53,778 nucleotides of DNA from Actinomycetota bacterium (lineage in GTDB: Bacteria; Actinomycetota; Acidimicrobiia; Acidimicrobiales; Ilumatobacteraceae): assembly GCA_017856115.1 (NCBI GenBank), contig JAFMFM010000007.1, positions 1-53,778 of the forward strand. Reading direction: 5' to 3'. Position numbers and translations under genes: made by a program. Shown one piece after another: positions 1 through 53,778 of the stretch. The number at the start of each line of letters is the position of its first letter. Within the stretch, counting starts at the first letter, position 1. Under the pieces are notes generated by a model. It saw only the letters and a list, made by a program, of their open reading frames with translations, did no database searches and was not told the DNA's origin.

Positions 1-450
1 ACCCTGGCCGTTCAGAACGGCGAGATTCGCCTCGATTTGGCGAACGAAGCCAAGGAACTTCGTAGCGAATTGGCCGCAGAATTCAAGGACGTTCGTACCG
101 ACATCAGCACATTACGAACCGAGATGCACGTTGAGATCGGCAAACTACGAACCGAAATGCACACAGAAATCGGCGGCCTGCGAACCGAAATGTACACCGA
201 GATCGGCAAACTACGAACCGAAATGCACACCGAGATCGGCAAACTACGAACCGAAATCGGAAACCTCAGAACAGAGATGTACACCGAAATCGGTGCGCTA
301 CGAACCGAAATGCATGACGGCTTCCGCGAACTACGAAACGACATGGTGCGAGCAATCGAGAACAGCCGTAGATGGCGCAATCAGAAGGCGCAGCTGGCAT
401 TGCTCACGTCTTCGGTCGGTATTTCGCTTCTTAGTCTCCTGCGCGGCTAA
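1..450 (+). CDS. Coiled-coil membrane protein, 5' end outside the window
   Basis: The frame is open from base 1 to the stop at 448-450, so the gene is cut by the window edge; an internal TTG at 37 could start translation but nothing requires it. The visible 149 residues are a charged coiled coil made of 11-residue units of the type LRTEMHTEIGK, followed by a basic stretch and one C-terminal hydrophobic segment (LALLTSSVGISLLSLL) that should anchor it in the membrane. The 11-residue period predicts a right-handed or nearly straight coiled coil. Its function is unknown. The gene starting at 53659 ends with LPPIGWSNVA, which is how I remember the N-terminal part of such actinobacterial coiled-coil proteins, so the two edge genes may be related. 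A neighbour converges from 520. Confidence 0.75.
   Translation, partial: TLAVQNGEIRLDLANEAKELRSELAAEFKDVRTDISTLRTEMHVEIGKLRTEMHTEIGGLRTEMYTEIGKLRTEMHTEIGKLRTEIGNLRTEMYTEIGALRTEMHDGFRELRNDMVRAIENSRRWRNQKAQLALLTSSVGISLLSLLRG
112..363 (+). repeat. 33-bp tandem repeats encoding 11-residue coiled-coil units
   Basis: Eight units in a row: 112-144, 145-177, 178-210, 211-243, a 21-bp short unit 244-264, then 265-297, 298-330 and 331-363. Full units encode LRTEM-(H/Y)-(T/V)-EIG-x. The short fifth unit encodes only LRTEIGN, so one heptad is inserted among hendecads and shifts the coiled-coil phase by four residues. The last two units diverge towards the membrane segment. Confidence 0.85.
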
Positions 451-519
451 CCGCGTCACACTCCGAGCAAGTTGACAGCAAGACCCACAACCCGCCGGTA
501 TCGGCCCGCAATCTCGCCG

Positions 520-1071
520 TTAGTCGTCGTAGTCCCCGCCGCGATTGTGGCCGTCTTCGTCTGTACCAATATCCACGTCTGACCACACCGACCTGGCACC
601 CGTATGACCGGCGTCGTACACGGCCCACGATGCCCCCAGTGCAACAACAACCAGCACCAGCGATACCACATTGCGCAGCCATCGCGGTGACGTCACAACG
701 TGTGGTGCACCCACAGCGCCGGATGCATTTCGTCGACGCATCAACAACGGCAGAACGACCACCCCGACAAGCAACACTGCGAAAAACATGATCGACACCG
801 TCCGGGAAACCTCGCCGGCTTCCACGTGCGCACGCAAGAGCTGACGTGGCGCAGTGTCTTCGACGGCTTCTTCTAGTTCTTCGCCCGTGCCCGCGGCAAT
901 GATCGCCCCAACTGCGCCAACTCCCGCAACGGTGAGTGTTGCCCACTTGTAACGCTCCCACCAAGACGTTCGGATCGTCATGACGATGACGCCGACGGCG
1001 GCCAGCGGAATGAGTACTACGGGGATGTGGACGAAAAAGGGATGAGCAGGCACACCGAAAATTGAGTCCAT
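520..1071 (-). CDS. DUF2231 family four-helix membrane protein
   Basis: 183 residues. The N-terminus MDSIFGVPAHPFFVHIPVVL is typical of the DUF2231 family, whose members are small membrane proteins with conserved histidines in or near the first helix (here H10 and H15). Hydrophobic segments lie near residues 12-32, 45-62, 92-110 and 131-149; the tail is rich in Asp, Gly and His. The molecular function of the family is not established; some members sit near haem or redox genes, but no such neighbour is seen here. The ATG is preceded by TATGGT and a 6-nt spacer (1083-1072 on the minus strand), so the mRNA is probably leaderless, which also supports the start. Confidence 0.8.
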   Translation of the reverse strand: MDSIFGVPAHPFFVHIPVVLIPLAAVGVIVMTIRTSWWERYKWATLTVAGVGAVGAIIAAGTGEELEEAVEDTAPRQLLRAHVEAGEVSRTVSIMFFAVLLVGVVVLPLLMRRRNASGAVGAPHVVTSPRWLRNVVSLVLVVVALGASWAVYDAGHTGARSVWSDVDIGTDEDGHNRGGDYDD

Positions 1072-1136
1072 GAATCCACCATAAGCGACCCACCACGAGT
1101 CGAGCGTGGAATTCTCCCACCCCTTACCGTCGGGGC

Positions 1137-1382
1137 TTGGAAGTCATCATCGCTGTCGTACTCATCTTCATTTCTGGATATGTCGTGGGTCGCCGAAACC
1201 TCCGGCATCGGCAAACTTGCGTGTCTCCGACCCCCTCGTCATCGGCACCAACCGCGTACCGTCAGACCCAGCGCCAGCACACCCGCGCGCGCCACCAGAA
1301 CACTCGTGAACGCGAATACGGCGGGTTCGATGCACTGGGTGCCGCCAACGACCATGACGACTTCGGCGATGGTGGTTTCTAA
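1137..1382 (+). CDS. Small single-span membrane protein, leaderless TTG start
   Basis: 81 residues. One N-terminal transmembrane helix (VIIAVVLIFISGYVVG) is followed by a basic, Ser/Thr/Gln/Arg-rich stretch and an acidic Gly/Asp tail ending in DDFGDGGF. I do not recognise the family. The case that it is real: TACCGT at 1125-1130 lies exactly 6 nt before the TTG, the arrangement seen at many genes in this window, and the frame fills the gap between the DUF2231 promoter and the rnpB promoter. A leaderless TTG start is unusual, which keeps confidence moderate. Confidence 0.45.
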   Translation: MEVIIAVVLIFISGYVVGRRNLRHRQTCVSPTPSSSAPTAYRQTQRQHTRARHQNTREREYGGFDALGAANDHDDFGDGGF

Positions 1383-1398
1383 GGTGCATCGTCGCCCG

Positions 1399-1404
1399 TA
1401 GCCT
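1399..1404 (+). promoter_or_regulatory. -10 element of rnpB
   Basis: TAGCCT followed by the 6-nt spacer TGGGAC places the transcription start at 1411, which is exactly the first base of the 16-bp P1 helix of the RNase P RNA. The same TAGCCT hexamer serves several other genes here. Confidence 0.6.
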
Positions 1405-1410
1405 TGGGAC

Positions 1411-1783
<373 letters not shown>

Positions 1784-1784
1784 C

Positions 1785-2213
1785 CTACGGGTTCTGAAGC
1801 CGACGCTGACGCCACCACATCCAAAGGGCGACCGCACCGGCAAGTTCCATCGGCGCGTTCCACCACCCGCGCGCCACGACGGGCAACACGTCGGCGGAGA
1901 ACTCCCAACCGCCAATCGGCCACCAGAACATCGTGGTGTTGGCGAATGCGCCATCGAACACGAGATGCAGGAACGTACCTATCGGCACGCCAAGCAGGAG
2001 TTTGCGATACGGCTTCCTGCCGACCGAAACCAACATCACGACCGAAAGCAACACGATGCTCGTCATCACGGAGTGCATCAGCCTCCAGCCCGTCGGCCAG
2101 TCGATCAGGTCCGGTAACACCGCACCGACGGCGAGTAGTCGGTAGTCGAATCGCGGGTCCTTGAAGACCCAAGCAATCGTCAGGATCGCAGTGGCGAGGA
2201 ACCAGAAGAACAT
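1785..2213 (-). CDS. YdjM-like membrane protein (putative metal-dependent hydrolase)
   Basis: 142 residues with three or four hydrophobic segments. The conserved polar residues of the YdjM/DUF457 family are visible: PDLID (D35, D38), MHS (H47), and FLHLVFD (H83, D87), which are thought to bind metal near the membrane surface. The reaction is unknown for most members. The ATG follows the stop of the zinc-ribbon gene directly (TAGATG), so it is the last gene of the operon penicillin-binding protein - zinc ribbon - YdjM, and it converges on rnpB. Confidence 0.75.
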   Translation of the reverse strand: MFFWFLATAILTIAWVFKDPRFDYRLLAVGAVLPDLIDWPTGWRLMHSVMTSIVLLSVVMLVSVGRKPYRKLLLGVPIGTFLHLVFDGAFANTTMFWWPIGGWEFSADVLPVVARGWWNAPMELAGAVALWMWWRQRRLQNP

Positions 2214-2918
2214 CTACACCGCAAGCAAGCAGCCGCAATACGGGCAACGAGCGTCGGAGGTATCGGCGACGTTCTTCGTCTCCGCTTGTTCCTTTACCGA
2301 CAGCGAGGTACGGCAGCCTCCGCACGCTCCTTTCACGATTTCAGCAACGGCAGCACTCGACATCCGACTGCGCACCTGGTCGTAGAGCGCGATCGTTTCG
2401 CCGTCGATTCCCGCAGCCAGCCGCGTTCGCTCCTCGTTGGCGGCAGCAATCTCGGTATCGACAGAGGCGAGTGCTGCGGCGAATGCTGCCGAGGCCTCCG
2501 CAGCGGCTGACTCCAGCAACGGAATGGCTGCATTGGATTCAACGATGCGTTTGTCCAATGACTCGCTTTCGTCAAGCAACAGCAATTCGGCATCATCCAA
2601 CGACGAATGCTCACCTTCCACTCCGGCGATCTCGTGCTGTAGGGCCTCGGCTTCGCGAACCGCGATGACGGTCTTCAACTGCGCTTCGTACTTGGCTTTC
2701 TTGGCGTCCAACTCCTTGCCACGCACTTCCAGGCGATCGATTTCTCCGGTGATGTCGCCTTGACGCTTCAACAACCTGTCCGTTTCGGCGCGCGCCGATT
2801 GCAGTGCCCGCGCGGCCGCATCGGCGGACGCCCGTTCGGGCAACTGCACTTTGCGGTGCTCGAGTTGCATGATGCGCTGATCCACTGCCTGTAGCGGGAG
2901 GAGCGAGCGAAAATCCAC
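2214..2918 (-). CDS. C4 zinc-ribbon coiled-coil protein (CdsZ/DUF164-like)
   Basis: 234 residues from the GTG at 2918, chosen because GGGAGG lies 8 nt upstream and the codon starts 5 bp after the preceding stop; a TTG start further upstream would overlap the neighbour by 31 bp. Residues about 10-170 are a long antiparallel-type coiled coil rich in Ala, Glu and Arg. The C-terminus carries a four-cysteine zinc ribbon, C199xxC202 and C225xxC228, with an extra C230. Family members are widespread in bacteria and have been linked to nucleic-acid or ribosome-related roles, but the exact function in actinobacteria is not settled. Confidence 0.8.
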   Translation of the reverse strand: MDFRSLLPLQAVDQRIMQLEHRKVQLPERASADAAARALQSARAETDRLLKRQGDITGEIDRLEVRGKELDAKKAKYEAQLKTVIAVREAEALQHEIAGVEGEHSSLDDAELLLLDESESLDKRIVESNAAIPLLESAAAEASAAFAAALASVDTEIAAANEERTRLAAGIDGETIALYDQVRSRMSSAAVAEIVKGACGGCRTSLSVKEQAETKNVADTSDARCPYCGCLLAV

Positions 2919-2923
2919 GAGGT

Positions 2924-5239
2924 TCAGCCTCCCACGACCGTGGTCTGGGTCCAATTCGGAACGCCCTTGTCGCAGTCGTACACGATGTGACCTGCAATCG
3001 GCACCGACGGCACCGGAGCGTACGGGTTCTTCTCTGCAGGGTCAATTGTGGTTGCAGTCGGCAAGACCGACACCACCACCGGCGCAGGAACCAGCGTGGG
3101 TTCGGTGCCGGCTGCAGGATCGACGGTGGTAGTCGTGGTGCGACCCGGAGCCAACGTGGTGGAAGGTGCAGGTGGCGTCCCGGAAATCACCTGTGCCACG
3201 CATTCCACACCGGGCAAGTACAAGCGTGCCGGTCCACGTTGCGGCGTGAGGAGTGCCTTCCATTGCTCGTCCTTGCGGGTGCCCCAGTCCACCACTTCGA
3301 GCCCCGAGTGGATGGTGTCCATGTGCTGCTTCCAGATGTGTGCGGGATACGTCGCACCGGTCACCGTGTTGCGCGAAAAGCCCCACTGACCCACGATCTG
3401 GCCCCGAAACTCGGGAACTCCGGCCATCTGCGTGTAGCCACGCGGGTCACCCACCCACACCACCGTGGAATATTGCGGTGTGAACCCCACGAACCATGCA
3501 TTGGTGTTGCGTGCTTGTGTTCCGGTTTTTCCGGCCGCCGGGCGATCGTCGGCAAGTGCCGTTCGACGGGCGGTTCCGCCCTTGAGGACACCCTTCATGA
3601 TGTCCACCGTCTTTGCAGCCGACACCGTCGTGAGGGCTTCCGTGCCCTCGACACTCACCTGCCGTTCCCACACCAGCGTGTTGTTGTCCCGCTCGAGGAT
3701 CTTTTCCAGAAAATACGGTTCGTGATGCACGCCCAGGTTGGCGAGGGTTTGGGCGCCTGCGGCCATATCCACCACACTGAGTTCGTTCGCGCCGGTAGCG
3801 AGTGATGCATACGGATACACCGGGTACTTCTCCGGGGTGAGCCACTCACTGGAGGACATTTGGTAGATGCGATCCACCACCCTGTTCAGACCGACGATCT
3901 GCGACAGTTTCGCGTACGCACAGTTGATGGACAGCCACGTCATGCGCCGCAACGACCCGACCGGTTCACTCACGCCGTTCTTCACGATGAACGGCTCCTC
4001 TGGATTCTCGGGGTTGGGCAGCGTGCACGGCAACGTTCCATCTATGTAGTCGTCGGCTTCGACTCCTGCTTCAAGAGCGGCCGCAAGGATGAACATCTTC
4101 ACGCTCGATCCGGTTTGACGACGACGCATGGCCAGATTCACTTCGTTCTCCCCGGCCTTGAATGGCTTTCCACCCACCATTGCTCGAATCGCCCCAGTCG
4201 CGTTGTCGACGGTGACCAACGCGGCTTGCGCATTCACACTGTTGTCGGGCAACAGGGTGACGGCGTCGTCCGCCGACGCCTGAACGTCTCGGTCAAGGGT
4301 GGTGTAGATCCGCAGGCCGCCTCTGAATAACTTGGCGTACCGCTCCTGATAGGTGGTGCCGAGGATGGTGGTTTGGTTGAGGAGGTAGTCCTTCACCAAC
4401 TCGGTGAAATGCGTCCGCTGCACCGGTTCGTCGGGCCTGCTTCGCACTCCGGTTGGGAGCACCTCCGCGGCGCGACGTACGAGTTCATCGTCGGTGAGCG
4501 TGATGTACCCCTCGTCGCGCACACGGCGAAGTGCCGTGACGAATCTCGAGAGCGACAATGATCGGTTGTTGATCGGGTCGTATGCCGACGGCGCGCGTAC
4601 CAGACCGACGAGGAACGTTCCCTCCTCGAGACTGAGATCGGACACGTCCTTGCCGAAGTACACCTCCGCGGCTGCCTTGATGCCGTAGGCGTTGTACCCG
4701 TAAAAGTTGGTATTGAACCAACGTTCCAGAATCTGATCCTTGGTGAGCTCGCGCTCGAGCAGGATGGCGTACCGCATCTGCAGCAGCTTGTATCGCCCAT
4801 CGCGCGGCAACGTGGCAAGTAGTTCGTTCTTCACCACTTGTTGGGTGATGGTCGACGCACCACCCGAGGAACCCTCGTTGACGTTGGTGATCACTTGACG
4901 TCCAACCGCCCTCAGGTCCACTCCCTTGTGTTGGCGGAAGGTTCGGTCCTCGATCGAGAGCAGGGCATCCACGACGTGCCCGGGTATCTCGCTGATGAGG
5001 GTTTGCTGGCTGTTCTCCGCCTGGAACACTCCGATCTGACGACCTCGCGCATCGAACACCACGCTGCGCTCGGCCAAACCGGTGAAGCCTCCCACCTCGT
5101 AGAGCGAGATGGCGGTCTCCTGGTGGGAGTTCAACATGCCCCAAACCCGCGGCGCCATACCGACGACCAAAGCAGCCAGCAAGAGAGCCGACAAGAGCAC
5201 GGCGACGACGAGTCGCAACGACCACATTGCTAAACGCAC
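2924..5239 (-). CDS. Class A penicillin-binding protein (transglycosylase/transpeptidase)
   Basis: 771 residues. It polymerises lipid II and cross-links peptidoglycan outside the membrane. An N-terminal anchor spans residues 7-30. The GT51 glycosyltransferase domain shows EDRTFRQHKG (catalytic E97), GGASTITQQVVKN (127-138) and KDQILERWFN. The transpeptidase domain shows S378xxK381 (TGSSVK), S437-I-N439 and K571-T-G. The C-terminal 90 residues are Pro/Thr-rich, typical of actinobacterial enzymes. The start is uncertain: GTG at 5239 lies 9 nt after TAGCGT (5254-5249), while ATG at 5227 would shorten the protein by four residues. It is divergent from the F420 gene. Confidence 0.92.
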   Translation of the reverse strand: MRLAMWSLRLVVAVLLSALLLAALVVGMAPRVWGMLNSHQETAISLYEVGGFTGLAERSVVFDARGRQIGVFQAENSQQTLISEIPGHVVDALLSIEDRTFRQHKGVDLRAVGRQVITNVNEGSSGGASTITQQVVKNELLATLPRDGRYKLLQMRYAILLERELTKDQILERWFNTNFYGYNAYGIKAAAEVYFGKDVSDLSLEEGTFLVGLVRAPSAYDPINNRSLSLSRFVTALRRVRDEGYITLTDDELVRRAAEVLPTGVRSRPDEPVQRTHFTELVKDYLLNQTTILGTTYQERYAKLFRGGLRIYTTLDRDVQASADDAVTLLPDNSVNAQAALVTVDNATGAIRAMVGGKPFKAGENEVNLAMRRRQTGSSVKMFILAAALEAGVEADDYIDGTLPCTLPNPENPEEPFIVKNGVSEPVGSLRRMTWLSINCAYAKLSQIVGLNRVVDRIYQMSSSEWLTPEKYPVYPYASLATGANELSVVDMAAGAQTLANLGVHHEPYFLEKILERDNNTLVWERQVSVEGTEALTTVSAAKTVDIMKGVLKGGTARRTALADDRPAAGKTGTQARNTNAWFVGFTPQYSTVVWVGDPRGYTQMAGVPEFRGQIVGQWGFSRNTVTGATYPAHIWKQHMDTIHSGLEVVDWGTRKDEQWKALLTPQRGPARLYLPGVECVAQVISGTPPAPSTTLAPGRTTTTTVDPAAGTEPTLVPAPVVVSVLPTATTIDPAEKNPYAPVPSVPIAGHIVYDCDKGVPNWTQTTVVGG

Positions 5240-5248
5240 GTGACTCTC

Positions 5249-5265
5249 ACGCTACTTGCTAAGGT
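5249..5265. promoter_or_regulatory. Overlapping divergent -10 elements for the PBP and F420 genes
   Basis: On the minus strand TAGCGT (5254-5249) precedes the penicillin-binding protein start by 9 nt; on the plus strand TAAGGT (5260-5265) precedes the ATG at 5273 by 7 nt. Only five bases separate the two hexamers, so the two polymerases would compete. Confidence 0.5.
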
Positions 5266-5272
5266 CCTGCGG

Positions 5273-6211
5273 ATGACCAAACATCGTCCTTTCCGCTTCG
5301 GCGTTCAAGCATCCACCGCTCCATCCGGCACGGCGTGGGCCGACCTCGCACGGCGAACCGAGGACCTCGGTTACGCGGTGCTCACCATGCCCGACCACTT
5401 CACCGATCAACTCGCGCCCGTACCCGCAATGACCGTCGCCGCGCAGGTGACCAAAAACCTCCGTGTGTGCGCCTTGGTGTTCGACAACGACTACAAGCAT
5501 CCCGTGGTCTTGGCGAAGGAACTTGCCACCATGGACGTGCTCTCCGACGGACGCATCGACATCGGCATCGGCGCGGGTTGGATGCGCACCGACTACGACC
5601 AGGCCGGCATGCAGTACGACACCCCCGGTGTCCGTATCGATCGCTTCGTCGAAGGTCTGCAGGTGATTCGTGGCTGTATGGCGGATGGTGCGTTCTCATT
5701 CACCGGCAGCCACTACAAGATCACCGACTACAACGGTCTTCCAAAACCGCTGCAACGTCCTTGCCCACCGATCTTGATCGGTGCAGGTGGCAAGCGCATG
5801 CTCGGTATCGCCGCTCGCGAAGCCGACATCGTGGGCATCAATCCATCACTCGCCCCGGGCGCAGTGGGCCCCGAAGTGATTGCCGACATGTCGTCGCAGG
5901 CGGTTGCCGACAAGATCGCCATCGTGCGGGAGAAAGCCGGTGCGCGGTTCGGCGATATCGAATTGAACATCCGCACGTTCCTGGTGAATGTCACCGACGA
6001 CGGGAAGGCAGCGCGCGAGAAACTCGCCAAGGGCATGGGGGTTGATGCCGCCCTCATTCACGATTCGCCGTTTGCGCTCATTGGGCCACCCAACGAATTG
6101 ATCGAAACGTTGGTCGCACGTCGTGAGAAGTTCGGCCTGTCCTACGTGATCGTCGGCGGCGACGATGTGGAGGCATTCGCGCCCGTAGTGGCGGCACTCG
6201 CCGGCAAGTAA
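5273..6211 (+). CDS. LLM-class F420-dependent oxidoreductase
   Basis: 312 residues from the ATG at 5273, the start supported by TAAGGT 7 nt upstream; the frame stays open to a GTG at 5240 but that lies in the promoter. The protein has the luciferase-like TIM-barrel pattern: FRFGVQAS at strand 1, a GYAVLTMPDHF segment, DVLSDGRIDIGIGAGW, and PILIGAGGKRMLGIAAREAD. These match the actinobacterial TIGR03621-type group that uses reduced coenzyme F420. The substrate cannot be told from sequence. Its stop abuts the stop of the convergent dehydrogenase gene with no spacer. Confidence 0.85.
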   Translation: MTKHRPFRFGVQASTAPSGTAWADLARRTEDLGYAVLTMPDHFTDQLAPVPAMTVAAQVTKNLRVCALVFDNDYKHPVVLAKELATMDVLSDGRIDIGIGAGWMRTDYDQAGMQYDTPGVRIDRFVEGLQVIRGCMADGAFSFTGSHYKITDYNGLPKPLQRPCPPILIGAGGKRMLGIAAREADIVGINPSLAPGAVGPEVIADMSSQAVADKIAIVREKAGARFGDIELNIRTFLVNVTDDGKAAREKLAKGMGVDAALIHDSPFALIGPPNELIETLVARREKFGLSYVIVGGDDVEAFAPVVAALAGK

Positions 6212-7504
6212 CTACGCGCCGGGAACGATTGCGCGGCGCAACGGGCGATCCCAGCCACGTTGGCCCGTCGGCCTGGGGCTTGGCCACAGGCGGGGACCCA
6301 TTTCCACCATGCCGTGGTGCGTGTTGTAGTCGCCGAGCAGGTTGAGGAACGGCACGGCATCGAATGCGTCCGCTCCGCGAACGCCGACACCCTTCCACGC
6401 CCCCGTGGCGAGCAACTCCAGGGCCACCACCGGACAGATTGCGGTTTGCCACAACACGGCCTGCGCACCGTATTCACGCATGGTGGTTTCGTTGTCGGCA
6501 ACGTGGTACAGGTACACCTCCCGCGGCTGACCGTACGAGGTTCCCTTCACCCACGTTCCGGCACAGGTCCGCCCGTGCATGACGTGACCGAGTCTGGCCG
6601 GGTTCGGAAGTACGGCCGCCAACACGTCACGGGGCGCCACAGAAACGTCACCCACCCGAACCTTTTCGGTGCGATCCAGGCCCAGATACGCGAACGTCTT
6701 CAACCAGTCGATGAACTCGGCACCCAGTGAGTACTTGAACGTCACACGATTGCACTCGATCTCGCGCGGAATCAACAACACTTCTTCGTGCTCCACGTTG
6801 ACGCACTCGTTCGCCCCGATGCCGGCCGGAAAGTGGAAGACTTCGGGCTCGCTGAAGATCTCGGTGGTGAACAATCCGCGGGACTTCTCCCACACGATCG
6901 GCGGATTGAGACACTCCTCGATCGTGGTCCAAATGGAGAACGTTGGCGCAAAGTCGAAACCGTCGATCGAGAGGTTCGAGCCGTCGCGGACGCCGATCTC
7001 GTCGATGGTGTCGAACAAGTGATCTGCCGCATACCGAGCAAACACGTTCGACAAGCCGGGCTCCACACCCATGCCCACGAGCGCCAGGAGGCCTCGGTCG
7101 CGCCACTGTGCATCGGCGGCAAGCTGGGCAGCGCCAAGTGGCTCGCCCACCTCGTTGTAGGGGTTGGTCGGGTGTGGTTTGGACAGGTTCATCGCCATGT
7201 CCACGTAGGTGCATCCCGCCTCGAACGCCGCTTCGAAAATCGGGTCGTTCAGACGCGGGTCGCACGCGTTCACGATGATGTCGATCTTGTGGGCCTTGGC
7301 CAACGCAACGATGTCGTCCTTGTTGTTGGCATCAACCTTTGCAGTGGAGAACCGATCCGGATTGTCGAGGTTCTTCAATGCATCGATGCAACGTTGCTCG
7401 TTGATGTCGGCGAGAACGAACGCGTCGAAGAAGCTTCGTGACTCGGCAATGGAGGCCATGCTCGCCCCTACTCCGCCGGCGCCGACGACGAGAATGCGAC
7501 TCAC
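6212..7504 (-). CDS. Saccharopine dehydrogenase family oxidoreductase
   Basis: 430 residues from GTG 7504. The N-terminal Rossmann fold carries GAGGVG (8-13) and an acidic residue after strand 2 (LADIN), expected for NAD(P) binding. Later segments NACDP, CTYVDMA, GVEPGLSN and the C-terminal catalytic-type domain match saccharopine dehydrogenase or carboxynorspermidine synthase-like enzymes, which couple or split an amino acid and a carbonyl compound. The precise substrate is unknown. Its promoter appears to be TAGCCT at 7558-7553, giving a 5' leader of about 40 nt with a hairpin and AAGGAA before the GTG. Confidence 0.8.
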   Translation of the reverse strand: MSRILVVGAGGVGASMASIAESRSFFDAFVLADINEQRCIDALKNLDNPDRFSTAKVDANNKDDIVALAKAHKIDIIVNACDPRLNDPIFEAAFEAGCTYVDMAMNLSKPHPTNPYNEVGEPLGAAQLAADAQWRDRGLLALVGMGVEPGLSNVFARYAADHLFDTIDEIGVRDGSNLSIDGFDFAPTFSIWTTIEECLNPPIVWEKSRGLFTTEIFSEPEVFHFPAGIGANECVNVEHEEVLLIPREIECNRVTFKYSLGAEFIDWLKTFAYLGLDRTEKVRVGDVSVAPRDVLAAVLPNPARLGHVMHGRTCAGTWVKGTSYGQPREVYLYHVADNETTMREYGAQAVLWQTAICPVVALELLATGAWKGVGVRGADAFDAVPFLNLLGDYNTHHGMVEMGPRLWPSPRPTGQRGWDRPLRRAIVPGA

Positions 7505-7525
7505 GAGTGGGGTTCCTTGGGTTCG

Positions 7526-7558
7526 TCGGATGCGGGGGCATCCGAGAGTTTCAGGCTA
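7526..7558 (-). promoter_or_regulatory. -10 element and 5' hairpin of the saccharopine-dehydrogenase-like gene
   Basis: TAGCCT at 7558-7553 is the likely -10. Just downstream, 7526-7545 forms a perfect 8-bp stem (TCGGATGC / GCATCCGA) with a four-base loop. It would sit at the extreme 5' end of the mRNA, about 20 nt before the start codon, a position that often protects mRNA from decay. Confidence 0.45.
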
Positions 7559-7634
7559 CCCGTGCACCGAACGACGACGATTCGCAAATGCGCAAGCGTG
7601 GCAAAGTCGTTACATTTGCACCGACGTGTGTTTC

Positions 7635-8030
7635 CTACGTTTCTGCGGGAAAGCAATATGTGATCTCGGTGAATTTGTCCTTCGCAAAAACATAAAGTAG
7701 TCGCAGAGGCTCGTCACCGACGTTGTACGCAACGTGTTCGGCATTCGGCGGAATCCATACGGCGTCACCACTTGCCACTGGATACGTCTCGTCATCGACC
7801 AACACTTCACCTCGACCGGAAACTACGTAGTACACCTCCGCAGGCTCGTGAGTATGTCCGCGCGATGGACGCTGTACACCTACGGGAACTTCGGCGATTC
7901 CCACCACCAATTCCTTCGTTGGCATCGTGTCACCGCCGATGAGTTCCCACCAACGCACCGCTCCACGGGAACTGCTGTTCCACTCGTTCACTGGCACGTT
8001 TCCAACCCGCGTAATCACCGGCTTGGCCAC
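7635..8030 (-). CDS. Single-domain cupin
   Basis: 131 residues. Cupin motif 1 (HTHEPAEVYYVVSGRGEV: H59, H61, E65) and motif 2 (P..AEH, H99) supply the usual metal ligands of a beta-barrel with bound Fe, Mn or Zn. Such small cupins act as dioxygenases, isomerases or sensors; nothing here decides which. The GTG start at 8030 is preceded by TACTGT with a 6-nt spacer, a leaderless arrangement. Confidence 0.8.
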   Translation of the reverse strand: MAKPVITRVGNVPVNEWNSSSRGAVRWWELIGGDTMPTKELVVGIAEVPVGVQRPSRGHTHEPAEVYYVVSGRGEVLVDDETYPVASGDAVWIPPNAEHVAYNVGDEPLRLLYVFAKDKFTEITYCFPAET

Positions 8031-8036
8031 GAGTCA

Positions 8037-8060
8037 ACAGTAGGCGGGCTGGGCTACTGT
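8037..8060. promoter_or_regulatory. Back-to-back leaderless promoters, cupin and SDR
   Basis: TACTGT occurs on both strands: minus 8042-8037, 6 nt before the cupin GTG at 8030, and plus 8055-8060, 6 nt before the ATG at 8067. The hexamers are 12 bp apart. Confidence 0.6.
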
Positions 8061-8066
8061 CTGGTC

Positions 8067-8102
8067 ATGCGTCTCGACGGTACGCGAGTGCTCCCCATAT
8101 GA
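8067..8102 (+). CDS. 11-residue leader peptide mimicking the SDR N-terminus
   Basis: ATG 8067 lies exactly 6 nt after TACTGT, so it is the first codon of a probable leaderless mRNA. The ORF encodes MRLDGTRVLPI and its TGA (8100-8102) overlaps the SDR start (ATGA at 8099-8102). The first 27 nt are an imperfect copy (22 of 27 identical) of the first 27 nt of the SDR gene, which begins MNLDGARVL. It looks like a duplicated start region, shifted 32 nt and therefore out of frame. Whether the peptide matters or only the act of translating it is unknown. Confidence 0.5.
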   Translation: MRLDGTRVLPI

Positions 8103-8884
8103 ACCTCGATGGTGCGCGAGTGCTCGTAACTGGGGCCTCCCGGGGTATCGGCGAGGCGATCGTTCGCGAGGCAGCCGTCCGCGGTGCACGAGTACTCGGG
8201 GTTGCCCGCAGCGCAGGCGCTCTCCAGGTGGCGATGCAGTCCGTCAATGGCGTTGCATTCCCCTGCGACTTGACGGTGGAGTCGGAACGTTCCGACCTGA
8301 TCGGGCGATTGGAGTCCATCCACGGCCCCATCGACGTGATCATCAACAACGCCGGAATCGACGACACCAAGATGTTCGCCCAGGCCTCGGCGCTCGACGT
8401 TCAGCGGGTCATCACACTCAACCAGGTGGTGCCGATCGAATTGATGCGTCAGGCAGTGCCGCTCATGCGCTCGCGCGGTCGCGGACACGTGGTGAACATC
8501 TCTTCGCTTGCTGCTGCTGGCGGGTTTGCGGGCATGACGCTGTACTGCTCATCGAAGGCGGGGCTTTCCGGCTTTCATCGCGTGCTTCGCCACGAACTGA
8601 AGGGGTCACCGGTCGGGCTCAGCCTCGTGGAGATTGGGCCGATCCCCACCGACATGCTGGCGAACGTAAAGAACGTACGTGCCGCGGAACGAATGTTTGC
8701 CCGACTACGACGTTTGCAGTTGTTACCCGAAGTACCGCGTGAGCGTGTCGCCAGAGCCGTTTGTGACGCCATCGAACGCAATACCGCAAGCGTTTGCTTG
8801 CCGAAGCGCGCGAGAATCTACCCGTTGCTGGTTGGATTGCCGCAGCGAATCGTGAACGCGATTACCGCCGACATCAAGCGCTAG
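8099..8884 (+). CDS. Short-chain dehydrogenase/reductase
   Basis: 261 residues. NAD(P)-binding motif TGASRGIG (11-18), NNAG (83-86), catalytic Ser in NISS (133-136) and Y149xxxK153. After the core the C-terminus is basic (KRARIYPLLVGLPQRIVNAI), as in SDRs that act on lipids at the membrane, but the substrate is unknown. Translation probably depends on coupling to the 11-residue leader ORF, because the promoter places the 5' end at 8067 and there is no Shine-Dalgarno sequence before 8099. The 3' end overlaps the convergent PhyH gene by 11 bp. Confidence 0.88.
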   Translation: MNLDGARVLVTGASRGIGEAIVREAAVRGARVLGVARSAGALQVAMQSVNGVAFPCDLTVESERSDLIGRLESIHGPIDVIINNAGIDDTKMFAQASALDVQRVITLNQVVPIELMRQAVPLMRSRGRGHVVNISSLAAAGGFAGMTLYCSSKAGLSGFHRVLRHELKGSPVGLSLVEIGPIPTDMLANVKNVRAAERMFARLRRLQLLPEVPRERVARAVCDAIERNTASVCLPKRARIYPLLVGLPQRIVNAITADIKR

Positions 8885-9698
8885 CAGGTACCCGCGACCA
8901 CAGCAGTGGATTCATCTCCGACTCGGCCCGCGACCCCGTGGGCAAGGATCCCAGCCATTTCTCGTGGTCGTCACGCTTCATTGGTCCGTCGATCTTCCCC
9001 ACTCGCGCGCCATCGGCAAAGTAGATGATGGTCATTACGGAACGCATGGTAGAAGTCTCGTTGGCTGGCGCCCCATGCAACGTCCAACCGCTATGGAATG
9101 TGGCGTCACCTGCACGCATCGGCGCATACGAAACGAGTTGGAGGTTTTCACGCTCGATGAGGGCATCGAAATACCGTTGTGAATCGTCGCCGATCGCCGA
9201 ACCCCCCAAGTCTCCCCGCTCGTGACTTCCCGAGGCGAACACCACGGATCCGACGTCGGTTGGAATGTCGACCAGGGGCATCCACATGGTGACGGTATGC
9301 GTCGTATCCAGTGGCCAATACACCTGATCCTGGTGCCATGGAGTGATTCCACCCCCGGGCTCCTTGAAGAGGGATTGGTCGTGATAGAGCCGCACAGCGT
9401 CTACTCCCATCAGGTCTGCGGCAACCCTGGCGAAACGCTTCGCAAATACGAATGCACGTGCCATTGGGTTCACCGTCCAGAGATTCATCGACTGGATGAA
9501 TGCCTTACCGTACGTATCTCGCTCGGACAGTGGTCGCAAATCACCGCTCAACTCGCGAGTGGCCTCCCGAATCGACGGCGCGAAAGTGGCGATCTCATCC
9601 GTGGACGCCAAGGAACGAATCGCGGCATGACCATCACGACGGAAATTCGTGGCGACAGTCGGATCAATTTCGATGGTGCAGTCGAGTTCTGCCGACAC
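8874..9698 (-). CDS. PhyH-family Fe(II)/2-oxoglutarate dioxygenase
   Basis: 274 residues. The facial triad is visible: H122xD124 in PWHQDQ and H208 in LHGAPAN, with R219 placed to bind 2-oxoglutarate. This is the phytanoyl-CoA dioxygenase family, hydroxylating an unactivated carbon; the substrate is not predictable. The GTG start is supported by TAGCAT with a 6-nt spacer (9710-9705). It is divergent from the PfkB kinase and convergent, with an 11-bp overlap, to the SDR. Confidence 0.87.
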   Translation of the reverse strand: MSAELDCTIEIDPTVATNFRRDGHAAIRSLASTDEIATFAPSIREATRELSGDLRPLSERDTYGKAFIQSMNLWTVNPMARAFVFAKRFARVAADLMGVDAVRLYHDQSLFKEPGGGITPWHQDQVYWPLDTTHTVTMWMPLVDIPTDVGSVVFASGSHERGDLGGSAIGDDSQRYFDALIERENLQLVSYAPMRAGDATFHSGWTLHGAPANETSTMRSVMTIIYFADGARVGKIDGPMKRDDHEKWLGSLPTGSRAESEMNPLLWSRVPASA

Positions 9699-9704
9699 GC
9701 CAAG

Positions 9705-9729
9705 ATGCTATGTGGTGCCTGGATAGCGT
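9705..9729. promoter_or_regulatory. Divergent leaderless promoters, PhyH and PfkB
   Basis: Minus strand TAGCAT (9710-9705) is 6 nt before GTG 9698; plus strand TAGCGT (9724-9729) is 6 nt before ATG 9736. The whole divergent control region between the two start codons is only 37 bp. Confidence 0.6.
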
Positions 9730-9735
9730 GATTGC

Positions 9736-10662
9736 ATGAGTTTGTGCGTCGTCGGCGACTTCGCATGGGACGTGCTCATTCGAACCAACAACGAGGTGTT
9801 GAAGGGGGGCGATTCCTTCGGCGAGGTGCTACTGCATCCGGGAGGTAGTGCCGCGAACGTCGCCGTATGGGCGCGGCGCTGCGGGCTGGAAACGCACTTC
9901 GTGGGCAAGATCGGCCGCGACCGTCTCGGCGACCTCGCCCGCGAGGACCTCGAGCGCGAGGGAGTGGTACATCACTTCATCCAAACCGACGCACACCTCA
10001 CGGGCAGCGTTGCCGTATTCGTCGATCAAACCGGCGAGCGCAGCATGGTGTCCGGTCGCGGCGCTGACTTCTTCTTGTTGCCGCAGGAACTCCCCAAGGC
10101 CGTCATCAATCGAACCGATTACCTGCACCTCACTGCGTGGTCGTTCTTCACCGATCCCCCGCGCACGGCCGCACGACTGGCGGCGGAAATCGCGCGAGCC
10201 GGTGGCAATCTCATCTCCTTTGATCCTGCGTCATTCCAGATGATCGAGGAAATGGGGGTCTCGACGTTCTGGTCGTACGTGAAGGACCTCGGTGTCAACG
10301 TCTTCCTGCCCAACTACGAGGAGGGTCGGGTACTCACCAACCTGCTCGAGCCTTCGGAGATTGCCTCGTCGCTGGCCGAGCAGCTGTCCGGAGCCACGAT
10401 CATCCTCAAACTCGACGCCGACGGCGCGTTGGTACACCACGACGGCACGCAGACCGTCGTTGCGCCCGCAACCAACAATCTGGTCGACGCCACCGGCGCC
10501 GGCGATTCGTTCGCCGGCGCGTATCTTGCACACTTTGCCAAACATGGCTCAGTCGTCGATGCAACACGCTTCGCCACGCGAATTGCGGCGTGGGTGATCG
10601 AACATCTCGGTGCCCGCCCGACCAGCGATACGTCGTTGGCGCGAATCATCGCCGCCAATTAG
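9736..10662 (+). CDS. PfkB-family carbohydrate kinase
   Basis: 308 residues. Both family signatures are present: the N-terminal HPGGSAANVAVWA (34-46) and the C-terminal DATGAGDSFAGAY (251-263), in which D257 is the catalytic base. Members phosphorylate sugars or nucleosides such as ribose, fructose or adenosine; the sequence does not settle the substrate. It is a single gene with a leaderless promoter, and a 9-bp hairpin sits just beyond its stop. Confidence 0.88.
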   Translation: MSLCVVGDFAWDVLIRTNNEVLKGGDSFGEVLLHPGGSAANVAVWARRCGLETHFVGKIGRDRLGDLAREDLEREGVVHHFIQTDAHLTGSVAVFVDQTGERSMVSGRGADFFLLPQELPKAVINRTDYLHLTAWSFFTDPPRTAARLAAEIARAGGNLISFDPASFQMIEEMGVSTFWSYVKDLGVNVFLPNYEEGRVLTNLLEPSEIASSLAEQLSGATIILKLDADGALVHHDGTQTVVAPATNNLVDATGAGDSFAGAYLAHFAKHGSVVDATRFATRIAAWVIEHLGARPTSDTSLARIIAAN

Positions 10663-10672
10663 CCGTTCGTAC

Positions 10673-10701
10673 CGATCACCGCTACCTAGGCACGGTGATC
10701 G
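10673..10701. terminator. Bidirectional hairpin between convergent genes
   Basis: CGATCACCG (10673-10681) pairs perfectly with CGGTGATCG (10693-10701) around an 11-nt loop. It starts 11 bp after the PfkB stop and covers the stop of the opposing gene at 10686. No T-tract follows on either strand, so termination efficiency is uncertain. Confidence 0.45.
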
Positions 10702-11747
10702 ACCGGTGGCGTAACGCCATCGGGCGGCAACCGTTCTCCGCGTGGAAGCGGAAAGTACTTGTGGTGCCACGCACCCGTCACCTCGTAGATGGCGGTGCCG
10801 CGCTGACCGTCACTCGTGGTCACCAACATCTCGTTCAATCCACCGCCGAGGGAGTTGGGTTTGCCCGGATTGAATGCGTCGTAGCGTTGCGCCCAACGTC
10901 CGGTTGCGTCGACGTTGATACCGCGACCGTTCTCGAGGATGAACGTGACGCGGCCCGCCAAGCCCCGCACGTGTTCACCGTGGCGCTCGTACGACGTGGC
11001 GTTGTTGGATTCATCGAGCCACGTGAGGTCGTGGCGAAACTCCCTGACCGCCACCGGCTCGCCACCATCGCTCGGCGAGAAACAACCGTCGGTGTAGACA
11101 CGGGCGCCATTGGGCAATTCCCAACACCATACGGCGAGCATGCCCTCGGGCACATGGATTGCAAGCCACATCCACATCGGACATCGTGAGTGCGTTCGGA
11201 TGCCCCAGGAGTGATCGCGCTGACCCCACCAGTTTTCGATCTGCTTGGTCTCACCGTTGCGCGAGACCGTGCCGTTGTACCACCCACTCTGGAACATGTG
11301 CGACTGATCCCACACCACCTCATGTCCTGCCTTCATCGTGCCGCGCCTCAGTTGGTACGGCTGTACGCGAGCGGTATAGGTGATGTCCATCGCCAGTGGT
11401 ACGTCGGTTCCGGATTCACCCGACACGCGCAGTCGAACCTGCCGACGCGGCTCGAGGATGTCGATCTGTACCGGACCGACGTTCCATGCGTCATGATCAT
11501 CCGTCACACCCCGTGCATGTCGCGCGAACAACGGGGTGCTTCCCCATCTACCGAGTTGCAGCGAGTCCATCTCGTGGCGTGCCGGGAAGTTTGCCAGGGT
11601 GAGGATGTACACGTCGCCCAGGCAGTCAGTTGGGTGCATGACGAAGAACAAACTCTCGCGCCAGTCGTGGTGATGCAGGACCGTGTTTCGGAACGGCTCG
11701 GGGATCTGGTGTCCGAAGCGTTCGTCTGCGGCGTCGTAACGGGCCAT
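10686..11747 (-). CDS. Uncharacterised actinobacterial protein (DUF7064-like)
   Basis: 353 residues from ATG 11747, which lies 4 bp after the preceding stop; an upstream in-frame start would overlap that gene by 80 bp. No signal peptide. The protein is rich in Trp and His, with the conspicuous segment ENWWGQRDHSWGIR and a C-terminal half full of beta-strand patterns. These remind me of the lipocalin-like DUF7064/CrtC-type proteins found with phosphotransferase-like genes in actinobacteria, but I cannot prove it. Function unknown. It is the last gene of an operon with the phosphotransferase-like and desaturase genes. Confidence 0.65.
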   Translation of the reverse strand: MARYDAADERFGHQIPEPFRNTVLHHHDWRESLFFVMHPTDCLGDVYILTLANFPARHEMDSLQLGRWGSTPLFARHARGVTDDHDAWNVGPVQIDILEPRRQVRLRVSGESGTDVPLAMDITYTARVQPYQLRRGTMKAGHEVVWDQSHMFQSGWYNGTVSRNGETKQIENWWGQRDHSWGIRTHSRCPMWMWLAIHVPEGMLAVWCWELPNGARVYTDGCFSPSDGGEPVAVREFRHDLTWLDESNNATSYERHGEHVRGLAGRVTFILENGRGINVDATGRWAQRYDAFNPGKPNSLGGGLNEMLVTTSDGQRGTAIYEVTGAWHHKYFPLPRGERLPPDGVTPPVDHRA

Positions 11748-11751
11748 GCGC

Positions 11752-12816
11752 CTAGTTTCGCACAGCTGCGAGCGAGTCGAGATCGTCGGCGTGTTGGGCG
11801 TGTCGATTGGCCATTGCGAGGAACATCTCATCGCCGCGTTCGGTTTGCTTGACGATCATCGAAGCAACCACCGCCATCACGTATCCCGCGAACGCAAAAC
11901 GGCGGTACTCCAACCACGCGTGGTCGTTGTCGAGCCGAACGTCGTAACTCCCAAGCCCATCTACCCAGCGTTGTACCAGTTCCCGCTCATGCGTGCGTCG
12001 CAAATCCGTGGTCAAACCCGCTCCGACGAAGTACGCGAGATCCTGGGCGCCGGATGCGTGGGTGACGGTCTGGAAATCAACCACTCCCACTCCCGATTCG
12101 CAAAAGAGCAGGTTGTCGAGCCGAAAATCGCCGTGCACCACCGTGCGGTTCGGCAAATCTCGACTGAAGTATCCGCCCGAATCTCGAACGAACTCTTCCC
12201 CCACCCGCCGTGCGGCAGCCGAGAGGCGCTCACCGTATCGCTGTATGAATCCGGGGAATACTTGATGCATCAGCGCCTGACTACCCGATCGCTCCTTTGC
12301 AGTGGAGCGATTCAACCACGGCAGCGTCGATAGGAACGGGGAATTCCACAGTGGACCGTGCAGTCGAACGAGTTCATCCACGCACGCCCCGGCCTGCGCA
12401 GGGGTACAGCCAGCCAGTTGATCTCCTTGTTCGCATGGCGAAAAGTCCTCGAGCAACAACAGGAATTCGTCGGTGGCTTCGTCCCGCTCCACGTGAAAGC
12501 ACCGTGGTGCCCCCACGTGCAAGGAGTCCCGGAGATCGCGATAGAACGACGCCTCCACTTCATAGCAGCGTGTCGCCAAGCCCGTGGCGCGACTTCGGGG
12601 ATCGTCGCTCGGAAACTTCGCAATGAGCGTTGCCGGAAGACTGCACGGCGCGTTGTAGGTGAGGTGGAGTCGCCTCGACTCCGACATCTGGCCGGTACCG
12701 ATTGGTTCGGCTCTCACGCCGGTGATGCGCGAGGTGCCGAGGTGCTTGACGAGTGCCTGGTTCAACAACTCGACGGAGGGTGAACCGCTGGCGGCAGGCT
12801 GCTCGGCGGAGGGCAC
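11752..12816 (-). CDS. Aminoglycoside phosphotransferase-like (APH/ecdysteroid-kinase-like) protein
   Basis: 354 residues. Protein-kinase-like fold with the ATP-binding Lys in LIAKF (K67), the catalytic loop HGDFRLDN (H228-N235) and the metal-binding VVDFQ (D247). In actinobacteria such proteins next to lipid or acyl-CoA enzymes are thought to phosphorylate small hydroxyl compounds rather than antibiotics, so resistance should not be inferred. The GTG start lies 9 bp after the desaturase stop; the next gene follows 4 bp after its own stop. Confidence 0.8.
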   Translation of the reverse strand: MPSAEQPAASGSPSVELLNQALVKHLGTSRITGVRAEPIGTGQMSESRRLHLTYNAPCSLPATLIAKFPSDDPRSRATGLATRCYEVEASFYRDLRDSLHVGAPRCFHVERDEATDEFLLLLEDFSPCEQGDQLAGCTPAQAGACVDELVRLHGPLWNSPFLSTLPWLNRSTAKERSGSQALMHQVFPGFIQRYGERLSAAARRVGEEFVRDSGGYFSRDLPNRTVVHGDFRLDNLLFCESGVGVVDFQTVTHASGAQDLAYFVGAGLTTDLRRTHERELVQRWVDGLGSYDVRLDNDHAWLEYRRFAFAGYVMAVVASMIVKQTERGDEMFLAMANRHAQHADDLDSLAAVRN

Positions 12817-12825
12817 CGCCTTGGT

Positions 12826-13740
12826 CTACACCGTTTCGGGTTCGCGCGACAAACGGGCAGCGACACGCCCGATTTTGTCGATTCGGGCAATCAATGCCTC
12901 GCGAGCCTTCTCGCCTTCCGCCGACAAACCCGTTACGTCCTTCACCTTCCAGTGGCGCAACACCACCGGTTCGAGGATCTGTTCGTGGTGAATCTTGAAG
13001 TCGTAGATACCGGCATTGGCAATCTGCTTGGCAAGTTCGTTGAAATTCGGAATTCCCGTTCCGGGCATCGCGAAGTTTCGAACCGCCCGCTCGATACCGA
13101 TCATCATGTTGGACGGATCGGCTTCGAGCGCCGACGTCGCTAGGTCGCGGTAAAACAGGAAGTGCAAGTTCTCGTCGTTGCCGACGCGGAGCATCACATC
13201 CTGACCTGCCTGATCACCGATCAGTTTTCCGGTGTTACGGTGCGCAATTCGTGTCGCGAGTTCCTGCATGGAGAGATACGCGAGTGCTTCGAACAAATCG
13301 TCCGGTGCGGGTACTTGGGCACCGCGAACCTGTTGCATACGTGCGCGCTCGAGTTCCACCGGGTCGAGGGCACGGGTCACGGTGAGGTAATCGCGAATGG
13401 CGATGGAGTGCCTACCCTCCTCTGCGGTCCAGTTCCGTGCCCAGGCGCCGTATGCGCTGTCGCCGCCGAAGATGGTGCTGATGTCGCGGGTGTAGTACGG
13501 CAGGTTGTCTTCGGTGAGGAGGTTCACGAACAGTGATGCACGTACCGCTTCGGGAAGCGTCCAGCCGCCATCACCGAAGTCGGCATCGTCGGGCGACCAC
13601 GGCCGTTCCGGGTCGAAGTCTCGTCCACGACTCCACGGCACGTATTCATGGGGGAACCACTCCTTGGCAACGCCCATGTGGCGGTCGTACAACCTCGCCG
13701 CCGTGGGCTCCAGAACGTCGAGCAGTTCCGCGGGATTCAC
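12826..13740 (-). CDS. Acyl-ACP desaturase (soluble diiron, DesA type)
   Basis: 304 residues from GTG 13740. Diiron ligands appear as E77 (TED), E107-E-G-R-H111, E160 (MQELATRIAH) and D189-E-N-L-H193, the two ExxH-type pairs of acyl-ACP desaturases. The enzyme inserts a double bond into an ACP-bound fatty acid using O2 and reduced ferredoxin, relevant to membrane fluidity or special lipids. GTG 13740 is preferred over TTG 13755 because GAGGTG precedes it and because an 11-residue leader ORF ends in an overlapping TGA at exactly this codon. The promoter TAGGGT lies in the 3' end of rmlD. Confidence 0.88.
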   Translation of the reverse strand: MNPAELLDVLEPTAARLYDRHMGVAKEWFPHEYVPWSRGRDFDPERPWSPDDADFGDGGWTLPEAVRASLFVNLLTEDNLPYYTRDISTIFGGDSAYGAWARNWTAEEGRHSIAIRDYLTVTRALDPVELERARMQQVRGAQVPAPDDLFEALAYLSMQELATRIAHRNTGKLIGDQAGQDVMLRVGNDENLHFLFYRDLATSALEADPSNMMIGIERAVRNFAMPGTGIPNFNELAKQIANAGIYDFKIHHEQILEPVVLRHWKVKDVTGLSAEGEKAREALIARIDKIGRVAARLSREPETV

Positions 13741-13772
13741 TTCGCCACCTCGCAACCTCGGCTTGGCGTCAT
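13737..13772 (-). CDS. 11-residue leader peptide coupled to the desaturase
   Basis: ATG 13772 lies 6 nt after TAGGGT and opens an ORF encoding MTPSRGCEVAK. Its TGA overlaps the desaturase start codon as GTGA, the same overlap used at two other genes here. Unlike those, it is not a copy of the following N-terminus. The in-frame distance (32 nt) rules out its being an N-terminal extension of the desaturase. Confidence 0.45.
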   Translation of the reverse strand: MTPSRGCEVAK

Positions 13773-13776
13773 ACCG

Positions 13777-14628
13777 TCACCCTAACCGCAGGCGATCTAC
13801 GAGGCGAGACAGAGGCACCCGAAAATCATCGAGCAGTGGAATGCCTGCGATCATTAGTGCCCGATTCTCCAGCACCGAATTAGCAGGGCGTGGAGCCGGT
13901 CGTGGTGGCATCAATTCACTCGTCGTTACCGGTCGCACACGATTCGGATCGAGTTCTGCCGCACGTAGCACTTCGCGTGCAAACTCGTACCAACTCACCA
14001 CGCCCTGATTCGTAACGTGCCACGTGCCACTGCGCTGCCCTACTGCGAGGTGCACGATCATTCGCGCAGCATCATCGGCCATGGTGGGGTTGCCAATTTG
14101 ATCGTCCACGAAGGTGAGCGTGTCGTGTTGTGCAGCGAGCCTCAGGATGGTCTTCACCATGTTCGCTCCGTGGTAGCCACACACCCAGGAAATGCGCACG
14201 ATCGAATCGATGGACGTATCGACGGCGTGTTCCCCTACCAATTTGGATAGCCCGTATACCGATCGTGGGTTCGGCGCGTCGCTCTCCACGTACGCCGTAG
14301 GTTTGGTGCCGTCAAATACGTAGTCGGTGGAGATGTACACCACTCGCGCATCCACATTTCGTGCGGCGCTCACCACGTGTTCGGTGGCGGTGCCGTTGAT
14401 CAGCCTCGCTCTTTCGGCATCACTTTCGCATGCATCAACGGCGGTCCACGCAGCAGCATGAATGATCACATCGGGGCGCTCGCGAGATACAGCCACCTGC
14501 ACCGCAGTGGAATCGGTGACGTCGAGTTCGGCACGGGTCAACCCGGAGACCTGATGTCCGCCGGCTTGCGCTGCGTCAACCAGTTCGCGCCCCAACTGTC
14601 CGCCAGCGCCCGTGATGAGAATCTTCAC
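13777..14628 (-). CDS. rmlD: dTDP-4-dehydrorhamnose reductase
   Basis: 283 residues from GTG 14628; the reading frame continues upstream but only antisense-like residues are encoded there. The last step of dTDP-L-rhamnose synthesis: NADPH-dependent reduction of the 4-keto group. NAD(P) motif GAGGQLG (7-13), HAAAWTAVDACE, the STDYVFDG segment with catalytic Thr/Tyr area, and Y-G-L-S-K. The start lies 13 bp after the rmlB stop. Last gene of rmlACBD. Confidence 0.93.
   Translation of the reverse strand: MKILITGAGGQLGRELVDAAQAGGHQVSGLTRAELDVTDSTAVQVAVSRERPDVIIHAAAWTAVDACESDAERARLINGTATEHVVSAARNVDARVVYISTDYVFDGTKPTAYVESDAPNPRSVYGLSKLVGEHAVDTSIDSIVRISWVCGYHGANMVKTILRLAAQHDTLTFVDDQIGNPTMADDAARMIVHLAVGQRSGTWHVTNQGVVSWYEFAREVLRAAELDPNRVRPVTTSELMPPRPAPRPANSVLENRALMIAGIPLLDDFRVPLSRLVDRLRLG
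13779..13784 (-). promoter_or_regulatory. -10 element for the desaturase operon
   Basis: TAGGGT, six bases before ATG 13772, inside the last codons of rmlD. It gives the desaturase operon its own promoter although it is on the same strand as rml. Confidence 0.5.
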
Positions 14629-14641
14629 AGCGCCCCGGTCC

Positions 14642-15601
14642 TCACGGCTTGGCCTTGAGCGGCTCCCACCACCAGCGGTTGTCGCGGTACCAGGCAACGG
14701 TGGCCTCGAGTGCTTCGTCGAGCGAGCGTTGACGCTTCCAACCCAACTCGGTGATCTTGGCGATATCCACCGAATAACGGCGGTCGTGACCCTTGCGATC
14801 CTGCACGTATTGCACGCTGGCCTCGTCCTTGCCGTGGAGTGCGAGCAATTTGTCCACCAGCACCCGGTTGGGCGTTTCGTTGCCGGCACCAATGTTGTAG
14901 ATCTCGCCGAGGGTCCCCTTTTCCAACACCAGGTGTACGCCTGAGCAATGGTCGTCCACGTACAACCAGTCGCGTTCGTTGAGTCCGTCGCCGTACAGCG
15001 GAATCTTCTTGCCGTCGAGCAGGTTGGTGGTGAACAACGGAATCGCCTTCTCCGGGTATTGGAATGGACCGAAGTTGTTGGTGCATCGGGTGACCAACAC
15101 GGGTGTTCCATGTGTCGAGAAGTACGACAAGGCGATCAGGTCGCTACCCGCCTTCGACGCCGAGTACGGCGATCGTGGCTCGAGCGGATCGGTCTCTTTG
15201 GAGGATCCGACTTCGACGCTGCCGTACACCTCGTCGGTGCCGATGTGCACCACCCGCTGCATGCCGAGCTTGCGTGCGGTGTCGATCACGACGTTGGTGC
15301 CGAAACAGTTGGTGAGAATGAAGTCCTCGCCACTCTCGATGGAACGGTCGACGTGGCTTTCGGCCGCGAAGTGCACCACCCAGTCGTGGCCCTTCATCGC
15401 AGCTTCAATGTCGCCCGGATGGCAGATGTTTCCCTTCACGAAGGAGAATCGCGGGCTGTCGTCCATGTCTCGCAAGGTGGACAGATTGCCCGCATACGTG
15501 AGCGAGTCGTACACCGTTACCGAATGGTCGGTGTTGCGCAGCACCCACCGCACATAGTTGCTTCCGATGAACCCGGCCCCGCCGGTAACGAAGATCTTCA
15601 T
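14642..15601 (-). CDS. rmlB: dTDP-glucose 4,6-dehydratase
   Basis: 319 residues from ATG 15601 (an in-frame GTG at 15616 adds five residues). It oxidises and dehydrates dTDP-glucose to the 4-keto-6-deoxy sugar with tightly bound NAD+. GGAGFIGSNYVRW at the N-terminus binds NAD, HFAAESHVDRS and GTDEVYGS give the catalytic Asp/Glu region, and YSASKAG gives Tyr/Lys. The EARSPYSASK-like and TNNFGPFQ(Y) stretches are typical of RmlB rather than other epimerases. Confidence 0.95.
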   Translation of the reverse strand: MKIFVTGGAGFIGSNYVRWVLRNTDHSVTVYDSLTYAGNLSTLRDMDDSPRFSFVKGNICHPGDIEAAMKGHDWVVHFAAESHVDRSIESGEDFILTNCFGTNVVIDTARKLGMQRVVHIGTDEVYGSVEVGSSKETDPLEPRSPYSASKAGSDLIALSYFSTHGTPVLVTRCTNNFGPFQYPEKAIPLFTTNLLDGKKIPLYGDGLNERDWLYVDDHCSGVHLVLEKGTLGEIYNIGAGNETPNRVLVDKLLALHGKDEASVQYVQDRKGHDRRYSVDIAKITELGWKRQRSLDEALEATVAWYRDNRWWWEPLKAKP

Positions 15602-15658
15602 GTCAGGCGCGCACACCCCAACGTGGCGCGGTACGCGACACGATTGCGGGGACGCCGC

Positions 15659-16225
15659 TCATGTTCGCATTCCCCAAATGGGCTGCTGGTGCGGTGCGAT
15701 GTCCTTACGAAGTGGGTTGGCTTGGTCGCGCTTCGACAGGGTTGGTGATGCGATTCCCCAATCGGCACCGATTGCCGGGTCGTCGTAGGCGACGCCGAGC
15801 TCGTCGTTGGGGTTGTAATAGTTGTCCACCAAGTAAGTAATGGTCATGTCGGTGAGCGATGCGAAACCATGCGCGACACCGGGTGGAATGAACACCCCGC
15901 GATGGTCATGCGTACCGTCCTCGCGTGCGCCGAGGTCGATCACTTGCGTAACGCCATCCGTCGGTGATCCCGCACGAAGGTCGTGCAGCACCACCCGACA
16001 CGTGCCGTACGGTACGTACCAGTAGTCGGCTTGATGCAGGTGGTAGTGCAGCCCCACGATTGCACCCGCCTTACGGTCCCCGCGATTGCCCTGGATCATT
16101 TCGCGGCCGAGCGGGAACCACTCGCGTCGATACGTCTCGATGAAGAATCCTCGTTCGTCACCGTGCATGCTCGGCTCGACGATTTGCACACCCTTGATGA
16201 GGTCGGACTCGGTAATCTTTGGCAT
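15659..16225 (-). CDS. rmlC: dTDP-4-dehydrorhamnose 3,5-epimerase
   Basis: 188 residues, a cupin-fold epimerase. HGDERGFFIETY near residue 21, GLHYHLHQADYW with the catalytic-type histidine, and the late IPPGVAHGF and YLVDNYY segments match RmlC. It inverts carbons 3 and 5 of the keto sugar made by RmlB. The ATG follows the rmlA stop directly (TAGATG), so translation is probably coupled. Confidence 0.92.
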   Translation of the reverse strand: MPKITESDLIKGVQIVEPSMHGDERGFFIETYRREWFPLGREMIQGNRGDRKAGAIVGLHYHLHQADYWYVPYGTCRVVLHDLRAGSPTDGVTQVIDLGAREDGTHDHRGVFIPPGVAHGFASLTDMTITYLVDNYYNPNDELGVAYDDPAIGADWGIASPTLSKRDQANPLRKDIAPHQQPIWGMRT

Positions 16226-17314
16226 CTAGGCGTCGAGTTCCACTTTGGAGTCGTCACCCAGCATCAACCGAAGGGCGTGTGGCCGATGCTGCGACTTGAC
16301 CACCTGGACGTTTCGTCCGAGCAGCGAGTCGGTCATCTTCTGCACGTCGTTCACCGTGCAGCCGTCGAGCAATACCGAGTGCTCAAGTTCGCTGTGCACG
16401 ATGTTGCAGTTGTTGCCGATCGATGTGTACGGCCCGATGTAGCTGTTGTCGATCACGGTGTCGCTACCAATCACCACCGGGCCACGAATACGCGAGTTGA
16501 CGATCTTTGCACCACCCATGATCACGACGCGCCCTTCAATCTGCGAGTTGGCATCCACGCTGCCGTCGTTGCGCGGCTCAAGCACTTCGAGCACCAGCCG
16601 ATTGCATTCCAACAACGGGTCCTTCTTGCCGGTGTCTATCCACCAACCTTGCAGCACTTCGTGGCGCACGGTCCGGCCCTGCTCGATCAGCCACTGGATG
16701 GCGTCGGTGATCTCCAGCTCGCCTCGCTTGGATGGCTCGATGGCCCGAACGGCCTCGTTGATGGTTTTGTCGAAGAGATACACGCCCACGAGTGCCAGGT
16801 CGCTCGGTGGATCCTTCGGCTTTTCCACCAGACGCTTGACGTGCCCCTCCTCGGTTACTTCGGCAACTCCGAACTGACGCGGATCGTCGACGTGACACAA
16901 CAAGATCTGTGCCGTCGGGGCATTCTTTCCTCCGGCCGAACGAGCCGCCTCGAACTCCTTCACGAAACCCTCGAGCCCCTGCTCGAGCATGTTGTCGCCC
17001 AGGTACATGACGAAATCGTCGTTGCTCAAGAAGTCGTTGGCAATCAACACGCAGTGGGCAAGTCCGAGGGGTTGATCCTGGGGTATGTAGGTAACGCTCA
17101 CCCCGAATTGGGAGCCGTCGCCCACGGCCGACATGATCTCTTTTCGTGTGTCACCCACGATGATGCCGATCTCACGAATGCCCGCGCGTTGCATCGCCTC
17201 GATGCCGTAGAAAAGGATCGGTTTGTTGGCAATCGGCACCAGTTGTTTGGCGCTGGTGTGGGTGATGGGTCGCAAGCGAGTGCCCGCACCACCGGACAGG
17301 ATGAGCCCCTTCAT
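16226..17314 (-). CDS. rmlA: Glucose-1-phosphate thymidylyltransferase, long form
   Basis: 362 residues. It joins dTTP and glucose-1-phosphate. The nucleotide-binding signature LSGGAGTRLRPIT (6-18), YLGDNML and the VEKPKDPPSDLALVGVYLF segment fit RmlA. It is about 70 residues longer than the RmlA of enteric bacteria; the extra C-terminus has left-handed-helix hexapeptides (IEGRVVIMGGAKIVNSRIRG region). This is the long form seen in actinobacteria and archaea. First gene of the operon; TAGCCT (17329-17324) and AAGGAG precede the ATG. Confidence 0.9.
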   Translation of the reverse strand: MKGLILSGGAGTRLRPITHTSAKQLVPIANKPILFYGIEAMQRAGIREIGIIVGDTRKEIMSAVGDGSQFGVSVTYIPQDQPLGLAHCVLIANDFLSNDDFVMYLGDNMLEQGLEGFVKEFEAARSAGGKNAPTAQILLCHVDDPRQFGVAEVTEEGHVKRLVEKPKDPPSDLALVGVYLFDKTINEAVRAIEPSKRGELEITDAIQWLIEQGRTVRHEVLQGWWIDTGKKDPLLECNRLVLEVLEPRNDGSVDANSQIEGRVVIMGGAKIVNSRIRGPVVIGSDTVIDNSYIGPYTSIGNNCNIVHSELEHSVLLDGCTVNDVQKMTDSLLGRNVQVVKSQHRPHALRLMLGDDSKVELDA

Positions 17315-17323
17315 CGCTCCTTC

Positions 17324-17351
17324 AGGCTAGTTCGCGGGCCATTACTAGGGT
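17324..17351. promoter_or_regulatory. Divergent promoters, rml operon and aminotransferase
   Basis: Minus strand TAGCCT (17329-17324) lies 9 nt before the rmlA ATG, with AAGGAG in between. Plus strand TAGGGT (17346-17351) lies 7 nt before the aminotransferase GTG at 17359. The start codons are 44 bp apart. Confidence 0.5.
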
Positions 17352-17358
17352 TTCTTCC

Positions 17359-18594
17359 GTGAAGCCCACCTATCTCCATGCATTCACCAAACCGTCGCGC
17401 ACCGAGTTCGTCACCATGGTGCGAGGCGAGGGGGCGCGCCTCTATGACAGCGAAGGCAGGGAGTACATCGATGGCATGGCGAGCCTCTGGTATTGCAACA
17501 TCGGACACGGACGCAGGGACATGGCCGACGCGATTGCGGCGCAAGTGGTGAAACTGGAGTCGTACAACAATTTCGATCCCTTCAGCACCGACGTGACGGA
17601 TCGTCTCACCGACAAATTGCATGCACTGTCCCCCATCCCGAACAACCGGGTGTTCTTGTGCTCGAGCGGATCGGAGTCCGTCGATACGGCGATGAAACTT
17701 GCTCGCCTCGCCCATGTTCAGGCGGGCCAGCCCGAGCGAACCATCATCATCTCTCGCGGTCGCGGTTACCACGGCAGCAATTTCGGTGGAACCAGCGCTC
17801 AGGGATTGCCCCTCAACAAGATCGGCTACGACCCACTGGTGCCCGACGTAACGCAGGTGGACCCCGACGACATCGAGGCCCTGTCCGTCGCGATGAGTCG
17901 TGACGGTTCGCGCATCGCTGCGGTGCTGGTGGAACCGGTTCAGGGTGCAGGAGGCGTCTTTCCACCGACCGATGGGTACCTGCAGGGCCTCCGGAAGTTG
18001 TGCGACCAGCACGGAGCGTTCCTCATCTTCGACGAAGTGATCTCCGGATTCGGGCGATTGGGCACCTGGTTTGCTGCACAGCGCTACGGCGTCGTACCCG
18101 ACTTCACGTGCTTTGCCAAGGCGGTTACCTCGGGATACGTGCCGCTCGGCGGAGTGTTCGTCGGAAGTGCGCCGCTTCGCGCACTCGAAGCCGATTCCGC
18201 CTTCGTTCTGAGAACGGGCTACACCTACTCGGGACACGCGACTGCATGTGCAGCAGCACTGAAGAACCTCGACATCATCGCGGACGAAGGCTTGGTCGAG
18301 CGCGCCACGCACGTCGGCGACCTCGTGTCGTCTGCACTGCACGCCCTGCATCGCGATGGGGTCCTGAGGGAAGTTCGCGGAGACGGAGCGGTGTGGGCGG
18401 CAGGTCTGCACGGGCATCACGACGCCCAGGCGGTGCGAGACATTGCCATGCGCAACGGAGCCATCGTGCGGGGCATCGGGGCCGAAACCAATGCATTCTG
18501 TCCACCGCTCGTGGCGACGGATGCCGAAATCGGGCGCCTCATGGACGCCTACGCCTCGGCCTTGCACGAGCACGTGAAGACCGTCGGCGCCTGA
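17359..18594 (+). CDS. Class III aminotransferase (omega-amine type)
   Basis: 411 residues. PLP enzyme: GSES (104-107) binds phosphate, D225 in IFDEVISGFGR pairs with the pyridine nitrogen, and K254 in CFAKAVTSGY is the Schiff-base lysine. Sequence type fits omega-aminotransferases (putrescine:pyruvate, beta-alanine or taurine transaminase group); the N-terminal HAFTKP segment also fits. It moves an amino group from a terminal amine to a keto acid. The next gene starts 68 bp downstream with its own promoter. Confidence 0.87.
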   Translation: MKPTYLHAFTKPSRTEFVTMVRGEGARLYDSEGREYIDGMASLWYCNIGHGRRDMADAIAAQVVKLESYNNFDPFSTDVTDRLTDKLHALSPIPNNRVFLCSSGSESVDTAMKLARLAHVQAGQPERTIIISRGRGYHGSNFGGTSAQGLPLNKIGYDPLVPDVTQVDPDDIEALSVAMSRDGSRIAAVLVEPVQGAGGVFPPTDGYLQGLRKLCDQHGAFLIFDEVISGFGRLGTWFAAQRYGVVPDFTCFAKAVTSGYVPLGGVFVGSAPLRALEADSAFVLRTGYTYSGHATACAAALKNLDIIADEGLVERATHVGDLVSSALHALHRDGVLREVRGDGAVWAAGLHGHHDAQAVRDIAMRNGAIVRGIGAETNAFCPPLVATDAEIGRLMDAYASALHEHVKTVGA

Positions 18595-18650
18595 CTCGCA
18601 TCGCACGACGCGACGCACTTCCTGACTCGTATCCCCGGTCGTTCCGCAAC

Positions 18651-18656
18651 TAGGTT
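18651..18656 (+). promoter_or_regulatory. -10 element for the SDR-P450 operon
   Basis: TAGGTT lies exactly 6 nt before the GTG at 18663, so the operon would have a leaderless 5' end independent of the aminotransferase gene. Confidence 0.5.
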
Positions 18657-18662
18657 CGCATC

Positions 18663-19433
18663 GTGAATCTGGCCGGTCGCAATGCGCTGATCACGGGTGG
18701 TGCCAGCGGCATCGGCGCGGCCGTGGCGGAATCGTGGACCAAGGCGGGAGCCTCCGTCACCATCGTGGATGTGAACGCCGAGGCCCTCGACGCAACTGCT
18801 CGGCGCCTCGACGTGAACGCGGAGGAACTGGACGTGTCCTCGAGCGACGCCTGGACCCGCTTCATCGAATCACACGACCACTTCGATCTCGTCCACCTGA
18901 ATGCCGGCGTTACGACGCATCGCAACGTGCTCGACGGGCCCGCCGACCCGGCGCAACCACCGCTCGTGCGCGTTACCGACGACGAGTATCGGCGCGCCCT
19001 CGGGGTGAACGTGGATGGTGTGGTGTTCGGTGCACGGGCCGTGATCCCGGGGATGTGCGAACGCCGTAGCGGCGACATCGTGGTCACGGCATCGATCGCA
19101 GCATTCGTGCCGATTCCTCCCGACCCCATCTACGGTCTCACCAAATACGCAGTATCGGGTTTGGTGAAGTCACTCACGCCGCGGCTCGCCGAGTTTGGCG
19201 TGTGCATCAGCGCCATCTGCCCGGGTTTCGTCGACACTCCGCTGATTGGCGAGCGTGCTCGTGAGTGGATCGCCGAATTGGGCATGCCGCTCATGAACAC
19301 GCGGCAAGTCGTCGACGCAGTGACTACTTCGGTTACCCGACGCATCAACGGCGCGCATTGGATCGTGCTGCCGGACCAGGATCCGATTCTGCATGAGCAG
19401 GCGACCGTGCCGTTTCCCACCAACACACAGTGA
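18663..19433 (+). CDS. Short-chain dehydrogenase/reductase
   Basis: 256 residues. TGGASGIG near residue 11, VDVN after strand 2 (NAD preference likely), LNAG, catalytic TAS and Y-G-L-T-K. The C-terminal tail is not the usual Gly-rich end and keeps a DQDPILHEQ segment. Substrate unknown. Translation is coupled to the P450 gene through a GTGA overlap at 19430-19433. Confidence 0.85.
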   Translation: MNLAGRNALITGGASGIGAAVAESWTKAGASVTIVDVNAEALDATARRLDVNAEELDVSSSDAWTRFIESHDHFDLVHLNAGVTTHRNVLDGPADPAQPPLVRVTDDEYRRALGVNVDGVVFGARAVIPGMCERRSGDIVVTASIAAFVPIPPDPIYGLTKYAVSGLVKSLTPRLAEFGVCISAICPGFVDTPLIGERAREWIAELGMPLMNTRQVVDAVTTSVTRRINGAHWIVLPDQDPILHEQATVPFPTNTQ

Positions 19434-20656
19434 CGGCCCCCACCTTCAATCCGTTCGATCCGGCGTTTCGCGCCGACCCGCATCCGTTCTACGACGCCCT
19501 CAGGGAGCACGACCCCGTTCATATCTCCTTGGGTGGCCTGGTGGTTCTCACCCGATACAGCGATGTGGCAACGGTGCTTCGATCCAACGACTACAGCCGT
19601 GACATCGAGAAGTCGGGCAAGCCCACCGACGATCCGATTCGCACTCGAATGCGCCAGCGCCGACGCAACACCTCCAAGTCGATCCTCAATCTGGATCCGC
19701 CCGACCACACGCGACTGCGCCGACTCGTCTCGAAGTCGTTCACTCCGAGTGCCATTGAATCGCTCCGCCCCATGGTGCAGCGATTCGTCGACGATGCACT
19801 CGACAAGGCGGAACAGCGCGTGCGCAGCGGCGGCACCTTCGAGCTCATCGATGACGTCGCCTTTCCCGTGCCGTTCCTGGTGATCTCGGCGATGCTGGGT
19901 ATGCCCACCAGCCGCGCCGACGAACTTCGCGAATGGTCGCAAGTGATCACCCGAACGCTCGAGCCCACCGTCGGCTTGGCCGATCTCGAGGAAGCCGACG
20001 CCGCATTCGCCGGTTTGCTCCCGTTCCTGGACGAAACAATCAGCGAGCGGCGCCGAAACCCGGGTGACGACATGCTGTCCTCACTGATCTCCGCAGAGGA
20101 GTCGGGGGACAAACTCACCGCGGACGAGCTCGTCACGTTCGTGGTGCTCTTGTACATCGCCGGACACGAAACCACGGTGAACCTCATCGGAAACTCGATG
20201 TTGGCGCTCTTGCGAGCGCCCGACCAATTGCAGTACGCGCGCGACAACGGACTCGGCTCCAACGCCGTGGACGAACTACTTCGCTTCGACGGTCCGGTGC
20301 AACACACGGTGCGTGTGCCGTTGGTGCCGGTGCAGTTTCAGGTTGGTGACCGAGTCGTAGAAGTTGCCCCCGGTGAACGGGTGCTCACCAGCCTTGGCGC
20401 AGCCAGTCACGACCCGAGCGTGTTCGAGAACCCCCACCAGTTGGATCTACGCCGCGCGAACGCCAACAAACATCTTGGCTTCGCCGCGGGTATCCACTAC
20501 TGCTTGGGCTCGGCCTTGGCCAAACTCGAGGCGCAGGTGGCAATAGAACGCTTGCTCGCACGTTTCTCCAGGGTGGAGTTGGCCGACGAACCGAGTTGGC
20601 GTGACCGACTCACGATTCGCGGGGTTGATCGCCTGGCGCTCGCAGTCGAGCGATGA
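19430..20656 (+). CDS. Cytochrome P450
   Basis: 408 residues, a soluble bacterial P450. I-helix AGHETT (244-249) for O2 activation, ExxR at E282-R285, and the haem loop GFAAGIHYCLG with Cys358 as the thiolate ligand. N-terminal FNPFDPAFRADPHPFYDALR is typical of actinobacterial CYPs. No ferredoxin or reductase gene is adjacent, so electron partners must come from elsewhere. The 3' end overlaps the convergent dehydrogenase gene by 47 bp. Confidence 0.93.
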   Translation: MTAPTFNPFDPAFRADPHPFYDALREHDPVHISLGGLVVLTRYSDVATVLRSNDYSRDIEKSGKPTDDPIRTRMRQRRRNTSKSILNLDPPDHTRLRRLVSKSFTPSAIESLRPMVQRFVDDALDKAEQRVRSGGTFELIDDVAFPVPFLVISAMLGMPTSRADELREWSQVITRTLEPTVGLADLEEADAAFAGLLPFLDETISERRRNPGDDMLSSLISAEESGDKLTADELVTFVVLLYIAGHETTVNLIGNSMLALLRAPDQLQYARDNGLGSNAVDELLRFDGPVQHTVRVPLVPVQFQVGDRVVEVAPGERVLTSLGAASHDPSVFENPHQLDLRRANANKHLGFAAGIHYCLGSALAKLEAQVAIERLLARFSRVELADEPSWRDRLTIRGVDRLALAVER

Positions 20657-21512
20657 GCGAACTGGTGTCCCAGCGGCGCCCACCCATCTCCATCACCTCG
20701 CCGTAGAAGTCGTTGACGATGGTGGTGATTGGCAGATCGACACCGAGCCGCCTTGCTTCATCCAAACAGATGGCAAGGTCTTTTCGCATCCACTCCACGG
20801 CGAATCCGAAGTTGAATTCGTTGCGCACCATCGTTTTGGAGCGATTCACCATCTGCCATGAACCAGCGGCACCCTGGGAGATGACTTCCACCAGGGCGTC
20901 GGGGTCGAGTCCTGCGGCCATTGCCAGGTTGAGCCCTTCGCTCAACCCCTGCACCACGCCTGCGATGCAGATTTGGTTCACCATTTTCGCGAGTTGACCC
21001 GAACCGCTCTTGCCGAGCCGTTTGCAGATCTTCGCGTAACTCATGAGTACCGGATAGGCGCGATCGAACACGTCTTCGTCGTCCGCGCCGCACATGACCG
21101 ACAGTTGACCGTTTTCTGCACCGGCTTGACCACCAGATACCGGAGCATCGATGAAGCCAATCCCACGCTCGGCACACGCCGCCGCCAACTCGCGCGCCAA
21201 TGCTGCCGATGCCGTCGTGTGGTCCACCACGATGCCGCCCCGCGCGATTCCGGCGAGCACTCCGTCGTCGCCGTAGACCACGGAACGCACGTCGTCGTCG
21301 TTCCCCACGCAAATGAATGCGATGTCGGCGCCACGTGCCGCTTCGCGTGGTGTACCCGCGTGTGATCCGCCGTTGGCGGCAACCCACGCCTCTGCCTTCT
21401 GTGCCGTGCGGTTGTACACGCTGACTTTGTGGCCGTTGGCTGCGAGATGGCGTGCCATGGGACTCCCCATCACGCCAAGACCGATGAACGCGACGTTCAC
21501 GGCGTTGTCCAC
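20610..21512 (-). CDS. 3-hydroxyisobutyrate-dehydrogenase-family oxidoreductase
   Basis: 300 residues from GTG 21512. Beta-hydroxyacid dehydrogenase signatures: GLGVMG (11-16) for NAD(P), DAPVSGG (122-128) for substrate, and K176 with N179 in GSGQLAKMVNQ for catalysis. It could oxidise 3-hydroxyisobutyrate or reduce a semialdehyde such as tartronate or succinic semialdehyde. It follows the SDR at 21517 after 4 bp on the same strand. Confidence 0.87.
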   Translation of the reverse strand: MDNAVNVAFIGLGVMGSPMARHLAANGHKVSVYNRTAQKAEAWVAANGGSHAGTPREAARGADIAFICVGNDDDVRSVVYGDDGVLAGIARGGIVVDHTTASAALARELAAACAERGIGFIDAPVSGGQAGAENGQLSVMCGADDEDVFDRAYPVLMSYAKICKRLGKSGSGQLAKMVNQICIAGVVQGLSEGLNLAMAAGLDPDALVEVISQGAAGSWQMVNRSKTMVRNEFNFGFAVEWMRKDLAICLDEARRLGVDLPITTIVNDFYGEVMEMGGRRWDTSSLIARLRAPGDQPRES

Positions 21513-21516
21513 AGTC

Positions 21517-22320
21517 TCACGACCATGCCGGACCCTCGGGCGTCACGTACGCGGAGGTGATTCCGCCGTCGATGATCAAACTCTGCCCCGTCATCCAACT
21601 GCTCTCGTTCGACGCCAGGAACAACGCACCGTTCACAATTTCCTGCGGCTCACCAAACCGCCCCATGGGAATGTGCACGAGCCGACGCTCACGCTTGGCG
21701 TCATCACTGAGAAACTTTGCAAGTAGCGGCGTCATCACTGGCCCCGGACACAGTGCATTGGCACGCACGCCGCGACGCGCATAGACGGCGGCCATCTCAC
21801 GGGTCATTGCAAGCACTGCACCCTTCGACGCCGTGTAGGCGATCTGCGGTGTCGCTGCACCGAGATGCGCCACGAACGAGGCTACGTTCACGATGGAAGA
21901 GGTTTCACCGGATTTCTTGGCGGTCTCGATCATGTGCGGTATTGCGTGTCGACATGCGAGGAGCACACCCTTCACGTTGATGTCGAGCGTGGTTTGGATG
22001 ACGTCATCGGGCGTGTTGACGGGGTCGTCATCGGCCGACAACATCACGCCGGCATTGTTGTACAACACGTGAAGATCGCCGAAGGTCTGCACGGAGAACT
22101 CGATTGCCGCTCGTACCGACGCCTCATTGCCAACATCGCATCGCACGGCTGCCGCCGAGCCGCCCGACCGCTCGATGGCACCAAGAGCATCGGATGCGTC
22201 ACCGATGTCGGCAATCACCACGCGTGCACCTTCCGCAGCAAAGCGCTCCGCGCCAACGCGACCCAAGCCACTTGCACCACCGGTAATGAAGGCAACCTTG
22301 CCAGCGAGACGTCCGGCCAT
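21517..22320 (-). CDS. Short-chain dehydrogenase/reductase
   Basis: 267 residues from ATG 22320 (MAGRLAGKVAFITGG); longer frames upstream run into the glutamine-synthetase gene. TGGASGLG (13-20), YNNAG, catalytic NVAS and YTASKG, then the PGPVMTPL and IIDGGI ends typical of the classical FabG-like group. Substrate unknown. It lies 23 bp after the glutamine-synthetase-like stop. Confidence 0.87.
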   Translation of the reverse strand: MAGRLAGKVAFITGGASGLGRVGAERFAAEGARVVIADIGDASDALGAIERSGGSAAAVRCDVGNEASVRAAIEFSVQTFGDLHVLYNNAGVMLSADDDPVNTPDDVIQTTLDINVKGVLLACRHAIPHMIETAKKSGETSSIVNVASFVAHLGAATPQIAYTASKGAVLAMTREMAAVYARRGVRANALCPGPVMTPLLAKFLSDDAKRERRLVHIPMGRFGEPQEIVNGALFLASNESSWMTGQSLIIDGGITSAYVTPEGPAWS

Positions 22321-22343
22321 CAGTGGTGGTATCCGGTCATCCG

Positions 22344-23777
22344 TTACGCGCGCTCGAAGTAGCGCGTGCGCTCCCAGTCGGTAACGGTGTTGTTGAACGT
22401 TGCCCACTCGTGTCGCGCCATGGTGAGCAGATGGTGGTGCACATCGTCACCGAAACATTCTCGTGCAATGTCGCTGCGCTCCCACAAATCGGCGGCTTCG
22501 GCGAGGGTGGATGGGATCCTTGCAAGATCCTTCGCCTCGTAGCCGTTGCCCGGATATGCGTCCGGCAGTTGGAGACGATGACGAATGCCGTACAGGCCGG
22601 CGGCAATCGTTCCGGCGAAGGCAAGGTAGGAGTTGGCATCGGCACCCGGGATCCGGCACTCCACCCGTGTCGAAGCGCCGTGGCCCACCACGCGGTACCC
22701 GAGCGTTCGGTTGTCGATTCCCCACGCCACCGCCGTTGGAGCCCACGAGTCTGGCTGGAATCGTTTGTAGCTGTTTACCGTCGGGCCCCACAAGATGCTG
22801 AAGTCACGCGCGGCCGCAAGTTGCCCCGCCACATACATGCGGAAGTGATCGGTCAATACCGGTGCGTCGGTGCCGTGCTCCGCACCACTCTGCGCAGAAT
22901 CCGCATGCGCCGTAGCAAGGTGTGCGACCCCGCCGTCGAAGGCCGAGCCTCGCAATGCACCCTCGCTCAAGTGCCACAGGCTGGAGTGCACATGGCACGA
23001 TGACCCGGTTTCAGCAAAGTCGTACTTGGCCATGAAGGTGACGCTTCGCCCGAGCCCGGCTGCAATCTCCTTTGCTGCGGTCTTGTACACCACGTTTCGA
23101 TCGGCCATCTCCAACGCCCGCGTATACGCCAGGTTCAACTCGTGCTGACCGCGGCCTGCTTCGCCCTTGGAGAATTCCACCGGAATACCGGCTGCCTCCA
23201 GACCACGACGAATCTCGCCCACTACGTATTCATCCCGTGTGGTTTGGACGATTTGGTAGTCCTCCATGAACGGCGAGTGCGGGGTGAGGTTGCGATGTCC
23301 GCGCTCATGGAGCATCTCGTACGACTCGTGAAACAGGTAGAACTCGATCTCGCTGCCGATCATTGGTTCCAGGTTCATTCGTTGTGCGGCGAGCACCTGG
23401 TCGCGCAACACGTGCCGTGGTGCCACCCGAATTGGTTCGCCGGTCTTCACCGAGTAGAGATCGCAGAGGACGAGCGCAGTCTTGGGGACCCACGGCGTCA
23501 TCCGAATGGTGGAAAAGTCGGCTCGAGCCAACATGTCGCCGTAGCCGAGGTCGTAGGAAGCGAAGCGGTAACCGGGTACGGCGACGTCGTCGAAGTCGGT
23601 GGCGATGAGATAATCGCAGTTCTCAGTGCCATGCTCGGCAACGTGCTCGAGAAAGAACCGGCCTGTAGTGCGCTTACCGACGAGGCGACCCTGCAAATCT
23701 GGGAATGCCATCACCACCGTGTCGATGTCGCCCCGCTCGATTGCGACGAACAACTCGTCGCGCGTCGGCTGCTTCAC
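22344..23777 (-). CDS. Glutamine-synthetase-like ligase (PuuA/GlnA3 type)
   Basis: 477 residues from GTG 23777. All glutamine-synthetase active-site blocks are kept: EIEFYLF, GEAGRGQHELNL, HVHSSLW, and the ATP/phosphate arginines in NSYKRFQPDSWAP and VECRIPGADANSY. The length and the short N-terminus fit gamma-glutamyl-amine ligases such as PuuA (putrescine) or GlnA3 (polyamines) rather than ammonium-assimilating GlnA. This would activate an amine for breakdown, consistent with the nearby aminotransferase and dehydrogenases (inference). The start region is duplicated in tandem. Confidence 0.85.
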   Translation of the reverse strand: MKQPTRDELFVAIERGDIDTVVMAFPDLQGRLVGKRTTGRFFLEHVAEHGTENCDYLIATDFDDVAVPGYRFASYDLGYGDMLARADFSTIRMTPWVPKTALVLCDLYSVKTGEPIRVAPRHVLRDQVLAAQRMNLEPMIGSEIEFYLFHESYEMLHERGHRNLTPHSPFMEDYQIVQTTRDEYVVGEIRRGLEAAGIPVEFSKGEAGRGQHELNLAYTRALEMADRNVVYKTAAKEIAAGLGRSVTFMAKYDFAETGSSCHVHSSLWHLSEGALRGSAFDGGVAHLATAHADSAQSGAEHGTDAPVLTDHFRMYVAGQLAAARDFSILWGPTVNSYKRFQPDSWAPTAVAWGIDNRTLGYRVVGHGASTRVECRIPGADANSYLAFAGTIAAGLYGIRHRLQLPDAYPGNGYEAKDLARIPSTLAEAADLWERSDIARECFGDDVHHHLLTMARHEWATFNNTVTDWERTRYFERA

Positions 23778-23830
23778 AGCATCACTCCGTCACGACGCGT
23801 CGGCTGCTTCACAGCATCACTCCGTCACGA
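23761..23830. repeat. Perfect 35-bp tandem duplication over a start codon
   Basis: 23761-23795 and 23796-23830 are identical. Each unit holds, on the minus strand, GACGGAG, the GTG start and the first five codons of the glutamine-synthetase-like gene. Because 35 is not a multiple of three, the upstream copy reads into another frame. Confidence 0.95.
23774..23812 (-). CDS. 12-residue leader ORF from the duplicated start
   Basis: The upstream copy of the duplicated start gives GTG 23812 with the same GGAG sequence before it. It encodes MKQPTRRDGVML and ends in a TGA that overlaps the true start as GTGA. The first six residues equal those of the enzyme. Ribosomes would meet this decoy first and could re-initiate. 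Confidence 0.4.
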   Translation of the reverse strand: MKQPTRRDGVML

Positions 23831-23850
23831 GTGGGCCGCTCGAACATGAA

Positions 23851-24486
23851 CTACTTTTTCTTGCTCGTCGCCTTGGGCTTGGCTGGCTTCTTCGCGTCGG
23901 TCTTCTTCGGGTCGGCTTTGCGCTTGCCGCCGGTGGACGCGCGACCGAGTTCTTGCAACTGCGACTTTCCACCCGCGCTCAGCACACCTTTTTCGAGTGC
24001 ATCGTCGAGGAATCGTGTGGCTTCCTCGGTGCTGCAACGCTTGGATGGGGCAATTTCGGAGATGAGGTTCAGGCGTGCACGCTCGTACATCGTTTTTTCG
24101 GCAGCAGAAAGTTGGTTCTCACGATCGCGAGCCGCCAGGTTGCGCACCACTTCGGCAACCTGGTACACGTCACCGCTCTTCAACTTTTCTTGGTGGTTCT
24201 TGAAACGACGCGACCAGTTGGCAGGTACTCGAGGATCGGGCTTCGACAGCACGTCGACGAGGTCTTGCAGTTCGCTCTTGGATACCGGCGGACGGATGCC
24301 GAGGTCGTACACCTTGGCGACCGGTACGGAAAGGGTCATACCCTTTCCCGTGGCATCGGTCATGACGGACTCGAGAATCAGGTAGTCCTGTACCACGTCG
24401 AAGGCTCGCATGCGCTTGATGGCCTTCACGGTGCACGCACCGTGCTGGGGGTAGATGACGGTGTCGCCTTTTTTGAACTTCTTCAC
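23851..24486 (-). CDS. carD: CarD-family RNA polymerase-binding regulator
   Basis: 211 residues. N-terminal RNA-polymerase-interacting domain KKGDTVIYPQHGACTVKAI, then the helical DNA-contacting domain with the characteristic NWSRRFKNHQEKLKSGD stretch whose Trp wedges the promoter bubble. CarD stabilises open complexes and is needed for rRNA transcription control in mycobacteria. The Lys/Ala/Pro-rich tail after residue 180 is longer than usual and may bind DNA non-specifically. GTG start with GGAGG 10 nt upstream; TAGCCT at 24520-24515 is the likely -10. The ligase gene follows 73 bp downstream. Confidence 0.93.
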   Translation of the reverse strand: MKKFKKGDTVIYPQHGACTVKAIKRMRAFDVVQDYLILESVMTDATGKGMTLSVPVAKVYDLGIRPPVSKSELQDLVDVLSKPDPRVPANWSRRFKNHQEKLKSGDVYQVAEVVRNLAARDRENQLSAAEKTMYERARLNLISEIAPSKRCSTEEATRFLDDALEKGVLSAGGKSQLQELGRASTGGKRKADPKKTDAKKPAKPKATSKKK

Positions 24487-24514
24487 GCTTGCTCTTCCTC
24501 CAAGGGGTCGTTTC

Positions 24515-24520
24515 AGGCTA
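24515..24520 (-). promoter_or_regulatory. -10 element of carD
   Basis: TAGCCT about 28 nt before the GTG start, leaving a leader of roughly 22 nt that contains GGAGG. One of the few genes here with a leadered, Shine-Dalgarno-type start. Confidence 0.45.
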
Positions 24521-24598
24521 AGGCGTAGTTACGCACGAACCCCGTATTTCGTGACAGTTCGGGCTCGCGGCGGTCGAACCTCACCACGGCACGCAGTT

Positions 24599-25633
24599 TT
24601 ACCAGCGCAGTGTCGCCACCCAGTGCGACGGGGCTAGCACGGGTAGGTGCGCGGAGATTGCCCCGGTGGGTGCCGACAACACCTCACCAGCCCGCGAATA
24701 TACGTCGAGTGCAAGCGCCAGCACCTCGTCGCTCGTCACACCGTCCTCGAGAATCAGGGAGTCCACCCGCCCGAGTTCAGCCCAACGTCGGGTTTCGGCA
24801 AGATCCACGCTCGTTCGTCCAGCCCCGATATCACGAGTCGCCCTGTTCAACGCTTTCACCACCCGTTCGTTGCGGAGCCAGTCGACCTCGACTCCAATCC
24901 GGGAATCGAGTTCGGCGGTGGTGAATGCGTCGGGTGATCCATGAATGACGGCTGCAATCTCGAGAGAGTCGGCTACTTCGGTGAGATACGCAATGTACCG
25001 ATCCACCCCGACGACGATCAGCGGCAACCGTCCGAGAACGGGATACTTTCGCTGGGTTCCGACGGTGATTCGAGCGACGTCGCGTAGCCATTGGCGATAC
25101 CGCCCGTCCACCTGATCACCCTCGGACTCGCGTCCCTTTCGGGCTCCTTCACCATGAAACTTCGCCGGAAGTCCCGGCACCCGGAGCGAGCGCATGCGAT
25201 CCTCCACGGTCGCACCCCGAGCATGAAAGGAAGCAAGTCGACAACCCGTTTCGGTGAGCATCAGAACCAGAGCATTGGCGTGGCGGGCCTGTCGAACGAG
25301 TGGTAGTACGTTCAGCGAGCGGGATACGGACACCTGCGGCAACGTCTCGTCGTCGAGTTGATACACGTACACATCGTCGTTGTGCGCCCCAATCCACACA
25401 CCCTTCGACAAGTTCGCTCGACTGAGTTGCTCAACGCGATCTCGAATTGATTGGACCAGTCGTCTGGCGGCCCGCTTGGATCCAAACTCCGTGGCTTGGT
25501 CCTGGGCCTCGGCCAGCATGCGATTGAGATGGCTCTCGAATGCGCGATTCTCACCCGTCGGTTCGGCAGGTACCACCAGCGTGATCGCAAGATCGGTGGA
25601 GATGGCTGCAAGTTGCTTGAGCGATGACACCAT
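24599..25633 (-). CDS. baeRF-type protein (bacterial archaeo-eukaryotic release-factor-like)
   Basis: 344 residues from ATG 25633, chosen because AAGGAG lies 11 nt upstream and the residues before it show no conserved pattern. The layout, with an N-terminal alpha/beta region (ISTDLAITLVVPAEP), a middle domain (NALVLMLTETGCRLASF) and a C-terminal LILEDGVTSDEVLALALDVYSRAGEV ending in a YSRAG-type segment, matches the bacterial proteins related to eRF1 domains 2 and 3. They are thought to act on stalled ribosomes, but this is not demonstrated. Assignment is from memory of family style and moderately sure. Confidence 0.6.
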   Translation of the reverse strand: MVSSLKQLAAISTDLAITLVVPAEPTGENRAFESHLNRMLAEAQDQATEFGSKRAARRLVQSIRDRVEQLSRANLSKGVWIGAHNDDVYVYQLDDETLPQVSVSRSLNVLPLVRQARHANALVLMLTETGCRLASFHARGATVEDRMRSLRVPGLPAKFHGEGARKGRESEGDQVDGRYRQWLRDVARITVGTQRKYPVLGRLPLIVVGVDRYIAYLTEVADSLEIAAVIHGSPDAFTTAELDSRIGVEVDWLRNERVVKALNRATRDIGAGRTSVDLAETRRWAELGRVDSLILEDGVTSDEVLALALDVYSRAGEVLSAPTGAISAHLPVLAPSHWVATLRW

Positions 25634-25777
25634 TCGACGGGACTCTCCTTCGATGGGTATGTGACACGTATTGGACGCGACACGGGCGAAGACGGTCGAG
25701 TCTCGCCAACTACTCGGTGTTGCGCAGAGTAGAGATGTCTCAATTTCTCCATTCATCCGACATAATGGGAGCGGCTT

Positions 25778-25851
25778 GGCCGGGTAGCTCAGCTGGATAG
25801 AGCGGGTGGCTTCTAACCACCAGGTCGGGGGTTCGATTCCCTCCCCGGTCG
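25778..25851 (+). tRNA. tRNA-Arg (anticodon TCT)
   Basis: 74 nt. Acceptor GGCCGGG pairs with CCCGGTC (one G-U at 2-71), D-arm GCTCAGCTGGATAGAGC, anticodon stem GGTGG/CCACC with loop CTTCTAA giving anticodon TCT, T-arm GGGGGTTCGATTCCCTC, discriminator G. CCA is not encoded. It reads AGA, a rare codon in this GC-rich genome. Confidence 0.95.
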
Positions 25852-26071
25852 CAACTCGGTGCTGTCAACAGTCCGCCTGTTGCGGAGACGCGACATCCCC
25901 GCGATCCCAATGCGGTTTCGAATATTACAGTCTCATTACAGAATGACCCAAAAGGTCAACGACTTGTAACTGCCTTCGTGCCCATGTGAACCCCCGGATG
26001 CCCTAGAACGGTAACGGCCCCTCGAGGGTGACCGTCCGGTCGCTCGGGCTCGAACAAAGGAAACATCAACA
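25852..26071 (+). promoter_or_regulatory. Rhodopsin upstream region and long 5' leader
   Basis: 220 bp without a gene. It holds two ATTACAG direct repeats 11 bp apart (25924-25930 and 25935-25941, one helical turn), a TGACC-N5-GGTCA inverted repeat just after them, TACAGT as a possible -10 at 25926-25931, and GC-rich inverted repeats (CCCTCGAGGG and GACC-GTCC-GGTC) before AAAGGA 10 nt upstream of the ATG. This is one of the longest non-coding control regions in the window, in contrast to the leaderless genes around it. Confidence 0.4.
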
Positions 26072-26839
26072 ATGGACAAAGTTGGCTGGATAGCCGATCT
26101 ATCCGAAAGTCAGTACGAGCTGATCTACAACGGATTCTCCTTCGCGGTCGCCGCAATGGGTATCGGATTCGTGTACTTCCTCGTATCACGCAACCGCGTA
26201 GCTCCGCAGTATCGCAGCGCCGTCACCATGTCGGCGATGATTTGCGGTATCGCCGCCTACCACTACTGGCGCATCTTCGGCCAGTTCGCCGACGGAGGCA
26301 CATGGAACGAGGGCTACCGCTATGCGGACTGGCTCCTCACCGTTCCGTTGCTCGTCGCTGAACTCGTCGTCGTGTCGGGCCTGAGCAAGGAAGCCGCCAA
26401 GAAGGTCACCCCACGTCTCGTGGTCGCGGCCCTCTTGATGATCGCCACCGGCTACCCGGGCGAGACTGCAGCCGCTGGCAGCAGCACCCGCACGGTCTGG
26501 GGCATCATCTCGAGCATCTTCATGCTTTACGTGCTCTACGAATTGTTCGCCGGCGAAGTGGGCAAGGCCCTCAAGTCGCAGAGCGGAGAAGTGGGCTCGA
26601 AGCTGAACAACGTTCGCTACCTGCTCCTCTTCACCTGGGGCGTGTACCCGATCGCCTACATCTTGGGCGATTCGACCAGCTGGCTCTCCGATGCACTCGG
26701 CTTGAGCGGCAGCGAGGCATCAACTGCGATCCAGTTCGGCTACACCATTGCCGACGTGTTGGCCAAGCCTGGTTACGGCTTGATCATCTTGGGCATCGCA
26801 ATTGCTCGCTCGAACGCAGAGGGTTACCGAGCCGCCTAA
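26072..26839 (+). CDS. Xanthorhodopsin-like light-driven proton pump
   Basis: 255 residues, seven transmembrane helices. Retinal is bound through K232 in ADVLAKPGYG; the proton acceptor and donor set is D86-T90-E97 in DWLLTVPLLVAE, the DTE pattern of outward proton pumps, with H64 next to the counter-ion. L94 at the spectral tuning position predicts green absorption. W143-G144 in TRTVWGIIS align with the W-G of xanthorhodopsin whose Gly opens a window for a carotenoid antenna. No retinal or carotenoid synthesis gene is in the window. Leader with AAAGGA; strong terminator downstream. Confidence 0.95.
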   Translation: MDKVGWIADLSESQYELIYNGFSFAVAAMGIGFVYFLVSRNRVAPQYRSAVTMSAMICGIAAYHYWRIFGQFADGGTWNEGYRYADWLLTVPLLVAELVVVSGLSKEAAKKVTPRLVVAALLMIATGYPGETAAAGSSTRTVWGIISSIFMLYVLYELFAGEVGKALKSQSGEVGSKLNNVRYLLLFTWGVYPIAYILGDSTSWLSDALGLSGSEASTAIQFGYTIADVLAKPGYGLIILGIAIARSNAEGYRAA

Positions 26840-26854
26840 GGCTCCCGCACTCTC

Positions 26855-26910
26855 CCACCCTTCGGGGTGGATGGAAAGGCCCCGGTCGAAAGACCGGGGC
26901 CTTTCTTATT
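26855..26910 (+). terminator. Double-hairpin terminator after the rhodopsin gene
   Basis: First hairpin CCACCC-TTCG-GGGTGG (26855-26870). Second hairpin: a perfect 13-bp stem, 26875-26887 with 26892-26904, closed by a GAAA tetraloop and followed by CTTATT. Stable UUCG and GNRA loops suggest both termination and mRNA 3' protection. Confidence 0.9.
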
Positions 26911-26962
26911 GTTCCTCGAAGTCACCTTCGCTGTAATCGGCAACAACGAGACCCGGCTTGGG

Positions 26963-27190
26963 TCAAGACTTCAAAGACAAAAGTGTCCGTAGCCGATCGG
27001 TGATAGCACCGTGTGATGGTGACGACGAAGCGATCCAGAGCACAAAGTCGCACACCTCGTCATTACTGATTCGACTCACCGCTACCTCATTGATTTCAAG
27101 AAAGACTGCAGTCGACAGCCACCCCAAAGGCTTGTTGCCGTCAATCAATGCATGGTTTCCCACTATCGACTGCAGTAGCTCAGCGGCCAT
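26963..27190 (-). pseudogene. Truncated Doc/Fic-type toxin remnant
   Basis: 75 residues that match only the C-terminal part of Doc-family toxins: NHALIDGNKPLGWLSTAVFL and EVCDFVLWIASSS. The Fic core HxFx(D/E)GNxxR is damaged: the Arg after GNK is Pro. The N-terminal half of a normal protein of about 125 residues is missing; only seven in-frame codons separate the Met from the cinA TAG stop. No antitoxin gene is next to it. Active Doc phosphorylates EF-Tu; this copy should be dead. Confidence 0.8.
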
Positions 27191-27211
27191 TTCATGTGGG
27201 CCCTGGGGGAG

Positions 27212-28450
27212 CTAGGCGCGCAGGAGCAGTTGGCGCAAGTAGTTCAGTGCGGAGATTACGGCAAGTTCACGCATGGTCTTTCGATCTCCGGGCAACATCA
27301 CCGTGGTGGAACTTGCGACTCCGTCAGGCATCGCCACCGCGATACACAGTGTTCCCACTTTGGCGCCATCTTGTTCGCTTGGGCCCGCAACGCCGGTCAG
27401 CGCCAACCCCACCGTTGAGCCGACGGTGCGACACACACCGAGTGCCATGGCACGGGCGGTTCCTTCGTTGATCACGGGACCCTGCGGCACACCGAGCACC
27501 TCGAACTTCACATCGCTCGCATAGGCCACTACCCCGCCGCGCATCACATCGCTGGCTCCGGCAGTCGCCGTAAGGCGACCCGCGACCAAACCGCCGGTGA
27601 CCGACTCGGCCACACCGATGGTGAGGTTGCGCTTGCGAAGTAGGTCGAGTACGACGGATTCCATGGTGTCGGTGTCGTATCCAAACACCACCTCGGGAAT
27701 CAGAACCCGTACGCGCTCGGCCCACGCGTCGAGCAACGCGGAAACTTCGGCGCTGTCGGAACCGCGACCGGTGAGGCGTACCTTGATGCCCTCCCAGCCG
27801 CTGGCGAGGAACGCGAGCGTGGGATTGCCCGCCTTGTCGAGGTCGTCGATGATCGGCTGCAACCGCTCGTTCAGACCACTCTCGCTCTCACCCCAGGTAC
27901 GCAGCACGCGCGAGGCGATCTTTCGCTGCTCCCCCGATCGTGCGAGCAAGTCCGGGAGGATTGCCCGCTCGTACATTTCGTGTAACTCGTATGGCACTCC
28001 GGGTACGGCATAGATCACCTTGTCGCCCACGGGGCAGATAAGCCCGGGTGCAGTGCCGCGCTTTTGCTCGATGATCGTCGCTCCGATGGGCACCATGGCT
28101 TGACGCAGGTTGTTCTCGCTCATCTTGCGATTGCGACTGGAGAACATAAGGGCGATTCGATCGGCGACTACCTCGTCGAGCCGTAGCTCCACCCCCATGA
28201 CCTCTGCAATGGCTTCGCGGGTGATGTCGTCGTGGGTGGGCCCGAGCCCACCGCACACGATGATGGCATCGGCGTCGCGCAACACCGACCGCAATGCAGC
28301 CACGATTCGCGCCTGGTTGTCACCCACCTTCACCTGCAGACACGAGTCGAGCCCGGCGGCTGCGAGCTGTTCGCCCAACCACGAGGAATTGGTGTCGACT
28401 ATCTGCCCGAGCAACAGCTCGGTGCCGACAGCAACAACGTCACAGCGCAT
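27212..28450 (-). CDS. cinA: CinA-like nicotinamide-nucleotide amidase
   Basis: 412 residues from ATG 28450, chosen because GGAGGTG precedes it by 6 nt. The N-terminal MoCF-like domain (VGTELLLGQIVDTNSSWL, CGGLGPTHDD) is followed by the C-terminal amidase domain (GVAESVTGGLVAGRLT, GGVVAYASDVK, ALTGVAGPSEQDG). It recycles NMN from NAD breakdown by deamidation. It overlaps pgsA by 11 bp; in many actinobacteria recA lies downstream, but here a Doc remnant follows. Confidence 0.93.
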   Translation of the reverse strand: MRCDVVAVGTELLLGQIVDTNSSWLGEQLAAAGLDSCLQVKVGDNQARIVAALRSVLRDADAIIVCGGLGPTHDDITREAIAEVMGVELRLDEVVADRIALMFSSRNRKMSENNLRQAMVPIGATIIEQKRGTAPGLICPVGDKVIYAVPGVPYELHEMYERAILPDLLARSGEQRKIASRVLRTWGESESGLNERLQPIIDDLDKAGNPTLAFLASGWEGIKVRLTGRGSDSAEVSALLDAWAERVRVLIPEVVFGYDTDTMESVVLDLLRKRNLTIGVAESVTGGLVAGRLTATAGASDVMRGGVVAYASDVKFEVLGVPQGPVINEGTARAMALGVCRTVGSTVGLALTGVAGPSEQDGAKVGTLCIAVAMPDGVASSTTVMLPGDRKTMRELAVISALNYLRQLLLRA

Positions 28451-29000
28451 TGGTGGCACCTCCGCGCGACGAAACCGCTTTCCATGCATACTGCGCGCCG
28501 GACAACAGCGTGAGTGCCACCGCCAACCACAGCAGCGACAACCAGATCCAACGCTCGTCGAAGGTGAGTGGCATCAACGCACCGGCAACCGCCAACTGCT
28601 GGCTGAGCGTCTTGATCTTGGCCGTTCGGCTTGCAGGCATCGACACACCTTTTGCGCCGGCCACCACGCGATACACACTCACGATCACCTCGCGCGTTGC
28701 GATGATGATCACCGGCAACAGCCAGAACACTCCACGCGACACCAGGGTGAACATTGCGCCAAGAACCAACACCTTGTCGGCAAGCGGGTCGAGGAACGCA
28801 CCACTTCGGGTAATGCCGTGGCGTCGCGCCAAGTATCCGTCGATGCCGTCGCTGGCACACAACACGAACCACACGCCGAGCGCCACCCACGAGCCGCCCG
28901 GTTCGACGGGAATCATGGTGAACAACAGCGGCGACACCACGATGCGTCCGACCGTGACGGCGTTAGCCCACGTGATGAGCGCGTTCGGATCAACCGGCAT
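28440..29000 (-). CDS. pgsA: CDP-diacylglycerol-glycerol-3-phosphate phosphatidyltransferase
   Basis: 186 residues with four or five membrane helices. The CDP-alcohol phosphotransferase signature is complete: SDGIDGYLARRHG, then SGAFLDPLADK (D-G-x2-A-R-x8-G-x3-D-x3-D), whose aspartates bind the metal ions. It makes phosphatidylglycerophosphate, the precursor of phosphatidylglycerol and cardiolipin. The start overlaps the rimO end by 11 bp and its end overlaps cinA by 11 bp, so the three genes are tightly coupled. Confidence 0.93.
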   Translation of the reverse strand: MPVDPNALITWANAVTVGRIVVSPLLFTMIPVEPGGSWVALGVWFVLCASDGIDGYLARRHGITRSGAFLDPLADKVLVLGAMFTLVSRGVFWLLPVIIIATREVIVSVYRVVAGAKGVSMPASRTAKIKTLSQQLAVAGALMPLTFDERWIWLSLLWLAVALTLLSGAQYAWKAVSSRGGATNAL

Positions 29001-30345
29001 GGTCGGCCCCCTGCAGAGAACCCTCGCCTACATCGGCACCCTCAGCCACGAGGTCGGGGCCCTGTGCATCGGTGATACGCACCGTCGCGAAACTGCCCGT
29101 CGCAAGCGACGTCGGCACGCGAATGATGCCGTCGATCTGCGGGGCTTCGCGATGGCTTCGAGCAACACCGGGCTCGTCCACGAGTACCTCCACAGTGGCA
29201 TCGATCAACTCGTCACGCTTGGCGGCAGTGATGGTGTCCTGCAACTCGCGGAGTTCGGCGATGCGTTCGTGCATCAAACCTGCAGGCACCTGGTCGGGCA
29301 GGGCCACTGCATAAGTGCCCTCCTCCGGGCTGTATTCAAAGAAGCCACACCAGTCGAGCGATGCCTCGCGTACGAACGAAAGCAGTTGATCGTGGTCGTC
29401 CTCGGTTTCGCCCGGATAGCCGACGATGAAGTTGCTGCGGAACGTTGCGTCGGCCTCACGGGAGCGAATGTCGGCGATCCGTTTGAGGAATCGCTCGCCG
29501 TCACCCCAGCGGCGCATACGACGTAGATGCGGCTTCGACACGTGCTGCAGCGACAGGTCGAAGTACGGCACTCCACTGGCGAGGATGGCGTCGATGAGCG
29601 CGTCGCTCAGGTCGCTCGGGTACAAGTACAACAGTCGCGTACGAGGCACCGTTGCCGATACCTGTCGCACCAAGTCGACGATGGAACCGGCACCGAGTTC
29701 GTCGGGGCGATCCTTGCCGTAGCTGGCCAAGTCCTGCGCCACGAGCACGATTTCCTTTGCCTGTAATTCGTCGACCTCGCGCAGGATGCTGGCTACATCG
29801 CGGCTGCGTTGCGGGCCACGGAATGACGGAATCGCACAGAACCCACAGTTGCGGTCACACCCCTCGGCAATCTTCACGTACGCCCACGGCGTGCGCGATG
29901 CCGGACGCGGCAAGTTGAGTAAATCGAACGATGGCACCGGCTGTGCGGTGACGCCGAGCGAGGGCTTGCGACCGAGTGTCACCGCCGTGGTGGCCACTTC
30001 GTTCGCCGCAGGCTGCACACCCGTTTCGATCGCCACGCCGAAACCGGCGATCTGGTCAGCCTCCGGAAGGTTGGCGCGAAGTTCGTCGCCGTAGCGCTCG
30101 GCCATGCAGCCGGTCACTACCAATTGAGCGCCCTTCTTGCGACGCTCGCTCAGCGCCAAGATGGTGTCGATACTCTCCTTGCGAGCCTCCTCGATAAAGG
30201 CACACGTGTTCACCACCACGACATCGGCTTGCGATTCATCTTCCGTGGCGGAGAGGCCTTGCGCCAACAAGGTTCCCACCAGTTTTTCGGAGTCAACTTC
30301 GTTCTTCGGGCAGCCCAGCGTTTCGATGTAGAAGCGTGAAGCCAC
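28990..30345 (-). CDS. rimO: Ribosomal protein S12 methylthiotransferase
   Basis: 451 residues. Two iron-sulfur clusters: N-terminal cysteines C12, C48 and C80 (UPF0004 domain) and the radical-SAM motif C163xxxC167xxC170 in EGCDRNCGFC. The C-terminal TRAM domain begins near residue 380. It methylthiolates Asp88 of S12. The VKIAEGCDRNCGFCAIPSF stretch and the QHVSKPHLRRMRRWG stretch are characteristic of RimO rather than MiaB. GTG start preceded by TAGCCT and a 6-nt spacer. Confidence 0.94.
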   Translation of the reverse strand: MASRFYIETLGCPKNEVDSEKLVGTLLAQGLSATEDESQADVVVVNTCAFIEEARKESIDTILALSERRKKGAQLVVTGCMAERYGDELRANLPEADQIAGFGVAIETGVQPAANEVATTAVTLGRKPSLGVTAQPVPSFDLLNLPRPASRTPWAYVKIAEGCDRNCGFCAIPSFRGPQRSRDVASILREVDELQAKEIVLVAQDLASYGKDRPDELGAGSIVDLVRQVSATVPRTRLLYLYPSDLSDALIDAILASGVPYFDLSLQHVSKPHLRRMRRWGDGERFLKRIADIRSREADATFRSNFIVGYPGETEDDHDQLLSFVREASLDWCGFFEYSPEEGTYAVALPDQVPAGLMHERIAELRELQDTITAAKRDELIDATVEVLVDEPGVARSHREAPQIDGIIRVPTSLATGSFATVRITDAQGPDLVAEGADVGEGSLQGADHAG

Positions 30346-30366
30346 GTATTCAGGCTACGAGAGCCG

Positions 30367-31275
30367 CTAGCGGTGGAGTGCCAATCCGTCGCCCGCCCAC
30401 GGAACGACCGCAACATCACCGAGACCAGAACGGGTGATGTAGGCGGTTCGCAGTTCCGGCCCACCAAAGCAGATGTTGGTGGTCATCACATCGCCCGATT
30501 CCACGAATCGCACCACCTCGCCCGACGGGCTGAGTACCGTTACGCCACCCACCGGCGCGATCGTGGCAACGCATACGTTGCCGTCTCCGTCAACTGCGAG
30601 AGAATCGAGGTACACCAACTTGGGCGATGCCCACAACAGGTGGTGCGTATCGAACGGGGTAACGGGCGCAACCACGCCAGGCTCCACGATGTCGCGTACC
30701 CACACACGCGCTGCGTGGGTTTCCGCGTAATACAATTTGGTGCCGTCGGGCGATAATCCGATGCCGTTGGCGGCTTCCACTGGGAACACCACCTCGTTGA
30801 TGTGCGAGCCGTCGAGCGTGGCGTAGTAAATGGAAGTGCGATCACCGCTTCGTTCGTGACGAATGCCATGGTCGGTGAAGTAGAAACCACCCTTGCCGTC
30901 GAGTACAAGGTCGTTGGGGCCGCGCAAGGCCTGTCCGTTGCAGGAGTCGTACAGTCGGGTGATTGCTCCGGTCTTCGGATCGACGCGCTCGATACGGCCG
31001 CCCGTGTACCGCGCAGGGTCAAATGGTCCGGGCAGGATCAACCCGCCGAGATCCACCATGGTGAACGACCCACCGTTGTTGCACACGATGAGTGAGCCGT
31101 CGGCACATTCGGCCAGCCCGTTCGGGCCACCCGGCACCTCGGCCACAAGGCTGGTGCCGCCATCGGGAGTAATGCGTGTGATGCGTTCACCGAACATCTC
31201 GACCACGAGCACCGAGCCGTCGTCGCACCACACCGGACCTTCGGGAAACTTCACGCCTGCGCCAATGGTTTGCAT
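30367..31275 (-). CDS. SMP-30/gluconolactonase-family protein
   Basis: 302 residues, a six-bladed beta-propeller lactonase type. EGPVW at residue 12 gives the metal-binding Glu, and NDLVLDGKGGFYFTDHG and LDSLAVDGDGNVCVAT contain the Asn and Asp ligands. Members hydrolyse sugar lactones; the substrate is unknown. It sits between rimO and ftsK, which are usually close in actinobacteria, so it may be a late insertion. Leaderless promoter TACTGT, 6-nt spacer. Confidence 0.85.
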   Translation of the reverse strand: MQTIGAGVKFPEGPVWCDDGSVLVVEMFGERITRITPDGGTSLVAEVPGGPNGLAECADGSLIVCNNGGSFTMVDLGGLILPGPFDPARYTGGRIERVDPKTGAITRLYDSCNGQALRGPNDLVLDGKGGFYFTDHGIRHERSGDRTSIYYATLDGSHINEVVFPVEAANGIGLSPDGTKLYYAETHAARVWVRDIVEPGVVAPVTPFDTHHLLWASPKLVYLDSLAVDGDGNVCVATIAPVGGVTVLSPSGEVVRFVESGDVMTTNICFGGPELRTAYITRSGLGDVAVVPWAGDGLALHR

Positions 31276-31318
31276 GACCGAACAGTAGCCGCGCGACGCG
31301 GGTCGCGGCCACGCCAGG

Positions 31319-33787
31319 TCAGGACCCTTGGATTTTTTCCCACTCCTCGAGCGTCATCAGCACTTCTCGGGGCTTTGACCCTTCACTTGGCCCGACGATG
31401 CCCCGTTGCTCCAACAGGTCCATCAAGCGCCCGGCTCGCGCGAATCCCACTTTCAACTTGCGCTGCAGCATGGAGGTGGAGCCCAATTGCGTGCGCACGA
31501 TGAGATCGATTGCGTGCTTCAGCAGTTCGTCGTCGTCTTCATCACCGGTGGTACCGCCCGGGAGTTCGCCCGCACCTTCACCGCTTCCGCCACCTTCGAT
31601 GCCCGACACGTACGCCACCTCGGGTGATTGCCGCTTCCAATGGGCGGTGATGTTTCGAACCTCGTTCTCGCCCACCCATGCCGACTGCACGCGCTGGGCC
31701 ACGCTGGTGTTGCCCGGCAACATCAACAAGTCGCCTTTGCCCACCAACTTTTCGGCACCCGGCTGATCGAGGATGACGCGGCTATCGGTGAGGCTTGACA
31801 CCGCAAATGCCATTCGGGCAGGGATGTTGGCCTTGATTACGCCAGTGATCACGTTCACGCTCGGCCGCTGTGTGGCGACGATCAAGTGGATGCCCACCGC
31901 TCGGGCCTTTTGCGCAATGCGCGTAATGCACTCTTCCACGTCGCGTGCAGCCACCATCATGAGGTCGTTCAACTCGTCGACCACCACCACGATGAATGGC
32001 ATGCGATCGAACTTCTTGGTGGCGACTGCGGCGGTGTCATCGCCCGAGTTCAATTCGCCGCGATCGTATGCGGCGTTGTAGCCGCTGATATCGCGGAAGC
32101 CGGCCTCCACCAAGACGTCGTAGCGACGCTCCATCTCCTTCACCGCCCAGCCGAGCGCATTGGCGGCCTTCTTCGGAACGGTGACGGGTTGCGTGAGCAG
32201 ATGCGGCAATCCCGCATACTGCCCCATTTCCACTTGCTTGGGGTCGATGAGAATGAGCCTCACTTGTTCGGGCGTGGTGCGCATGAGAATCGAGGTGATG
32301 ATGCAATTGAGCACGCTCGACTTGCCTGCGCCAGTGGCACCAGCAATCAGTAAGTGCGGCGTGGTGGAGATGTTGAGGAATACCGGGCGGCCGGCAATGT
32401 CCTTGCCCACGCCAACTTCCAGCGGGTGCAACGCCGACTTTGCCTCGGGCGCGGTGAGCAAGTCACCGAGCGACACCAGGTCGCGAGCATCGTTGGGAAC
32501 TTCGATACCTATGGCTGAGCGCCCCGGAATGGGAGCCAGGATTCGAACGTCGACCGCCGCCATTGCATAGGCGATGTCCTTGGAAAGCGATGTGAGTCGC
32601 GCAACCTTGATTCCCTCGCCGAGTTCCAACTCGTATCGCGTCACCGTCGGGCCACGGGTGAAGCCCACCAATTTGGTGTCCACACCGTGCGACGACAGCG
32701 CTGCAACGAGCGCATCGCCGCGCTCGGCAACGGCATCCTCGTTGGCACGTTTGTTGCTGGTGAGCGCCAACATGTCGAGTGACGGAAGATTCCACGACGA
32801 CGGCTGCGCACCGGGCCCGAGAGGCATCTGCTGCTGTTCGGCGCGCACGGGCTTGGCGGCTGCCGCCGGTTTGGCGGTGGGCTCGGGCTTTGGAGTACGC
32901 AATCGTTTGCGTACTTTTCGTTCGGGTTCGGCCGGTACGGCCTCCTCGGTATCGCCTTCGAAGTCGCCGTCCACACGATGGTCGTACAGTTCGCCACGGG
33001 CGGCCGCTTCGTGCTCTCGACGTGCGGCATCGAGGTCGTCCATACCTGCCACAACACCACCGTCACGCTCGGCGTCGTACGGTTCGTTGTTGGTGCCGCC
33101 GTCGCGATAGCGGCGTGCGGCGTTGTCCAGCCCCTTCACGAAATCTGCAATCGCACGTGCAAGGTCGGGCAATGACTTTGCCGTTGCCAACATCAATCCC
33201 AGCACGATGGTGGGAATCAAAATCACTACGGCCCCCACCGGCGAGAGCGACGACTCGAGAGGTTCACCAACCAGCCAGCCGAGCCAGCCGCCGGCACCTT
33301 CGAGTGCACCTAGCGAGATCTCAAGTTCGTTCGCTGCCAGGAACACATGCATTGCGCCGAGAATGGCCACCGACACCACCAGCCATCCGAAGGTGAGTCG
33401 CACGCGATGCTCGATGCTCACGCGCTTGAGGAGTGCCACGCCAAGTCCCAGGCACACCAACGGCAAGGCGAAGCGTCCCAACCCCACCGTCCATCGCAGC
33501 GCGGTATCGAGCCCGCGACCAACGGGGCCAACCACGCTCACGTACACCGACAACGACAGCAGCACGCCGAGGACCACGAAGAACATGCCCATGAGCTCGC
33601 CGGCGCGCTCGGCGAGAATGGGCTTCAGCACGGGCTCGCTCTGCGCCACGCGGAATTTCACCGAGGGATCCACCTCGTCGTGGGTGCGCACGTGGTGCCC
33701 AGAGGCGTCACTCGACGAGGTTCGAGCGCGCTGCGAGCCGCGAAGGGTGCGCGTTCCGGATACCCGCTTTTTAGCCCGTGGAGCCAT
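31319..33787 (-). CDS. ftsK: DNA translocase FtsK/SpoIIIE
   Basis: 822 residues. Four or five N-terminal membrane helices (about 65-205), a charged linker to residue 335, the RecA-like motor with Walker A GATGAGKS (483-490) and Walker B FIVVVVDELND, and the C-terminal winged-helix gamma domain (KVGFARAGRLMDLLEQRGIVG) that reads polarity sequences. It pumps DNA through the closing septum and activates dimer resolution. Leaderless promoter TACTTT, 6-nt spacer. Confidence 0.95.
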   Translation of the reverse strand: MAPRAKKRVSGTRTLRGSQRARTSSSDASGHHVRTHDEVDPSVKFRVAQSEPVLKPILAERAGELMGMFFVVLGVLLSLSVYVSVVGPVGRGLDTALRWTVGLGRFALPLVCLGLGVALLKRVSIEHRVRLTFGWLVVSVAILGAMHVFLAANELEISLGALEGAGGWLGWLVGEPLESSLSPVGAVVILIPTIVLGLMLATAKSLPDLARAIADFVKGLDNAARRYRDGGTNNEPYDAERDGGVVAGMDDLDAARREHEAAARGELYDHRVDGDFEGDTEEAVPAEPERKVRKRLRTPKPEPTAKPAAAAKPVRAEQQQMPLGPGAQPSSWNLPSLDMLALTSNKRANEDAVAERGDALVAALSSHGVDTKLVGFTRGPTVTRYELELGEGIKVARLTSLSKDIAYAMAAVDVRILAPIPGRSAIGIEVPNDARDLVSLGDLLTAPEAKSALHPLEVGVGKDIAGRPVFLNISTTPHLLIAGATGAGKSSVLNCIITSILMRTTPEQVRLILIDPKQVEMGQYAGLPHLLTQPVTVPKKAANALGWAVKEMERRYDVLVEAGFRDISGYNAAYDRGELNSGDDTAAVATKKFDRMPFIVVVVDELNDLMMVAARDVEECITRIAQKARAVGIHLIVATQRPSVNVITGVIKANIPARMAFAVSSLTDSRVILDQPGAEKLVGKGDLLMLPGNTSVAQRVQSAWVGENEVRNITAHWKRQSPEVAYVSGIEGGGSGEGAGELPGGTTGDEDDDELLKHAIDLIVRTQLGSTSMLQRKLKVGFARAGRLMDLLEQRGIVGPSEGSKPREVLMTLEEWEKIQGS

Positions 33788-33826
33788 GGAAACAAAGTAC
33801 CCGTGGGATGCGTGATACCGCGGGAT

Positions 33827-36800
33827 TTACCGCTCTTCGGCGCGACGCCGCCAAGCAAGCATGAACCACACGAACGTGCCTCCGAGTAGTACGCCGAGTA
33901 GAAGGATTGCGGTGCGAATCGATGTTTGATTGCGTGGTCCAGTTGCGGCAACGATGACTGGGTCGATGGTGGTGTCAGTCGCAACGGATGCCGGTGCAGG
34001 CTCGCTAGTTCGATTGGTTACTTCAACGGCCAGATTCAGTGAACGCACTTCATTGTTGGCTGTAATGCCGTTTATCTGAGTGGTGTGATCGCCGACCGGT
34101 ACGTCCGAGCCGATCTGCAGACTCTCCTCGAACAACCCGTCTCCGTCGACCCGCACGACACCCAATCGCCGCGGCTCAGAAAACAACCACACGACCGCAT
34201 CGGAGCCCGGCTTGAAACCATCGCCGGTAACCGTGATGAAATTCTCGTGTTCGACAACAATTGCCCCTCTCGTATTCACTCGTGCCAGCACACCGGCATC
34301 GTCGGTCGCACTCACGGACAATCGGAACCCCTCCGTGTCCTGCAACTGCACGACCTGATCATTGATCGTGATGATGTCCAATTCGGCAGCTACATCGGTC
34401 TGGATCACCAATGGATTCAGGGGCTCCGGTTTAGGCAACTGGCCGCCAACGAATACCGGTACTGAGAAGTCCTGCACGTTCGAATCCCGACCTGCAATTG
34501 CCCCCTGCACATCAACTGGCGCCACTGGCTGGGTCAATGGCAATGTCGTAGCAGGTCCAGCATTGACCGTTGTCGGCGTCTGCACCGTCTCTATCGCCAC
34601 GCGCGATCTCACGGTCGTGCTCGTTACAGCTAGTGACGTGGTTGTGGTTCCTGAAATCACTCGAACGCTCGTCGTCGGCACCGAACGTCGGAGCGTGGTC
34701 GATGTCACCGACACGGGAGCTGACGTCGACGTCACCACCACCCGAACCGACGATGTCGTTGTCGTACGACGCGATCGGCGAGCCACCGAGGTTGAAGGCG
34801 CCGACGTCGGCGTGGTCGTTGACACCACTGCGATCGTGCTCGTTGTTGTGGTGCTCGTTGTGGTCGTGGTCGTGGTCGTAGAAGTCGACGTGGTCGCTGG
34901 AGATCCACCACCACCTGACGGCGCCGGTACCGTCACCGTCACCGACTGCGGTGAATCTGTCAATGACGTCTGAGCATTACCTGCCGCGTCCGAGACCGAA
35001 AATGATGAGGCTGCCGTCAGCGTCGACACCACTGCCCCACCACCCGCCACAGCTGACGACGTCACATTCACCGTGCACACCGTGCTACTCGTCTGCACAA
35101 CCGACGAAATTGCCGACACATTTGTCAGATCAAAATCAGCACCATCCGTTGCTGACAATGTTGCACAGTCAAGATCCTCGTCCCCAGTCACCGTAAAACT
35201 GATCGATGCCAAAGACGACGTCGCAGACACCGCGGCCAGAGTCACTGTCGGACTCGTAATGTCGCGCACGATGGTGGTTGTAGACGTAGCTGCCGATGCT
35301 GGCCCGGTGTTGCCGGCAAGATCGGTGGCACCATTATCCGCAAAGACCGGGGTCACAGTTCCAGCACCACAACCCGACACCGTCACGGTGCGACTACTTC
35401 CGGAGTCGCTCCCCGGATCAAACGAGCATCCTGTGGCTGTACCCGAATTCGAAAAATCCCCCGCCGCAACCCCAGTCACACTCTCGGAGAACGTCAAGGT
35501 GTAGCTGAACGAGGATGCATTCGTTGGAGACGACTGGGAGGACGTGAAGGAGTCAACTGATGGCGCAGATGTCTTGCGGGTCACGGTCGTTGTGGCGGTG
35601 GCCGCAGACGATGGTCCGGTATTGCCAGCAACATCGGATGCTCCACTAGAAGCGAATTGTGGAATCACGGTTCCCTCACTGCAACCCGACACCGTCACGG
35701 TGCGACTACTTCCGGAGTCGCTCCCCGGATCAAACGAGCATCCTGTGGCTGTACCCGAATTCGAAAAATCCCCCGCCGCAACCCCAGTCACACTCTCGGA
35801 GAACGTCAAGGTGTAGCTGAACGAGGATGCATTCGTTGGAGACGACTGGGAGGACGTAAACCCTGAAACACTCGGTGCAGTGGTCTCACGCGTGATCGTC
35901 ACCGAGGACGTTGTGGCGACGAGAGGACCCGTATTCGAGTTCACTCCATCGGCGCGAGTTGCCCCATTGGCCTTGAATCGAGGGACGATTGTCCCCTCAG
36001 TGCTGCCAGCAAAACATGTGGCAGCCGTCAATGTATACACCGTGCTAGAGACTGAGGCCACGGAATAACTGCACGAAGAATTTGTCCCCGAGTCCTCAAA
36101 GTCGTCCCCCGCAACCCCTGAGACTGCAACGTCGAATGTGACCGTGAATTCGAACGGGCCAGCACTATTCGTTGTCGTCGACTCTGATGTTGTAAACGTT
36201 GGTGACAACACATCCACAACTCCGGTGACGGTTGCCGTCGCAGACGATCCACCAGAGAAGGTCCCCGAGTATTCGACGAGGTAGTAGCTCTGAACGCCTG
36301 AGTCTTTGCGACCCCAGTCGTTCCAGCATCGTGCGCCACTCCACTTTTCGAGCAGATAGTGCTCAGATCCTGCATTGTTTGGCTCACTCATACTTCGACC
36401 GGCCGTTAGTGCGTAGTCCACCCCAGAGCTGTTTCCTGTACACCAGTTTTCGTATCGCGAAGACGCGACATTTGCGGAGTCTCGCGCCTGTGTTGAACCT
36501 GTAGATGAGTTAACCCATAGCCCAGCAGAGGTCGCTCCTTCCCAGAACTTTGTGCACTTCTCTCCAACAGGACCCGACACCCAATACCACTTACCCTCTG
36601 ATGCTGTTTGGTTTGCGAAAGTACCAGCACCACACCGGCTGTTGATCAGCTCGTAATCGTCGGTTGCGCCCAGCCAAATGTTGTCACCACTTATGTTTTC
36701 ATAGATGAACTTCTGCTCCTGGGCTGTCGTAACATTCGCAAGATAACCCGAGACACCATCCAACGTTCGTGCCTCTGCGAGATCAAAGGCACTCTGACTC

Positions 36801-38785
36801 GCCGTAGCCGACCACGCATAAGTATTTGATCTCGTAACCACCTCGTAGTAGTGGCCGTTAATTGGGTTGTAATACGTATTGGCTGTATCTACCGAAGCCG
36901 TAACACGTATGACCACGTTGCCGGTTGCAGTTCCAGTGGAAACGGTCATCGCGGCAAGGGCCGCATTCGCGTTCGCCTGTGTACCGGTAAAGGAGATTTG
37001 CGTCTTGTTGCCAGTGAAGTCGTACCCAACCCCCGCGGTAAGCCCAGTAGTAACTGGTAACGCAAATGAGGTTCCACTAGGTGGATCAACAAACCCGATC
37101 GATACTTGCAGTGTTGCCGAGGCTGAGAAATTCGCAATGACGAAGTCGCCCGGGTCTTGACCGGAAGTGTTACTCGAAAACGTGGGTGCGGAAGGTGCAG
37201 TAACCGTGGGGTTCGTCGCCCATTCTGCGTAGAGCGTCGTGTCCGCACCGATGGTAAACGTGCCTGAGCCCGCCGCATATGACGTACCGGACCCATCGTC
37301 GGCGGTGTTCCATCCGCTGAAGGTAAAGCCAGCTTTCACGAGGTTTCCGGAGTTTGAAGCAACCGTCACAGTTGCCTCATCTGCATACTTTGTTGAGTCC
37401 GTCGGAACCGAACCTGAGTCTGCCGAATTTGCGTTGTAGGTGACAGTTGCACCAGGAGCAACTGCTGAAGATGTTGCAGCGGAACCTGTTCCATTGGTGT
37501 TTTTCGCGCGCACCCGGATGGTGTATGAGGTGCCATTAGTGAGACCGGAGATTGTCTGAGTGCCGGCACTGGACGTTGAGAAACTCGTCCAGTTCGTGCC
37601 ATCCAGGGAGTACTCGTAGTCGGTGATGGCAGAACCACCCGTGTGGTCGGGGGCAGCAAACGTCACACTCACGCCACGGTCTTGTGCACTTACCGACGAG
37701 ATCGTTGGCGCAGCCGGCAACGTGCTGTAGCGCACGATGACAATTCCGTCACCACCGTCACCCGCTCTAAAAGGGTTTCCCGAATAGTTGTCTCCTCCGC
37801 TGCCGCCACCGCCAGCACCTCTACCGTCTGTTCCATCTGTCGCGATGGTGTTGTCATCGCCGCCACTGCCGCCACCACCAGATCCACCCACACCACCGTT
37901 GTTCGTGCTTGAGTTGCCGCGCCCACCACCGCCACCGCCTGCATAGGTCACGGAACTCCCAGTAATGCTGCTGGTCTTTCCTGCGCCACCAACCCCCTGA
38001 GAAGTACCAGTACCGCCCGCACCACCACCGCCGCCACCAATTGCGCTAGCTGCAACAGAGGTGAGCTCCCCTGATGCACCGTCACTTCCGAATTCCGTAT
38101 CCGTGGCTCGCGTTGTTGAGCCGCCCGAACCTCTGTAATTTGCTTCGCCAGATCCACCACCACCGGATCCACCGTTACCGCCGTTTCTGATCGAAGCCGT
38201 CGAGTTGTGGGCAGTTCCACCACCGCCACCCCCGTCAGCGGTGATGTTTCCGAAAGTGGTGTCGCCGCCGCTTCGACCAGCCGACTCCGAGTCCCCTGCA
38301 CTCGTGTCATTTCGGCAGTAGCTACTTGCACAGCTGAAGTTGCCAACGCCACCGCTACCGACTTCAATCGCGACTGATCCACCACTGAGGTGACTCGAGA
38401 GATCCAAGCTCGTATCCTCGACAAAGAGACCCGCACCACCTCCGCCGCCCTCATCCGTTCCACCCGATCCACCTCCGCCGATTGCAAGTAACCAGACCGT
38501 GTCAACGCCAGTCGCAGGTGTCCAGGTGTGAGTTCGCGAACTCGTCTGTCCAGACCCAGCAAAGGTCACGACGCAGTCGGTCCCAAAGGCTGTAACCGTG
38601 ACCCCAGTCGTGCTCGCAACCGTCTGCTGACAGGGTGCCGCGCCGGTAGTTGCAGCGAGTGCATCCGACAACCAGAGATTTCTGTCAGGAAAGATGGTGA
38701 TGGCCACGACGAGTAACAGGGTTGTGACCGCGACATGGGTTCGCCGAGCGAGCGTCGTTGGCAGGCGCAGGACTTTTCGCTCCAT
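33827..38785 (-). CDS. Large surface protein with lectin, FnIII and Ig-like domains
   Basis: 1652 residues. Order: signal peptide (1-45, ending near LAATTGAAP), Gly-rich domain (about 95-355), fibronectin III (355-445), Listeria-type FxGWxT repeat (450-522), a beta-rich domain, a C-type lectin domain (638-842) with E801-P-N and W821-N-D, the mannose/GlcNAc-type calcium motifs, Ig-like repeats (858-1290), a Thr/Ser-rich linker to about 1440, a C-terminal domain, and a transmembrane helix with an RRR tail (about 1620-1645). It is probably anchored in the membrane and binds carbohydrates outside the cell. ATG with GGAGG 6 nt upstream. Confidence 0.85.
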   Translation of the reverse strand: MERKVLRLPTTLARRTHVAVTTLLLVVAITIFPDRNLWLSDALAATTGAAPCQQTVASTTGVTVTAFGTDCVVTFAGSGQTSSRTHTWTPATGVDTVWLLAIGGGGSGGTDEGGGGGAGLFVEDTSLDLSSHLSGGSVAIEVGSGGVGNFSCASSYCRNDTSAGDSESAGRSGGDTTFGNITADGGGGGGTAHNSTASIRNGGNGGSGGGGSGEANYRGSGGSTTRATDTEFGSDGASGELTSVAASAIGGGGGGAGGTGTSQGVGGAGKTSSITGSSVTYAGGGGGGRGNSSTNNGGVGGSGGGGSGGDDNTIATDGTDGRGAGGGGSGGDNYSGNPFRAGDGGDGIVIVRYSTLPAAPTISSVSAQDRGVSVTFAAPDHTGGSAITDYEYSLDGTNWTSFSTSSAGTQTISGLTNGTSYTIRVRAKNTNGTGSAATSSAVAPGATVTYNANSADSGSVPTDSTKYADEATVTVASNSGNLVKAGFTFSGWNTADDGSGTSYAAGSGTFTIGADTTLYAEWATNPTVTAPSAPTFSSNTSGQDPGDFVIANFSASATLQVSIGFVDPPSGTSFALPVTTGLTAGVGYDFTGNKTQISFTGTQANANAALAAMTVSTGTATGNVVIRVTASVDTANTYYNPINGHYYEVVTRSNTYAWSATASQSAFDLAEARTLDGVSGYLANVTTAQEQKFIYENISGDNIWLGATDDYELINSRCGAGTFANQTASEGKWYWVSGPVGEKCTKFWEGATSAGLWVNSSTGSTQARDSANVASSRYENWCTGNSSGVDYALTAGRSMSEPNNAGSEHYLLEKWSGARCWNDWGRKDSGVQSYYLVEYSGTFSGGSSATATVTGVVDVLSPTFTTSESTTTNSAGPFEFTVTFDVAVSGVAGDDFEDSGTNSSCSYSVASVSSTVYTLTAATCFAGSTEGTIVPRFKANGATRADGVNSNTGPLVATTSSVTITRETTAPSVSGFTSSQSSPTNASSFSYTLTFSESVTGVAAGDFSNSGTATGCSFDPGSDSGSSRTVTVSGCSEGTVIPQFASSGASDVAGNTGPSSAATATTTVTRKTSAPSVDSFTSSQSSPTNASSFSYTLTFSESVTGVAAGDFSNSGTATGCSFDPGSDSGSSRTVTVSGCGAGTVTPVFADNGATDLAGNTGPASAATSTTTIVRDITSPTVTLAAVSATSSLASISFTVTGDEDLDCATLSATDGADFDLTNVSAISSVVQTSSTVCTVNVTSSAVAGGGAVVSTLTAASSFSVSDAAGNAQTSLTDSPQSVTVTVPAPSGGGGSPATTSTSTTTTTTTTSTTTTSTIAVVSTTTPTSAPSTSVARRSRRTTTTSSVRVVVTSTSAPVSVTSTTLRRSVPTTSVRVISGTTTTSLAVTSTTVRSRVAIETVQTPTTVNAGPATTLPLTQPVAPVDVQGAIAGRDSNVQDFSVPVFVGGQLPKPEPLNPLVIQTDVAAELDIITINDQVVQLQDTEGFRLSVSATDDAGVLARVNTRGAIVVEHENFITVTGDGFKPGSDAVVWLFSEPRRLGVVRVDGDGLFEESLQIGSDVPVGDHTTQINGITANNEVRSLNLAVEVTNRTSEPAPASVATDTTIDPVIVAATGPRNQTSIRTAILLLGVLLGGTFVWFMLAWRRRAEER
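35370..35857 (-). repeat. Two identical 176-bp copies within the Ig-like repeats
   Basis: 35370-35545 and 35682-35857 are identical over 176 bp with a 312-bp period (104 residues). Identity at third codon positions means a recent duplication or gene conversion. The adjacent repeats to either side are related only at the protein level. Confidence 0.95.
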
Positions 38786-38795
38786 GACGCCTCCA

Positions 38796-38818
38796 GCGTA
38801 GGACTAAACTTCTTACGC
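38796..38818. promoter_or_regulatory. Possible operator between the surface protein and TetR genes
   Basis: GCGTA-N13-TACGC inverted repeat in the 90-bp divergent gap. On the minus strand the left arm lies in TACGCT, a candidate -10 nine bases before the surface-protein ATG. A TetR regulator is divergent, so this may be its site; arms are only 5 bp. Confidence 0.3.
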
Positions 38819-38875
38819 CTTCACTATGCCTGCAGCTTCGTAACAAAATTGAGCAGAAGTACGGTTGGAACACGC

Positions 38876-39502
38876 ATGTCACCCCGAAAGCGTCGCCCGC
38901 GAACTGCTCCGGATTTCAAAACCATCGAAGAACTCACCGCCAATCTCATCGCTGCGAACGGCGAGAGCGGCTTTCGAATCGAAGAAATCCAGCGGTCCAC
39001 AAACGTTTCAAAGAGTTCGCTCTACGGAAAATACGGAGGACGCGACGGCTTGGTGGCTGCAGGGCTGTTGGTGCTCTACGAACGCCACTACCGAGAGACC
39101 ATTGGTGTCATCGACGAGGTTGTACGCACTGCGCAATCCCGGGAAGAACTCATCAGTCGCTTTCGTCAGCTCACGATTTATGTTGCCACCCTCCGACGGT
39201 CAACCGAACGCCTTCACCGTGCAGCAGTACTTGCGGGAACTGTTGCCCGCCCGGAACTACGGGCAAAAGTTGTTGAACTTCAGACTGCGATGATGGACGA
39301 CCTCGCTCGCAGTATCGACCTCGCTCGAGTTCGCGGATTTACAAAGAGTCGCTACTCGTCACGCGTGCTTGCCAATTTCATCTCCGCTGTCACCTTCGGA
39401 AGAGTTCTCACCGAATTCGACAGCGGCCTTCCCGACGACGAACTTGAGCAGTGGACACAAGTCATCATGGACGTGCTCGACAGAATATTGATTGCTGACT
39501 GA
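38876..39502 (+). CDS. TetR-type regulator
   Basis: 208 residues from ATG 38876 (MSPRKRRPRTAP); upstream in-frame codons lie inside the opposing gene and were not used. The N-terminal HTH spans about residues 20-62: ANGESGFRIEEIQRSTNVSKSSLYGKYGGRDGLVAAG has the helix-turn-helix with the YxxF-like YGKYGG end. The C-terminal helices form the dimer and ligand domain. It may control the divergent surface-protein gene. Confidence 0.8.
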   Translation: MSPRKRRPRTAPDFKTIEELTANLIAANGESGFRIEEIQRSTNVSKSSLYGKYGGRDGLVAAGLLVLYERHYRETIGVIDEVVRTAQSREELISRFRQLTIYVATLRRSTERLHRAAVLAGTVARPELRAKVVELQTAMMDDLARSIDLARVRGFTKSRYSSRVLANFISAVTFGRVLTEFDSGLPDDELEQWTQVIMDVLDRILIAD

Positions 39503-39591
39503 CGACTCGTAACTTGGCGGGTGTGACGATTGAGTTCTGGGGCTCGCCGGCCCGACGATTGGGACCGATGCCTATCGTGCCGTAACTGGCC

Positions 39592-40482
39592 CTAGCCGCG
39601 CGCCGCGACCAGATTCTTCATCACTTGCGCGGCACGCTCGGCCAAACCCGCTGGTGGCGGCCCCATCGGCAAGCGAGCATCGCCCACGTCGAGACCGAGG
39701 TGGTTCATCATCACCTTCGTTGGCAGCGGGTTCGGGTTGTCGTCACCAGTCTCAAATGCAAAACTCTCGACGAGTCGCGCGTTCACCGCTCGCGCACCCG
39801 AAGTGTCACCGGAGTTCCACTTTTTGAACATCTCTTGATGGTCGACGCCGCTCCAGTGCGTGGCCACACCGATCACCGCAGTGCAGCCCACGGCCATGAG
39901 TGGCAGGGTAAGCCCATCGTCGCCCGAGATCAACTCGAACGACGAAGGCACCATCGTCATCAGGCGTGCGCTCTCGGCCGGGTTTCCGGCAGCGTCTTTC
40001 ACGCCAGCCACATTCTTTACTTCGTTGGCAAGTTTCGCCAGCGTCGCCGTGTTGATCTTGCGGCCGGTTCGAACAGGAATGTCGTAGATCACGACGGGCA
40101 AGTTGGTTGCCCCGCACACCGCGCGCATGTGCGCATCAATGCCTACCTGTGACGGTCGGTTGTAATACGGCGTCACCGCGAGTATGCCCGCCACACCCAA
40201 CTGGCTCGCTTCTTTGGTGAGTTGAATCGAGTGCGCAGTGTCGTTGGTGCCCGTGCCAGCAATCACCGGAATGGTGACGGCCTCGACCACTGCCTTGAAG
40301 AGCGACAGACGCTCGTCGTCGGTCAGCACCGGCGCTTCGCCCGTGGTGCCGGCAATGACGAGTCCGTCATTGCCGTTGTCTTGCAGCCAGCGCGCCAGGC
40401 GCTTGGCACCTTCCAAGTTGAGCGAGCCGTCTTTGTGGAACGGCGTCACCATCGCGGTGACGACCTGTCCGAAGCGCGGCAT
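39592..40482 (-). CDS. dapA: 4-hydroxy-tetrahydrodipicolinate synthase
   Basis: 296 residues, (beta/alpha)8 aldolase. T46-T47-G-E motif, Y107 in VTPYYNRP, Y133 in VIYDIP, R138 for substrate carboxylate and Schiff-base K162 in GVKDAAG. First committed step of lysine and diaminopimelate synthesis from pyruvate and aspartate semialdehyde. The leaderless promoter TAGTCT uses the TAG stop codon of the upstream gene as its first three bases. Another lyase of the same family is possible but all DapA residues fit. Confidence 0.9.
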   Translation of the reverse strand: MPRFGQVVTAMVTPFHKDGSLNLEGAKRLARWLQDNGNDGLVIAGTTGEAPVLTDDERLSLFKAVVEAVTIPVIAGTGTNDTAHSIQLTKEASQLGVAGILAVTPYYNRPSQVGIDAHMRAVCGATNLPVVIYDIPVRTGRKINTATLAKLANEVKNVAGVKDAAGNPAESARLMTMVPSSFELISGDDGLTLPLMAVGCTAVIGVATHWSGVDHQEMFKKWNSGDTSGARAVNARLVESFAFETGDDNPNPLPTKVMMNHLGLDVGDARLPMGPPPAGLAERAAQVMKNLVAARG

Positions 40483-40491
40483 GCGCCGAGA

Positions 40492-41625
40492 CTAGTTGGC
40501 GGCGGGTGCCCCGACCTCTTTGCCGAGTTCGAACTGCAGATACTCCTCGCCGGTGTTCTCCATGTTCTCGAACTGGATGACGCCCATCTCTTCGAAACGG
40601 TGACGCAGCCACTTGTCGTTGCGGTCTAGCAAGCCCAACTTCTTGCAGTTCGGCACGATCTTGGCAAACAACAACTGCTGGAACATCTTGCGGCCCGGGT
40701 CGTTCACCATCAACGGCACGACCACTTTCGGGTCGACACCCATGTGGCGCCACACCTCTTGCTGGAGGAATCGGTCGCGCATGCGGATGCTCGCTTCGTA
40801 GGCAAACTCCTGGCGGTCCTTGATTTCTGCATCGCTCATGCCGTCGTACACCTCTTTGAGGCTGAGTACGCCGAAGGCCACGTGGCGGGCTTCGTCGCTC
40901 ATCACGTAGCGCAGCAACTGCTTGAGCAGCGGCTCGTTGGTCAACTGGTGTAGGTAGCCAAAGGCCGCGAGTGCGAGACCCTCGACCATGATCTGCATGC
41001 CGAGGTAGGTGAAGTCCCAACGCGAGTCGTTGATGATGTCGTCGAGCAACATCTCGAGGTGGGCGTTGATCGGGTAACCGCCGCCCAACTTCTCGTCGAG
41101 GTAGCGGGCGAACACTTCCACGTGGCGCGCTTCGTCGACCACTTGCGTGCTGGCGTACAACTTGGCGTCGTACCACGGCACGGTCTCAGTGATCTTCGCG
41201 GTGCAGATGAGCGCACCCTGCTCGCCATGGAGGAACTGCGAGAGCGACCACTTGCGGCTCTGGATGCCGAACTCGAGCCACTCCTTGTCGCCCCACTTGG
41301 CCAGTGGCGTTTCCGCGTACCAGTTGGGGTCGATGCCGTTGCCGATCAGCGCTTGATCTTCGGCGACGGTCTTCTCAACGTCCACATCCATGTCCCACGG
41401 CAAGTCGGTGGTGCCGTTCCATTGACCGGTCTTGGCCTTCTCGTACAGCTTGCGCAGCTGTGGGCGGGCCAGCGAATAGTCCCACGTGAAGATGGAGTCG
41501 GCATTGTTCTTCACCACGTGCTCGACCTCGTTCGGGTCGACGAGCGGCGTGGCGAGGATCGCTTCGATGTCGTTGATCGACGCGCGACCGATGATGGCTT
41601 CGTTTTCTTCGTGGGTAATGGTCAT
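40492..41625 (-). CDS. Ferritin-like diiron protein, putative oxygenase
   Basis: 377 residues, all-helical. Two DEARH motifs, in QVVDEARHVEVF and YVMSDEARHVAFG, with further Glu residues (HGEQG, VEGLAL) supply a carboxylate-bridged diiron site as in ribonucleotide reductase R2-like and N-oxygenase proteins. The exact reaction is unknown; an AurF-type amine oxygenase or a fatty-acid modifying enzyme are possibilities. The start overlaps the TetR stop as ATGA, so the regulator and enzyme are one operon. Confidence 0.75.
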   Translation of the reverse strand: MTITHEENEAIIGRASINDIEAILATPLVDPNEVEHVVKNNADSIFTWDYSLARPQLRKLYEKAKTGQWNGTTDLPWDMDVDVEKTVAEDQALIGNGIDPNWYAETPLAKWGDKEWLEFGIQSRKWSLSQFLHGEQGALICTAKITETVPWYDAKLYASTQVVDEARHVEVFARYLDEKLGGGYPINAHLEMLLDDIINDSRWDFTYLGMQIMVEGLALAAFGYLHQLTNEPLLKQLLRYVMSDEARHVAFGVLSLKEVYDGMSDAEIKDRQEFAYEASIRMRDRFLQQEVWRHMGVDPKVVVPLMVNDPGRKMFQQLLFAKIVPNCKKLGLLDRNDKWLRHRFEEMGVIQFENMENTGEEYLQFELGKEVGAPAAN

Positions 41626-42200
41626 TGCATTGCTCCTTGGGTGAAGGGCACGTGCGCTCGAACGAACGTACGTGCCTGGTGTTCATTGGTGAAATCGAAT
41701 CGCGAACTTGGGGCCAGGAAGTAGCTGATCACCAATCGGGCCAGCACTTCGACCAGGTCGGCTGCCTCCTTGCGCGAGAGGTACGGCTCGAGCAGAGGTG
41801 TGAGGTACGCGGTTGCGACTCGCACGATTCGCGGAACTCCTTGCACGGTGAATTGCGTTGCAACTTCACCTGGTTCGGCTGCCAACATCAACGCCAAGTG
41901 TTGGTCGTTGCGCAACTCGCTGGTAGCCACCACCATGCAACGCACGATCGTGTCTTCGAGCGTGGTTTCACCCTCGGCGTGGGCACGAAGCGTGGTGAAG
42001 AACAATTCGAGTTCGCGAACGCGCAACGCTTCGAGCAACACTTCTTTGCCGCCGGGGAACGCGCGATACAACGTGGCGCGAGAAACTCTTGCTGCTTCGC
42101 ACACATCGTTGATTGTGAGTCGCTCCACACCCCAGCGTTCGATCGCCACCTTGGTGGCGTCGAGGATTGCGTCGCTGAGGCTTTGATCTGTGACCGACAT
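41622..42200 (-). CDS. TetR-type regulator of the diiron protein
   Basis: 192 residues from ATG 42200; an in-frame GTG at 42203 is equally placed, but a GTG at 42212 would lie inside the -10 element TAGTGT (42214-42209). HTH in LTINDVCEAARVSRATLYRAFPGGKEVLLEA. The ligand domain is helical. It likely represses itself and the diiron gene through the inverted repeat TGAGACA-N13-TGTCTCA that covers the promoter. Confidence 0.85.
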   Translation of the reverse strand: MSVTDQSLSDAILDATKVAIERWGVERLTINDVCEAARVSRATLYRAFPGGKEVLLEALRVRELELFFTTLRAHAEGETTLEDTIVRCMVVATSELRNDQHLALMLAAEPGEVATQFTVQGVPRIVRVATAYLTPLLEPYLSRKEAADLVEVLARLVISYFLAPSSRFDFTNEHQARTFVRAHVPFTQGAMQ

Positions 42201-42204
42201 CACC

Positions 42205-42231
42205 TGAGACACTAAGACGCTTTTTGTCTCA
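42205..42231. promoter_or_regulatory. Probable TetR operator overlapping the -10
   Basis: Perfect 7-bp arms TGAGACA (42205-42211) and TGTCTCA (42225-42231), centre-to-centre 20 bp, overlapping the -10 element TAGTGT and the predicted transcription start, and lying in the 3' end of the upstream transporter gene. Position and symmetry suit autorepression. Confidence 0.55.
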
Positions 42232-42979
42232 TTGCAAGTCCAGCCTCACGGATGAGGCGAAGTGCCATGAAGAGCAGGAGGCCAGCGAACAACAGGTTGG
42301 AGGCTCGGTCGGGCAACCGGTCGGCAACCATGGCACCTACCACCGCACAGCCCGCACCACCCAAGCCCACCAACATGGCAGCCCGCATATCCACATTGAG
42401 ATTCCGCCGGTTGCGCCATGTGCCGATGATCGCCGTCGGCACGATCACCGCCAGCGACGTGCCCTTGGCAACCACGGGTGACAACCCGAGCACCAGCATC
42501 ATCGCCGGCACCATCACCACTCCACCGCCAATGCCGAGCAAACCGGCGAGCACACCAGCGATGATTCCGGTCGCCACGAGCGCCGCGGCCGAACCCACGG
42601 TGAGTGCGTGCCCCCTCGACGTGTCGAGCTCGAACAACAGTCGAGCCGCCGAGAACACCAACAACGCCGCGAACGACAACGACAGCAGCCGTTTCGGGGC
42701 GCGATTGAGCCAGGCTGTGCCTACGAGGGTGCCAACGAGCGACCCGCCCGTAAGCGCGGCTGCCGCCGCAATGTTCACGTGGTTGTTCGCGACGTAGGTG
42801 ACCACCCCGAACACCGCAATTGGCAACACGGCCGCCAGCGACGTGCCGTGTGCACGGCGTTGATCCATCGACGCCACCCACATCAGACCTGGAACGATGA
42901 GGATTCCCCCACCCACACCGAACACACCCGAGAGCAAACCCGCCGCGATGCCAACCGCGACGACCCGACCAACCCGCAC
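42212..42979 (-). CDS. TauE/SafE (TSUP) family transporter
   Basis: 255 residues, about eight membrane helices in two related halves. The repeated GxxGxGGG motif is clear: LSGVFGVGGGILIVP near residue 16 and LAGLLGIGGGVVMVP near residue 142. TSUP proteins move sulfonates, sulfite or other small organic anions. GTG start with TAAGTT and a 6-nt spacer. Confidence 0.87.
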   Translation of the reverse strand: MRVGRVVAVGIAAGLLSGVFGVGGGILIVPGLMWVASMDQRRAHGTSLAAVLPIAVFGVVTYVANNHVNIAAAAALTGGSLVGTLVGTAWLNRAPKRLLSLSFAALLVFSAARLLFELDTSRGHALTVGSAAALVATGIIAGVLAGLLGIGGGVVMVPAMMLVLGLSPVVAKGTSLAVIVPTAIIGTWRNRRNLNVDMRAAMLVGLGGAGCAVVGAMVADRLPDRASNLLFAGLLLFMALRLIREAGLAMRQKAS

Positions 42980-43124
42980 CGTGCCAACTTACGACGCGGT
43001 GCACGGTCCGCTTTACGAATTGTTGACCTTGTGGGTCGTATTTCAATCGCAATTCGGTTAGCATGACGCAGTCGTCGGCCAACACACCGCGACAACTCGA
43101 CCATTACTCACCAGGGGGAATTTC

Positions 43125-44045
43125 ATGAAGCAACGCTCCACACGCGTTCGACTCATCGCACTCGGCGCAGCGGCCATCCTCGGTCTTGCTGCCTGTGGTG
43201 GCGGAGATGACGCAACCGATGACGCCGCCGAAGAGGAGGGCATGGACATCGACTACTCAGAAACCAGTTTCCTCACCACCGGCAACGATTGCACCGCCGG
43301 AAAGACACTGACCGAAGGAAAACTCACCATCGCCACCGGCAACCCGGCCTACGAGCCGTGGGTAGTGGGCGATGCACCGGAAAGCAAGGAGGGCTTCGAG
43401 GCTGCAGTTGCCTACGGAGTTGCAGCCGAGATGGGCTTCAGTGACGAAAACGTGGTGTGGGTACGTACGGGATTCGACGAGGCAATCCAACCGGGTGCAA
43501 AGAACTTCGACTTCAATCTGCAGCAGTACTCCATTACCGAGGAGCGCAAGGCGACGGTGTCGTTCAGCGATCCGTACTACTCCACCAACCAGGCACTCGT
43601 CGCATTTGCCGACTCGCCGGTTGCCAACGCCACCTCGGTGAGCGAACTGAAGGGCCTGAAGTTTGGCGCACAAGCCGGCACCACCAGCCTTGAGTTCATC
43701 ACGAGCGTGATCCAGCCGGATGCCGAACCGTTCGCGTACGACGACAATGCCGCCGCCAAAGCAGCACTCGAAGCCAAGCAAATCGACGCCATCGTGGTCG
43801 ACCTGCCCACCGCTCTGTACATCAGCGCAGTGGAGATCGAGGGTTCGAAGGTTGTCGGCCAATTCCCACCGAGCGATGCCGCTCCCGGTGACGACTTCGG
43901 CATGCTGTTCGACCTCAACAACCCGCTGGTGGAGTGCGTGAACGTTGCGCTTGATCGCATGCGCAACCTCACCTCCGAACTGGCCAGCATCGAGGAGACG
44001 TGGCTCTCGAGCTACACCGGCGCGCCGGTCATCAGCCTCGACTGA
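43125..44045 (+). CDS. Amino-acid ABC transporter substrate-binding lipoprotein
   Basis: 306 residues. Lipobox LGLAAC with lipidated C24, then an acidic spacer (GGGDDATDDAAEEEG) and a family-3 solute-binding fold (KLTIATGNPAYEPWV, FNLQQYSITEERKATVSFS, GLKFGAQAGTTSLEF, IDAIVVDLPTALY). Polar amino acids are the likely ligand. Start ATG with GGGGG 8 nt upstream; TAGCAT at 43057-43062 may be the -10, giving a leader of some 55 nt. Confidence 0.9.
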   Translation: MKQRSTRVRLIALGAAAILGLAACGGGDDATDDAAEEEGMDIDYSETSFLTTGNDCTAGKTLTEGKLTIATGNPAYEPWVVGDAPESKEGFEAAVAYGVAAEMGFSDENVVWVRTGFDEAIQPGAKNFDFNLQQYSITEERKATVSFSDPYYSTNQALVAFADSPVANATSVSELKGLKFGAQAGTTSLEFITSVIQPDAEPFAYDDNAAAKAALEAKQIDAIVVDLPTALYISAVEIEGSKVVGQFPPSDAAPGDDFGMLFDLNNPLVECVNVALDRMRNLTSELASIEETWLSSYTGAPVISLD

Positions 44046-44869
44046 CCTCGCGACAGGAGCACGAGCGCCGGCAGCGGCGACGTAGTTCGTTCATCGCGGC
44101 GACCAGTACCTTCGTGGTGCTGGTCGCCGTGGTGGTTTTCATCCCACGCATGCCGCGTTGGGACCGAGTCAAGAAGTCGTTCTTTGACGTCGACCAGATG
44201 CGCGACTCGTTCCCGCGCTTGATCGACGCCTTCTGGCTGGACGTGAAGATCTTTGCGTGGACCACCCCCGCAATCTTCATCGCAGCACTGCTCATCGCGC
44301 TCGCACGCAACTCTCGATCACCTGCATTGTTTCCGGTACGCATGCTGGCCGCCGCATACACCGACGTGATGCGCGGTGTACCGGTGATTCTGTGGATCTA
44401 CCTCGTTGGCTTCGGAGTGCCCGGCTTGGGGCTCGAGCGACCGTTCAATTCGCCACTGTTGTGGGGCTCCGTTGCGCTCGGCATGACGTATTCGGGATAC
44501 GTGGCGGAGGTGTTTCGAGCCGGCATCGACAGCGTGCACGAAAGCCAACGTGCCGCGGCGCGATCGCTCGGTTTGTCGAGTACCCAAACCATGCGGCATG
44601 TCGTGCTCCCGCAGGCCATACGTCGTGTAGTGCCGCCGCTGCTCAACGACATGGTGTCGTTGCAAAAGGACGTTGCGTTGGTGTCGCTCATCGGCCCGAT
44701 CGAAATTCTGCGTCAGGCGGGTATCGACAAGGCAAAGTTCGCCAACTTCACTCCCTACGTCGTTGCGGCACTCATCTTCTTGTCGGTCACCATTCCGCTC
44801 ACGCGCTTGACGGATTACCTCTGGCACCGTGAACGTCGCCGCACGGGCGGAACGCAGGTGGCGGCGTGA
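44000..44869 (+). CDS. Amino-acid ABC transporter permease
   Basis: 289 residues as drawn from GTG 44000; a CTG at 44042 overlapping the preceding TGA, or a later codon, is also possible, so the N-terminus is uncertain. Five or so helices and the polar-amino-acid permease EAA loop (AARSLGLS...VVLPQAIRR) that docks to the ATPase. Only one permease gene is present, so it should form a homodimer. It ends in GTGA with the ATPase start. Confidence 0.88.
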   Translation: MALELHRRAGHQPRLTSRQEHERRQRRRSSFIAATSTFVVLVAVVVFIPRMPRWDRVKKSFFDVDQMRDSFPRLIDAFWLDVKIFAWTTPAIFIAALLIALARNSRSPALFPVRMLAAAYTDVMRGVPVILWIYLVGFGVPGLGLERPFNSPLLWGSVALGMTYSGYVAEVFRAGIDSVHESQRAAARSLGLSSTQTMRHVVLPQAIRRVVPPLLNDMVSLQKDVALVSLIGPIEILRQAGIDKAKFANFTPYVVAALIFLSVTIPLTRLTDYLWHRERRRTGGTQVAA

Positions 44870-45603
44870 CACCGAAGGTCAGCCTGCGCGGCGTTACCAA
44901 GTCGTTCGGCGCCAACACGGTGCTGCGCGACTTGTCGCTCGATGTTGCTGCAGGCGAAGTGGTATCGCTAATCGGCGCGAGTGGTAGCGGCAAAACCACC
45001 ATCCTGCGCTGCATCAACCTGCTGGAACAGATCGACGACGGTGCCGTGTTGCTGGACGGCGACGAGATTTCCGCCATCGGACGCGACCCCAACCCGGTGC
45101 GCCGCCGAGTAGGCATCGTGTTTCAGAGTTTCAATTTGTTTCCACACATGTCGGTGACACGCAACATCACCCTTGCACTCACCAAGGTGCTCGGCTTGGA
45201 CGGAGAAGCAGCGGCCCAACGTGCAACGGAGTTGCTCGCACGCTTCGGACTCGCCGAAAAAGCCGACGTGTATCCCGACCAGTTGTCGGGTGGTCAGCAA
45301 CAACGAGTTGCCATCATCCGCGCACTCGCCATGCAACCCGAGGTATTGCTGCTCGACGAAATAACATCGGCACTCGACCCCGAACTGGTGGGCGAGGTGC
45401 TCGACGTGGTGCGCGAGTTGAAGGGCAGCGGCATCACGCTGTTGATCGCCACGCACGAGATGGCGTTTGCGCGCGAGATCTCCGACCGAGTGTGCTTTTT
45501 GCACGCCGGTTCGGTGGCCGAAATCGGCACGCCATCGGAGGTCTTCGGCGCGCCACGCGACGAGCGAACGCAGCAGTTCTTGCGCCGCGTCCGTTCGAAC
45601 TAG
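44866..45603 (+). CDS. Amino-acid ABC transporter ATP-binding protein
   Basis: 245 residues. Walker A GASGSGKTT, Q-loop VFQSFNLF, signature LSGGQQQR, Walker B VLLLDE, H-loop ATHEM, and the amino-acid-importer style ALDPELVGEVLDVVREL. Energises the importer encoded just upstream. Convergent with the pentapeptide-repeat gene, 9 bp between stops. Confidence 0.95.
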   Translation: MTPKVSLRGVTKSFGANTVLRDLSLDVAAGEVVSLIGASGSGKTTILRCINLLEQIDDGAVLLDGDEISAIGRDPNPVRRRVGIVFQSFNLFPHMSVTRNITLALTKVLGLDGEAAAQRATELLARFGLAEKADVYPDQLSGGQQQRVAIIRALAMQPEVLLLDEITSALDPELVGEVLDVVRELKGSGITLLIATHEMAFAREISDRVCFLHAGSVAEIGTPSEVFGAPRDERTQQFLRRVRSN

Positions 45604-45612
45604 ACCTCGGGC

Positions 45613-46434
45613 CTACGGCGAGTCCGGGGTGGCCGAGTAGACCTTTCCGTCCACCCACGTGGTGTTCTCAAAACGCGCACCCCGAAACTGCAGCCTCCAG
45701 TCGCTGCCCAATGTCGATCCTGAGAAGTTGGTATTGCTCAGATCGGATCCCTGGAAATTCGCCCCTGAAAGATCCGCATTCTGGATACTTGCGTTGACGA
45801 AGTTTGAATCTTCGAAGTTGGCTCCTCGCGCACTCGTTCGATCAAGCCTCGCGTTCTCAAACGTGGAGCCTCGAAGTGTTGCGGAGGTCAGCGTCGATCG
45901 CTCGAGGTTCACTCGCATGAATCCATTATCTGCAACATAGGCATCGAAGTTTGAGTGCACGAGGGATGCATTAGTGAGATTGACCCCCTCCAAGTTTGCG
46001 CCGTTCAAGAAGAGCCAACCCCCATATGCTTTCGACAAATTGGCGCCCGCGAGATTGGCCGATGCGAGGTTCAGGCTCATCACAAATGCACCCGAGAGAT
46101 TCGCACCGGTGAGATCTGCGTACGGCATGCGTGCGGTGGAAATGTCGCGGCCTGCAAGGTTGATGCCACGAAGATTCTGTCGCGTCAGATCAATGCCGGG
46201 GAGCACCTGCGAACCACGAATACTGGTTTTACTCGCTGAAGAAGACGCTGTTGCACTCTGCCAGATTTTCTTGTTGCCGACCCGCACGCAGACGACCAGT
46301 GTTCCGTTCTCAATTCGTGGTACCCCTGGCGTTCTGCAACTCTTCGATGCCGCATCCGCAGGTGAGGCGAACGTCGTCATCGTCAGAAGGACGATGGATG
46401 GGACCATTCGGGCGAGGTGGACTTTTCGATTCAC
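45613..46434 (-). CDS. Exported pentapeptide-repeat protein with Cx15Cx8W module
   Basis: 273 residues from GTG 46434, with AGGAG 8 nt upstream. Signal peptide 1-29 (cut near ADAAS). Then a small module with C33, C49 and W58, spaced Cx15Cx8W. From about residue 75 the chain is A(D/N)LxG pentapeptides that fold as a right-handed square helix (TGANLSGAF, SANLAGANLSKA and so on). Such helices can mimic DNA or act as passive surfaces; the function is unknown. Last gene of an exported-protein operon. Confidence 0.82.
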   Translation of the reverse strand: MNRKVHLARMVPSIVLLTMTTFASPADAASKSCRTPGVPRIENGTLVVCVRVGNKKIWQSATASSSASKTSIRGSQVLPGIDLTRQNLRGINLAGRDISTARMPYADLTGANLSGAFVMSLNLASANLAGANLSKAYGGWLFLNGANLEGVNLTNASLVHSNFDAYVADNGFMRVNLERSTLTSATLRGSTFENARLDRTSARGANFEDSNFVNASIQNADLSGANFQGSDLSNTNFSGSTLGSDWRLQFRGARFENTTWVDGKVYSATPDSP

Positions 46435-46445
46435 TGGATTGGCTC

Positions 46446-48419
46446 CTATTCGAACAGGGGGCTTTGCGACACGTCGGTGCACCCGGCGGGAACGCTGCCC
46501 CAGTAGTTGCGACGAGTTGGATCGACCTTCACCGCACCTTTGGCCTGCGCATTCATGATGTCATCTGCGCGAGAGGCATGATACGAACCATCGCTCTCGG
46601 GTGCCGATGCGCAGACGGCTCCGAGCGAGTGGAAAACCTCGTGGAGCGCCAGGAGTGACCACGAGAGGGATGTCGAGTCGGATTTCGTCCAATCGGTACC
46701 AGAACATGATTTCCCATCGACTTCAAGGTTCAGTAGTACGGACTTACCCAACCCTGCGCCACCGCATAGTACGTAGTCCGTAAGCCCACCCGAATAGAAG
46801 AAGATATACGTCTTGTCGGGATGTGTTCGGCCGTACGACTGGAGATGAGCGTAGAAATCCTGATCGTTTGGACAAGGAACTTTGCTGCAGTCCTTGCCCG
46901 TATTGAACTCGAATCGCGGTGGCAATGGGAGATATGTGACGTCCACCCTGCCCTGATAGGTGTCGAGACGCATGCCCTTGCCTGTTTCTTGACGGAGCCA
47001 GCTGTCGGCGTGACGTAGCGCTCTTTCAATATCTCCGCTCGTGTCGTACATGAGATCCTTGGCGCCGTTGCGCACCACGTACACGGCATGAAGCTGTGGA
47101 CCAACGATGTCGTCGGGCCGGTCGTAGCTACTGCGCAGCAAGGTGCGGCCCGAGTTGCGATCAAGCGGTTTGTCATCCCACAGCGGGTGTTTGGAGATAT
47201 CGCCGTTGCACTCACCGCCTCCAGCGAGTTTGTCGGAGGTGATGTGGAAGTACAGATCGTGTCGCGGGTCGAGCATCGGAGGCTTACCGATCGTGATTCC
47301 TTCGGCTACCCGGGCACTGTTCGGATCGTTGATTTCCGAGAGATCACGGTTGAATCCCGTACGAATCTCCCACGCTTTCGATTCGTCCAAGACTCCCGGA
47401 ATTCTGACTCTCTCGCCATCCTTCGGAGAGGGCGGGCTAGTACATCCGGGTAAGTGCCGCATGTACTGATGGAAGTGATCGATCATCCCGTATTTCTTCG
47501 CGATCCAGCGATTCTGGTTCACGCCGTTCGCGCCGAAGTCGAACCTTCCGGCGACATCCACCCGATCACATGCTCCACCTCCGTCATCCATGGATGCCCA
47601 CCCAACAATTGGGATCGAGTCATTGGTCGCGTCGGTCATCGAACGACATCCACCTTCTCCTGCCCCCGTGCGACCGTAGGCGCCAGCCGGTGCTTCAAAG
47701 ACGACGAAATACAAGTCGCCTCGTCGTAGGGCGTCCAACCCCGCCGTGTCGGTGGAATCCGAGACGAGCGGCCCGGTCCACCATCCAGCCTTGTGTAACT
47801 CGACCTGAAAGTGACTCAGACCGTTGCTAAAACCTGGGTATGGGCGAATGTCGTAGAAGCGGTCATACCACTGCTGTTTGGTGGACTCGAACGTCATGTA
47901 ACCGATGTCGAGTGCCCCGTTGTACGTGTCGTATCGCAGCCCGAATCCACCGTTCTGACTGGCTCGCCACTCTTCCACCTGAAAGAGACCGCGCGCGATT
48001 TCGCCCGTGAGGTCGCGGCGCTGATCCTTTGCGAAGGATGGAACTGCATAGATGACCTTGATCTTCGGGCTCAGTTCTCCTCCGTCGTCTGGGCGATCAA
48101 CCAGCGACCTGGGTAGCGGCTTGGCGAAGCGGGCATAGTCGTCGGCCAGGGTGTCCTTGACGGATTTCGACGCTTTGCCGGATTTGCGACCGACGATGAC
48201 TTCGGTCCAACGCAGCCGCTTTCCTACGATCTTGCAGACGAGAGACCTGCCTTGATAACTCCGTGTTTGTCCTGCCTTCTTGCACAGCCCGCCTGGACCC
48301 ACGGTGGAACTCACCATGGTGGCTTCCGCCGTGGCAGTACCCAGCGAGCCAACCGTAGGCGCACCGCCCAGAACCGCCGCAACGCCGAGGGCGGCGGCAC
48401 GTCGGATCAATTTATGCAT
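46446..48419 (-). CDS. Exported, internally duplicated metallopeptidase-like protein
   Basis: 657 residues from ATG 48419. Signal peptide 1-33, then a Cx15Cx8W module (C46, C62, W71), then two related domains. Domain 1 (about 107-420) begins DRPDDGGELSPKIKVIYAV; domain 2 (433-657) begins YDRPDDIVGPQLHAVYVV. Domain 2 has H593-E-V-F-H597-S-L-G and a later DIMN that resembles a Met-turn, so it is probably an active zinc peptidase. Domain 1 has IDHFH at the matching place and looks inactive. Family not recognised. It starts 10 bp after the upstream gene. Confidence 0.7.
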   Translation of the reverse strand: MHKLIRRAAALGVAAVLGGAPTVGSLGTATAEATMVSSTVGPGGLCKKAGQTRSYQGRSLVCKIVGKRLRWTEVIVGRKSGKASKSVKDTLADDYARFAKPLPRSLVDRPDDGGELSPKIKVIYAVPSFAKDQRRDLTGEIARGLFQVEEWRASQNGGFGLRYDTYNGALDIGYMTFESTKQQWYDRFYDIRPYPGFSNGLSHFQVELHKAGWWTGPLVSDSTDTAGLDALRRGDLYFVVFEAPAGAYGRTGAGEGGCRSMTDATNDSIPIVGWASMDDGGGACDRVDVAGRFDFGANGVNQNRWIAKKYGMIDHFHQYMRHLPGCTSPPSPKDGERVRIPGVLDESKAWEIRTGFNRDLSEINDPNSARVAEGITIGKPPMLDPRHDLYFHITSDKLAGGGECNGDISKHPLWDDKPLDRNSGRTLLRSSYDRPDDIVGPQLHAVYVVRNGAKDLMYDTSGDIERALRHADSWLRQETGKGMRLDTYQGRVDVTYLPLPPRFEFNTGKDCSKVPCPNDQDFYAHLQSYGRTHPDKTYIFFYSGGLTDYVLCGGAGLGKSVLLNLEVDGKSCSGTDWTKSDSTSLSWSLLALHEVFHSLGAVCASAPESDGSYHASRADDIMNAQAKGAVKVDPTRRNYWGSVPAGCTDVSQSPLFE

Positions 48420-48429
48420 CGGTGACCAA

Positions 48430-49659
48430 TCATCGCTGCGTGACCTCAACGAGATCACCCCACTTGCTTGACGACACGAGACGTATGGTGGCGCCTTCGA
48501 TTCGGATCGACGACCCGACTGGAATGAGGTACCGATCCTGACGCGGCTTACGGCCCTTGTTGAGGGTGAGTTCTGCCTTGGCTTCGATTGGTCCGTCACC
48601 GCTACGCCGCGTTGAATCCACGACGTACACCAACACCGAATCATTGACTTTGTCGTAGCCCCGACTTCGGCGACTTTCAACGACCAATGTTCGGCCGGGA
48701 CTCAACACCTTTGCCACCATCTTGGGAAACGAATTGCGATCCGTCACGGCTGAGAGGTAATGGGTGGTCTTTCGGGGTGTGGTCGCCGCGATACAACGAA
48801 CTTGAGAGTCGTCGAGCCACCCCAACAAGAACCGATGCCACGTGGTCAGTTCCGGTGCAGACCCACGAAAAGAATTCATCAAGTCGTACTCCCAGAAGGT
48901 GCCGTCGTATTGGGGCGGAGGTGTCATGTCGTAGAGGTCCTCCAATCCGAGCCAGACATGCCCAACCTCATGGGCGATGGCTCGCCAATTGGCGCCTTGC
49001 CATCCGCCTGCAAGAACGGCTCCACCCACGCGTCCATTGGGAGTTTCTATGGAATTGGTGTAGGCGACCGGCCAAAATCTCACCGAGTCACTTCGGGCCA
49101 TCTCCAAGGCGACCATGTCGTAGGACGCAAGCTTCAGGCTGGACGACGCAGTGCTCAGTGAATCCCTCATCACACGCTCGAGATCGATGTCTTCTCCAAA
49201 GGCGCCATACGTACGTGCCGTAACCGGCATGACCACCGCATCCGCAAGGGCAACCACCTGATAGCTGATGATCGTGCGTCCGTATGACATCGCCTCGAAG
49301 TACTTCTTGAATTCACGCATCGCATCGTGCAGCGCTGCGTGGTCCGATTCGCGATACGGCAAGTCGGTGAACGTCAGGGGAAGCACTGCAATGTTCAACG
49401 ACGAGTAGCTACCAATCGTGGTTGGGCGAGGAAATCCCAACGACGCCGTTCTGGTCTGGCTGAGGTCCATCCCGTTGGTTGGTGTGGCATCCGAATTACG
49501 ACATGAATTCGCCGGCGCTAGGCGTGCAGCACGTGTAATCCTTCGATCACGACTGAGCGGATCAGGCATCAACTTTGCCGCCGAGACCCCATCTGCGCTC
49601 AACGCCAAGACGAGAATCCCGGCAACCACCTTCACCATTCGTGCAAGCGCAAGCCTCAT
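48430..49659 (-). CDS. Exported M6-type metallopeptidase
   Basis: 409 residues with an N-terminal signal peptide (1-28, cut near VSAAK). Zinc motif H230-E-V-G-H234 followed by WLGLEDLYD, then a YDLMNS Met-turn and TTWHRFLLGW, the pattern of M6 immune-inhibitor-A type peptidases. The C-terminal 120 residues are beta-rich. It probably degrades extracellular protein. First gene of the exported operon; no clear leaderless -10 is seen. Confidence 0.82.
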   Translation of the reverse strand: MRLALARMVKVVAGILVLALSADGVSAAKLMPDPLSRDRRITRAARLAPANSCRNSDATPTNGMDLSQTRTASLGFPRPTTIGSYSSLNIAVLPLTFTDLPYRESDHAALHDAMREFKKYFEAMSYGRTIISYQVVALADAVVMPVTARTYGAFGEDIDLERVMRDSLSTASSSLKLASYDMVALEMARSDSVRFWPVAYTNSIETPNGRVGGAVLAGGWQGANWRAIAHEVGHVWLGLEDLYDMTPPPQYDGTFWEYDLMNSFRGSAPELTTWHRFLLGWLDDSQVRCIAATTPRKTTHYLSAVTDRNSFPKMVAKVLSPGRTLVVESRRSRGYDKVNDSVLVYVVDSTRRSGDGPIEAKAELTLNKGRKPRQDRYLIPVGSSIRIEGATIRLVSSSKWGDLVEVTQR

Positions 49660-49740
49660 CGTTTCCGATTAACGATTGTCGGGGTCCCGATGGGACATGA
49701 TGCCGAGATTCAAAGGTCTGCCAGCTTGAGGAGGCTGCAA

Positions 49741-49752
49741 CTAGCCGGCTAG
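49741..49752. repeat. 12-bp perfect palindrome at a gene end
   Basis: CTAGCCGGCTAG covers the stop codon of the membrane protein gene and lies 82 bp before the M6 peptidase start. It could be a protein-binding site or part of a weak terminator; there is no T-tract. Confidence 0.3.
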
Positions 49753-50852
49753 TCGCACCAGGTCACCACGGTGTTGCCGAATGCCAAGGGGGCCGACGGA
49801 TCAGACAGCAGCACCACCGTTATCAGTTCGCCGTCCCGCGGCGCCACCGGAAAGGCGGAGCCCTCCGGAACCTTGGCGGTGATGCGAGTGGAGGAATCCA
49901 CCCGCGAAGGAACGGGAACCAACTGGTCTGCGGGAATTGACTCCTCGAACTCGTCCCAAACAGCGAGGTAAAGCAACGGTCCGCCCGACTCGGGGTCGAA
50001 GGCCCTCCCCAGAACTTGGAACCGGTCACCGGGACGCAAACACTGAGCGGATCCAGAGAACTCCACACGTTCGAAGATCCATTGTCCCCGAGGAACCACA
50101 GGTACCGGCCTTGACGGCACCGTGAGCTGATCACCATTGGTCCAACCACCGAGCCAGACCCCGAGAGCCAGAATTGCCGCAGCAACGAGCGCCGCGAGCC
50201 AAGACCTGAAAACGTTGCGCTGCGGGCCCCTCACCACATCGGCGGTCAACGTCGAACCGCTGTAGGGCATGCCGTATCGCAAAGTTGCCTTGGCGGTACG
50301 ACCACGAATTCGCATCGGTCCCGTCAAGAGAATGTCGCGCTTGCCGCGGCGGCGCACCGCCACCCACGGCTTGGTGAATCGTGCCCACCACGGCACGGTC
50401 ATGGTGACGGTCACGACGCCCGCCGCGCTGTCGTCGGTGATGACCACGTCACTCGATGCACCTTGCAGACGTGCATCCTGACGCATGACGTCGACACCTT
50501 CACCCGCGGTCCCGACCAAACTCGACGACGTTGTAATGAGCAGTTCCACATCATCGATGGGTTCACTATTCACGCGCTGCGCAATATCGTCACCGAATTC
50601 TCGGCGAATGGCGTTCAGTGATTCAGCGAAACTCGAATCGCTCACGTCGATATCGAACGTGAAGCCGACGGGGCGACCCGCGGAATTGCGCGCAACTTGC
50701 AGCAATGCGGTTGGATTTTCAGTGTTCACCCACGTCGTGATGTCACCGATGGAATACTCCCACCGGCCGGCCGTTCGGTCGAATCGCAGCACTGCGTCAG
50801 CCACGTCGATACCCCATACGTCGCAGGGCACTACCGAGGAGTTCCATGACAC
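49749..50852 (-). CDS. Single-span membrane protein paired with sigma-like protein
   Basis: 367 residues, family not recognised. About 210 N-terminal residues predicted cytoplasmic, one transmembrane helix near 217-237 (SWLAALVAAAILALGVWLGG), and about 130 residues outside, ending in VVTWCD; the outer part also has one earlier Cys (QCLRPGD). Two Trp-rich patches occur (VPWWARFTKPWV). Its start overlaps the sigma-like gene by 56 bp, which suggests joint production. The topology and pairing would suit an anti-sigma or membrane sensor, but no anti-sigma motif is visible. Confidence 0.6.
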   Translation of the reverse strand: MSWNSSVVPCDVWGIDVADAVLRFDRTAGRWEYSIGDITTWVNTENPTALLQVARNSAGRPVGFTFDIDVSDSSFAESLNAIRREFGDDIAQRVNSEPIDDVELLITTSSSLVGTAGEGVDVMRQDARLQGASSDVVITDDSAAGVVTVTMTVPWWARFTKPWVAVRRRGKRDILLTGPMRIRGRTAKATLRYGMPYSGSTLTADVVRGPQRNVFRSWLAALVAAAILALGVWLGGWTNGDQLTVPSRPVPVVPRGQWIFERVEFSGSAQCLRPGDRFQVLGRAFDPESGGPLLYLAVWDEFEESIPADQLVPVPSRVDSSTRITAKVPEGSAFPVAPRDGELITVVLLSDPSAPLAFGNTVVTWCD

Positions 50853-51444
50853 AGTGCTTGCACCGCACGCGACGCTTGCGGCGTGCCGCCGGCAATTGGC
50901 TCGAGCCCGGACTCGTTCGGTCGATCACCGACTCGATGGCATCGTCGAACCACCCATTGTCGCGTGCGGCATCGTCACCGGACGCGCCTTCAATCAGTAC
51001 GAGCTGCAACACCTCGGTGGCTGCGGCAAACACCACTTCTTTCTGGCAACCCGGGCATGTGGAACCTTCACGCACTAGGTCATTCACCCGCGTAGTGAGC
51101 TGTTCTATGAACACCGCCGCTTCCACGTGCTCTTCGGTTGATGCTCGTTGCGGCAGCAAGTTTGCGAGCTCTACCTCGTGTTGCTGATTGCGCACCATCT
51201 TTCGAGCGTTATCGATGGCAACATTGCCCATGGCTCGCGCCGCGAACCGAATTGCCGCCTTCTGCACATCTTCACCAACGAGTGGCGCGGCGCGGCGGGA
51301 CATGCGCTCGAGCAGGGTGATGCGAGTCTGCGACACGAGATCCTCAGGTTCGATTCGCAATGAATAGCGTCGAGCCAGTCGGCGCGCAGCGACCAATGCG
51401 TCATCCGTCGCAAGCCAGGCCAACATGGCGTCACGATCGGACAT
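50797..51444 (-). CDS. Sigma-region-2-like protein with a CxxC/CxxC zinc site
   Basis: 215 residues. Residues 17-90 resemble sigma-70 region 2: a PEDLVSQTRITLLERM segment like the core-binding helix and an ARAMGNVAIDNARKMVRNQ segment like the -10 recognition helix. After a linker come C130xxC133 and C195xxC198, flanking the place where region 4 should be (EVLQLVLIEG...AIESVIDR). A typical ECF sigma lacks such cysteines. It may be a divergent sigma factor or a zinc-regulated relative. The ATG directly follows the SDR stop (TAAATG). Confidence 0.55.
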   Translation of the reverse strand: MSDRDAMLAWLATDDALVAARRLARRYSLRIEPEDLVSQTRITLLERMSRRAAPLVGEDVQKAAIRFAARAMGNVAIDNARKMVRNQQHEVELANLLPQRASTEEHVEAAVFIEQLTTRVNDLVREGSTCPGCQKEVVFAAATEVLQLVLIEGASGDDAARDNGWFDDAIESVIDRTSPGSSQLPAARRKRRVRCKHCVMELLGSALRRMGYRRG

Positions 51445-52254
51445 TTACGGCCGCCAATTGCGATCTTCGGGGATGGCGTCTCCCCCATCCACCACGAACA
51501 TCTGTCCCGTCACGTACGACGCGCCAGAACTGCACAGAAATTCAATTACCGCTGCAACTTCGTCGGGAGTTCCCGACCGACCGAGTGGTGTCACCGCACC
51601 AGCGGCAGCCTCGGTGGCAGTCTGCGAACCAGTGGCAATCCAACCAGGGGCCACGGCATTCACCATGATGTTTCGCGCAGCAACTTCCAGTGCCACCGCA
51701 CGCGTGAGGCCGATCATGCCGGCCTTGGCCGCGTTGTAACCAACGTCGCCGATGCCTGCCTGCAGCGCACCGGTGGTACTCGCGACGTTTACGATGCGTC
51801 CACCGTCGGGCATCACTTTGTCGTTCGCGACTCGCGCCTCGAGCACGTGGCGAGTCACCAGGAAGCACGACGTGAGATTGCGCGCCAAAGAGTCGTTCCA
51901 CTGTTGCAGCGTGGTGTCGGCGAGTGAGGCATTGAAGAGATCGTTGCCCACACTCACCATGCCGGCATTGTTGACAAGCGCATCGATTTGACCGAACGTG
52001 ACGGCAGCCCGTGCCACCAGCGCCTCCACCTGCGACTCGACGGTGAGATCAGCGACGAGACCGAGCACCTCGCCGTCACCAGTAGTACGGCTCAACTCCT
52101 GTTCGCGCTCGTGGATGCGATCGGTGGTGCTCGTGATTACCACGTGACAACCCGCGGATCGCAAACGTCGGGCGGTTGCAATACCAATGCCGGTTGGGGA
52201 TCCGCAGCCTGTGATCAGCGCCGTGCGCAGACGAATCAGCGCATCCCCAGCCAC
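51445..52254 (-). CDS. Short-chain dehydrogenase/reductase
   Basis: 269 residues. TGCGSPTGIGIA in place of TGxxxGIG (a two-residue longer glycine loop), NNAG, catalytic NVAS and Y-N-A-A-K, PGWIAT and VVDGGD. FabG-like group; substrate unknown. GTG start overlaps the 3' end of the 48-residue gene by 19 bp, so the two are coupled. Confidence 0.87.
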   Translation of the reverse strand: MAGDALIRLRTALITGCGSPTGIGIATARRLRSAGCHVVITSTTDRIHEREQELSRTTGDGEVLGLVADLTVESQVEALVARAAVTFGQIDALVNNAGMVSVGNDLFNASLADTTLQQWNDSLARNLTSCFLVTRHVLEARVANDKVMPDGGRIVNVASTTGALQAGIGDVGYNAAKAGMIGLTRAVALEVAARNIMVNAVAPGWIATGSQTATEAAAGAVTPLGRSGTPDEVAAVIEFLCSSGASYVTGQMFVVDGGDAIPEDRNWRP

Positions 52255-52382
52255 TTGCCAAGTTTCGAGCGTCGACCCTGGCGTGACAATGGAATTCCCG
52301 TCGATCGTGAAATCTTGCGCTTGGCAGCGGTGACGCCCAACGCGCGCTTCCAGGAAAACGTGAGACCCGGAAAGAGTTTCAT
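52236..52382 (-). CDS. 48-residue basic protein (FSWKRALG type)
   Basis: 48 residues from ATG 52382, start set by GAGGTG 6 nt upstream. The sequence begins MKLFPGLTFSWKRALG and continues with TAAKRKISRSTGIPLSR and a basic end. I recall short unannotated bacterial proteins with FSWKRALGISAAK and RxIGIPLTRSGRQRK, so this is probably a conserved small protein of unknown function. About a third of its residues are Lys or Arg, suggesting nucleic-acid or ribosome contact. Confidence 0.65.
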   Translation of the reverse strand: MKLFPGLTFSWKRALGVTAAKRKISRSTGIPLSRQGRRSKLGKWLGMR

Positions 52383-52407
52383 GACGTTCACCTCACCATA
52401 CCAAAGC

Positions 52408-52444
52408 AGCCTCCCGGTACTCGGCGGAGAGACACCGGGAGGCT
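52408..52444 (-). terminator. Hairpin after the ARPP-1 gene
   Basis: AGCCTCCCGGT (52408-52418) pairs perfectly with ACCGGGAGGCT (52434-52444), 11 bp, 15-nt loop. On the minus strand it lies 68 bp after the ARPP-1 stop and 26 bp before the 48-residue gene; a weak GCTTTGGT follows. It could terminate ARPP-1 transcription or attenuate the downstream operon. Confidence 0.55.
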
Positions 52445-52511
52445 CGCTATCGGTAGAACCGACGCCGTTCAGTATGGCAGCGCGATGTCCGCGATGCCAA
52501 ACCAAGCAGCG

Positions 52512-53435
52512 TCAACTGACGAATGCGTTGCAGTAGATCAACTCACCATCTACTCGCAGTCCGTGCGCCACGAAACGTGGTGTCTCGACGTGCACTTCGG
52601 TTCCGCGACCACACCCTTCGGCCTCGGTGCCGCCGGTACGGGCAACCTCGGCGAGGAAATCCTCCAGCGCCTTGATTCCCGCTTGCGCGTCGACCGATTG
52701 CGGTTGTGACTCGAACTCGTCTGCGTCGATCACGGCTGCGCGAACGATCGCCTCCCACGATGCCTTCAGTGCTTCGCTGCTCGGAAACACCTCGACACCG
52801 AGAATCCTGTCGCCGTGCGCCACGGCCACACCGACTTGGTCGGCTTGCACGCCATTGTCGATGAGATCATTCACCACGGCAAGTCGATCAGAGCGGTGAT
52901 TCAGGTCGTCGTCGACACCAAGAAAGAGACTTTCCTCGTGGTTGACACCGCGCGAGCTCAACTCAAAGGAGATGGTGTTCCACACTTCACCCTGCGCCGA
53001 ACGCTTGGTGTTGTGATGATCGACGCTGTTCTTCACGCTGCGCTGCTTCGCCACGCGCATGCGGCGCGACGCCATGCGACCCGAGTTGAAGAAACCGGAG
53101 CGACCCGACCACCTCCCCGCCTCGACACACGACACCGGGATGACGATCCGTGCGCCAGCCGGTACCACGATGGAAACGTTGACTACGCGGGTTTGGCGCC
53201 CGCCACTCAGGATTCGTCCGGCAGGAATCAACAGGTCGTGATTGGTGGGGTTGTGAACCTGCAGTTCGGGCACGGTGGGGCTTTCGAGTTCGGAAACGAC
53301 GAGCTCATCGCCAGCGATCCTGATGCTGGCTCCGCGTTGCTTGGGGTCGAAGATTGGAATCAGCGTCACTCCACCCCGAGTAATCGGAGCACCAGGCTTG
53401 AGGCTGGTGATGTCGTTGAGGTATGCGGTGGTCAT
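52512..53435 (-). CDS. ARPP-1 family protein (DUF6569-like)
   Basis: 307 residues from ATG 53435 (MTTAYLNDITSLKPG); longer frames upstream would cross the divergent promoter region. Residues 20-120 match the ARPP-1 domain pattern I know: a GGVTLIPIFDP start, VHNPTNHDLLIPAGRILSGG, then RQTRVVNVSIVVPAGA and IPVSCVEAGRW with the near-invariant CVExxRW. The role of ARPP-1 proteins is unknown. The C-terminal 150 residues are less conserved. Confidence 0.7.
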   Translation of the reverse strand: MTTAYLNDITSLKPGAPITRGGVTLIPIFDPKQRGASIRIAGDELVVSELESPTVPELQVHNPTNHDLLIPAGRILSGGRQTRVVNVSIVVPAGARIVIPVSCVEAGRWSGRSGFFNSGRMASRRMRVAKQRSVKNSVDHHNTKRSAQGEVWNTISFELSSRGVNHEESLFLGVDDDLNHRSDRLAVVNDLIDNGVQADQVGVAVAHGDRILGVEVFPSSEALKASWEAIVRAAVIDADEFESQPQSVDAQAGIKALEDFLAEVARTGGTEAEGCGRGTEVHVETPRFVAHGLRVDGELIYCNAFVS

Positions 53436-53544
53436 TGGTTGTGCCTTTCGGTTGATGGTTGGATACCCGTCCCGACGGTCGCCCGTCAGCCAGGTGCCCC
53501 AGTTGGGGTACGGGTAATACGCACGAATCGGGTCGCCTTGTGAC

Positions 53545-53572
53545 TTGACTAGTCCAGCCGGCGGCCTACGAT
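53545..53572 (+). promoter_or_regulatory. Sigma-70-type promoter for the right-edge genes
   Basis: TTGACT (53545-53550), a 16-bp spacer, TACGAT (53567-53572). The -10 lies 7 nt before ATG 53580, so the mRNA is predicted to start at or next to that codon. It is the clearest -35 in the window. Confidence 0.6.
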
Positions 53573-53579
53573 GCCGGCC

Positions 53580-53672
53580 ATGCCACGTAGGAATTTCCGC
53601 CAACATGGGCAGCTCGTGCATACACCTTGGTATGAACAGCATCCGGAAAGGCAAACTCATGTCGTCGCATGA
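53580..53672 (+). CDS. 30-residue small protein, leaderless
   Basis: ATG 53580 opens a 30-residue ORF beginning MPRRNFRQHGQLVH and containing TPWYEQHPERQ, ending with TGA 53670-53672. It overlaps the start of the coiled-coil family gene (ATG 53659) by 14 bp and in another frame. The promoter position supports translation from this ATG. The protein is basic and aromatic; no family is recognised. Confidence 0.45.
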   Translation: MPRRNFRQHGQLVHTPWYEQHPERQTHVVA

Positions 53673-53778
53673 AGCCGATCGACTGAATCTCCATCAGACC
53701 CTGCGCGGTCTCATGCCTGAAGATGTGGCCGACATTCTCATGGCACACCTCCCACCCATTGGCTGGAGCAACGTTGCC
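53659..53778 (+). CDS. Coiled-coil family protein, 3' end outside the window
   Basis: 40 residues are visible, beginning MSSHEADRLNLHQTLRGL and ending LPPIGWSNVA at the last base, so the gene continues beyond the window. An in-frame ATG at 53632 is an alternative. GGAAAGG lies 9 nt upstream. The segment (L)PPxGWxDVAT is, from memory, how many actinobacterial proteins of the coiled-coil plus C-terminal anchor type begin, the same type as the gene at 1-450. Probably a paralogue. Confidence 0.6.
   Translation, partial: MSSHEADRLNLHQTLRGLMPEDVADILMAHLPPIGWSNVA

Follow-up and report, generated by a model that had tools for sequence, protein, structure and literature searches.

Coupling of a leaderless small ORF to the gene that follows it is known from mycobacteria, where Shell et al. 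(2015; PMC4633059) described "coupled" small proteins encoded by leaderless RTG ORFs of 5–50 codons in which the TGA stop merges with the following start codon into RTGA. According to that account, RTGA couples 23 of the 220 leaderless small ORFs of M. tuberculosis to the next gene, which is above expectation, and there are mycobacterial examples with a conserved layout and a non-conserved peptide. Termination-reinitiation at overlapping stop and start codons has been described in both archaea and bacteria (Huber et al., 2019; PMC6728339). The polycysteine leaderless short ORFs of Canestrari et al. (2020; cited in PMC9031893 and PMC9094748) precede other genes, and a 5′-terminal AUG upstream of the true start of E. 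coli ptrB bears on its translation (cited in PMC9031893).

In this study, we describe an 11-codon mini-ORF that lies directly in front of an SDR-family oxidoreductase gene in an actinobacterial stretch of 53,778 nt (the window, Table 1). It is real, can be placed on the tree of its relatives and is mechanistically plausible, and it is most likely another instance of the known coupled class. Its sequence has the RTGA junction (ATGA in the window genome, G000, and in its sister, G009) and a length within 5–50 codons (11 in both). A 5′-end RTG, a further feature of the ORFs of Shell et al. (2015), is predicted here, and the promoter layout and nine of nine relatives fit it. The present case is described from sequence, in another actinobacterial family, whereas transcription start site and ribosome profiling data accompany the mycobacterial class. 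As for a layout that outlasts the peptide, the SDR mini-ORF has two carriers only and is absent in nine genomes, and a second mini-ORF in the window, in front of a desaturase gene, has seven carriers (five with RTGA, two with TGATG) and is absent in four.

Unlike the class of Shell et al. (2015), the SDR mini-ORF consists of a tandem copy of the start of the very gene that it precedes. The ATGA overlap is the same as in the gene pairs of Huber et al. (2019), but the first cistron here has only 11 codons. In contrast to the ORFs of Canestrari et al. (2020), there is neither a cysteine run nor a sign of attenuation, and in contrast to ptrB the 5′ AUG is here the beginning of a whole ORF, with its stop on the SDR start codon. 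With the precedents of Shell et al. (2015) and Huber et al. (2019), the coupling device is therefore of a known kind, found in another family. The original prediction, made from the window alone, had read the locus as a start-site duplication turned into a coupling device; the duplication at a leaderless site, the shifted frame, the stop/start overlap and the lack of a Shine–Dalgarno sequence all stand, and its view of the device as undescribed is not supported, given the RTGA-joined ORFs reported in mycobacteria (PMC4633059). What is unusual is that the birth of the mini-ORF by start-site duplication is visible, and that it is testable. The state before (nine relatives), the state after (two sisters) and the duplicated sequence can all be seen, and the event can therefore be placed on the tree. 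The relevant passages of the mycobacterial account (PMC4633059) do not give the origin of coupled leaderless mini-ORFs, and a literature search of open-licence PMC papers found no precedent for a mini-ORF born from a gene's own start.

Table 1. Positions of the features discussed, numbered from the first nucleotide of the window
Feature	Position	Strand	Evidence or remark
SDR-family oxidoreductase gene, 261 aa	8099..8884	+	Pfam adh_short, 5.4e-44; most likely at the leaderless position formerly
11-codon mini-ORF MRLDGTRVLPI*, built from the duplicated SDR start	8067..8102	+	Sister genome: MCLDGTRVLVV*, same offset
32-nt insertion, a tandem copy of the SDR start	8067..8098	+	Alignment; 2 of 11 genomes, one clade (100/98, SDR tree)
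ATGA, overlap of the SDR start codon and the mini-ORF stop	8099..8102	+	Sequence
TACTGT, −10-like box of the putative ancestral leaderless SDR promoter	8055..8060	+	Spacing and relatives
Divergent cupin gene	7635..8030	−	Pfam Cupin_2, 3.8e-18
11-codon mini-ORF MTPSRGCEVAK*, 32-nt offset, overlapping the desaturase start (GTGA)	13737..13772	−	7 of 11 genomes
FA_desaturase_2 gene behind the mini-ORF	12830..13740 (interval searched against Pfam, with an unconfirmed gene end)	−	Pfam PF03405, 7.4e-61; gene start at 13740

Tandem duplication of the SDR gene start

Direct comparison of positions 8067–8093 with the first 27 nt of the SDR gene (8099–8125) gives 22 of 27 identical nucleotides at an offset of 32 nt. 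On the plus strand, TACTGT is followed by a 6-nt spacer and by the ATG of the copy at 8067, that is, the copy occupies the place of a leaderless start, where the relatives have the SDR gene itself, and it is out of frame with the gene; its reading frame closes with a TGA (8100–8102) that overlaps the real ATG (8099–8101). The imperfect repeat, the peptide MRLDGTRVLPI and the overlapping TGA had all been predicted and were confirmed by the sequence, and the position and frame of the copy were likewise borne out. The overlap arises because 32 nt equals 2 modulo 3 and because the second SDR codon begins with A. It is thus a mechanical outcome of the offset and by itself not evidence of adaptation. 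A second codon beginning with A is also present in two relatives (AAC in G004 and AAA in G005) and not in the other seven.

The window genome is a 1.67-Mb draft in 77 contigs. Among 13 same-genus genomes compared, the SDR gene is present in 11; no match was found in G001 (77% complete) or G011 (64% complete), and on the G001 contig the end of the cupin gene is present and the SDR gene was not found in the 480 nt beyond it. In an alignment of the SDR start region (11 same-genus loci out of 15 extracted), the 32-nt insertion lies exactly between the −10 box with its 6 nt and the SDR start, and among the 11 SDR-bearing genomes only the window genome and G009, which form one clade, carry it. In G009, copy and gene start agree at 24 of 32 positions, and the copy also reads through 11 codons into an ATGA overlap. 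An insertion that is specific to one lineage and matches the adjacent segment in sequence is what a tandem duplication leaves, and it is most simply explained by one duplication event at the gene start before the two genomes diverged. The breakpoints are approximate, and it is possible that the duplicated unit was 30–33 nt long with later small changes.

Chance similarity can be ruled out by shuffling and by the confinement of the insertion to one clade. When the 128 nt upstream, copy included, were shuffled by mononucleotides, the best score was 20 of 27, and 22 of 27 was reached by none of 20,000 shuffles. Moreover, in a screen of 236 long ORFs (100,666 comparisons in a 315-kb sample of the window genome, window included), at least 19 of 27 was found in seven rows, and the one other row with 22 of 27 lay at a TTG within an ORF of L082 that is repetitive and rich in lysine and alanine. 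An assembly mis-join is unlikely because the insertion occurs in two separate draft genomes and its copy is not the same in both (4 of 32 positions differ). The presence of a 32-nt insertion at the identical position in G009, together with its absence at all nine other same-genus SDR loci, is decisive for the reality of the duplication.

In the nine relatives that lack the insertion (9 of the 11 SDR-bearing genomes), the distance from TAnnnT to the SDR ATG or GTG is exactly 6 nt; in the two carriers this spacing is 38 nt (6+32). A leaderless start was most likely the ancestral state of the SDR gene, because of this spacing in 9 of 11 genomes, because of a peak at the same distance in a genome sample, and because TACTGT also stands 6 nt ahead of the start of the divergent cupin gene. 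The peak was seen in the 315-kb sample, in which 19 of 903 candidate starts have TAnnnT at 6 nt, with 9, 10 and 7 starts at spacings of 7–9 nt and 0–5 at each of the other 26 spacings (0 to 29 scanned). On the minus strand, the TACTGT of the cupin gene (8042–8037) precedes a GTG, and both genes of the divergent pair therefore look leaderless.

Initiation signals and selection at the displaced start

None of GGAGG, AGGAG, GAGGT, GGAG, GAGG or AGGA occurs in the 20 nt before the start at 8099, in agreement with the predicted lack of a Shine–Dalgarno sequence, and no TAnnnT is found at spacings of 0–37 nt in either carrier; the sole TAnnnT within 0–39 nt is the old box, at 38. Transcription starting at 8099, which the original prediction had named as an outcome that would refute it, thus appears unsupported by the promoter sequence. 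Relatives that lack the copy and keep normal expression had been named as another such outcome, and the nine relatives without the copy correspond to it in form only, since there the gene itself is at the leaderless position; the upstream ATG, the overlap and the offset are kept in both carriers and absent in these nine. A scan of 7950–8250 for consensus sigma-70 promoters and terminators returned nothing on either strand, and the TACTGT promoter is therefore argued from its spacing and the relatives alone. No distinctive RNA fold was found (z 0.73 and −0.68). From this layout we infer a transcript start at 8067, which would make the mini-ORF ATG the 5′ end of the mRNA.

Since the duplication, the parts of the locus have evolved differently. 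Between the window genome and G009, the promoter stretch (8031–8066) has no differences in 36 nt. The copy differs at 4 of 32 positions, in three codons, all amino acid-changing, with ATG, length, frame and overlap kept; it drifts at about the synonymous rate of the SDR gene (dS 0.14). The gene itself has dS 0.144, dN 0.009 and dN/dS 0.063 in this pair, within the range of 0.038–0.087 in the 18 other pairs listed (of 45), most of whose ratios are rough because dS is above 1; L005, with the gene cut by a contig end, was left out of this comparison. The peptide is therefore without visible constraint and the gene product is still needed. By this measure, the SDR gene is still under purifying selection despite its displacement from the leaderless position, and the locus may be regarded as a natural experiment in which a leaderless gene was pushed 32 nt into its mRNA. 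Retention of the mini-ORF is weak evidence in itself, because there are two carrier species only and because 86 or 87 of the 96 possible single substitutions would leave it intact. Sequence comparison shows in which lineage the start was duplicated, how the ancestral locus was most likely laid out, that the promoter has not changed and that purifying selection on the SDR gene has continued.

Probable reinitiation and alternative explanations

We think it probable that the tandem duplication of a leaderless SDR start created a leaderless 11-codon mini-ORF and that the SDR protein is now made by reinitiation. The first ~30 nt of the gene would have been duplicated in an ancestor shared by two sister species, and the SDR promoter would now feed the copy which, owing to the 32-nt insertion and the A of the second codon, ends in a TGA within the ATGA on the real start. 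Ribosomes would load at the 5′-terminal AUG, terminate after 11 codons and start again on the SDR AUG that overlaps the stop, and SDR synthesis would thereby be coupled to mini-ORF translation. With no TAnnnT at 0–37 nt and no Shine–Dalgarno sequence before 8099, reinitiation after a 5′-AUG mini-ORF is the natural route to the SDR protein; we infer it as the main route, together with a start of transcription at 8067 and translation of the mini-ORF.

It is also conceivable, although we consider it unlikely, that the insertion is a tolerated accident, the SDR protein being made in sufficient, perhaps lower, amounts through direct initiation at 8099, either internally or by scanning, on an mRNA with a 32-nt leader, and translation of the mini-ORF being incidental or mildly inhibitory. 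The near-neutral rate of the copy, its restriction to two species and the mechanical origin of the overlap all agree with such an accident, as does the report that the pervasive small ORFs of M. tuberculosis are mostly without codon-level selection (PMC9094748). Initiation at 8099 would nevertheless have to proceed without a Shine–Dalgarno sequence, while an overlapping stop and start offer the shortest path to reinitiation (PMC6728339), and at the desaturase locus the mini-ORF layout survives heavy drift. That locus bears equally on the improbable case in which the 5′-terminal AUG of the copy is a ribosome-loading signal from which ribosomes reach 8099, with no need for peptide or stop: 5′ regions starting with AUG can indeed change translation of a downstream gene in E. 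coli, as summarized in a review (PMC9031893), but the kept frame and stop overlap of the desaturase mini-ORF would be left unexplained.

If transcription now began afresh at 8099 or close to it, the SDR gene would be leaderless again and the copy would lie outside its mRNA; −10 boxes can be degenerate, yet nothing positive points to such a shift, and the absence of a nearer TAnnnT in either carrier together with the unchanged old box makes it quite improbable. A programmed −1 frameshift, by which copy and gene would be fused into a protein with a doubled N-terminus, could be read from the run of four C that the window genome has at the copy's end, but G009 reads CTCGTCGT there, with no such run and the same offset, and inspection revealed no X XXY YYZ heptamer and no conserved slippery site; its chance is very small. 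We give hardly any credence to amino acid attenuation by a leader peptide, despite the place of the mini-ORF before a metabolic gene and the existence of mycobacterial cysteine attenuators of similar build (cited in PMC9031893), as neither MRLDGTRVLPI nor MCLDGTRVLVV contains the single-residue run that attenuation calls for and 7950–8250 holds no terminator-like site.

Coupled candidates elsewhere and the desaturase locus

The 315-kb sample of the window genome was also screened for TAnnnT followed after 5–7 nt by a short ORF ending on a gene start. Six loci (seven rows) were found at leaderless spacing, two of them in the window, against 2.25 expected from other spacings (21 background rows; Poisson 0.027 for six and 0.008 for seven), and coupled candidates are therefore only modestly enriched. 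Three of the six loci are not conserved beyond the sister at best: the layout of L095:5560 occurs in its own and the sister genome only (7 of 13 loci aligned), and that of L091:7110 and L089:937 is kept in none of three and none of two relatives, respectively (4 of 12 and 3 of 13 loci aligned). Most of the loci outside these alignments were matches stopping short of the gene start. At L090:2308 (minus strand), a four-codon mini-ORF is kept in all 10 genomes matched (11 loci, two from one genome). It reads V-V-F-A, V-M-L-A or V-I-L-A, begins 6–7 nt after TACCGT or TACGGT and overlaps the start of the next gene, for whose protein no Pfam family was found.

The desaturase mini-ORF has an offset identical to that of the SDR mini-ORF, 32 nt, and is present at 7 of 11 orthologous loci; at the other four the gene lies directly at TAGGGT plus 6 nt. 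Promoter and spacer are identical at 12 of 12 positions across the seven carriers, and the mini-ORF is identical at only 12–16 of 32 positions between three divergent carrier groups. Yet all seven keep the ATG, have neither an indel nor an earlier stop, and end on a stop that overlaps the gene start, by RTGA after 11 codons in five and by TGATG after 10 codons in two; in the latter two the overlap becomes ATGA if the gene starts one codon earlier. This suggests that selection in this genus would keep the layout and not the peptide at this locus, and a layout kept through drift supports coupling as a probable real device in this genus; the carriers are related to each other. The desaturase mini-ORF might be led by a Shine–Dalgarno sequence, GGTGA, 4 nt before its ATG, and is therefore not a perfect parallel of the SDR case.

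As a more general and tentative proposal, which we hold to be possible but short of probable, tandem duplication of a gene's own start may be a route to stop/start-coupled mini-ORFs in actinobacteria rich in leaderless genes. The copy would take over the leaderless promoter together with a favourable 5′ codon context, and in one of three insertion phases an RTGA that keeps the gene alive could result; the 32-nt, 11-codon spacing shared by the SDR and desaturase loci would then be a preferred ribosome hand-over distance.

A start duplication as the origin of the desaturase mini-ORF itself was mostly rejected, the identity to its own gene start being 7–12 of 27. In comparisons of the mini-ORFs with all 11 orthologous gene starts, L098 was the single exception, equalled by 17 of 2000 shuffles; for the remaining six, 82 to 1968 of 2000 shuffles did as well. 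In the window (13737–13784, minus strand), the TAG stop of the reading frame before the mini-ORF seems to lie within the −10-like TAGGGT. The two loci also differ in their nearest relative: around the desaturase start (13300–13900), G005 (88%) stands closer to the window genome than does the sister G009 (86%), and at the SDR locus (7800–8890) the values are 96% for G009 and 77% for G005. It is possible that this difference reflects recombination.
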